Below are positions 1 through 32,492 of a stretch of 32,492 bases of DNA, in pieces. The stretch covers positions 1-32,492 of the forward strand of contig CASDVX010000050.1 of assembly GCA_949284545.1 (NCBI GenBank), in the 5' to 3' direction. The translations under genes and the position numbers were made by a program. A model generated the notes under the pieces. The model saw only the letters and a list, made by a program, of their open reading frames with translations. It was not told the origin of the DNA and did no database searches. Source of the stretch: an uncultured Eubacteriales bacterium (GTDB lineage Bacteria > Bacillota > Clostridia > Oscillospirales > CAJFTT01). How positions within the stretch are numbered: position 1 is the stretch's first letter; each line of letters starts with the position of its first letter.

Positions 1-21
1 CGGCTGTTTTTTGATTTTCTA

Positions 22-49
22 TTGACATCCTCGTTAAAGATGCTATAAT
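22..49 (+). promoter_or_regulatory. Sigma-A-type promoter of tRNA-Pro
   Basis: A perfect -35 box TTGACA and a perfect -10 box TATAAT are separated by 16 nt. The predicted start lies just before the mature tRNA, as expected for a strong stable-RNA promoter. Confidence 0.88.
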
Positions 50-64
50 GAGTTGGTGTCGTTT

Positions 65-141
65 CGGGGTGTAGCTCAGTTTGGTAGAGCGCTTGGTTCG
101 GGACCAAGAGGTCGCGTGTTCGAATCCCGTCACTCCGACCA
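65..141 (+). tRNA. tRNA-Pro (anticodon CGG)
   Basis: A cloverleaf can be folded by eye. The acceptor stem is CGGGGTG with CACTCCG (one G-T pair), the D-arm is GCTC/GAGC, and the anticodon stem CTTGG/CCAAG encloses loop TTCGGGA. This gives anticodon CGG, which reads the proline codon CCG. The T-loop is TTCGAAT and the CCA end is encoded in the DNA. One oddity is that the T-stem GCGTG/CCCGT contains a T-C mismatch at its second pair, so the arm is weaker than usual. In bacteria this isoacceptor is often dispensable because the TGG-anticodon tRNA can read CCG. The gene has its own promoter and terminator, so it is transcribed alone. Confidence 0.95.
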
Positions 142-144
142 AGC

Positions 145-181
145 AGGGCTTGGAGCCAAATCGCGCTCCAAGCCCTTTCTT
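145..181 (+). terminator. Rho-independent terminator of tRNA-Pro
   Basis: A perfect 12-bp stem AGGGCTTGGAGC/GCTCCAAGCCCT with an 8-nt loop is followed by TTCTTTAT, starting four bases after the tRNA CCA end. Confidence 0.9.
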
Positions 182-244
182 TATACCTGAACCCGGGTAC
201 CCGCGTCCATAACGGCATTTTTTAGTTTCGCTTCGCCAGGCATG

Positions 245-276
245 GTCCGGGGCCGATTCGCGCTCCGGACTCTTTT
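245..276 (+). terminator. Second terminator-like hairpin downstream of tRNA-Pro
   Basis: The stem GTCCGGGGC/GCTCCGGAC has nine pairs, one of them G-T, an 8-nt loop and a TCTTTTT tail. No gene ends just upstream of it, so it is either a backup terminator or a duplicated remnant. Confidence 0.6.
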
Positions 277-290
277 TGTCTTCATCAAAA

Positions 291-521
291 TCAAATGTAC
301 CCGCGTTTAAACCGGTGTTTTTGCTGTATCGAGTTCCCATTCAGAAAAATCCGCAGGGGGAAAGAGTAATGTAGAAAGCAGCCTAAATAAGCGACAGCCG
401 CGATGATGCTTAATAGAGTGATATCAATAACAATAAATTTATTGTTTGAGACGGATGGACAATTTCCCAGATGGATACGCAGGCGGTGAACGTCGATCCC
501 AAGCTTGAGAACTATCTGCAT
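291..521 (-). CDS. Possible 76-aa single-span membrane protein (uncertain)
   Basis: I do not recognise this protein. It may be chance, but three things favour a gene. The ATG is preceded at 6 nt by AGGGGG. A promoter-like pair lies upstream on the same strand (boxes TTGGTT and TATTAT, 17-nt spacing). The product has one clear hydrophobic stretch near residues 29-59 (FIVIDITLLSIIAAVAYLGC onward). The stretch is visibly richer in AT than the core genes, like the neighbouring accessory cassette. Against it are the short length, the lack of a recognisable family, and the absence of a good terminator on that strand. It sits alone between the tRNA and the accessory cassette. Confidence 0.28.
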   Translation of the reverse strand: MQIVLKLGIDVHRLRIHLGNCPSVSNNKFIVIDITLLSIIAAVAYLGCFLHYSFPLRIFLNGNSIQQKHRFKRGYI

Positions 522-955
522 AAAGGGCCCCCTGTATTGTTTGTCATTCTCGAAAATGCTGAAGATAGATAATAGATTGTCTTTGGTGCGTAACCAATGA
601 TCCTGGGTTGAATTTCGGTGTTAATTATCGGCGTTAAGTCTCCGCCTATAATTTCGTTTGTGCGTCTTTTTTGTGGCCTCCGACCGGGTCAGAACGCGGT
701 TCGCGTCCCGACTTTTTTGTTAAATGAGTTGTTCGCGCCGGAAGTTTCACACGTTTTCCGTTCCTAACGCATACAGAATACGCATAAAACATTCCCTCGT
801 ATGAGCACTCAATTTTGCTACATATGAGGCGGAGGCATAAAGCTTAGTACTTCCAAAATCAGCAGTTCATGTAAACCTCGCATTCCAACCGATTATCCGG
901 TTTGTTGTGTTTTGTATCTATCGTTAAAAAATGTAAAGTTTCACAAACAACAGTA
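522..955. other. Gene-free lower-GC stretch with a decayed terminator hairpin
   Basis: I see no convincing coding sequence here. At 569-597 there is a minus-strand promoter-like pair (TTGGTT, 17 nt, TATTAT) that could serve the small ORF ending at 291. At 688-718 there is a hairpin GTCAGAACGCG/CGCGTCCCGAC with two mismatches and a TTTTTT tail, which resembles the two hairpins closer to the tRNA. The remainder up to the cassette promoter has no feature I can name. Confidence 0.5.
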
Positions 956-985
956 TTGACATATCTACCATTTTTGTGGTGTAAT
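956..985 (+). promoter_or_regulatory. Promoter of the secreted-protein/ABC cassette
   Basis: A perfect -35 TTGACA is followed after 18 nt by TGTAAT, five of six matches to the -10 consensus. The transcript would start about 30 nt before the first gene's start codon. Confidence 0.68.
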
Positions 986-1022
986 ATGCCCAGAGCTCAA
1001 AGAAATGAACGGAGGTTGTATC

Positions 1023-1421
1023 ATGAAACAAAAAATCGCGATGGCCCTTGTGACGTTATCACTTCTTCTCACTCTCGGTACCGCCCAGGCATTTGCCGGC
1101 AACGAAGCACTTGCGCACGCGGCAGACTTGCACGTTGACCAGCAGATCGTCTATTCAAAAACCTGCGAGGGCACATATAAGATCGGATGGGGCAGAAATT
1201 CGAGTACGTCCAAACACAGGGTCTGGTTTGTTATCGAAACAAAGTCTTCCAGCGGCAATTGGGTTGAAGACCAGAGTGTCCGCAAATTGTTATACGCCGG
1301 TGAATCTTTCGGTGAAACCAGTTCATACAGATACGGCAATTCTCATACATGGCGGATGAAGGTGGATGCTTACGCCTGGAACTGGGATTGTACTGCAACC
1401 GGATATATCCGCAACAAATAA
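1023..1421 (+). CDS. Small secreted protein with two cysteines, first gene of ABC cassette (unknown family)
   Basis: The protein has 132 residues. The start is set by GGAGG seven bases upstream; a slightly earlier ATG in frame overlaps this ribosome binding site and is rejected. It opens with a Sec signal peptide: positively charged MKQK, a hydrophobic core ALVTLSLLLTL, and a likely signal peptidase I site around TAQAFA-G. The mature part of about 100 residues is rich in Trp, Tyr, Ser and Gly and contains only two Cys (KTCEGTY and NWDCTATGY), one near each end, which suggests a disulfide closing a small beta domain. It is the first gene after a strong promoter and is followed by an attenuator, so it should be made in excess over the downstream permease and ATPase. 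That layout resembles lactococcin 972-type bacteriocin loci, but I do not see that family's sequence pattern. Its function is unknown; a secreted effector or ligand of the ABC system is inference. Confidence 0.85.
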   Translation: MKQKIAMALVTLSLLLTLGTAQAFAGNEALAHAADLHVDQQIVYSKTCEGTYKIGWGRNSSTSKHRVWFVIETKSSSGNWVEDQSVRKLLYAGESFGETSSYRYGNSHTWRMKVDAYAWNWDCTATGYIRNK

Positions 1422-1429
1422 ATTTTTCA

Positions 1430-1467
1430 GCAGACTTGTTGCACCGAGCGGCAGGTCTGCATTTTTT
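1430..1467 (+). terminator. Attenuator/terminator between the secreted-protein gene and the permease gene
   Basis: The stem GCAGACTTG/CAGGTCTGC has nine pairs (one G-T), a 13-nt loop and an ATTTTTTA tail. The ribosome binding site AGGGAG of the next gene follows immediately and there is no separate promoter, so partial read-through is the likely mode of expression of the downstream genes. Confidence 0.82.
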
Positions 1468-1482
1468 AGGGAGTATCAAGCT

Positions 1483-3408
1483 ATGAGCATTAACAGAAAG
1501 TATTTCAAGCTGTTTATCAACGACCTGTTTTTACCGTTGATCGCGCTTGCGTTTTTGATATATATAAATTACCTGCACATCAATTGTCTGTCGGTCAACG
1601 ACGGATATTTAATGCTGGGGAAGCTGTCAATGCTGCGCGAATCGCTGCTGACTTCTATTTTATGCTTCGCGTTTTTCCTGTTTGCTTCATATTATTTCAT
1701 TGACAAGGCGCGTCAGGATTCCATGCTGGAATGCATCAGAGCCACAAGCGGCGGGGCAAGGATCGTGTATTTCAGGCAGCTGGGAGTGCTGTTTTGCGTC
1801 GCTTTTTTATTTTACCTGGTATATCTGTTTTACAACCTGTATGCATATTTTGCCTGGAATATAGGCCATTTTGAAGTGCTTGGGCACATTACTATGTGTC
1901 TGTTCGTATACATATTCCTGGTTTCCGCGGCTGCCGTGCTTCTGGGGACTCTTGTTGCCCTGTTTTTCAAGAGACTTGCCGCGTGTCTGATAATGATAAC
2001 GATAATGCTTCTCGTCTCCCCTGTGGCGCTGTATCTTATCGAAGCTACTTTTTACGGATACGGTATAAATCTGTTTTCATTTTACGAATTTATCTGCCTT
2101 TTCCCGCGTGATCTTCAATCCATACCGCTGCACAGCATAGGGTATTCCCTGCTGCCCGACAGGGTGTCCGCCGCCGTATTTTACATCACGCTTTTCCTCA
2201 TTCCTATCATGATCAAGCTCCTGAAAAAACGGTCTGTCGTGAAATACGCCTGCGTCTCACTTTGCGGGGTTATTTGCGCCGCTTCGCTTACGGTATATTT
2301 CCTTCCGGGAGCCCGCACTTTGACACAGGATAATGCCGTCGGCAGCTTTGCAGTCGACAGGCTGTACTATATGGATGAGCATCTCGGCAGCGAAAAAAGC
2401 GAGGACGGCGGATTTTCGGTATTAAAATACGATATGGAGCTGACTGTTAAAAATCAATTGTCGGCGAAAGTGACCATGAGCGTCGACAACCGGTCGCTGG
2501 ACTCCTATAAGTTTACGCTTTACCACGGTTTTATAATAACCGGCGCCGAAAATCAGGACGGCGCGCCCCTGGAATTTACGCAGGACGGCGATTACGTGGA
2601 GGTCAAAAGCTCCGGCGCTCAGATTGCATCAATCACGCTGTATTATGCGGGATATAATCCCACCTACTTTGCCCACAGTCAGGGCATATCCCTTCCCGGC
2701 AATCTTCCCTTCTTTCCGCGCAGCGGTTATCAGGTCGTTTATGACGTGGATGAGCAGGGATTCTACAGTAATTTCCTTGACAAACCGGCCGAATTCCATA
2801 TCCGGGTAAATTACGGGAAGACGGTATATTCCAACTTGGACAGCGTGGGGAACAACACCTTCTCCGGAGTTTCCGACAACTGCGTTTTGGTATCGGGATT
2901 TTTAGATCAAACGGCCGTGGATGGCGTGGAGGTTGTATACCCATATCTTGACGCGGAACAATTCGGGGAAGAAATGCTAAAGGCGGATGTTTTGTCTTTC
3001 CTCAAGTCCAGAGAAGACGATAATCCCATAGAAAAAATAATTATCCTTCCGTATGTGAACATGGGGTCATATGCAAGATGTAACTATTATTCCGACGGCA
3101 CGATAGTATGCCTGCAGCTGAGAACTCTCAGCACCGATTACCCGGTATGCCTTGTGGCTAACGAAAAGCAGGCGCTGTTTGCCCTGTATAATACCTATTT
3201 GAAAAATCATTCCGACTTTGAAAACCGTCTGTCAATCGAGCGTCAGCAATATGAGGCATATCCCGATCTGGAGCCCGGGTTAGCCATTATGATGCAGGAT
3301 GCGATCGACCGTCTGGGAGAGGACGAGGCCTTATCTGCGATCGACTCGTTTGCCCACGACAGGTCCGACAAGCGGAGTTATGAGGAGTTTTTCTCAAGTC
3401 TGCAATAA
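1483..3408 (+). CDS. ABC-2-type permease with C-terminal extracellular M1-peptidase-like domain
   Basis: The protein has 641 residues. The start is the ATG nine bases after AGGGAG; the longer open frame upstream overlaps the previous gene and has no ribosome binding site. The N-terminal 275 residues hold about seven membrane spans (roughly 12-31, 55-73, 100-124, 133-162, 165-187, 229-247, 254-275), as in ABC-2 permeases. The remaining 365 residues follow the last span and should lie outside the membrane. They begin with beta-rich sequence (about 285-480, including the segment ITLYYAGYNPTY and LPGNLPFFPRSGY) that resembles the N-domain seen in permease/M1-aminopeptidase fusions. No HExxH zinc motif is present, so peptidase activity is unlikely and a binding role is more plausible. 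It is followed by its ATPase with overlapping stop and start signals. Membrane topology is well supported; the M1-like assignment is by eye. Confidence 0.85.
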   Translation: MSINRKYFKLFINDLFLPLIALAFLIYINYLHINCLSVNDGYLMLGKLSMLRESLLTSILCFAFFLFASYYFIDKARQDSMLECIRATSGGARIVYFRQLGVLFCVAFLFYLVYLFYNLYAYFAWNIGHFEVLGHITMCLFVYIFLVSAAAVLLGTLVALFFKRLAACLIMITIMLLVSPVALYLIEATFYGYGINLFSFYEFICLFPRDLQSIPLHSIGYSLLPDRVSAAVFYITLFLIPIMIKLLKKRSVVKYACVSLCGVICAASLTVYFLPGARTLTQDNAVGSFAVDRLYYMDEHLGSEKSEDGGFSVLKYDMELTVKNQLSAKVTMSVDNRSLDSYKFTLYHGFIITGAENQDGAPLEFTQDGDYVEVKSSGAQIASITLYYAGYNPTYFAHSQGISLPGNLPFFPRSGYQVVYDVDEQGFYSNFLDKPAEFHIRVNYGKTVYSNLDSVGNNTFSGVSDNCVLVSGFLDQTAVDGVEVVYPYLDAEQFGEEMLKADVLSFLKSREDDNPIEKIIILPYVNMGSYARCNYYSDGTIVCLQLRTLSTDYPVCLVANEKQALFALYNTYLKNHSDFENRLSIERQQYEAYPDLEPGLAIMMQDAIDRLGEDEALSAIDSFAHDRSDKRSYEEFFSSLQ

Positions 3409-3425
3409 TGAAAAAGAGGTTTGTT

Positions 3426-4271
3426 ATGCTGAAAATAGATAATTTAAGCAAGAAATTCGGGAGAAAAAAGGTCATCAATGATCTAAGCATTACTTTTGAA
3501 TCCGGGGTCTACGGTCTGCTGGGGCCCAACGGGGCGGGCAAAACAACCCTTATACGCTGCATCACGCAGCTGTACTCCACGGATCCGGCCGCCATAACGT
3601 TTGACGGCACGCCCGTACAGCGCTCAGACGGCTATTTGTCCCATGTGGGATATCTGCCGCAAAAGTTCGGCCTTTTCCGTGATCTGTCCGTATACGACGC
3701 GATGGCGATGCTGGCCGATATAAAAAGGATACCGCGCGGCGGTATAAAAGATGAGATATACCGGTGTGTGGAATCGGTGAATTTGATTGACAGGATCAAT
3801 TCCAAAGTGAAAACGCTTTCGGGCGGGATGGTAAAGCGTCTGGGGATCGCGCAGGCTCTTTTGGGAGACCCTGAGATACTTATTTTTGACGAGCCGACCG
3901 CCGGTCTCGATCCCGAGGAAAGATTGCGGTTTAAGCTCATCGTATCGAAGCTTGACCGCAGCAAAACAGTTATCATTTCCACACACATAGTGAGCGATAT
4001 CGAAACCACCTGTGACCGCGTCGTTGTTCTTAACAGCGGGAACGTGGATTTCTCCGGCTCCTGCGATGATCTGTGCCGGGTGGCGGCAGGCAAGGTGTAC
4101 GTCGTATCTCAGGAGGATACAAAGACGCTTGGCGGAAGATGTTTTGTGCAGTCGCAATACAGAGACGAGTCGGGGGTCATGTGCAGGATACTTTCCGCGG
4201 ATGAATTGAGTTACGAAAAGGTTTCGCCTACTCTGGAAGACGGATATATGTGTCTGCTCAAGGGGGTATAA
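3426..4271 (+). CDS. ABC transporter ATP-binding protein
   Basis: This 281-residue ATPase subunit powers the two flanking membrane proteins. It shows Walker A GPNGAGKTT (33-41), Q-loop Gln79, signature LSGGM (131-135), Walker B ILIFDE (151-156) with D-loop AGLD, and the H-loop His187 (STHI). The ATP-binding domain covers about residues 1-215; a short tail follows, as in ABC-2 exporters of the CcmA/BcrA type. The start chosen has AGAGG at 6 nt; an in-frame ATG six codons earlier overlaps the permease stop codon but lacks a ribosome binding site. With no substrate-binding protein gene in the cassette, export or a self-protection role fits better than import (inference). Confidence 0.95.
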   Translation: MLKIDNLSKKFGRKKVINDLSITFESGVYGLLGPNGAGKTTLIRCITQLYSTDPAAITFDGTPVQRSDGYLSHVGYLPQKFGLFRDLSVYDAMAMLADIKRIPRGGIKDEIYRCVESVNLIDRINSKVKTLSGGMVKRLGIAQALLGDPEILIFDEPTAGLDPEERLRFKLIVSKLDRSKTVIISTHIVSDIETTCDRVVVLNSGNVDFSGSCDDLCRVAAGKVYVVSQEDTKTLGGRCFVQSQYRDESGVMCRILSADELSYEKVSPTLEDGYMCLLKGV

Positions 4272-4273
4272 GC

Positions 4274-4915
4274 TTGATCTGGCGCCGTATCGCTCTGCAC
4301 CTGAAGTGCCTCCGCTTTTTCTCTTTCGTTCCTCTTATTGTCCTTTTTGTTATTTCTCCGCTTACCTTTATTCCGCTGCTGAATCATTACGGACCGTCGG
4401 ACGCGCTGTACAGTTTTCTCCTTGAATATACCCAGACTGTCTTTCCCTTTTTCTCGGTTTGGTGGATTATATTCATTTCACGCGAGTATATCGAAAGCGA
4501 CGGAAACGAACTGCTCTTTGTTTTTAAGCCGCGGACGCTGCTGCGCGAGTATCTGATTTTATTTGCGGCTTACCTGCTTTGCGCGTTGGTTCTTTACCTT
4601 TTGCTTTTGTCCGTTTTCCCTACCGCACTGCTGGAATATTTCCGCTTGATTTGCATATGCCTGGTTTACTTCGGTATTTCATATGTGCTTATGTATACCA
4701 CAAGCTCCGTACCGCTTACTGTCCTAATCACGCTTGCTTATTCACTTATGGCTATGGCCGTTCCCTCGGAACAGGTAAATGCGGTTTTTTATCTCTCTCT
4801 TCAGCGTTTTGACGGCGATATCCTAAAAACGGTATGTATACCGCAGCTGATAATCGCCTGTGTTTTAATTGCACTCGGTTGTTTTGTAAATAAAAAATAC
4901 ATCAGGTATCGATGA
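4274..4915 (+). CDS. Six-span membrane protein, second ABC-2-like subunit
   Basis: The protein has 213 residues with about six hydrophobic spans (17-36, 53-70, 93-112, 122-141, 146-163, 188-205), the typical count for a half ABC-2 permease. It has no large soluble domain, unlike the 641-residue permease. The best start is a TTG two bases after the ATPase stop, with AGGGGG seven bases before it; a GTG 24 nt upstream is in frame but overlaps the ATPase gene and is less well placed. It probably completes the transporter with the ATPase, but it could instead be an immunity-type protein. I do not recognise a named family. Confidence 0.82.
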   Translation: MIWRRIALHLKCLRFFSFVPLIVLFVISPLTFIPLLNHYGPSDALYSFLLEYTQTVFPFFSVWWIIFISREYIESDGNELLFVFKPRTLLREYLILFAAYLLCALVLYLLLLSVFPTALLEYFRLICICLVYFGISYVLMYTTSSVPLTVLITLAYSLMAMAVPSEQVNAVFYLSLQRFDGDILKTVCIPQLIIACVLIALGCFVNKKYIRYR

Positions 4916-5037
4916 AATTGCGTCTGTGCATTATAGTCAGACTATTGTTCACCACTCGCGGAATTGCCGTTGCGGCGTTTGTTATCCTGCTGAAAAAAGA
5001 CGCGTTTTGCAGTGATGTCCGGCAGAACGCCGGGTAA
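4912..5037 (+). CDS. Possible 41-aa hydrophobic peptide, coupled to the upstream membrane gene
   Basis: Its ATG overlaps the previous stop codon in the classical ATGA arrangement, so ribosomes could reinitiate there. The product begins MKLRLCIIVRLL, has a hydrophobic centre GIAVAAFVILL, then a charged tail with a second Cys. It may be a real small membrane peptide at the end of the cassette or the stump of a longer decayed permease gene. No family is recognised. The cassette terminator follows about 60 nt later, which places it inside the transcript. Confidence 0.38.
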   Translation: MKLRLCIIVRLLFTTRGIAVAAFVILLKKDAFCSDVRQNAG

Positions 5038-5094
5038 ATTTTCAGGCGTGCGGATTTGCACACGTATGCGTTTCCCGTTAGTCCCCCATAAGCC

Positions 5095-5126
5095 GGAAGC
5101 CGTCGCGAAAGCGGCTTCCTTTTTTT
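5095..5126 (+). terminator. Terminator of the ABC cassette
   Basis: A perfect 8-bp stem GGAAGCCG/CGGCTTCC with a 9-nt loop is followed by seven T residues. Confidence 0.9.
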
Positions 5127-5276
5127 GTACCCTTCGCCGTACATCCCTTTGTACAGCATTTCAGACATTTCCCCCGATAGGCTGACGCGCCCGTTTCGAA
5201 AACCGTTTTCCGGTCCCAATCGCTTAAACGGGATAATCGCCGGAGGTTAGCCCATGGCGGCTGCTATAAAGCGCGC

Positions 5277-5305
5277 TTGAAATTTCGCATGAATATGTGT
5301 AAAAT
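5277..5305 (+). promoter_or_regulatory. Promoter of the redox operon
   Basis: Boxes TTGAAA and TAAAAT with ideal 17-nt spacing. It is the best promoter match between the cassette terminator and the flavoprotein gene, and it implies a leader of roughly 460 nt. Confidence 0.6.
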
Positions 5306-5311
5306 ACAGTA

Positions 5312-5762
5312 AGGGGGTCGTACGGTTTCTTATCGAGAGTATGTGCTGAACGGAATATTTTATCGGCTCGCGGCAGATCACGTATGGGGTTTCCTGCTTC
5401 CGTTTTACGGTCTCCGGTGCAGACACACCCCGTTCCGGCCGTATTTGCCGGCTTTTTGTATGTGACAAAGCCGCCGTTGCCCGCGTTGCTGTCGTCTCCA
5501 CGGCGGAGATGGGCAAGTCCGCGCCTTGCCTTATATCAACGCAAGGCCGCGCAAAAGATGCGGCTGTACGGCGTGCATATTATAAAATGCGTTTGCAAAA
5601 GCGGCGGCTGCGGGAACATCGCAGACTTCCAACGGAAAGGCACGCGGCAGGGTCAAACCGCCCGCCGCGGATTACGTGCTCGGCGGAGAGCTTTTCGGGC
5701 ATTAAGCTTGGCGGCGCGGTTCTGGATTGTTCTGGAAATATCAAAGGTTATAAGCGCAAATC
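5312..5762 (+). other. Long untranslated leader of the redox operon
   Basis: No credible gene lies here; the open frame that continues upstream of the flavoprotein start reads as Arg/Pro-rich noise. Two hairpins are visible: a weak terminator-like CCGGC/GCCGG followed by CTTTTT near 5435-5457, and a bulged stem CGCGCCTTGC/GCAAGGCCGCG near 5520-5552. I cannot match it to a known riboswitch. A weak second promoter close to the gene is possible. Confidence 0.4.
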
Positions 5763-5776
5763 AAAGGAGGGGTATT

Positions 5777-7339
5777 ATGGCAAAAGTCAATGAAAAAGCC
5801 TATGACGCGGTGGTCATAGGCGCGGGCAACGGAGGTCTTGTAGCGGCTGTCCGAATACTGCAGGCCGGTTTTTCCTGTCTGCTGCTGGAAAAGCACAACC
5901 TGCCCGGAGGTTTTGCAACCAGCTTCAAAAGAGGTCGTTTCGAATTTGAGGCCAGTCTTCATGAGCTGAATGATTTCGGCTCTCCGCAGGAGCCGGGCGA
6001 CATCCGGGTACTGTTCCGGGAACTCGGGGTGGAAGATAAGATCGATTGGATACGCATACCCGAGGCATATCACATGATAACCACAGACAAAAAGTATGAC
6101 TGCGTGATGCCGTTCGGGGTGAAGGCTTTCACCGACAAAATGGAGGAATACTGTCCGGGATCCCGCAAGTCGGTGACGGAGTTTTTTGAGCTGTGCGAGG
6201 AAGTCCGCGCAGCCCAGACCTATTCCAGCTCCGTGAACGGCAATACGGATTCGGACTACATGAAAAAAACGTTCCCGAACTTTGTCAAGGCCGGAAGCTA
6301 CTCGGTAAACGAGGTGCTTGAGGCGCTGAAAATGCCGCAGAGGGCCAGAGACATCCTTAACGCCTACTGGTGTTATCTGGGTGTGGACTGTGACCGCATG
6401 AGCTTTCTGCATTACGGTTCCATGGTCATCCGGTATATCACCCGTGATGCGTGGATGCCTAAAATGCGTTCTCATGAGATAAGTCTGGCTCTGGACACGC
6501 GCATAAGAGAGCTCGGCGGGGATATCTGGTACCAGTCCGAGGCGGAAACGATTCTGACCGACGACGACGGACGTATCCGCGGGGTACGCTTGACCGACGG
6601 CAAAACTGTCTTAACGCGCCATATTGTCGCCGATTGTTCGCCGCACCTTGTGTTCGGGAAAATGCTGGAAAAGAAGTCCGTCACGGAGCGGATGGTGCGT
6701 GCCACCAACAGCCGCAAATTTTCCGGACGCGGATTTACCATGTTCCTCGGGCTCAACCGTACCGCAGAGGAGCTGGGCATTGCCAGCCATAACTACTTCA
6801 TCTACGATACCGCCGACACGGTGAAGCAATACGACCTGATGAAAAAGGTGGACACGAACCACGTACAGGCCACAGTGTGCCTTAACAAGGCGTATCCGGA
6901 ATGCTCCCCGGCAGGGACCTGCATGATGTATTTTACGACCATGTTCATGTCCGACGATTGGGGAAACGTGACGGAGGAGGAATATTTCAAGGCAAAAGAT
7001 AAGGTCGCCGACGATATGATCCGTGTGTTCGAAAGGGAGACCGGCTGCAAAATAAGGGACTCCATAGAGGAGATATGCGTGGCCTCCCCCACCACGTACG
7101 CGCGCTACTGCGGCCACCCGGAAGGAGTAATTTACGGATACGAAACGGCGGACTGGGACAGTCTGATGCCCAGAATGATGATGATGGGCGAGGATGCTCT
7201 CATGAGCCCGGGGCTGCGTTTCGCGGGCGGCTATGCCATGCGCTCCAGCGGATATTCAAGCGCGTACGTTTCGGGAGATATTTCCGGGCGCCAGACAGCG
7301 GGCGACCTGAAAAAGGAGGGGCATAAAAATGAAATTTAA
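5777..7339 (+). CDS. CrtI/phytoene-desaturase-like FAD-dependent oxidoreductase
   Basis: The protein has 520 residues. The start is fixed by a strong AAAGGAGG seven bases upstream. The N-terminus is a dinucleotide-binding fold with GAGNGG (15-20), the acidic end of strand beta2 at Glu38, and the NLPGGFATSF segment typical of the phytoene desaturase/retinol saturase branch of amine-oxidase-like flavoproteins. The C-terminus carries the matching FAD segment (GLRFAGGYAMRSSGYSSAY). Such enzymes reduce, saturate or isomerise C=C bonds in lipid-like substrates. No carotenoid, isoprenoid or quinone gene is nearby, so the substrate is unknown. The last codons overlap the start of the next gene by 11 nt, so the two are translationally linked and probably act as one electron-transfer system. 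Confidence 0.9.
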   Translation: MAKVNEKAYDAVVIGAGNGGLVAAVRILQAGFSCLLLEKHNLPGGFATSFKRGRFEFEASLHELNDFGSPQEPGDIRVLFRELGVEDKIDWIRIPEAYHMITTDKKYDCVMPFGVKAFTDKMEEYCPGSRKSVTEFFELCEEVRAAQTYSSSVNGNTDSDYMKKTFPNFVKAGSYSVNEVLEALKMPQRARDILNAYWCYLGVDCDRMSFLHYGSMVIRYITRDAWMPKMRSHEISLALDTRIRELGGDIWYQSEAETILTDDDGRIRGVRLTDGKTVLTRHIVADCSPHLVFGKMLEKKSVTERMVRATNSRKFSGRGFTMFLGLNRTAEELGIASHNYFIYDTADTVKQYDLMKKVDTNHVQATVCLNKAYPECSPAGTCMMYFTTMFMSDDWGNVTEEEYFKAKDKVADDMIRVFERETGCKIRDSIEEICVASPTTYARYCGHPEGVIYGYETADWDSLMPRMMMMGEDALMSPGLRFAGGYAMRSSGYSSAYVSGDISGRQTAGDLKKEGHKNEI

Positions 7340-8495
7340 GAAACAGCTTTTCGGGTTCATGGATATGCTGCGTTTCAAAAACATGGTCCCCACGCGCAGG
7401 AGGATGCTGTCCGAGGGATCGGATGCTCCGATAGCGGAAAAGTACCGCACGAATGAATTGGCCAAAAAGTTGCACCCGGGATTCATGCAGGTCGAGCTGA
7501 CCGAGACGCGTCCTCTTACGGACAGCATAACGGAACTGACGTTTTGCAGGACGGACTGCGGGGAATTCCCCTTCTTCCGGGCGGGGCAGTATGTGTCCTT
7601 GCAGGTGAAAATCGGCGGCAGCCTGGTCAGCCGTCCGTATTCGATAGTTTCCTCCCCGAGACAGGCGCTTTCAAACAAGCTGGTGCTTGCCGTTGAGAAC
7701 GCGGGCTTTGTTTCGGAGTATCTGAACAAAGCCGCAAAGGCAGGCGACAGTTTTGTGATGACGGAGCCTTCCGGCGAATTCCATTACGAGGCCCTCAGGG
7801 ACAGCGGAAACATTATATGTGTGGCCGGAGGAAGCGGCATAACTCCGTTTATGTCGATGGCCGGCAGCCTGGCGGACGGGGACGAGGATTTCAGGATGAC
7901 GCTGTTCTACGGTGCGCGCACATACGCGCAGCTCGCTTACAAAAAAGAACTTGACGAAATGTCCGCCCGCTGCGACAGGCTCAGCGTGGTATATGTACTC
8001 AGCGATGAGGACGCTCAGGGCTGTGAACGCGGGTTCGTTTCCGCTGAACTGATTAAAAAATACGCCGATATCGAAGGCAGCACATTTTTCCTGTGCGGGC
8101 CCAAGGCAATGTATGATTTCATAGACGGTGAGCTTGCGCCGTTTAATCTTCCCAGGAAAGCGGTACGCCGCGACGCCTCCTGCTGCGCAGACCTGCAGGA
8201 GGAAAACCCAAAAGAGTTCACGCTGACGGTGCGTATGCGCGACGAGGTGTTCACTCTCACCGCCAAATCCAACGAAACGCTGCTGACGGCAATGGAGCGC
8301 GCGGGGCTTAACGCCCCCAACAAGTGCAGGGCGGGAGGCTGCGGCTTCTGCCACAGCAAGTGGATCTCCGGCGGATATCGTGTCGCGGAGGACAGAGACG
8401 GACGCAGAGAAGCCGACCGCAAGTTCGGATTCATCCATCCCTGCGTCACATATCCTCTGGAAGATATGGAAATAGACGTGCCGCCGGCATACTGA
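7329..8495 (+). CDS. FNR-type NAD(P)H oxidoreductase with C-terminal 2Fe-2S ferredoxin domain
   Basis: The protein has 388 residues and starts after GGAGGGG at the end of the upstream gene. After an N-terminal extension of about 50 residues come the FAD domain with RPYS (102-105), the nucleotide domain with GGSGITPF (167-174) and CGPKAMYDF (from 256), and a plant-type 2Fe-2S domain with Cys333, Cys338, Cys341 and Cys372 (CxxxxCxxC...C). This order is that of phenol-hydroxylase/ferredoxin-reductase type electron suppliers. It should take electrons from NAD(P)H to FAD and the iron-sulfur centre, and the adjacent CrtI-like flavoprotein is the natural acceptor (inference from overlap). The function as a reductase is clear; the pathway is not. 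Confidence 0.93.
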   Translation: MKFKKQLFGFMDMLRFKNMVPTRRRMLSEGSDAPIAEKYRTNELAKKLHPGFMQVELTETRPLTDSITELTFCRTDCGEFPFFRAGQYVSLQVKIGGSLVSRPYSIVSSPRQALSNKLVLAVENAGFVSEYLNKAAKAGDSFVMTEPSGEFHYEALRDSGNIICVAGGSGITPFMSMAGSLADGDEDFRMTLFYGARTYAQLAYKKELDEMSARCDRLSVVYVLSDEDAQGCERGFVSAELIKKYADIEGSTFFLCGPKAMYDFIDGELAPFNLPRKAVRRDASCCADLQEENPKEFTLTVRMRDEVFTLTAKSNETLLTAMERAGLNAPNKCRAGGCGFCHSKWISGGYRVAEDRDGRREADRKFGFIHPCVTYPLEDMEIDVPPAY

Positions 8496-8542
8496 GCGTA
8501 GGCGTTTGCAGCTTTTATCCGCAGTTGTGTTAAGCGGCGACC

Positions 8543-8584
8543 GCGCCGGCGCATATGCATCTGTCCCATGCAAAACACCGGCGC
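8543..8584 (+). other. Stem-loop in the 3' region of the redox operon
   Basis: An outer stem GCGCCGG/CCGGCGC encloses an inner GCAT/ATGC pairing. It has no T-tract. It may protect the 3' end of the mRNA or be incidental. The rest of the 290-nt gap between genes holds only the strong terminator that follows. Confidence 0.35.
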
Positions 8585-8622
8585 CGCCCAAAGGATGGCG
8601 GACAATATCATATTATTATGCA

Positions 8623-8664
8623 AACGGGACCCGGGGGCGGCAGCCGCCCGGGTCCCGTTTTTTA
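8623..8664 (+). terminator. Strong terminator of the redox operon
   Basis: A very GC-rich stem AACGGGACCCGGG...CGG with CCGCCCGGGTCCCGTT (a two-base G bulge) is followed by TTTTATTTAT. It separates this operon from the convergent gerW genes. Confidence 0.9.
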
Positions 8665-8787
8665 TTTATGTAACGAAAATCACGCGCTCTCTTCATGGAT
8701 GCAGGCAAAGGCTCCGTCGTGATTCGGATCTGTTCTGCACCGGATCCCGGACCTCGCGTTTGGCCGCGTCCGGGTGATAAAATTTAA

Positions 8788-9186
8788 TCATTTCTTTTCC
8801 TTGCCGGGTTTTTTTACCAGGTTTTTTATACCGGACACTGCTGCGGCAGCGGCCTCCGCCGCTTTCGAGGGTTTTTCCTCCTCCGCAACGGTCATAAGAT
8901 GTGCGCCGCTGTCATCCATGACTATAAAGGTAACGGGTTCGCGGGAAATTTTTGCGCCGGTACCCGCCGGGTTGCGGCGTTTGCCCTCTTTTTCGTTTAA
9001 TGTGTCCGCGCCGCCTCCGGCAAACCCCACGGATATTTTTGACACCGGTATGATTGCGGTATTCCCGTGTTCTATTTTGTCCCCGACCACAGAGTTTGCG
9101 TCTGCAAGTTCTTTGACCGTTTCAAGCGTATATGAGAGAAGTTCGGCAAAACCGCCGTTTACATATGAGCTTTTTCCGTCCGTCAT
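8788..9186 (-). CDS. gerW: Sporulation/germination protein GerW (YtfJ family)
   Basis: This 132-residue protein belongs to the GerW/YtfJ family, which in Bacillus is made during sporulation and affects spore germination. The hallmarks are the segment VVGDKIEHGNTAIIPVSKIS, a Gly-rich FAGGGAD stretch, and the domain end PVTFIVMDDSGAHLM. The C-terminus is a Lys/Ala-rich tail. Its ATG overlaps the upstream DUF2953 stop codon as ATGA, the usual order in Firmicutes, and both share the promoter further upstream. It marks the organism as a spore-former. Confidence 0.93.
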   Translation of the reverse strand: MTDGKSSYVNGGFAELLSYTLETVKELADANSVVGDKIEHGNTAIIPVSKISVGFAGGGADTLNEKEGKRRNPAGTGAKISREPVTFIVMDDSGAHLMTVAEEEKPSKAAEAAAAAVSGIKNLVKKPGKEKK

Positions 9187-9857
9187 GCGGCGTATTCCCC
9201 TTCCGTTTTCCTTTTCATGTTCTCAAGCACTATTCCCGCTGCCGCCTTTACCGCGTAAAACACGCGAAGCGACAGTGTGATATCCAAGTCAAGCTGCGGT
9301 TTCTCCGCTTCAAAATCACAGCTTATATCCACCGCTGTCTTTTTTCGGTTCACTTTCCCGCCCGACATAACGTACCCCACAAGCGGATAAAGCACCGAAC
9401 ACGCGATACCGTACCTCAGAGCCGCCTGTCCCGCGTCTTCCCCCGCGCTCACTGACCTTATTTCAAGACGGTTTACCCTGACGTGTCTCACGGCTGAAAA
9501 GACCTCTCTGAGTATTATCATCACGGACTCGGCGGTCTCTCTCACCGTCTCCCCGGCACCGTCGTGCAGGAGACTTTTTTTTATGGCACCCCCGCTTTCC
9601 ACTCTTGAAAGGCCTATTGCTTTCATGATGCGGTTAAATATGGAACCGCCCTTTTTTTCGCTCCGGCTGACGGCAGGTTTCTTCTTTTTCCTTCCGGGAC
9701 GGTCTTCCTTCTCCCTTCCAATGCTTACGCCCAGCACTTTAAGGTAAACCTTTATTCCCGTTTCTTTGTGTTTCTCGATTATTATGTCCACTCTCACGGC
9801 CAAAATAAGGAGTATAAGAACTAACGGTAAAGCGATTGCCGCAGCGGCCCATGCCAT
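9183..9857 (-). CDS. DUF2953 membrane-anchored protein (YtfI family), sporulation-linked
   Basis: The protein has 224 residues. The ATG chosen follows GGGAGGAG at a good distance; an in-frame ATG nine codons earlier overlaps the promoter-proximal leader and lacks such a site. An N-terminal span (about 3-20) anchors it, followed by a Lys/Arg-rich stretch, a soluble middle, and a second hydrophobic patch near residues 145-160 (YGIACSVLYPLVGYVM). DUF2953 proteins sit directly upstream of gerW/ytfJ in many spore-formers, as here. The biochemical role is unknown. Confidence 0.87.
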   Translation of the reverse strand: MAWAAAAIALPLVLILLILAVRVDIIIEKHKETGIKVYLKVLGVSIGREKEDRPGRKKKKPAVSRSEKKGGSIFNRIMKAIGLSRVESGGAIKKSLLHDGAGETVRETAESVMIILREVFSAVRHVRVNRLEIRSVSAGEDAGQAALRYGIACSVLYPLVGYVMSGGKVNRKKTAVDISCDFEAEKPQLDLDITLSLRVFYAVKAAAGIVLENMKRKTEGEYAA

Positions 9858-9890
9858 GTTCTCTCCTCCCTTTCCGGCGTTCATGCTTTT

Positions 9891-9919
9891 ATTCTAACAC
9901 ATTTTTTTCCCGCGTTCAA
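9891..9919 (-). promoter_or_regulatory. Promoter of the DUF2953-gerW operon
   Basis: Boxes TTGAAC and TAGAAT on the minus strand with exactly 17-nt spacing. It lies back to back with the promoter of the divergent PHP gene. Confidence 0.65.
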
Positions 9920-9937
9920 TATTTTTCCAGAGCCGTG

Positions 9938-9967
9938 TGGACAAACAGGGGGATTCTGTGGTAAAAT
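9938..9967 (+). promoter_or_regulatory. Promoter of the divergent PHP gene
   Basis: TGGACA and TAAAAT with 18-nt spacing, about 70 nt upstream of the PHP start codon. Confidence 0.58.
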
Positions 9968-10044
9968 CTCTCACGGGACACTTTATTATTGACCGGCGGA
10001 CGGCATCTCAAGCCGGCGTGTGATGAAAGGCCGGGTGACCGGAA

Positions 10045-10698
10045 ATGAAAATAGATTTGCACGTGCATACCTGTGAAATGAGTCTCTGCGGCGTTCTTTC
10101 CACGGAGGAGACGGTAGACGCCTACGCCCAGTCTGGATTTGACGGTATTGTGATAACAAACCATTTCAACAGCTGGACCCAGAAAAAGCTGGGGTTCGGG
10201 GATGCGGATTATTATGACGCATACCGCAGGTGCTTTGAAAACGCCAGACGTCTCGGTGAAAAAGCAGGCCTTTCAGTTTATTTCGGCTGTGAGCTGAAAA
10301 CGGATCTCAGCAACAACGATTACCTTGTATACGGGGCTCCGGACGAGGTGTTCAGCCGCACGGCGGAGCTGTGGGGCATGTCTGCCTCGGATGTGAAAAG
10401 GTTGGCGGATGAATACGGCTTTCTGATATATCAGGCTCATCCTTTCAGGGATCATATGCAGGTAACCCCGCCCGGCAACCTGTCGGGTATTGAAATAAGA
10501 AACGCAAACCCCCGCCACGATTCCAGAAACGACATAGCCGCCGAGTGGGCAAAAAAATTTTCTCTCCCCGGAATCGCCGGGTCGGACTGCCACCAGTCGG
10601 AGGATGTGGCCCTTGCGGGGATAGAAACTGACTTTTTTGTGCCGGACACCGCAGCGTTGGTGGACGTCCTTAAAAGCGGGAAATACCGCATAATATAA
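10045..10698 (+). CDS. PHP-domain metal-dependent phosphoesterase
   Basis: The protein has 217 residues covering one PHP domain. It shows the N-terminal metal-binding HxH of DLHVHT, the conserved ITNHFN segment, FGCELKT, the QAHPFR histidine, and a C-terminal GSDCHQ motif. PHP enzymes use two or three metal ions to hydrolyse phosphoesters; members of this size often act on small molecules or nucleotides, but the substrate cannot be read from the sequence. It is a single gene with its own promoter and ends at a shared bidirectional terminator. It is not a close copy of the other PHP protein in the window. Confidence 0.85.
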   Translation: MKIDLHVHTCEMSLCGVLSTEETVDAYAQSGFDGIVITNHFNSWTQKKLGFGDADYYDAYRRCFENARRLGEKAGLSVYFGCELKTDLSNNDYLVYGAPDEVFSRTAELWGMSASDVKRLADEYGFLIYQAHPFRDHMQVTPPGNLSGIEIRNANPRHDSRNDIAAEWAKKFSLPGIAGSDCHQSEDVALAGIETDFFVPDTAALVDVLKSGKYRII

Positions 10699-10732
10699 GC
10701 GTGATCCTCTGTTTTGCCGTGGAGGGTACGGT

Positions 10733-10773
10733 AAATAAATAATGCCGGGCGCTTTGCCCGGTCTTATTTATTC
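10733..10773. terminator. Bidirectional terminator between convergent genes
   Basis: A stem with GC core CCGGGC/GCCCGG flanked by A-rich and T-rich arms (AAATAAATAAT against CTTATTTATT), so it has a T-tract on either strand. The thiN stop codon lies inside the right arm. Confidence 0.85.
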
Positions 10774-11394
10774 TTCCCACATTACCGCCAGCGTACCCTT
10801 CCGCACCGTGATTTTCGCCGCACGGCCCTTGAATTCGTTGCTTATCCCAAGCGGTGTCACGTTGTTAAGCGTGTGTTCTCTCAGCTCATATTTGAGACCC
10901 GTTATGTTCACTCCCTCAGCCGTATCGCTGTGGCAGAAAACCGAGACCGTCCCTTTTTCCCGCAACGGCAGGACAAGGGAGGAATCCGTGACTGCAGTCA
11001 CTCTGACTCCCCTTCCTATAAGTGAGGCTCTGCACCTCATTGCCGACAGACCGCATATAAGCTGGATATTTGCCAACGTATGGTCGATCCTCCCGCCCAT
11101 GCCACCGTATATTACAAAGCTTCGGTAGCCCCTCGCCAGCCCTTCCGACACGGCAAGAGCGGTATCAGTCACGTCTTTCTCCGCGTTTACCCGAAGGACG
11201 GGGCAATTGTCCGGGGGGCTCCCCCAGGAGTCAAAGTCGCCCACCGCCAGGTCCGGCGTTACGCCCATCGTTTCCGCAAACCCGCAGCCTCCGTCCGCGG
11301 CAATGACAAAATCTCCGTCGTCAGGGGTAAATTCCCCCCACTGCTCGCCTGCGGCGATGATATAGCAGATTCTGTTTTTCATATCTTTTTTCAC
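10768..11394 (-). CDS. thiN: Thiamine pyrophosphokinase
   Basis: The protein has 208 residues, the usual size. It transfers pyrophosphate from ATP to thiamine to make thiamine diphosphate. Signatures are AADGGCGFAETMGVTPDLAV followed by GDFDS, then KDVTDTALA, and GGMGGRIDHTLANI. The start is a GTG that overlaps the upstream stop as GTGA, with GAGGA seven bases before it; an internal ATG four codons later is possible but has no ribosome binding site. The long open frame further upstream is antisense-like noise within the PHP gene. Translation is probably coupled to the PHP gene. Confidence 0.95.
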   Translation of the reverse strand: MKKDMKNRICYIIAAGEQWGEFTPDDGDFVIAADGGCGFAETMGVTPDLAVGDFDSWGSPPDNCPVLRVNAEKDVTDTALAVSEGLARGYRSFVIYGGMGGRIDHTLANIQLICGLSAMRCRASLIGRGVRVTAVTDSSLVLPLREKGTVSVFCHSDTAEGVNITGLKYELREHTLNNVTPLGISNEFKGRAAKITVRKGTLAVMWEE

Positions 11395-12158
11395 AAAGGA
11401 TTCCTCAATTTCACTGTATTTACTATATTCACGCCGCACCGGCCGGCAAACCTGCGGGCATCCGCCTCGGGAGCACTCCTTATCTCGTCCGGGCTGTGCG
11501 CGTCTATCCCGAGTATCACGCCGGCTCCGGCCTCGCCCGCTATTCTGAAGAATCTTTCGGAAGGATAATGTCTTCCGTCTCTTAGACCGAGAAGATTCAG
11601 CTCCAGAGGTATACCCGCGCCGCGCGCCTCTGCGCACAGGCGCAGCATACGTTCCCGGTAGATATCATCGCTTCCTGTATATCTGAATATGTCCGGATGG
11701 GCTATATATGTGAACCGTCCGGATCTTATCGCCCTTATACATGTATCTACGTAGTTGTCGAGCAGAGCCGTGTCATCCGTAGGGTCTCCGCAGTAGTGTG
11801 CGTTAAGCTCATTATAGTTGTAATGCTGTCCCAGTATAAGGTAGTCTATGGGATACCGCCCGATCGTTTTGAGCAGATCTTCAAAATAATCCGGGTAGAG
11901 TTCCGCCTCAAACCCTATCTTTATGTCGATCTTGTCTTTGTATCTTTCCCTGAGTTTTAACAGGGATTCCACATATTCCTCCGTTTGCTCCGGTTTCATC
12001 CTGTACCAGGAATCACATTCCTCCGGCAGGCGGTAAGGCGCGTGGTCGGAAAACCCCAGAACTTTTATCCCTGATGAAATCGCGGCTTTTACGTAATCCT
12101 CGTCGTTTCCGAATGCGTGGTTGCAGCGCCGCGTATGGGTGTGATAGTTTTCTTTCAT
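11391..12158 (-). CDS. Histidinol-phosphatase-like PHP protein (HisJ/HisK family)
   Basis: The protein has 255 residues. It starts NYHTHTRRCNHA, with the HxH metal site and the nearby His typical of PHP histidinol phosphatases, and continues with GFSDHAP, GFEAELYPDY, LGQHYN, YIAHPDIFR, LELN and a late GIDAHSP motif. These match the HisK family that converts L-histidinol phosphate to histidinol. No other his genes are in the window, so a related phosphatase role remains possible. It shares a promoter with thiN and overlaps it by 4 nt. Confidence 0.87.
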   Translation of the reverse strand: MKENYHTHTRRCNHAFGNDEDYVKAAISSGIKVLGFSDHAPYRLPEECDSWYRMKPEQTEEYVESLLKLRERYKDKIDIKIGFEAELYPDYFEDLLKTIGRYPIDYLILGQHYNYNELNAHYCGDPTDDTALLDNYVDTCIRAIRSGRFTYIAHPDIFRYTGSDDIYRERMLRLCAEARGAGIPLELNLLGLRDGRHYPSERFFRIAGEAGAGVILGIDAHSPDEIRSAPEADARRFAGRCGVNIVNTVKLRNPL

Positions 12159-12194
12159 TTCGGAGACTTCTTTCGTTTTATTTTCTCAAAGCGG

Positions 12195-12223
12195 ATTGTA
12201 CCATACCTTCAGCAGACTTTCAA
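12195..12223 (-). promoter_or_regulatory. Promoter of the PHP-thiN operon
   Basis: TTGAAA and TACAAT on the minus strand with 17-nt spacing, 36 nt upstream of the PHP start codon. Two TTGACA hexamers further upstream (12234-12239 and 12283-12288) lack an equally good partner. Confidence 0.66.
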
Positions 12224-12296
12224 CCCGGTCTTTTGTCAATGCCGAGACCCAATCCGCGTTAATATTACCCTACTGCATTATTTGTCAAAAGCCAAA

Positions 12297-12338
12297 TTGC
12301 GCCCGCTTTGCTGCGTTCACACAGTAAAGCGGGCGCAA
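12297..12338 (-). terminator. Terminator downstream of argS
   Basis: A perfect 13-bp inverted repeat TTGCGCCCGCTTT/AAAGCGGGCGCAA with a 16-nt loop. On the minus strand it is followed by TTTGGCTTTT, a moderate T-tract. Confidence 0.8.
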
Positions 12339-12369
12339 TATTCGGGCGCGTCTGCCTTTCGGGACGCGG

Positions 12370-14055
12370 TCACATGCTCTCCGGCGCGGTTATTTTCAGC
12401 ATGGTAAGACAGTTATGCAGCGTTTGCTTCGCTGCCACGCAGAGTTTTACCCTTGCCGCCATAACATCGCTGTCACTGCACTTTACCCTGCATGAATTGT
12501 AGAACTTGTGGAAACAGGCCGCCAACTCCATGGCGTATTTTGTCATGCGCGCAGGGTTGTATGTCCGAGCTGCGGTTATTATTTCCGAGGGATACGCAGC
12601 TATGAGCCTGATGAGCTCCTTTTCGGCTTCGTCCGTATACTTTCCCGGCAATTTGATAAGAGCGTCCGTGTCCGTTCCCTCTCCCGCCAGGTTGCGGAGT
12701 ATGCTGCATATCCTCGCGTGGGCGTACTGTACGTAATATACGGGGTTCTGTGCGGACTGTTCAAGCGCCAGATCAAGATCAAATTCGAAATGAGTCGCAG
12801 GCTCGCGCAGGTTAAAGAACATCCTCGCCGCGTCTATATCTATCTCGTCGAGAAGCGTCACAAGGCTTATCGCCTTTCCCGAACGCTTGGAAAGCTTGTA
12901 TTCCTTCCCGTCGCGGACAAGGCGCACCATCTGCATGAGCACCGCGCATATGCGCTCCGGATCAAGGCCGAGAGCTTCGATAGCCGCTTTAAGTCTCGGA
13001 ACGTACCCGTGATGATCCGCTCCCAACACATCCACCGCAATATCGAACTTTCTTACGGCAAGCTTGTTGTAGTGATAGGCTATGTCCGGCACAATATATG
13101 TGGGAACCCCGTTGGAACGAACAAGCACGAAATCCTTCTCGCATCCGAAATCCGTAGCTTTAAACCAAAGCGCTCCGTCCTGCTCGTAGGTCTTGCCCGT
13201 TTCCTTAAGCTTCGCAATGATACGCTCCACATCTCCGTTGCTGTGAAGGCTGCTTTCCTTAAACCAACTGTCGTACTTTATGCGGTATTTCAGAAGATCC
13301 CGTTCGAGCCCTGCAATATTGAGGGGAAGCGCGTACCTGACAAGCGCGTCCCTGCGTTCCTCCTCCGGAACATCCGCAAAACGGTCGCCGTTAATTTCCC
13401 TGAACGCTTTCGCGTGCTGAGTTATGTCATCCCCCAGGTAGCAGTCTTCGGGCATCTCAACGTCCCGTCCGCACGCCTGAAGGTACCTGACCGAAAGGCT
13501 TGCGCCAAATTTGTTTATCTGGTTCCCGGCGTCGTTTACGTAAAATTCTCTGGATACCTCGTATCCTGCGGTCTCCATCACCGCGGCGATACCGTCTCCG
13601 AGAGCTCCGCCCCTGGCGTTGCCAATATGCATCGGGCCGGTGGGATTAGCCGAAACAAATTCCACCAGCACCCGCGTTCCTTTTCCGTAGGAGCTTTTGC
13701 CGTAATCATCCCCTGCGCTTATGACCTCGTCAACTGCGGAATCGTACCATGCGTCCCCGACAAAAAAGTTGATAAAGCCGGGCCCTGCGACTTCCGCACG
13801 GTCTATAACTCCCGTTTGCTCGGACAGGTTTTTGATTATCGCTTCCGCTATCTGTCTGGGAGACTTGTGAAACGCTTTGGCGGATACCATAGCCACGTTT
13901 GACGCGTAATCTCCGTGGCTTCTGTCTCCCGGAACCTCTATATTGAAATCCGGTATCGGCTCCGCCGGCAGATCTCCTTCAGATACCGCACGACCCATTG
14001 CCTCCAGCAGAAGCTCGCGTATATGTCTTTCAGTGCTGCTGTTGATATCCTGCAT
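12370..14055 (-). CDS. argS: Arginyl-tRNA synthetase
   Basis: This 561-residue class I synthetase charges tRNA-Arg. The HIGH motif appears as PTGPMHIGNARGGALGD and the KMSKS-type motif as KLSKRSGKAISL. The N-terminal Arg-tRNA-synthetase domain (about 1-85) precedes the catalytic core and the C-terminal DALR anticodon-binding domain ends the protein. The ATG chosen follows AGAGGGAG; a GTG 18 nt upstream is less well placed. It overlaps the DUF1934 gene by 26 nt, an association common in Firmicutes. It is the last gene of the run and is followed by a terminator. Confidence 0.97.
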   Translation of the reverse strand: MQDINSSTERHIRELLLEAMGRAVSEGDLPAEPIPDFNIEVPGDRSHGDYASNVAMVSAKAFHKSPRQIAEAIIKNLSEQTGVIDRAEVAGPGFINFFVGDAWYDSAVDEVISAGDDYGKSSYGKGTRVLVEFVSANPTGPMHIGNARGGALGDGIAAVMETAGYEVSREFYVNDAGNQINKFGASLSVRYLQACGRDVEMPEDCYLGDDITQHAKAFREINGDRFADVPEEERRDALVRYALPLNIAGLERDLLKYRIKYDSWFKESSLHSNGDVERIIAKLKETGKTYEQDGALWFKATDFGCEKDFVLVRSNGVPTYIVPDIAYHYNKLAVRKFDIAVDVLGADHHGYVPRLKAAIEALGLDPERICAVLMQMVRLVRDGKEYKLSKRSGKAISLVTLLDEIDIDAARMFFNLREPATHFEFDLDLALEQSAQNPVYYVQYAHARICSILRNLAGEGTDTDALIKLPGKYTDEAEKELIRLIAAYPSEIITAARTYNPARMTKYAMELAACFHKFYNSCRVKCSDSDVMAARVKLCVAAKQTLHNCLTMLKITAPESM

Positions 14056-14539
14056 TTTTCGCTCCCTCTTCACTTATAAATCCGGTCCCGCCGTTTTTTA
14101 CCTGTATCTCCAAAGTATTGTGGGAGGTGACCGTGTTGTTTACATCCAGCATATATTCGAGCTTAAGTGTTCCGCCGTTTTCATCAAGGTCGGACCTGAT
14201 CTTTGTCCCCGATACTCCCAGCAGCAGTTCTCCGAAATCGGTGCTGTACAGAGAATGCTGTCTTTCTCCCTCTGCAAGCACAATGCGGTACCGCTGTGCG
14301 CCGTGTCTCATTACCGTGACCCTGCGGCCGTCCTCGACCTTCACCGTCATGCTAGTGCCGCCATATCCGTTTCCGGGTTCGGTGTACCTTATGTATCTCA
14401 CGCCGTTTTTGAGGCAGTATGTGCCTGCGGTAAAAAACTCTATACCGCTGTTGATATCTCCGCCGTCATCCTGCGATGATTTAATGTATATGGTCGCCTC
14501 GTTGTTTCCTGAACGCAACGACCCGTTTTCGCTCGTCAT
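14030..14539 (-). CDS. DUF1934 (YwiB-like) beta-barrel protein
   Basis: The protein has 169 residues and matches the DUF1934 family, which forms a small lipocalin-like beta-barrel and is repeatedly found just upstream of argS. Typical stretches are GIEFFTAGTYCLKNGVRYIR, VKVEDGRRVTVMRHG and LKLEYMLDVN. The last residues (GYQQQH) are read through the start of argS, so the two are translationally coupled. No enzymatic role is known. Confidence 0.87.
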   Translation of the reverse strand: MTSENGSLRSGNNEATIYIKSSQDDGGDINSGIEFFTAGTYCLKNGVRYIRYTEPGNGYGGTSMTVKVEDGRRVTVMRHGAQRYRIVLAEGERQHSLYSTDFGELLLGVSGTKIRSDLDENGGTLKLEYMLDVNNTVTSHNTLEIQVKNGGTGFISEEGAKNAGYQQQH

Positions 14540-14606
14540 CCTCAGCGCTTCCTTTCCGTCGGGCCGGTTTTGTGTCCCGCCGAATCCGTTTGTGCGACAG
14601 TATGGC

Positions 14607-14861
14607 TCAAAGGGTTTCCTTTATGGCTTTGAGCGCTTTGGCAAGCTCTGCGGGACAGGACGTCTGCTTGCTCCCGCAGCGTATGCCGCTGAGCCTTTCT
14701 ATCACTTCGTCTATCTCCATGCCTTCCACCAGACGCGCGACACCCTGCGTGTTTCCGTTACAACCGCCCACAAAGTTTACCTTTACAATTTTTGTGCCGT
14801 CCGTCTCGATCATTATCCTGCTTGAACAGACCTGCGGACTCGTTTCATAAACAGTTTTCAC
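14607..14861 (-). CDS. Small TSCPD-domain protein (TIGR03905-like)
   Basis: The protein has 84 residues and consists only of a TSCPD domain, related to the C-terminal part of B12-dependent ribonucleotide reductases. It has CSSRIMIETDG, FVGGCNGNTQG, and the signature CGSKQTSCPAELAKAL. Four Cys residues are spread as in family members and may bind metal. The start codon is GTG with AAAGGA nine bases before it. Its function is not established. Confidence 0.9.
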   Translation of the reverse strand: MKTVYETSPQVCSSRIMIETDGTKIVKVNFVGGCNGNTQGVARLVEGMEIDEVIERLSGIRCGSKQTSCPAELAKALKAIKETL

Positions 14862-14881
14862 GTTGTCTCGTCCTTTCCTGT

Positions 14882-14898
14882 GCGGGCGATCCGCCCGC
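14882..14898 (-). other. Short perfect hairpin between malic enzyme and TSCPD genes
   Basis: A 7-bp stem GCGGGCG/CGCCCGC with a 3-nt loop lies upstream of the TSCPD ribosome binding site. It lacks a T-tract, so it may be an mRNA processing or stability element rather than a terminator. Confidence 0.4.
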
Positions 14899-14921
14899 GG
14901 GGGTACGGTCCGCCGCTGTTT

Positions 14922-16091
14922 TCAGCCTATGCGGGCGATCCCTTCCGCACGCGCGGCGCCGGCCACTGCGGCGGCTACCTTATCCGCCACTCCCCGATCA
15001 AATGCCTTGGGTATGATGTTGTTTTCGTCGGGATTCGGCACCGATGAGGCTATTGCCTTGGCTGCCGCCAGCTTCATGCCTTCGGTTATATCAGACGCCC
15101 TTACCGCCAACGCACCCTTGAATATCCCGGGAAACGCCAGGACGTTGTTTATCTGGTTGGGGTAATCGCTTCTGCCCGTGCCCACTATCCTCGCGCCCGC
15201 TCTGAGAGCCGCCGATGGGTCAATTTCCGGCGTGGGGTTTGCCATCGGGAACACTATTGCGCCGTCATTCATTGACGCTACCATGTCCTCTGTCACTATT
15301 CCGGGAGCGGAAACACCTATGAATACGTCCGCTCCTTTCATAGCCTGAGCAAGAGTGCCCTTCATGCAGCCGGCGTTGGTTACCTGGGATATTTCCTTCT
15401 GAGCGCTGTTGAGCGACTCGTCCCCACGGCAAAGTATCCCGTTTTTGTCGCACATGATTATATTCCCCGCCCCGAGGGAAAGAAGGAATCTCGCTATCGC
15501 TATGCCCGCGGCTCCTGCCCCCGACATGACTACGGTCGCGGTGCGTATGTCCTTTCCGACTACCTTGAGCGCGTTTATGAGCGCCGCTCCGGCAACTATG
15601 GCAGTCCCATGCTGGTCGTCATGGAATACCGGTATCTGCAGGCGTTCTTTGAGTTTTCTCTCTATCTCAAAGCATCTGGGCGCGGATATGTCCTCGAGAT
15701 TGATTCCGCCGAAGCTGTACTGCAAAAGCTCCACGGTCCTTACAAATTCGTCCGGATCCTTGGTGTCTATACATATGGGAAACGCGTCCACCCCTGCGAA
15801 TTCCTTAAAGAGCACACATTTGCCTTCCATGACCGGCATGGATGCCGCAGGCCCTATGTCTCCGAGCCCAAGCACTGCGGTGCCATCCGTTATCACCGCC
15901 ACCAGATTACCTCTTCCAGTCAGCTCATAGCTGAGAGATTCGTCGGCCGCGATCTCAAGGCAGGGCCGCGCTACCCCCGGCGTGTAGCAAAGGGACAGCT
16001 CCTCCTTACTTCCTGCGTGCGCCTTAGGCGAGATCTCTATCTTCCCGCGCCATTCGTAATGCTTCTTAAGCGCTTCTTCCATATAATCCAT
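14922..16091 (-). CDS. NAD(P)-dependent malic enzyme (short form)
   Basis: The protein has 389 residues, the short bacterial form without a phosphotransacetylase-like domain. It oxidatively decarboxylates malate to pyruvate with NAD(P)H formation. Key segments are SLCYTPGVARPC (with the catalytic Tyr), the substrate/metal region SFGGINLEDISAPRCFEIE and FHDDQHGTAIV, the nucleotide fold VVMSGAGAAGIAIARFL, and ANPTPEI with SDYPNQINN near the C-terminus. It lies 43 nt after lysC and 60 nt before the TSCPD gene with no clear terminator between, so it may be cotranscribed with the aspartate-family genes. Confidence 0.95.
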   Translation of the reverse strand: MDYMEEALKKHYEWRGKIEISPKAHAGSKEELSLCYTPGVARPCLEIAADESLSYELTGRGNLVAVITDGTAVLGLGDIGPAASMPVMEGKCVLFKEFAGVDAFPICIDTKDPDEFVRTVELLQYSFGGINLEDISAPRCFEIERKLKERLQIPVFHDDQHGTAIVAGAALINALKVVGKDIRTATVVMSGAGAAGIAIARFLLSLGAGNIIMCDKNGILCRGDESLNSAQKEISQVTNAGCMKGTLAQAMKGADVFIGVSAPGIVTEDMVASMNDGAIVFPMANPTPEIDPSAALRAGARIVGTGRSDYPNQINNVLAFPGIFKGALAVRASDITEGMKLAAAKAIASSVPNPDENNIIPKAFDRGVADKVAAAVAGAARAEGIARIG

Positions 16092-16134
16092 TTCTTTGAC
16101 TTCCCTTCGGCCGTGTCGGTGTTAACCGCTTTTA

Positions 16135-17346
16135 TCAATCTTTCGGGAAAAACGCCTCGTGCACCGCCCTGACGGCCGCCTCGGCATCCGCCCTGTCTAT
16201 CAGCACCGATACCTTTATCTCGCTGGTATTTATCATCTTTATATTGATGCCGGCAGAATACATGGCCTCAAACATTTTGGCGGCAATACCGGAATTCGTC
16301 GCCATGCCTGCACCGACTATGGAAACCTTGGAGATATTGTCGTCGTATGTGACGGATTTCGCATTTATGCGGTCTTTGTTTTCCTCAAGGAGCTGCAGGG
16401 CTGTTTTCAGGTCACCGCAATGGACAGTAAACGAAATATCCTTTGTTCCGTCCCGTCCGATGGACTGAAGGATTATGTCCACCTCTATCTTCTTCGACGC
16501 TATAAGCGAGAAGATTTTGAAGGCGATCCCCGGTTCGTCGGGAACGCCGACCAAAGCTATACGTGCGGTATCATTGTCCCTTGTAACGCCCCTCACAAGC
16601 ATCTTTTCCATTTTCACCGTCTCCTTAACTTTTGTTCCGGGAACCTTTGTCAGACTTGAGATGACCTCAAGGTCGACGTTATATTTTTTCGCAAGCTCCA
16701 CCGACCTGTGGTGAAGGACGTTTGCTCCGAGAGCCGCCAGTTCGAGCATCTCGTCGTAGGTTATCTCGTCCAGCTTGACAGCGTCCGGGCATATCCGCGG
16801 GTCGGCGGTATAAACGCCGTCCACGTCGGTATATATCTGGCAGAGATCTGCGTGAAGCGACGCAGCCAGCGCCACCGCGCTGGTGTCGCTGCCGCCTCTT
16901 CCCAATGTCGTTATATCGTCGTACTTGTTTATCCCCTGGAATCCGGCGACGATCACCACCCTGTTTCCCGACAGCTCGCGTTCTATCCGCTCCGTGTGGA
17001 TACGCTTTATCCTAGCGTTTGAATAGTTGGAATCGGTCTCGACCCCGGCCTGCCAGCCGAGCATGGAAACCGCCGGCACTCCTCTCCTTTGCAGCGCCAT
17101 GGCCATAAGGGACGCGGATATCTGCTCCCCGGCAGCCATGAGCATATCCATTTCTCTTCTTGACGCTTCGGGGTTTATCTCCTCCGCCTTGGCTATAAGG
17201 TCATCCGTGGTGTCGCCCTGGGCTGAAACCACGACCACTACGTTGTTTCCCTTTGCGTATGTATCCGATATTATACCGGCTACGTTTTCTATTCTGCCGG
17301 CGTCCGCCACCGACGTGCCGCCAAATTTCTGCACAATTAAAGGCAT
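16135..17346 (-). CDS. lysC: Aspartate kinase
   Basis: The protein has 403 residues and catalyses the first step of Lys/Thr/Met synthesis, phosphorylation of aspartate. It begins with VQKFGGTSVAD and has the TTLGRGGSDTSAVALAA and YTDVDGVYTADPR motifs of the kinase domain (about 1-245). Two C-terminal ACT domains follow (about 262-330 with VPDEPGIAFKIFSLIA, and 340-400 with VGAGMATNSGIAAKMF), which bind end-product amino acids for feedback control. The start is clear, with GGGAGGAAGG just upstream. It follows hom by 52 nt. Confidence 0.97.
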   Translation of the reverse strand: MPLIVQKFGGTSVADAGRIENVAGIISDTYAKGNNVVVVVSAQGDTTDDLIAKAEEINPEASRREMDMLMAAGEQISASLMAMALQRRGVPAVSMLGWQAGVETDSNYSNARIKRIHTERIERELSGNRVVIVAGFQGINKYDDITTLGRGGSDTSAVALAASLHADLCQIYTDVDGVYTADPRICPDAVKLDEITYDEMLELAALGANVLHHRSVELAKKYNVDLEVISSLTKVPGTKVKETVKMEKMLVRGVTRDNDTARIALVGVPDEPGIAFKIFSLIASKKIEVDIILQSIGRDGTKDISFTVHCGDLKTALQLLEENKDRINAKSVTYDDNISKVSIVGAGMATNSGIAAKMFEAMYSAGINIKMINTSEIKVSVLIDRADAEAAVRAVHEAFFPKD

Positions 17347-17398
17347 GTGGCCTTCCTCCCGATGTCATAAGGTTTTGTTGTTCGTTTATATTTTATGC

Positions 17399-18649
17399 TC
17401 AGCATTCGAAAATCGGTATACACGATTCCACTCTGACCGCTTCATTTTCAAGAACCGATTTGAGTTCTGAAAGCTTTCCGTAAGATATCTCGGACGTCAC
17501 AAAGCAGAGCTCGTTTTCCGGTCTGCCGGAAATGTGGATGTAATCCACGTCTCCGAAGGTATCCGACACCTGCTTTTCCGCCATGCCGGGAGCGGAAAAC
17601 GCCGCGCGCACCATCTGTTTTTCCGCGCATCTGTCAGCGGATTCCACCCATCCGTCCTCCGCGGGACCCCAGAACACACGCTTGGGTATTCTGCCTATGT
17701 GCTTTGTCTGATCTATCACGTCCGCCACTACAGCGCTGGCTGTGGGCATTTTGCCGGCTCCCTTGCCGTAAAACACGCAGTCGCCTATGGCGTCGCCTCG
17801 GACAAGTATACCGTTAAAGACATCGTCCACGCCCGCAAGCTGGCTGCCGTAGCGCAACACCGCCGGGCTGGTGCGTATGAACACCTTGCCGTTCTCAAGC
17901 ATTTTCGCCCTTCCAATGAGCTTTATGGTGCCGCCCCATCTCTCCGCATAAGCCACATCCGTTTTAGTTATGCCCGTTATCCCCACGGTCTCCACCGCGT
18001 CCGGATAAATGTGTTTGCCAAAGGAAAGGGAAGCAAGTATGCATATCTTCCTGCACGTATCCATGCCTTCGACATCCGCCGCGGGATTTCTCTCGGCGTA
18101 CCCCAGTCTCTGGGCCTCCGCAAGAGCCGAAGCAAAATCCGCCCCTTCCTTGAACATCTTCGTGAGAATATAGTTGCTGGTGCCGTTGAGTATGCCGGCT
18201 ATCTCGCTTATTTCATTCGCCGCAAGGCATTGATGCAGCGGGCGGATTATGGGTATTCCTCCTCCTACGCTGGCCTCGAAAAGAAAACTCACGTTATTGT
18301 CCCTGGCGGCGGCAAGAAGCTGATATCCGAACTGCGCCACAAGCTCCTTGTTGGACGTGACGACGCATTTGCCTCTGTTCATGCAGGCCATGGCATACTC
18401 GTAGGCAGGGTGACACCCTCCCATGACTTCAACCACAATCTTGACGCTGTCGTCGTTGAGTATATCGTCAAAACTTTTGGTGAACTTCTCGTCATACGGG
18501 GTGCCGGTAAAATCGCGCAGGTCAAGGATATATTTGACGTTGATACCTATACCGCCCGTCTTCTTCTCAATACTGTCGTGATTTTTTATGAGGAGCTCCA
18601 CCACGCCGGAACCCACCACTCCGTGCCCCATAACGGCTATGTCTACCAC
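17399..18649 (-). CDS. hom: Homoserine dehydrogenase with a divergent C-terminal regulatory domain
   Basis: The protein has 416 residues. It reduces aspartate semialdehyde to homoserine with NAD(P)H. It shows the nucleotide-binding GHGVVGSG, VVEVMGG, VTSNKELVA, GGGIPIIRPL, and the catalytic-region GILNGTSNYILT with ERNPAADVEGMD. The GTG chosen follows AAAGGAAG by 7 nt; the longer open frame starts inside the promoter region. The last 75 residues should form an ACT domain, but only a faint match (APGMAEKQVSDTFGDV) is visible and it is compact, so feedback control may differ. It is the first gene after a good promoter. Confidence 0.95.
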   Translation of the reverse strand: MVDIAVMGHGVVGSGVVELLIKNHDSIEKKTGGIGINVKYILDLRDFTGTPYDEKFTKSFDDILNDDSVKIVVEVMGGCHPAYEYAMACMNRGKCVVTSNKELVAQFGYQLLAAARDNNVSFLFEASVGGGIPIIRPLHQCLAANEISEIAGILNGTSNYILTKMFKEGADFASALAEAQRLGYAERNPAADVEGMDTCRKICILASLSFGKHIYPDAVETVGITGITKTDVAYAERWGGTIKLIGRAKMLENGKVFIRTSPAVLRYGSQLAGVDDVFNGILVRGDAIGDCVFYGKGAGKMPTASAVVADVIDQTKHIGRIPKRVFWGPAEDGWVESADRCAEKQMVRAAFSAPGMAEKQVSDTFGDVDYIHISGRPENELCFVTSEISYGKLSELKSVLENEAVRVESCIPIFEC

Positions 18650-18712
18650 ACCGGCACTTCCTTTCTTTCGGCGGATTTTCACCTGAAAAACGCGCAAAAT
18701 CAAACAGATTAT

Positions 18713-18741
18713 ATTATACACAAAACTTTATGCCGCCGCAA
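18713..18741 (-). promoter_or_regulatory. Promoter of the hom-lysC run
   Basis: TTGCGG and a perfect TATAAT on the minus strand with 17-nt spacing, about 65 nt before the hom GTG. Confidence 0.62.
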
Positions 18742-18971
18742 CATTGAACCGCAAAAAAAAGGATATTTTAGTATTAATTTTTTGTGTACTCGGAATAATA
18801 TTATGGTATGGGAGGCGGTTTTGATCTTTCAAACTCTTCCCTGCAGCGGGCACGCCATACCACGCAACATGCGGGTACTGTGAAAAATCGCCGGAACAGC
18901 GGCGTTCCGCTGACCGCAAAATTAATATCGCTCAACGGAAGGGAAGCCGTCATTGGCTGCAGGTGATACGC

Positions 18972-20084
18972 ATGAACACAGGACAGCGGGAACGCCCGCC
19001 GGAACAGAGTCTTAAAAGCAAAAAACTTTTCTTGTTAAATGCAGCATACATCGCAGTACTGTGCGGTGTCGTTTACATCGTTTTTCGTCTGCTCCCTTAT
19101 ATCATGCCGTTTGCCATCGGATTTGCAGCGGCCCGCGCTGTTATTCCCGCGGCGAACGCCGTAAGCCGCAGGACGCGAATTCCGGCAAAGCTTGCGTGCA
19201 TATTGTGCATGACCATGTTTTTAGTGGTCATACTGCTTCTGGCAACGTTCGTACTGATCCTTTTGGCCGACGGTCTCTCAGAGCTTATCAAGGAACTTCC
19301 GGACGTGCTGTCCGGCCTTCCGGATATCATAATGTCGCTCTACGAAAAGCTCATGAAATTCGCCGAGGGCATTTCCCCGGAGCTTGCCATACGCATCGCG
19401 GATACCGCCGCCTCCCTCACGGAAAACGCCGCCGAGATCCCCCAGCAGTTTATACTCGACATCCTCAAGTATATATACGCGGTGCTCACAGGCGTCCCGT
19501 CCGTCATGATCTCGGTGGGTGCGTGCATAGTCTCCGCCTATCTTTTTGTTACGGATATGCCCAGCATAACAGGTATTCTCAGGCGGCTTTTCCCTGCGCT
19601 GTTTACGGAACGCAACGCTGCGGCCATAAGGGATACGGGGAGGTCGGTCTGCCGTATGCTGGTGGCATACCTTAAGCTCATGCTTCTCACCGCCGTGGAA
19701 CTGCTCATAGGTTTGTGGATACTGAAAGTCCCCTTCCCGTTTACGCTGGCGATAATCATCTCAATCATAGACATACTCCCGGTTTTGGGAGTGGGAACCG
19801 TTCTAATACCGTGGGGACTTATCTGCATACTTGCCGGGGATCCAGGCCGGGGATTCGGACTGCTTATCCTTTATCTCATAATCACCGTAATTCGTTCCGC
19901 GGCCGAACCCAAGGTCGTCGGCAGCCACATACAGCTTCACCCCATGATCACTCTGCTTTGCGTTTTTCTGGGACTGAGGCTGGGCGGGATACTCGGTATG
20001 TTCTGTCTTCCGATAGCTGCCATAGCGGCGGCAAGATACTTTAATTTCAATGCGGACAACGCACAGGACCGGCTGCAACCTTAA
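18972..20084 (+). CDS. ytvI: Sporulation integral membrane protein YtvI (AI-2E transporter-like)
   Basis: This 370-residue protein has about eight hydrophobic spans and the AI-2E/PerM-family architecture, with an amphipathic middle (about 100-175) and the late conserved stretch FPFTLAIIISIIDILPVLGVG. Family members named YtvI are expressed in sporulation in Bacillus. The ATG has AGGTGAT six bases before it; a GTG three codons upstream overlaps that site. It is a single gene, divergent from hom, with no strong vegetative promoter visible, which would fit a sporulation sigma factor. Its stop codon lies in the loop of the downstream hairpin. Confidence 0.86.
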   Translation: MNTGQRERPPEQSLKSKKLFLLNAAYIAVLCGVVYIVFRLLPYIMPFAIGFAAARAVIPAANAVSRRTRIPAKLACILCMTMFLVVILLLATFVLILLADGLSELIKELPDVLSGLPDIIMSLYEKLMKFAEGISPELAIRIADTAASLTENAAEIPQQFILDILKYIYAVLTGVPSVMISVGACIVSAYLFVTDMPSITGILRRLFPALFTERNAAAIRDTGRSVCRMLVAYLKLMLLTAVELLIGLWILKVPFPFTLAIIISIIDILPVLGVGTVLIPWGLICILAGDPGRGFGLLILYLIITVIRSAAEPKVVGSHIQLHPMITLLCVFLGLRLGGILGMFCLPIAAIAAARYFNFNADNAQDRLQP

Positions 20085-20108
20085 AGGCACAGCCGGTCCT
20101 CTTACTTT
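20065..20108 (+). terminator. Hairpin between convergent ytvI and lipoprotein genes
   Basis: A perfect 11-bp stem AGGACCGGCTG/CAGCCGGTCCT with a 14-nt loop, followed by CTTACTTT, a weak T-tract. Confidence 0.72.
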
Positions 20109-20141
20109 GGTTCCAATCAAATCTCTTTGGGTTCGTCGCTC

Positions 20142-20876
20142 TTATTCAGAGACTGTTTCAGACGTTTCTACCGATTCTGTAGTATCCGAAGTATCGGTGC
20201 CCTCTTCCTGCTCGGGGCCGTAAATGTTCATCTCATAGATCTTGGGAGCGTTCTTGCCGCCCGCAACACCCTTAAGCATATTCACGCGGACAGCGGTGGT
20301 GTTGATCTGGTCAAAGGTTATTGTTGCTATCCCGAGGTCAGGCTGACTTGAACGGATATCGGTGATGTTGGTTACCTCGACCCATTCCTCGCCGTCGAGA
20401 TATTCCACCGTATAACCGCCGTTTTCGTATGTATCGGCTATATTCCCGGGATCGGCCTTGAGCACAATCGTGTCTATGGTCTGCTCGTCGGTCCATTCTA
20501 TGCCGACATATATCTCCGCGTCCTCGCTGTAGCACTCGTCCTTGACCCATGTTCCCCCGTCGCCGGCGTTTATGCTGCCTGTTTTCTGCCACGCAGTGGT
20601 TATATCGCCGTCGTTTACACAGGCTGCAGCATACTCGTGTCCGTCCACATGATTGGCGTTTTCGTCACAGAACGCCTCGCCCAAAACCGCAAGGTCGGTT
20701 TTTTCAGGCTCAGCGGGCACAGAGGACACGTCCGATGATGAAATGTCCGCAGGCCGTGAGCTGGGGGCGGATGGCCTCGACGCCACGGATGATGTTCCCC
20801 CTTCTTCCGACGGCGTGCAGGATGCGAAGGCTGCAACCATGCCCAGAGCCATTATCAACGAAACTATTTTTTTCAT
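20142..20876 (-). CDS. Lipoprotein with a discoidin (F5/8 type C-like) domain
   Basis: The protein has 244 residues. The N-terminus MKKIVSLIMALGMVAAFASC carries a type II signal peptide with lipid-modified Cys20. A Ser/Pro-rich linker (21-57) leads to a beta-sandwich domain (about 62-225). This domain has the discoidin/CBM32 pattern: an unaligned Trp and disorder-to-surface start (CVNDGDITTAWQKTG), WTDEQTIDTIVLKADPGN, GGYTVEYLDGEEWVEVTNI, and a final AVRVNMLKG...IYEMNIYG strand. It ends in a Thr/Ser/Glu tail. Such domains bind sugars or surface polymers, so it may sit on the outer face of the membrane and bind cell-wall or host glycans. The ligand is unknown. Confidence 0.88.
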   Translation of the reverse strand: MKKIVSLIMALGMVAAFASCTPSEEGGTSSVASRPSAPSSRPADISSSDVSSVPAEPEKTDLAVLGEAFCDENANHVDGHEYAAACVNDGDITTAWQKTGSINAGDGGTWVKDECYSEDAEIYVGIEWTDEQTIDTIVLKADPGNIADTYENGGYTVEYLDGEEWVEVTNITDIRSSQPDLGIATITFDQINTTAVRVNMLKGVAGGKNAPKIYEMNIYGPEQEEGTDTSDTTESVETSETVSE

Positions 20877-20912
20877 ATGCAGACTCCTTTACAATTGGAT
20901 TTTTGTAATTAC

Positions 20913-20940
20913 ATATTAACCTAAATATACGTGTTTTCAA
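20913..20940 (-). promoter_or_regulatory. Promoter of the discoidin lipoprotein gene
   Basis: TTGAAA and TAATAT on the minus strand with 16-nt spacing, in a conspicuously AT-rich stretch about 40 nt before the start codon. Confidence 0.6.
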
Positions 20941-21005
20941 TGTAATCAAGTAAGCCAATTTGTAAAAAAGTACAAAATTTATCTTTGCCCGAACCCGCCG
21001 CAAAG

Positions 21006-21047
21006 CCATCCCCGCATACGTACATCGTATACGCCTGTGAGGGATGG
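21006..21047 (-). other. Inverted repeat downstream of the L,D-transpeptidase gene
   Basis: The arms CCATCCC/GGGATGG enclose 28 nt that contain a near-palindromic GTATACG-type sequence. On the minus strand only a CTTTGCG tail follows, so it is at best a weak terminator for the transpeptidase gene. Confidence 0.5.
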
Positions 21048-21063
21048 TTCTCTTCGCCCCGGC

Positions 21064-21903
21064 TCAGGAGTTCCATGGGTTTTCCGGATCGGGGTCTGTG
21101 GGATCCCAGCCCTTGTAGGGTGAATCCTCCGGTATTTTCTGCGCTTCCGGTTTTTCAAACGGCTCGGTTTTATCGCTCTCGTAGATTGTGACGGTGGTCC
21201 CCTTCGGGCAGTTATCGTATATCCATTTTGCGTCCTCAACCGTCATACGTATGCAGCCTAACGACGCCGCCTGCCCCAGCTTGTTGTATTCCTCCCATTC
21301 CAGCGTATCCTTGGACTGCTCGTAATACGGCACGGAATGGAAAAGTATGTGGTCCACTATCCTGGTGGCGTACTGTCCGTAAACGTTCCCTTCAAGCAAT
21401 CTCCACGTGTACTGGTTGGTAGTATTGAAGGTGCCTATCGGGGTGTTCACCGCTCCGTCGTTTTCGGGATCCGGAAGTCCCACAGAACACACAAACGCTT
21501 TGTAAGGCACGGTGTAATAGCCGTCGTCGTCCATTGTATAAACAATTATCATGTTCTGCTTGCGGTTAACGCATATGTAATACGGGAACTCCTCGCTGCC
21601 CTTCGTGGTATTGTGCGCGTTTACAAGGGGATCGTCGTCAGTGATTATCTCAGACGAGGCATCGCCGGAGGACGAAGTTTCTCCGCCGGGCTGTTCCTCG
21701 GATACCGCCGACGATTCGTTTTCCGTACCGTCCGACGAAGTCTGCTGAGACGCGCCCGCGGGCACGGTCGGCCCTTGATCGAAGGCTCCCATGTACCATG
21801 CCGCCAGCGCCACGGCCGCCCCGCCCATCACAATGAGCAGCAGTGCGTATATGAATAAGGTTGCCTGTGTTCTGCTTTTCCTGTAACTCACCTTTATCAC
21901 CAT
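21064..21903 (-). CDS. Membrane-anchored L,D-transpeptidase (YkuD domain)
   Basis: The protein has 279 residues. It is anchored by one N-terminal span (about 14-37), followed by a Ser/Glu-rich linker (45-90) that should cross the periplasm-like space or inner wall. The YkuD catalytic domain (about 107-245) has His189 (ILFHS) and the SLGCIRM motif with nucleophile Cys217 and Arg219. Such enzymes form 3-3 cross-links in peptidoglycan or act during spore-coat/cortex assembly. A Pro/Asp-rich tail of about 35 residues follows the domain. It is close to the U32 and mltG genes, which may form one transcript. Confidence 0.93.
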   Translation of the reverse strand: MVIKVSYRKSRTQATLFIYALLLIVMGGAAVALAAWYMGAFDQGPTVPAGASQQTSSDGTENESSAVSEEQPGGETSSSGDASSEIITDDDPLVNAHNTTKGSEEFPYYICVNRKQNMIIVYTMDDDGYYTVPYKAFVCSVGLPDPENDGAVNTPIGTFNTTNQYTWRLLEGNVYGQYATRIVDHILFHSVPYYEQSKDTLEWEEYNKLGQAASLGCIRMTVEDAKWIYDNCPKGTTVTIYESDKTEPFEKPEAQKIPEDSPYKGWDPTDPDPENPWNS

Positions 21904-21986
21904 ACCTGTTTCTCTTTAAGTTTTATTCTGAAATTCCGCCGTTTCCGTATGCGACTGCGAGAAAAGCTCCGCGCTGACACATTACG

Positions 21987-23219
21987 TTATTCGCCTGTCC
22001 CCCCCTGTCTGCGCGGGCGTTCGCGCCTCAGGTAGGCCGGGGCCGTCACTTCCCTTCCGAACGGGACACGCACCGTCTGTTCCGGCCTGTTTGCCTTTTC
22101 TTCCGTCCTCCCGTCGTCCGTGAGTATTTCGCCGATCGTCAATGCAAACACCCCCTCAGGGGATAACAGCTCCAGTTTGTCTCCTTTTGCAAACGGGTTT
22201 TTGACTCTGCAGGTCAGGCATCCGTCGCCGCTGCCGTATACCTCGGCAGATATCTCATAATCCCGTATGTAAGCGCTGTCGGAGTATTCCTGCCCGTCGC
22301 CTCCGTCGCCGAAAAGGAACCCCGTGCAGTATCTCCGGTGGCTCACCTTGCATACTTCTTCCAGCAGCGCCCGGTCAAATGGGTTCCCCGCTGCCATATC
22401 GTCTATGGCGCGCCTGTAAGCTCCGGTGACTGTAGCAACATAGAAAGGGGTCTTTACCCTTCCCTCAATTTTGAAGCTGCTCACTCCGGCTTCCGCAAGC
22501 CTGTCCAGATGCTCTATAAGGCAAAGGTCCTTAGAGTTAAATATATATGTCCCGCCGTCCTCATAAACCGGATAGTATTCGCCCGGTCGCTTTTCCTCAA
22601 CCAACGCATATTTCCACCTGCACGGCTGCGCGCACTCGCCCCTGTTTGAGTCTCGTGACGCCATATAATTTGACAGCAGACAGCGCCCGGAATACGACAC
22701 GCACATTGAGCCGTGGACAAAAACCTCGGTCTCTGTCTCAGGCGGCAGTTTATCGTTGATTTGGGCAATCTCGTCGATACTCAGTTCCCGCGCCAGAACC
22801 AGGCGTTTCGCCCCCATGTCCGCAAGGGCGGCAGCCGTCTCGTAGTTGACTATTCCCGTCTGCGTGGACATATGTATCGCCGTATGCGGCGCATATTTCT
22901 GCGCAAGTCGCATCACACCTATGTCTGCTATTATGAATGCGTCAACGCCCGCCTGACCGGCAAAGGAAATAAAGCGCTCCATTTCGCCTATATCGCCGTT
23001 GCGCGGAGTAGCGTTGAGGGTAAGATAGAGCTTCTTCCCCCTGCTGTGGACATATTCGCAGGCCCGCGCCAGCTCGTCCTCGGTAAAATTTCGGCTGGCG
23101 GCGCGCAACCCGAACATCGGGCCGCCGGCATACACTGCGTCTGCCCCGAAAGCTTCCGCCGCAATCAGCTTGTCAAAATCGCCCGCCGGAGCAAGGAGTT
23201 CCGGCTTTGATGAATTCAT
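21987..23219 (-). CDS. U32 family protein (TrhP/RlhA-like RNA hydroxylation factor)
   Basis: The protein has 410 residues and starts with ELLAPAGDFDKLIAAEAFGADAVY split by family-typical spacing. It contains the U32 four-Cys motif CVSYSGRC...GECAQPC, which in characterised members binds iron-sulfur, and SFKIEGRVKTPFYVATVTGAY. In Bacillus related proteins (YrrN/YrrO, TrhP) hydroxylate tRNA wobble uridine, and they follow mltG there with a methyltransferase gene between. Here the U32 gene follows mltG directly, its ATG overlapping the mltG stop (TAATG), and the methyltransferase is absent. The name peptidase U32 is historical; protease activity is not expected. Confidence 0.9.
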   Translation of the reverse strand: MNSSKPELLAPAGDFDKLIAAEAFGADAVYAGGPMFGLRAASRNFTEDELARACEYVHSRGKKLYLTLNATPRNGDIGEMERFISFAGQAGVDAFIIADIGVMRLAQKYAPHTAIHMSTQTGIVNYETAAALADMGAKRLVLARELSIDEIAQINDKLPPETETEVFVHGSMCVSYSGRCLLSNYMASRDSNRGECAQPCRWKYALVEEKRPGEYYPVYEDGGTYIFNSKDLCLIEHLDRLAEAGVSSFKIEGRVKTPFYVATVTGAYRRAIDDMAAGNPFDRALLEEVCKVSHRRYCTGFLFGDGGDGQEYSDSAYIRDYEISAEVYGSGDGCLTCRVKNPFAKGDKLELLSPEGVFALTIGEILTDDGRTEEKANRPEQTVRVPFGREVTAPAYLRRERPRRQGGTGE

Positions 23220-24601
23220 TAAGACACCCCTTCGCCTATACCGACTCCGTTTTTGCGGATGCTGTTTACCTGCTTTTCGTGCTGTGATGCCGTTTCCGAG
23301 AAGTAGAACAGGTTGTTTTCATCCGTAACAAAGAAGTAGTAATCGTTTTCATCCGGATACAGCACCGCCTTTATCGCCTGAAGGCCCGGGTTGCATATGG
23401 CGCTTGGGGGAAGACCCTCGTGGACATAGGTGTTATACGGATCCGGGTTTTCAAGATCATCCTCGTCCATCCAGAGTATGGGTTCCCCCAAAGCGTACGA
23501 AAGAGTGGCGTTTGACTGCAGGTACGGGTATTTTGAAGGATTGTCAAGCCTGTTGCGGAAAACTCCCGCCACCATCTGCATGGTTTTCTCCGAAGCGCCC
23601 TCTTCCTGAACCATCGACGCGAGTATCACAACCTCCTCTACCGTCATGCCCTGAGCCTCGGCCTCGTCGCGCAGTTCCTGGCTGAACCTCACCTCAAAAT
23701 TATCAAGGAATTTCCTGATCACCGTATCCGCGTCGGAGCCCTTGTAAAAATCATAGGTGTCGGGGAAAATATACCCCTCCATTTTATATATTCTGTCCTC
23801 ATTTTCCGGGATCGCCGCTATGAAATCATAATCACTGTAGTCGTTGTTTTCAAGCGCGGTCGTAAATTCCAACGCCGTGCACACCTGGCTGGATTCAAGT
23901 TTCTGCGCTATTTCGTCTATCGTCCACCCTTCGATTATTGTGACTTTCACGGTCTCAAGCGAAACGCTCTGCTGAGCCAGCGCCTTTAGAAGCTCGTGAT
24001 ACCCCATTCTCGGGTTGAGCGTAAAAGTCCCCTGATGATAGGTGTAGTCCAGTCCCGCGAGCTTCGCAAACGCCAGCAGCCCTATCTCGTTGTCGATAAG
24101 GCCGTTATCCTTGAGTATCTTGGCTATATCCGTAAGGCTCGCGCCCTTAGGTATCTCCACTGTTATCTCAACGTCATCCTTGACAAGCCCCGTAACGTCA
24201 TTCACCACGGTCAGTGCAAATATTGCGAGACCTATGGACAGCGCTATTACCAAAACAAGGTACACAGCGCCGCTGAGGCAGCCCGCTCCGCGTTTGCGGG
24301 GTTTTCTTTTTTTCCCCTTTTCCAGTTCAAAATCGTATACCACCTGGCCGGACTCCACATAGTCCGGTATGGCATCTTCAGCCGCCGAAACATCCACCTC
24401 AAAATGTTTAGCGTTTTTTTCACCGTCGGCACTGCCCGTAACCGGTTCTTCCGCTGCAGATGCCTCCGGGATTTCAGATGAGCCCTCCGCCGCACCGGTT
24501 TTATTTGAAACAGGGCCGGGAGCATGACTGTCCTGCACTTTTTCGTATGTCTCATCCTCCGGAAGCTTTTCGGAAAATCCGCCCTTGAAATCTTCTGTCA
24601 T
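23219..24601 (-). CDS. mltG: Endolytic transglycosylase MltG (YceG-like)
   Basis: The protein has 460 residues, longer than the E. coli enzyme because of an acidic, disordered cytoplasmic N-terminus of about 105 residues. A single span lies at about 110-135. The extracellular part begins with a LysM-like EIPKGASLTDIAKILKDNGLI and continues into the YceG domain with VTIIEGWTIDEIA, GYIFPDTYDF, and ASMVQEEGA, where Glu334 matches the catalytic Glu. The C-terminal part keeps LPPSAICNPGLQAIKA. MltG cuts nascent glycan strands and sets their length. It heads a group with the U32 protein and an L,D-transpeptidase. Confidence 0.95.
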   Translation of the reverse strand: MTEDFKGGFSEKLPEDETYEKVQDSHAPGPVSNKTGAAEGSSEIPEASAAEEPVTGSADGEKNAKHFEVDVSAAEDAIPDYVESGQVVYDFELEKGKKRKPRKRGAGCLSGAVYLVLVIALSIGLAIFALTVVNDVTGLVKDDVEITVEIPKGASLTDIAKILKDNGLIDNEIGLLAFAKLAGLDYTYHQGTFTLNPRMGYHELLKALAQQSVSLETVKVTIIEGWTIDEIAQKLESSQVCTALEFTTALENNDYSDYDFIAAIPENEDRIYKMEGYIFPDTYDFYKGSDADTVIRKFLDNFEVRFSQELRDEAEAQGMTVEEVVILASMVQEEGASEKTMQMVAGVFRNRLDNPSKYPYLQSNATLSYALGEPILWMDEDDLENPDPYNTYVHEGLPPSAICNPGLQAIKAVLYPDENDYYFFVTDENNLFYFSETASQHEKQVNSIRKNGVGIGEGVS

Positions 24602-24677
24602 GTGTCATTATCCTTTCTGTAACCAAATCGCAGAGCCTGACATAGTATGTAAAAACTGAACAACGAGGTGAAAACAC

Positions 24678-24818
24678 ATGGGATGCTTACGCAACGTATT
24701 CGGCGATGATTGCCTCATCTGGATCCTCCTCTTAATCATCGTCTGGCTCGGCTGCGGCTGCTCTTCCGACGACTGCGGATGCGGCTGCAACTGCAACTCC
24801 TGCAATTCCTGCAACTGA
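24678..24818 (+). CDS. Cys-rich 46-aa membrane peptide (unknown function)
   Basis: This small gene is easily missed. It has GAGGTGA seven bases before the ATG and a terminator just after the stop. The product starts MGCLRNVFGDDC, has a hydrophobic span (about 13-25, LIWILLLIIVWLG), and ends in a tail of alternating Cys with Gly, Asn and Ser (CGC, CGCGCNCNSCNSCN). There are ten Cys in 46 residues (3, 12, 26, 28, 33, 35, 37, 39, 42, 45). Similar short high-Cys peptides are known in Clostridia, often of unknown role; spore-coat, metal-binding or disulfide cross-linking roles are possible. The stretch upstream contains CATAGTAT, which loosely resembles a mother-cell sporulation -10 element, but no convincing -35 is seen. 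It is transcribed opposite to both neighbours, so it stands alone. Confidence 0.82.
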   Translation: MGCLRNVFGDDCLIWILLLIIVWLGCGCSSDDCGCGCNCNSCNSCN

Positions 24819-24833
24819 GCCAAGGTACCCCCC

Positions 24834-24869
24834 GAAAATGGCCGCTTAACAGCGGTCATTTTCCGTTTT
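24834..24869 (+). terminator. Terminator of the Cys-rich peptide gene
   Basis: A 12-bp stem GAAAATGGCCGC/GCGGTCATTTTC (one G-T pair) with a 6-nt loop, followed by CGTTTTA. Confidence 0.8.
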
Positions 24870-24907
24870 ACGGCAAACATGCAAAATCCTGCGGGCGGTC
24901 CGTCTGC

Positions 24908-25453
24908 TCAGCCGGAAACCACTTCATCCATCTTTATATCCCGGCCGTCCTGAGGGAGCCTGTCAAATACAAGCTCCTTGTATGTGACACCTATCTTATA
25001 ACATTCATGCGTCTCGAAAAATCTGTCGTAATAACCCGCTCCGTACCCGATCCTTTTCCCGTCCGGGGAGAAGCAGAGGCCCGGCACGATGCATAATGTG
25101 CCCGGAGTAACCGTAATCTCCTGGCAGCCGTCGGACGGCTCAGGTATCCCGAACTTGCCGGGTTTAAGCTCGGACAGACTCGTTATACTGCGGAATTTCA
25201 TAACACCTTTTTCCCCGCACGCCGGATACGCCACGGCCTTACCGTCCGATAAAGCCGCCTGCGCCAGACTTTTCATGTCCGGCTCGCCTCTGACCGCCGC
25301 GAACAGCAGCAGCATGCTCGCTCTTTCGTATTTTTCAGACCGGAGTATCTTTGCGGCTATTTTTTCGTCTCTGCCGGATTTCTCTTCCGGGGAAATGGCT
25401 TTGCGTATTGCCTTAGCAGCTTCTCTGAAGCCGTTTTTGTCGCTTGTATTCAC
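24908..25453 (-). CDS. 5-formyltetrahydrofolate cyclo-ligase
   Basis: The protein has 181 residues, the usual size. It uses ATP to convert 5-formyl-THF into 5,10-methenyl-THF, returning stored folate to the one-carbon pool. The family signature PGLCFSPDGKRIGYGAGYYD is intact, and an N-terminal basic segment (EAAKAIRKAI) and MLLLFAAVRGEPDM precede it. The start is a GTG overlapping the DJ-1 gene stop as GTGA. It is the last gene of a thyX-tmk-DJ-1 run, which fits its folate role because ThyX consumes methylene-THF. Confidence 0.95.
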   Translation of the reverse strand: MNTSDKNGFREAAKAIRKAISPEEKSGRDEKIAAKILRSEKYERASMLLLFAAVRGEPDMKSLAQAALSDGKAVAYPACGEKGVMKFRSITSLSELKPGKFGIPEPSDGCQEITVTPGTLCIVPGLCFSPDGKRIGYGAGYYDRFFETHECYKIGVTYKELVFDRLPQDGRDIKMDEVVSG

Positions 25454-25992
25454 GGCTTCTGTATAGCCGCGGCAATCTTTGAGGACGCTTCTTCCCCGCG
25501 CAGCGCGGAGACTATCTCAAGAGCAAAATCCATGGCCGTTCCAGCCCCCCTGGAAGTGATTATCCTGCCGCTTCTTTCCACTGCGGCGCCGGTGACTTCG
25601 GCCCCGTCCAGCTGATCCTCAAACCCGGGAAAACATGTCGCCCGTTTTCCCCGCAGCATCCCCCTGTGTCCCAGAACGGACGGTGCTGCGCATATGGCGC
25701 AGATATATCCTCCGGAGGATTCCATGAATGTGAGTGCGTTCTGCACCGCTGCGGATTTTTCAAGGTTGAGCGTGCCCGGCATACCGCCCGGAAGTATCAC
25801 GGCTTCCGTGTCCTCATCGCAGACACAATCCCCGTCTGCCGTGTCCGCGGTCACACGGATACCGTGCGATCCCGTCACTTCCCGTCCGGCTACCGACACC
25901 GTTTTTACATCCACTCCGGCGCGGCGGAGAATATCCACCGGCGTCAGTGCCTCAATCTCCTCAAAACCTTCTGCAAGAAATACTACCACCAT
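25450..25992 (-). CDS. DJ-1/PfpI family protein
   Basis: The protein has 180 residues. It has the DJ-1 pattern MVVVFLAEGFEEIEALTPVD, AVILPGGMPGTLNL, and the nucleophile elbow with Cys101 (YICAICAAPSVLG), followed by ITSRGAGTAMDFALEIV. The start chosen has GGAG eight bases upstream; two earlier in-frame ATGs are possible. Members include chaperones, glyoxalase-like and deglycase-like proteins and, in some cases, enzymes acting on thiazole precursors; no specific role can be read here. It overlaps the folate cyclo-ligase gene by 4 nt. Confidence 0.92.
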   Translation of the reverse strand: MVVVFLAEGFEEIEALTPVDILRRAGVDVKTVSVAGREVTGSHGIRVTADTADGDCVCDEDTEAVILPGGMPGTLNLEKSAAVQNALTFMESSGGYICAICAAPSVLGHRGMLRGKRATCFPGFEDQLDGAEVTGAAVERSGRIITSRGAGTAMDFALEIVSALRGEEASSKIAAAIQKP

Positions 25993-26026
25993 TTTCATCA
26001 CTCCGTTTTCTGCATTCACGCTGCAG

Positions 26027-26698
26027 TCACTTTACAAGCTTTGATCTTATTATATCCAAAAGATCGCTGTGAATATCATCTATTGCCCGCATGTTTCCCG
26101 AGTCGTCGGTACATTTTACGGTTATCCAGCCGCAGCGCGCAGCCGCATATTCCGCGGCCTCGCGGCAGCGTCTTAAGTACGCCGCGTCTCTTTCGTGTAT
26201 ATCCCGCTTTGAGTCGTCCCCGTGGTATCTTACGGAAAGCATTCTCTCTCTGTCCTCGGACGGGACGTCGAGAAATACCACCGCATCCGGTCTCGGCAGC
26301 TCCAGTTTAGTATATTCGGTGTCCCAAAGCCATTCCAGAAAGCCGTCCCATTCAGACACAGGAAGTTTGCTCAGCTGGTAGACCGCATTTGACGTGGTAT
26401 ATCTGTCGGCTATTATCACACTGCCGCCCAAATAGGCCTTTTGCCAATGGCGTTTGAAGGATGCCACTCTGTCCACTGCATAAAACATCGACGCGGCATA
26501 CGGGGAAAGCCCGTCCGCGCTCTCCGAAAACTCGCCGGCGAGATACATCCGCACCAGCGTGCTGGAAGGATCGTCGTAATCGGGCAGTTTGATCTTGACA
26601 GCGTCCGTTCCTTCCTTCCTGAGCCCTTCGCACAGCTTTTCAGCCTGGGTCGATTTGCCGCTGCCGTCGAGGCCCTCTATCACAAAGAGTTTACCCAA
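26027..26698 (-). CDS. tmk: Thymidylate kinase
   Basis: The protein has 223 residues and phosphorylates dTMP to dTDP. It shows the P-loop EGLDGSGKST, the base-binding DRYTTSNA segment, and the LID-like DIHERDAAYLRRC. The start is most likely a TTG with AAAGGG eight bases upstream; a GTG three codons earlier directly abuts this site. It follows thyX by about 24 nt, so dTMP made by ThyX would be the direct substrate, a natural pairing. Confidence 0.93.
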   Translation of the reverse strand: MGKLFVIEGLDGSGKSTQAEKLCEGLRKEGTDAVKIKLPDYDDPSSTLVRMYLAGEFSESADGLSPYAASMFYAVDRVASFKRHWQKAYLGGSVIIADRYTTSNAVYQLSKLPVSEWDGFLEWLWDTEYTKLELPRPDAVVFLDVPSEDRERMLSVRYHGDDSKRDIHERDAAYLRRCREAAEYAAARCGWITVKCTDDSGNMRAIDDIHSDLLDIIRSKLVK

Positions 26699-26722
26699 TA
26701 TAAACACCCTTTCGCAGCATCT

Positions 26723-27496
26723 TTACAGTGCGGCGTACTTGTCCCTTACCTCAGCCGCTTTGCCGCAGGTCATCTTTCCCTCCGGGCACGCACCCTTGAC
26801 ACAGGGCGGCCCGGCCTTGGCAAATACGGCCGGTGCGACCTCTTTTACAAGTTTCAGCATCTGTTCCGCCACGCTCCTTATTTCCCACTGCGCGCGGTTG
26901 CAGCACCTTTCTTCAAAGAAGTGCAGCAGACTCCTTGCGTTCATTGTCATCACCATTTTTGTCGCGGCGGCGTTTGGCAGGACGAAACGCGCATCCTCTA
27001 TCGCAGTCTTCTGCGCCTTTTTGTCGGCCGATTCCTCAGTCTCGCCGGAATCCGTAAGACGTTTCTTTTCTCTGCGGTAAAGGATCTCGGTAAGCCTGTC
27101 GTATTTCTCCGCCGCTTCGTTCATCGATTCCGTGAACAGCCGTGACGCCTCTTCATCCTCCGCAACCGCCGGCGGCATTATGTATTCAAAATTGCTCATG
27201 CGCACGTATCTTTGGCTCTGTACGCTGAACGACGCTATCCTGTGACGTGTTATCTGTGCCAGAAGCGAACGGGAAACGCCCTCTATTCCGAATATAAAAA
27301 GCGTGTGCTCAAGCGGGCTCTGATGCCCTATCCCGGCGAGCATTTTCACAAACTTTTCTGCTTCTTCCCGGGAAATTTTTTCCCTGAGGGCTTCTATATC
27401 GCTGGAAGAGTAGCAAAGCTTGGCCGCCGCCGCTATCATGGCGTCCGGGTCCGGAGTATGCGACAGCAGTGTGACCTTCGGGTATACCTGAGGCAT
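26723..27496 (-). CDS. thyX: FAD-dependent thymidylate synthase ThyX
   Basis: The protein has 257 residues. It makes dTMP from dUMP with methylene-THF and FAD/NADPH. The ThyX motif RHRx7S is intact (Arg84, His85, Arg86 and Ser94, in RHRIASFSVQSQRY), with GHQSPLEH upstream and LLHFFEERCCNRAQWEIR downstream for dUMP binding. A short C-terminal Cys-containing tail (PPCVKGACPEGKMTCGK) is common in Clostridia members. It is the first gene of a run with tmk and folate cyclo-ligase, preceded by a good promoter and a leader hairpin. Confidence 0.96.
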   Translation of the reverse strand: MPQVYPKVTLLSHTPDPDAMIAAAAKLCYSSSDIEALREKISREEAEKFVKMLAGIGHQSPLEHTLFIFGIEGVSRSLLAQITRHRIASFSVQSQRYVRMSNFEYIMPPAVAEDEEASRLFTESMNEAAEKYDRLTEILYRREKKRLTDSGETEESADKKAQKTAIEDARFVLPNAAATKMVMTMNARSLLHFFEERCCNRAQWEIRSVAEQMLKLVKEVAPAVFAKAGPPCVKGACPEGKMTCGKAAEVRDKYAAL

Positions 27497-27515
27497 TTAA
27501 GCACCATTCCTTTCT

Positions 27516-27541
27516 GCCGGCAGGAGAAAAGCTCCGCCGGC
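27516..27541 (-). promoter_or_regulatory. Stem-loop in the thyX leader
   Basis: On the minus strand GCCGGCGGAG pairs with CTCCTGCCGGC (a one-base bulge, 5-nt loop) directly before the AAAGGA site of thyX. There is no T-tract after it. It may influence translation or mRNA stability. A second GGCCGGC/CCGGCC pairing lies just upstream and could compete with it. Confidence 0.5.
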
Positions 27542-27564
27542 CGGACCTCTTGCCGGCCCGTCAG

Positions 27565-27593
27565 ATTATATCAGATTTCGGCCATTAATACAA
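27565..27593 (-). promoter_or_regulatory. Promoter of the thyX operon
   Basis: TTGTAT and a perfect TATAAT on the minus strand with 17-nt spacing, placed just after the mutS2 stop codon. Confidence 0.65.
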
Positions 27594-27599
27594 CAGCTA

Positions 27600-29981
27600 T
27601 TATTTAAGTTCCACCACAGTAACGCCCGCGTCTCCCTCCCCGAAATTTCCCAGGCGAATGCTTTTTACGTTCCTGTGGTTTTTCAGGTATTTCTGGACTC
27701 CCGTCCTCAATGCGCCGGTACCTTTGCCGTGTATCACCGTTATTACGGATATGTTGCTCATCAGCGCCCCGTCGATAAAACGGTCTATGTCTATGACAGC
27801 CTCGTCTACGGTCTTGCCGCGCACGTCTATTTCCGCCGACGTCTGCCTTTCCGCCGTCCGCCGGAACGAGCCGCGGGCAGGCGGCGCACTCTTTTTGCCT
27901 TCCTCCTCGAGTCTGAGCTCGGCAAGCGGCACCTTCATGGTCATCATCCCGGCCTGTACCTGAGCGGTCCCGTCCTCTTCGGATACACGCAGAACAGTGG
28001 CTTTTTTCCCCACGCCGTTGACAGAAACGGTGTCTCCCGCCTTGAGCTTTCTCGGCAGCACATACCCGCTTGACGCCGTTTCCGGCCGTCTTACCGGATC
28101 TGCCTCGTCCTCCATCTTCCTTATCGATGACTTTACGCTGCTTCTTGCCGCGCTCAGCATTTCGGCCTGTCTTTCCTTTTCCGCCGTTTTTCTGAGACCG
28201 TCTATTTCATTTATCAGCTGTTCGCTTCGCGCTCTCGTCATGCCGATTATGCGCTTTGCCTCCGTTCTGGCCTTTTCCGCCTCGCGTTCTGCGTCCGCGC
28301 GTATCTTTTCCGCCTGCTTTTTTGCGTCGGCAAGCAAGGCGTCCGCTCTGTTTCTCTCGGCTGCGGCCGCCTTTTCCATTTTCTCGGCTTCCTGCCTGGA
28401 CTCCTCAAGCTGTGTGATGACCCGTTCAAACCTGCTGTTTTCCTCGCTTACCCGCTGTCTGGCCCGGTCTACAAGCTCCTGCGGCAGCCCCAGGCGCTCG
28501 GATATGGCAAAGGCGTTTGACTTTCCGGGCACGCCTATCAGAAGGCGGTAAGTGGGCCTGAGTGTCTTCACGTCAAATTCGCAGGAGGCGTTTTCCACGC
28601 CGTCGGTTTCAAGGGCGTATACCTTAAGCTCCGCATAGTGCGTAGTCGCGACTATCCTGCATTTTTTCTCTCTCAGGTATTCTATCACGGTAGCGGCGAG
28701 AGCCGCTCCTTCCACCGGGTCCGTGCCGGAGCCGAGTTCGTCAAACAGCACCAGGCTTCTTTCGTCCGCTGCACTGATGATGCGGGAGATATTGGTCATA
28801 TGGGCGGAAAACGTGGACAGCGACTGTTCTATGGACTGTTCGTCGCCGATATCCGCAAGCACGCTTTTGAATACCGATATCTCGGATCCCTCGCGCGCAG
28901 GTATCATCAGCCCGCACATGGTCATCAGGGTAAGCAGCCCCACCGTTTTGAGCGCCACGGTTTTACCGCCCGTGTTCGGGCCGGTTATGATGAGCGTATC
29001 GAAAGAATCCCCGAAATATATGTTTATCGGCACCGCCGAATTCCTGTCTATCAGCGGGTGTCGGGCATCGGCAAGATCGACTTTCCCCGATTCGTTAAGT
29101 ATCGGGCTTACCCCGTTCATGTCCGACGCTGCGGCGGCCTTGGTAAATATGAAATCAGCCTTTACAAGATTCAGGTTGTCCCTTTCTATCTTTTCCGAAA
29201 AGTTCCCCACTTCCGCCGACAGTTCGCCCAATATGCGGTCTATCTCCGCTTTTTCCCGGTTTCTTAGAACCTTCAGCTCGTTATTTGCTTCCACCGTGGC
29301 CATGGGCTCGATAAACAGCGTCCCGCCGCTGGAGGATGTGTCGTGTACAAGCCCCGGTATCTCGCTTTTATATTCGCTTTTTACCGGTATTACGAACCGT
29401 CCGCCACGTATGGTGACAACCTGTTCCTGAAGGAATTTCTGCATCGACGATGATTTCACTATCCTGTCAAGCGCGTTCCTTGCTTTTTCAGCCGCGGCGC
29501 GTATCCCTCGGCGTATATCCGCGAGAGCCGGGCTCGCGTTGTCGCTCATCTCGTCTTCGCTTATTATGGCAGAGGTTATCCTGTCTTCAAGGTACTTGTT
29601 TGACGTAAAGCTGTTAAGCAATCCGTCAAGGCAGGTGGACATTTCCGAGGATGATATTCTGTATGCTTCCACTCTCCTTATCACGGAAAGCATCTCCGCC
29701 GTGTCGAGAAGTTCCCTCATGGTAAGAACTCCTCCGCTTCTCGCCCTTTTCAGCTGCGCGGTTATCACTTTCAACCCGCGAAATGAGGGTGTGCCGTACC
29801 TTACAGACAGGTCAAACGCCGCCTGTGTGTCCGCAAGGCGTTCCCTGACGCGGCGGAGATCGCTTTCCGGGACAAGGGCTCTCACCATGTCCGCGCTTTC
29901 CCGGCAGGATGCTTTTTCCGCCACTCGGTCAAGTATTTTGTCGAGCTCCAACTGTCTTACGCTGAAATTATCGTGTTCCAT
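27600..29981 (-). CDS. mutS2: MutS2 (endonuclease/ribosome-rescue ATPase)
   Basis: The protein has 793 residues, full length. It carries the MutS core with Walker A GPNTGGKT (334-341), a helical clamp region, and VLFDELGSGTDPVEGAAL (Walker B). A long charged coiled-coil rich in Ala, Glu, Lys and Arg (about 525-620) follows, and a C-terminal Smr domain with DVRGKTVDEA, VITVIHGKGTGALR and a final NFGEGDAGVTVVEL. It lacks the mismatch-recognition domain of MutS. In Firmicutes it suppresses recombination and acts on collided ribosomes. It follows the M42 gene by 8 nt and is probably cotranscribed with it. Confidence 0.96.
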   Translation of the reverse strand: MEHDNFSVRQLELDKILDRVAEKASCRESADMVRALVPESDLRRVRERLADTQAAFDLSVRYGTPSFRGLKVITAQLKRARSGGVLTMRELLDTAEMLSVIRRVEAYRISSSEMSTCLDGLLNSFTSNKYLEDRITSAIISEDEMSDNASPALADIRRGIRAAAEKARNALDRIVKSSSMQKFLQEQVVTIRGGRFVIPVKSEYKSEIPGLVHDTSSSGGTLFIEPMATVEANNELKVLRNREKAEIDRILGELSAEVGNFSEKIERDNLNLVKADFIFTKAAAASDMNGVSPILNESGKVDLADARHPLIDRNSAVPINIYFGDSFDTLIITGPNTGGKTVALKTVGLLTLMTMCGLMIPAREGSEISVFKSVLADIGDEQSIEQSLSTFSAHMTNISRIISAADERSLVLFDELGSGTDPVEGAALAATVIEYLREKKCRIVATTHYAELKVYALETDGVENASCEFDVKTLRPTYRLLIGVPGKSNAFAISERLGLPQELVDRARQRVSEENSRFERVITQLEESRQEAEKMEKAAAAERNRADALLADAKKQAEKIRADAEREAEKARTEAKRIIGMTRARSEQLINEIDGLRKTAEKERQAEMLSAARSSVKSSIRKMEDEADPVRRPETASSGYVLPRKLKAGDTVSVNGVGKKATVLRVSEEDGTAQVQAGMMTMKVPLAELRLEEEGKKSAPPARGSFRRTAERQTSAEIDVRGKTVDEAVIDIDRFIDGALMSNISVITVIHGKGTGALRTGVQKYLKNHRNVKSIRLGNFGEGDAGVTVVELK

Positions 29982-29989
29982 AAAAGTCT

Positions 29990-31012
29990 TTATCCTTCTG
30001 CATTTCTTTCTTCCGTCAGATACTTCTCGGCAAGTTTATATGCGCTCAGCGCATCCGAGAGCCTCACCACTACCGCCGGTGAGTGCAGATACCTTGCCGG
30101 GACCGATATGGCCGCGGCTTTCTTCCCTTCCCCCGCCTTGTGTATTGCTCCCATGTTGTTGCCTCCGGCCACCGCCCTTTTCGGCTGCGCGGGTATGCCG
30201 CTGTCGCCGGCAAGTTTTAAAAGCGTTTCGTATTCCCCCCGGTCATACATGGTGGATCTGTCCATAAAAGATATGACCGCTCCCTTACCGAGAGAACAGA
30301 CGCATTCGCTCTCTCTGTCGCTTAACACATCGGACGCGGTCGTCGTTTCCAAAGCCAGCGCGCGTTCCGCTCCGGACGAAAGCGCGGCCACCGCGGCTCC
30401 GCGGCAACCCACCTCCTCCTGGACGGTAAAGGAAAAATCGAAATCCGCATCCGCGCACCTGATAAGCGCGATGAGCAGCGCGCAGCCCACACGGTCGTCC
30501 AGCGCCGGGGACATGATATAGTCCTCGTTTTCCCCGAAAACCTCAAACCGGCGGGCAAAGGAAACGCTGTCCCCGGGGAGCGCGATTTTTTCCGCTTCTT
30601 CTCTGCTGACCGCTCCCACGTCAGCCGCGGTTTCGGCGGACGGGCGCGGTTTTTTACGCTCGTCCCCCTTCATGAGGTGCACGGGTTTGCAGCATATCAC
30701 ACCGCTTTTTCCGTTTACGCTCACCCTGTTCCCCGGAAGAAGCTTTTCATCTATGCCGCCAACGGTCTCAAGCTCGAGAAACCCTTCTTCCGTCACGCTT
30801 TTGACCACAAAGCCCACTTCGTCCATGTGAGCGTCAACGTATACTCTTCCGCCTTTACCTTTGCTCCCAAGGATGTTTCCCAACGGATCTACACTGTAGC
30901 TGCAGTAACCGTCTATCATACCGATGACCTTTTGCCTGACCGCATCCTCGTCGCCTGATACGCCGGCCACCGAACACAGCTCCCTGATACAGTTTAACAA
31001 AAATTCTCTCAT
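29990..31012 (-). CDS. M42 family metallopeptidase, divergent paralog
   Basis: The protein has 340 residues and an M42 (TET/glutamyl aminopeptidase-like) fold. Likely metal ligands and active residues are His in DAHMDEVGF, Asp in SPALDDRVGC, the Glu pair in QEEVGCRGA, and His in RYLHSP. Two usual M42 features are changed: the Asp after the catalytic domain is an Glu here (ALETT), and the GGTDA segment reads GGNNM. The start chosen has GGGGAG eight bases before it; an ATG two codons upstream overlaps the previous stop codon. It follows the other M42 gene and precedes mutS2, probably as one operon. It may cut a different set of peptides from its neighbour. Confidence 0.9.
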   Translation of the reverse strand: MREFLLNCIRELCSVAGVSGDEDAVRQKVIGMIDGYCSYSVDPLGNILGSKGKGGRVYVDAHMDEVGFVVKSVTEEGFLELETVGGIDEKLLPGNRVSVNGKSGVICCKPVHLMKGDERKKPRPSAETAADVGAVSREEAEKIALPGDSVSFARRFEVFGENEDYIMSPALDDRVGCALLIALIRCADADFDFSFTVQEEVGCRGAAVAALSSGAERALALETTTASDVLSDRESECVCSLGKGAVISFMDRSTMYDRGEYETLLKLAGDSGIPAQPKRAVAGGNNMGAIHKAGEGKKAAAISVPARYLHSPAVVVRLSDALSAYKLAEKYLTEERNAEG

Positions 31013-31014
31013 TT

Positions 31015-32031
31015 TCATCTCTCCCCGCAGTAAAGCGCCGCAAGCTCAGCCGTGCTTTCAACGTCGTTCACGTCAATTACCTCTGCTGAGGAATGCATGT
31101 TTCTCAGAGGTATGGATACAAGTCCGCAGGGTATGCCCTTTGCCGATATCTGTATCGCATCCGCGTCGGTACCCGTGCGCCCGGCCATCACTTCTGTCTG
31201 GAAGGGTATGCCTTCCCTTTCGCATATCATGCGGAGTTTCCCGGAAATATCCCTGGACAGCACGGGGGACACGCCTATCATCGGCCCGGCCCCCAACCTG
31301 CCCGCCGTTTCCGCGCCCGCTCCCGGCTGCACGGCAAAGCTCACGTCCACGCAAAGAGCCTCGTCAGGGCATACAATGCGCGCTGCCGTTCCCGCCCCGC
31401 GGGTGCCTATTTCCTCCTGACACGCAAACGCCAGCGTGACGCTGTTGTCTGTGCCGCGGTCAAGTATGCGTTTCGCCGCCCATATGAGCGCCGCCACGCC
31501 CGCACGGTTATCAAGCGCCTTCCCCGTTATCCTGTCTCTGGAAAGGCTGCATGCCCTTTCCCTGCGCACAACGGGATCTCCGGGGCTGATGAGCTTTTTC
31601 GCAAGCTCCGCGCTCATGCCCGCGTCCAGCAATATATCCTCCGCCTCCGGCATTCCCTCCGTGTCCTTAGACGCGAGGTGCGGCGGTATCACCGCGGGAA
31701 CCGCCGGGTATTTGCCTCTGCCTAGGACGGTAAATACGTTTCCCAGCACTCCGCCCATATACGTCCCGCCCGTCGGCGCGACCCTGATAAATCCCCTGTC
31801 AGTTATGCCGGTGACGATAAACGCCGCTTCGTCCGCGTGCGCTTCAAGCATTATGTGCTTCCCCTTGTTCCGCGCAAGAGACACCGTCAGGTTTCCCAAT
31901 CTGTCATACCGGGCGCTTTCCTCAGGTAATCCCAGTTCTCCGGTTATGAAAGCTGCCATCTCGGATTCTGCCTCCCGTCCGGATACCGCATCCATGTCCG
32001 CCAGCTTTTTTATCATCCCGCATATATTCAA
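31015..32031 (-). CDS. M42 family metallopeptidase (glutamyl aminopeptidase-like)
   Basis: The protein has 338 residues. It shows the M42 pattern LEAHADEAAF, GKALDNRAGV, the catalytic AFACQEEIGTRGA, CVDVSFA, the GRTGTDADAIQ segment, and RNMHSSAEVIDV. These enzymes are co-catalytic zinc or cobalt aminopeptidases that assemble into large dodecameric shells and trim short peptides. The start is a TTG with GGAG nine bases upstream; no better-placed ATG is found. It is the first gene after a near-perfect promoter and is followed within a few bases by a second, more divergent M42 gene. Confidence 0.94.
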   Translation of the reverse strand: MNICGMIKKLADMDAVSGREAESEMAAFITGELGLPEESARYDRLGNLTVSLARNKGKHIMLEAHADEAAFIVTGITDRGFIRVAPTGGTYMGGVLGNVFTVLGRGKYPAVPAVIPPHLASKDTEGMPEAEDILLDAGMSAELAKKLISPGDPVVRRERACSLSRDRITGKALDNRAGVAALIWAAKRILDRGTDNSVTLAFACQEEIGTRGAGTAARIVCPDEALCVDVSFAVQPGAGAETAGRLGAGPMIGVSPVLSRDISGKLRMICEREGIPFQTEVMAGRTGTDADAIQISAKGIPCGLVSIPLRNMHSSAEVIDVNDVESTAELAALYCGER

Positions 32032-32064
32032 CGTCTATCACTCCAACGCATCATTCTCTTACGT

Positions 32065-32093
32065 ATTATATATTTATCATCCCCTTTTATCAA
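32065..32093 (-). promoter_or_regulatory. Promoter of the M42-M42-mutS2 operon
   Basis: TTGATA and a perfect TATAAT on the minus strand with 17-nt spacing, about 35 nt before the TTG start codon. Confidence 0.72.
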
Positions 32094-32170
32094 GCGTTTT
32101 TGCAACAATGCGAAAACGGAAATGTCTTGTATAAACGTCCGAGAATAATCAAACCTTGCCGGACGCGGTG

Positions 32171-32199
32171 TTGACTGCTATGAATTGTTGTGGTAATAT
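32171..32199 (+). promoter_or_regulatory. Promoter of the fucO-like gene
   Basis: TTGACT and TAATAT with 17-nt spacing, about 70 nt upstream of the start codon. The leader contains a weak AGGG...CCCT inverted repeat whose role is unclear. Confidence 0.68.
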
Positions 32200-32270
32200 T
32201 TACTAGGGTGCGCTGCGTTTTTTGTCCTACGGCAGTCAGTCCCTAAAAAACGGAAAATGGAGGAATAGCA

Positions 32271-32492
32271 ATGTCAAACAGGTTTATTCTGAACGAAACA
32301 TCCTATCACGGAGCGGGCGCCATAGCCGATATCGCTTCTGAAGCCAAAGCACGCGGCTTTTCAAAGGCTTTTGTCTGCTCCGATCCGGACCTGATAAAGT
32401 TTAACGTGACCAAGAAGGTTCTGGATGTTCTTGACGCGGCCGGGCTCGCGTACGAGATCTATTCCGACATAAAGCCAAATCCCACGATTCAG
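32271..32492 (+). CDS. fucO: Iron-containing alcohol dehydrogenase, FucO-like (5' part only)
   Basis: The first 74 residues are present; the gene runs off the window. The start has GGAGG seven bases upstream. The N-terminus (SNRFILNETSYHGAGAIADI, then GFSKAFVCSDPDLIKFNVTK and AGLAYEIYSDIKPNPTIQ) closely follows lactaldehyde reductase/1,2-propanediol oxidoreductase, which interconverts lactaldehyde and propanediol with NAD(H) and an active-site iron. The iron-binding residues lie beyond the end and cannot be checked, so a related group III alcohol dehydrogenase is possible. Confidence 0.9.
   Translation, partial: MSNRFILNETSYHGAGAIADIASEAKARGFSKAFVCSDPDLIKFNVTKKVLDVLDAAGLAYEIYSDIKPNPTIQ

What the first reader, a model, noticed from the sequence alone, without database searches (positions are those of the whole stretch)
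956..5126. Self-contained secreted-protein/ABC cassette next to a tRNA gene, possible new bacteriocin-like or self-protection system
Seen: a promoter, a Sec-secreted 132-aa protein whose mature part has two Cys, an attenuator hairpin, a 641-aa permease with a large extracellular domain, an ATPase, a six-span membrane protein, a possible 41-aa peptide, and a terminator. The gene order recalls lactococcin 972-type loci (secreted peptide, large membrane protein, ATPase), but neither the secreted protein nor the permease shows that family's sequence pattern as far as I can read. The block is visibly richer in AT than the housekeeping genes and lies downstream of a tRNA, which suggests acquisition. 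That the peptide is an effector exported or sensed by this ABC system is inference.
Basis: partly seen in the sequence, partly recalled or inferred. Interest (0 to 1): 0.72.

Follow-up and report, generated by a model that had tools for sequence, protein, structure and literature searches.

The report
Secreted protein with pseudo-peptidase ABC transporter
A bacterial operon that makes a small exported protein together with a dedicated, apparently undescribed ATP-driven membrane machine recurs across many Firmicutes and their plasmids, and looks like an uncharacterised way to attack neighbours while protecting oneself, although the function is not yet proven.

Summary
In detail: promoter, Sec-type 132-aa protein, strong attenuator hairpin, 641-aa permease, ATPase, small membrane protein and terminator form one operon (956-5119). 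The 41-aa ORF has no support. It is a real, conserved system without a Pfam or NCBIfam name except for the ATPase. Homologous operons occur patchily in Clostridia-type genomes (13 of 398), Bacilli (35 of 299) and Bacillaceae/Planococcaceae plasmids. A secreted small protein lies directly upstream of 24 of 47 permeases (8 of 183 control genes). In Bacilli all 20 strong matches to the small-protein profile sit upstream of a permease. The hairpin between the two genes recurs in 17 of 23 loci (background 13 of 300). The permease is a NosY-like ABC-2 channel fused to a catalytically dead M1-aminopeptidase-like ectodomain (Z 15-17). Relatives neighbour agr quorum-sensing genes, ECF sigma/anti-sigma pairs or, in Bacilli, a phospholipase-A2-like protein. 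Transporters persist where the small gene is absent or broken, not the reverse, which fits an immunity-like role. Best reading: secreted effector plus dedicated self-protection transporter (about 0.5). It works like a lactococcin-972 locus but fails that family's sequence tests. Acquisition at the tRNA is not shown. Function untested.

The parts
956..985 (+). sigma-A-type promoter TTGACA-18-TGTAAT
   Evidence: direct reading of the sequence; not listed by the strict scan
1023..1421 (+). Sec-secreted small protein, 132 aa; signal peptide about residues 1-25, mature all-beta domain about 107 aa, Cys48 and Cys123
   Evidence: ORF; homologues L039, L045, L046, L051, L029, L033, L028; AlphaFold2 model all-beta, pLDDT 72
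1430..1460 (+). attenuator-type hairpin followed by a T-tract, between secreted gene and transporter genes
   Evidence: 13 pairs, -22.1 kcal/mol, z -4.0; comparable hairpins in 17 of 23 homologous loci
1483..3408 (+). ABC-2-type permease, 641 aa: NosY-like membrane domain (residues 1-249) plus degenerate M1-aminopeptidase-like ectodomain (302-641)
   Evidence: AlphaFold2 pLDDT 86, pTM 0.84; Foldseek and VIA-align; no HEXXH
3408..4271 (+). ABC ATPase, 287 aa (possible start also at 3426)
   Evidence: Pfam ABC_tran E 1.2e-28
4250..4915 (+). small polytopic membrane protein (probable start TTG 4274, 213 aa), likely second membrane subunit of the transporter
   Evidence: hydropathy; conserved third transporter gene in nearly all full loci
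5095..5119 (+). intrinsic terminator
   Evidence: 9-pair stem plus T7

Best explanation
The operon encodes a Sec-secreted small beta-sandwich effector protein (bacteriocin-like, acting outside the cell) and a dedicated ABC machine that protects the producer from it. The effector is made in excess because a terminator-like hairpin after its gene lets only part of the transcripts run on into the transporter genes. The transporter pairs a permease and a small membrane subunit with an ATPase. The permease carries a dead M1-aminopeptidase-like domain on the cell surface, which I propose captures the secreted protein, or what it does to the envelope, and uses ATP-driven movement to push it off. Shown by computation: the gene set, its conservation, the hairpin, the predicted folds, the linkage, and the loss of the peptidase motif. 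Inferred: effector activity, binding by the ectodomain, transcript attenuation and the protective direction of the transporter.
For: Small protein and permease travel together: secreted ORF directly upstream in 24 of 47 non-redundant permeases against 8 of 183 control genes (Fisher 3e-13; phylogeny not corrected). In Bacilli, of 20 strong small-protein matches 19 lie 41-585 nt upstream of a permease on the same strand, and the last lies about 118 nt upstream of a permease fragment at a locus edge; two of these and a weak one (G604) were not used to build the profile. Small-protein and permease similarities correlate over 24 loci (Mantel r 0.36, 0 of 2000 permutations). The asymmetry is immunity-like: transporters without the small gene are common, including plasmids L007, L010, L011 and G001, and open permeases follow broken small genes (G550:C161, G627). 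Conserved attenuator. Agr quorum-sensing genes beside it in L028, L041, L045, L050, L055, with LytTR regulators in L051 and L054. ECF sigma/anti-sigma neighbours. Plasmid carriage. A PLA2-like protein with invariant CCxxHDxCY beside it in 7 Bacilli loci.
Against: No antimicrobial activity or immunity is known for any member. The small protein does not evolve faster than the permease ectodomain in the pairs compared, so no arms-race signature is seen. Many transporters lack a secreted partner, so the ABC may have another substrate. The small-protein fold is generic (best Z 9). The own genome has no detected AgrB. About half of the permeases analysed lacked a detectable small gene.
Confidence: 0.5

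Rival explanations
1. Resistance or envelope-stress module: the ABC machine removes foreign antimicrobials or damaged lipids, and the secreted protein is a decoy, sensor or helper rather than a weapon.
For: ECF sigma/anti-sigma pairs, some of the Sigma_reg_N/C type, next to several loci; transporter-only loci common; ATPase resembles resistance-type ABC ATPases.
Against: Agr quorum-sensing neighbours and a PLA2-like protein fit production better than resistance; the attenuator would make the small protein the major product.
Confidence: 0.22
2. Surface-assembly or maturation system: the transporter extracts, places or finishes the secreted protein (or a lipid) on the cell or spore surface, as NosDFY acts on an extracytoplasmic partner.
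For: NosY-like membrane domain (Z 17); small-protein model resembles jelly-roll domains that include endospore-appendage subunits (Z 7.8-8.2, generic); tight linkage.
Against: Transporters persist where the small gene is lost or broken; patchy and plasmid-borne distribution; agr linkage.
Confidence: 0.18
3. A divergent true member of the lactococcin-972 family.
For: Same order of parts: Sec-secreted small beta protein, large membrane protein, ATPase; scbABC-type loci are also under peptide-signal control and occur as BC-only variants (PMC11796350).
Against: No hit of the small protein or permease to any Pfam or NCBIfam model at E 1; ATPase scores 117 bits against TIGR03608, cut-off 254.85; a fourth gene and a pseudo-M1 ectodomain.
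Confidence: 0.05
4. Chance neighbours: an orphan secreted protein beside an unrelated ABC operon.
For: Only about half of the permeases have the partner.
Against: Linkage in many genera, in all strong Bacilli matches, with a conserved hairpin between.
Confidence: 0.02

Closest known systems
Lactococcin 972 / streptococcin B (scbABC) loci
   Same: Sec-secreted small beta-sandwich protein followed by a large membrane protein and an ABC ATPase; peptide-signal control; variants keeping only the transporter genes; B and C functions unproven there too (PMC11796350)
   Different: No sequence match of the small protein or permease to those families; extra membrane subunit; pseudo-M1 ectodomain; attenuator; agr or ECF sigma neighbours in relatives
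NosDFY ABC transporter (NosY permease)
   Same: Membrane domain of the permease matches NosY (Z 17, 230 residues, rmsd 3.6)
   Different: No NosD partner seen; large ectodomain fused to the permease; no nitrous-oxide genes noted nearby
M1 zinc aminopeptidases (e.g. 6a8z, LTA4 hydrolase, ERAP1)
   Same: Ectodomain residues 302-641 match over about 310 residues (Z 15-17; Foldseek E 3e-9)
   Different: Catalytic HEXXH and GxMEN absent; anchored to an ABC permease
DUF6147 secreted proteins (PF19644)
   Same: Small secreted proteins that can sit beside ECF sigma factors and, in L046, beside this cassette
   Different: Near-threshold similarity only (E 9e-4); the other one seen (L100) has no transporter beside it

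Membership tests
Lactococcin 972 bacteriocin system | structural protein matches the family profile | tested here: not met
   hmmscan of the small protein against Pfam-A and NCBIfam: 0 families at E 1
Lactococcin 972 bacteriocin system | family-specific large membrane protein | tested here: not met
   permease: 0 families in Pfam and NCBIfam; structure is NosY-like domain plus pseudo-M1
Lactococcin 972 bacteriocin system | ATPase of TIGR03608 (L_ocin_972_ABC) | tested here: not met
   117.1 bits against a cut-off of 254.85; other ABC families score higher
Lactococcin 972 bacteriocin system | Sec-secreted small beta-sandwich protein | tested here: inconclusive
   signal peptide by reading; model all-beta but only pLDDT 72; topology not compared with Lcn972
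Lactococcin 972 bacteriocin system | antibacterial activity | not testable with these tools
   needs an assay
ABC-2-type transporter | ABC ATPase plus NosY-type membrane domain | tested here: met
   ABC_tran E 1.2e-28; NosY Z 17
M1 aminopeptidase (active enzyme) | M1 fold in the ectodomain | tested here: met
   Foldseek E 3e-9, VIA Z 15-17 over about 310 residues
M1 aminopeptidase (active enzyme) | HEXXH zinc motif and GxMEN | tested here: not met
   absent from the window; in 60 permeases one HEPVH (L113) and one GAME (L036) only
agr quorum-sensing-controlled locus | AgrB/AgrC/LytTR genes adjacent | tested here: not met
   present at several relatives but not seen in the window; no AgrB found in the own genome, 94% complete
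mobile island integrated at a tRNA | direct repeat of the tRNA end and an integrase | tested here: not met
   no direct repeat of 16 bases or more in 1-6000; no integrase noted by reading ORFs of 1-9000; sequence before the tRNA is cut off by the contig end

The most novel reading that the evidence does not exclude
A previously unrecognised, widespread antagonism and self-protection system of Bacillota: a secreted beta-sandwich effector, controlled in many carriers by agr peptide signalling or ECF sigma factors, is neutralised at the producer's surface by an ABC machine whose receptor is a dead M1 aminopeptidase; Bacilli versions add a phospholipase-A2-like second effector.
Probability: 0.35. 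Interest if true: 0.75.

Novelty: new variant of a known kind. Interest (0 to 1): 0.6.

Why it matters
If right, a whole family of secreted proteins and their dedicated transporters, now mostly annotated 'hypothetical protein', becomes a testable interbacterial weapon and immunity system. It would be a case of a peptidase fold recruited as a surface receptor on an ABC transporter. Culturable carriers (Priestia plasmids, Geobacillus, Syntrophomonas zehnderi, Eubacterium oxidoreducens) make it testable at once. It also bears on an open question, whether ABC genes in Sec-secreted bacteriocin loci give immunity, which is unproven even for lactococcin-972 loci (PMC11796350).

Tried and rejected
Pfam, NCBIfam, PADLOC and PHROGs scans of the secreted protein, permease and small membrane protein gave no usable name. 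PDB sequence search with profiles gave only chance hits. The fold search of the small protein gave only common jelly-roll/beta-sandwich matches, none below Foldseek E 1e-3; lactococcin 972 was not among the rows shown, which excludes nothing. No relatives in phage records or, with two peptide patterns, in the viral contig collection. A lactococcin-972 exporter was suspected for the 620-630-aa protein plus divergent ATPase upstream in L117-L119, but NCBIfam and Pfam do not support it and the permease profile does not match it. The 41-aa peptide: no homologue. Island boundaries at the tRNA: no repeats. Two scans with an over-diverse alignment failed. No paper describing the permease type was found in the held library.

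Full report
What is there. Between a sigma-A-type promoter (956-985) and an intrinsic terminator (5095-5119) lie four same-strand genes: a Sec-secreted 132-aa protein (1023-1421), a 641-aa permease (1483-3408), an ABC ATPase (3408-4271) and a small membrane protein (4250-4915; homologues suggest TTG 4274 as start). A 13-pair hairpin with a T-tract (1430-1460, -22.1 kcal/mol, z -4.0) separates the first gene from the rest. The 41-aa ORF has no relatives. Only the ATPase matches a known family.

It is a recurring system. The permease finds relatives on Priestia, Halobacillus, Geobacillus, Parageobacillus and Planococcus plasmids, in the only other genome of its family (G001, 47% identity), in 13 of 398 genomes drawn from the phylum, in 35 of 299 Bacilli genomes, and in 17 named contigs including Syntrophomonas zehnderi and Eubacterium oxidoreducens. 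The order permease, ATPase, small membrane protein is constant in nearly all complete loci; L052/L053 lack the ATPase next to the permease, and more distant permeases (L036-L038) have other orders.

The secreted partner. Directly upstream of the permease lies a same-strand ORF with a signal peptide in 24 of 47 non-redundant cases, against 8 of 183 control genes in the same loci (Fisher 3e-13; relatedness not corrected). Further loci have it in other positions: between permease and ATPase (L012), divergent (L004), or with a start my filter missed (L033). The Clostridia and Bacilli small proteins look related by profile comparison (hhalign probability 93%, E 2.7e-7 for the pair, 83 columns, part of it signal peptide), so homology across the two groups is likely, not certain. 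In 398 genomes all five strong matches to the Clostridia profile sit beside a permease, but all five were rows of the profile; the point is that nothing strong lies elsewhere. The next match, at E 9e-4, is a DUF6147-like protein. In 299 Bacilli genomes all 20 matches at E below 1e-6 lie just upstream of a permease: 19 by listed coordinates (41-585 nt), one by a permease fragment at the edge of L116. G539:C2, G694 and the weak G604 match were not in the profile. Similarities of small protein and permease correlate across 24 loci (Mantel r 0.36, 0 of 2000).

Asymmetry. Transporters without the small gene are common (G001; plasmids L007, L010, L011), and some open permease genes follow broken small genes (G550:C161 with stops or truncation, G627). 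No strong small-protein match stood without a transporter. This is the pattern expected of an effector that needs its immunity gene; it argues against a transporter whose only job is to export that protein, which anyway has its own Sec signal. It does not exclude that partnerless transporters belong to subfamilies with other substrates.

Structure. The permease model is good (pLDDT 86, pTM 0.84). Residues 1-249 match NosY of the NosDFY transporter (Z 17, rmsd 3.6, 230 residues), and 302-641 match M1 zinc aminopeptidases over about 310 residues (Z 15-17; Foldseek E 3e-9). The zinc motif HEXXH and GxMEN are missing: among 60 permeases only one HEPVH (L113) and one GAME (L036) turned up. The ectodomain is therefore a pseudo-peptidase, a natural receptor candidate. 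The small protein is predicted all-beta (pLDDT 72) with only generic jelly-roll matches. Its C-terminal Cys123 is invariant in the Clostridia group, Cys48 is not.

Expression. A terminator-like hairpin stands between small gene and permease in 17 of 23 loci (energy -8 kcal/mol or lower) against 13 of 300 random pieces of the same loci. Several relatives lie beside agr quorum-sensing genes (AgrB in L028, L041, L045, L050, L055; GHKL kinase and LytTR regulator in L028 and L055; LytTR in L051, L054), others beside ECF sigma/anti-sigma pairs (L046, L035, L004, L006). Neither is seen in the window, and no AgrB was found in the own genome.

Bacilli extension. Seven Bacilli loci carry a roughly 250-aa protein with invariant CCxxHDxCY-type and GGYxxCG motifs; two of them were scanned and weakly match Pfam phospholipase A2 models, below the curated cut-offs. 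The four strongest matches in 299 genomes (below 1e-80) lie within about 5 kb of a cassette permease; three of these were profile rows. By my reading of the list, genomes with a long-form protein carry the cassette in 7 of 10 cases against 28 of 289 others. Short PLA2-like proteins are widespread without it.

Interpretation. The parts work like a lactococcin-972 locus: Sec-secreted beta protein, large membrane protein, ATPase, peptide-signal control, transporter-only variants (PMC11796350). But the sequence-based membership tests fail, so it is not filed there. I commit to effector plus self-protection transporter at about 0.5. Rivals are a resistance/stress module (0.22) and surface assembly (0.18). 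Points against: no arms-race signature, partnerless transporters, and no experiment on any member.

Acquisition. Lower GC and patchy occurrence suggest horizontal movement of the family, but no repeat was found around the tRNA-Pro, which lies 815 nt from the promoter, and no integrase was noted among the nearby ORFs.

Noticed in passing
L012 8398-9156; L005 7698-8438; L106 2597-3355; L108 5562-6323 (-); L109 5314-6021 (-); L123 8282-9061; L124 3394-4140: About 250-aa proteins with a long N-terminal part and a Cys-rich phospholipase-A2-like domain (CCxxHDxCY, GGYxxCG) next to the cassette in Bacilli; no NCBIfam name; function unknown.
   Followed up: partly
L046 4531-5001; L100 3550-3948: DUF6147-like secreted proteins beside ECF sigma/anti-sigma genes, near-threshold similarity to the cassette's small protein; DUF6147 may be a wider relative.
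   Followed up: partly
L117 5683-8174, L118 5510-8043, L119 4865-7410 (all -): A second unnamed pair (620-630-aa membrane-type protein and a divergent ABC ATPase) upstream of the small gene in one Bacilli clade; matches neither lactococcin-972 families nor the permease profile.
   Followed up: partly
L045 19-9465: Near-identical tandem duplication of the transporter genes, with AgrB and response-regulator genes between the copies.
   Followed up: no
L005, L012, L124 (plasmids): Sigma-70 family factor, YvrJ-family protein, S8 peptidase and glutaredoxin recur near the cassette on Bacillaceae plasmids, possibly a dedicated SigO-like regulon.
   Followed up: no
L036-L038: More distant permeases (L036 with a weak Peptidase_M1_N match) sit with one or two ABC ATPases and no secreted gene: a broader ABC / M1-like family.
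   Followed up: no
window 21987-24601 and L008 8722-11577: A peptidase U32 gene lies 17 kb from the cassette in the window; in the sister genome G001 a gene that reads like a U32 peptidase (not tested) lies immediately upstream of the cassette: loosely shared neighbourhood.
   Followed up: no
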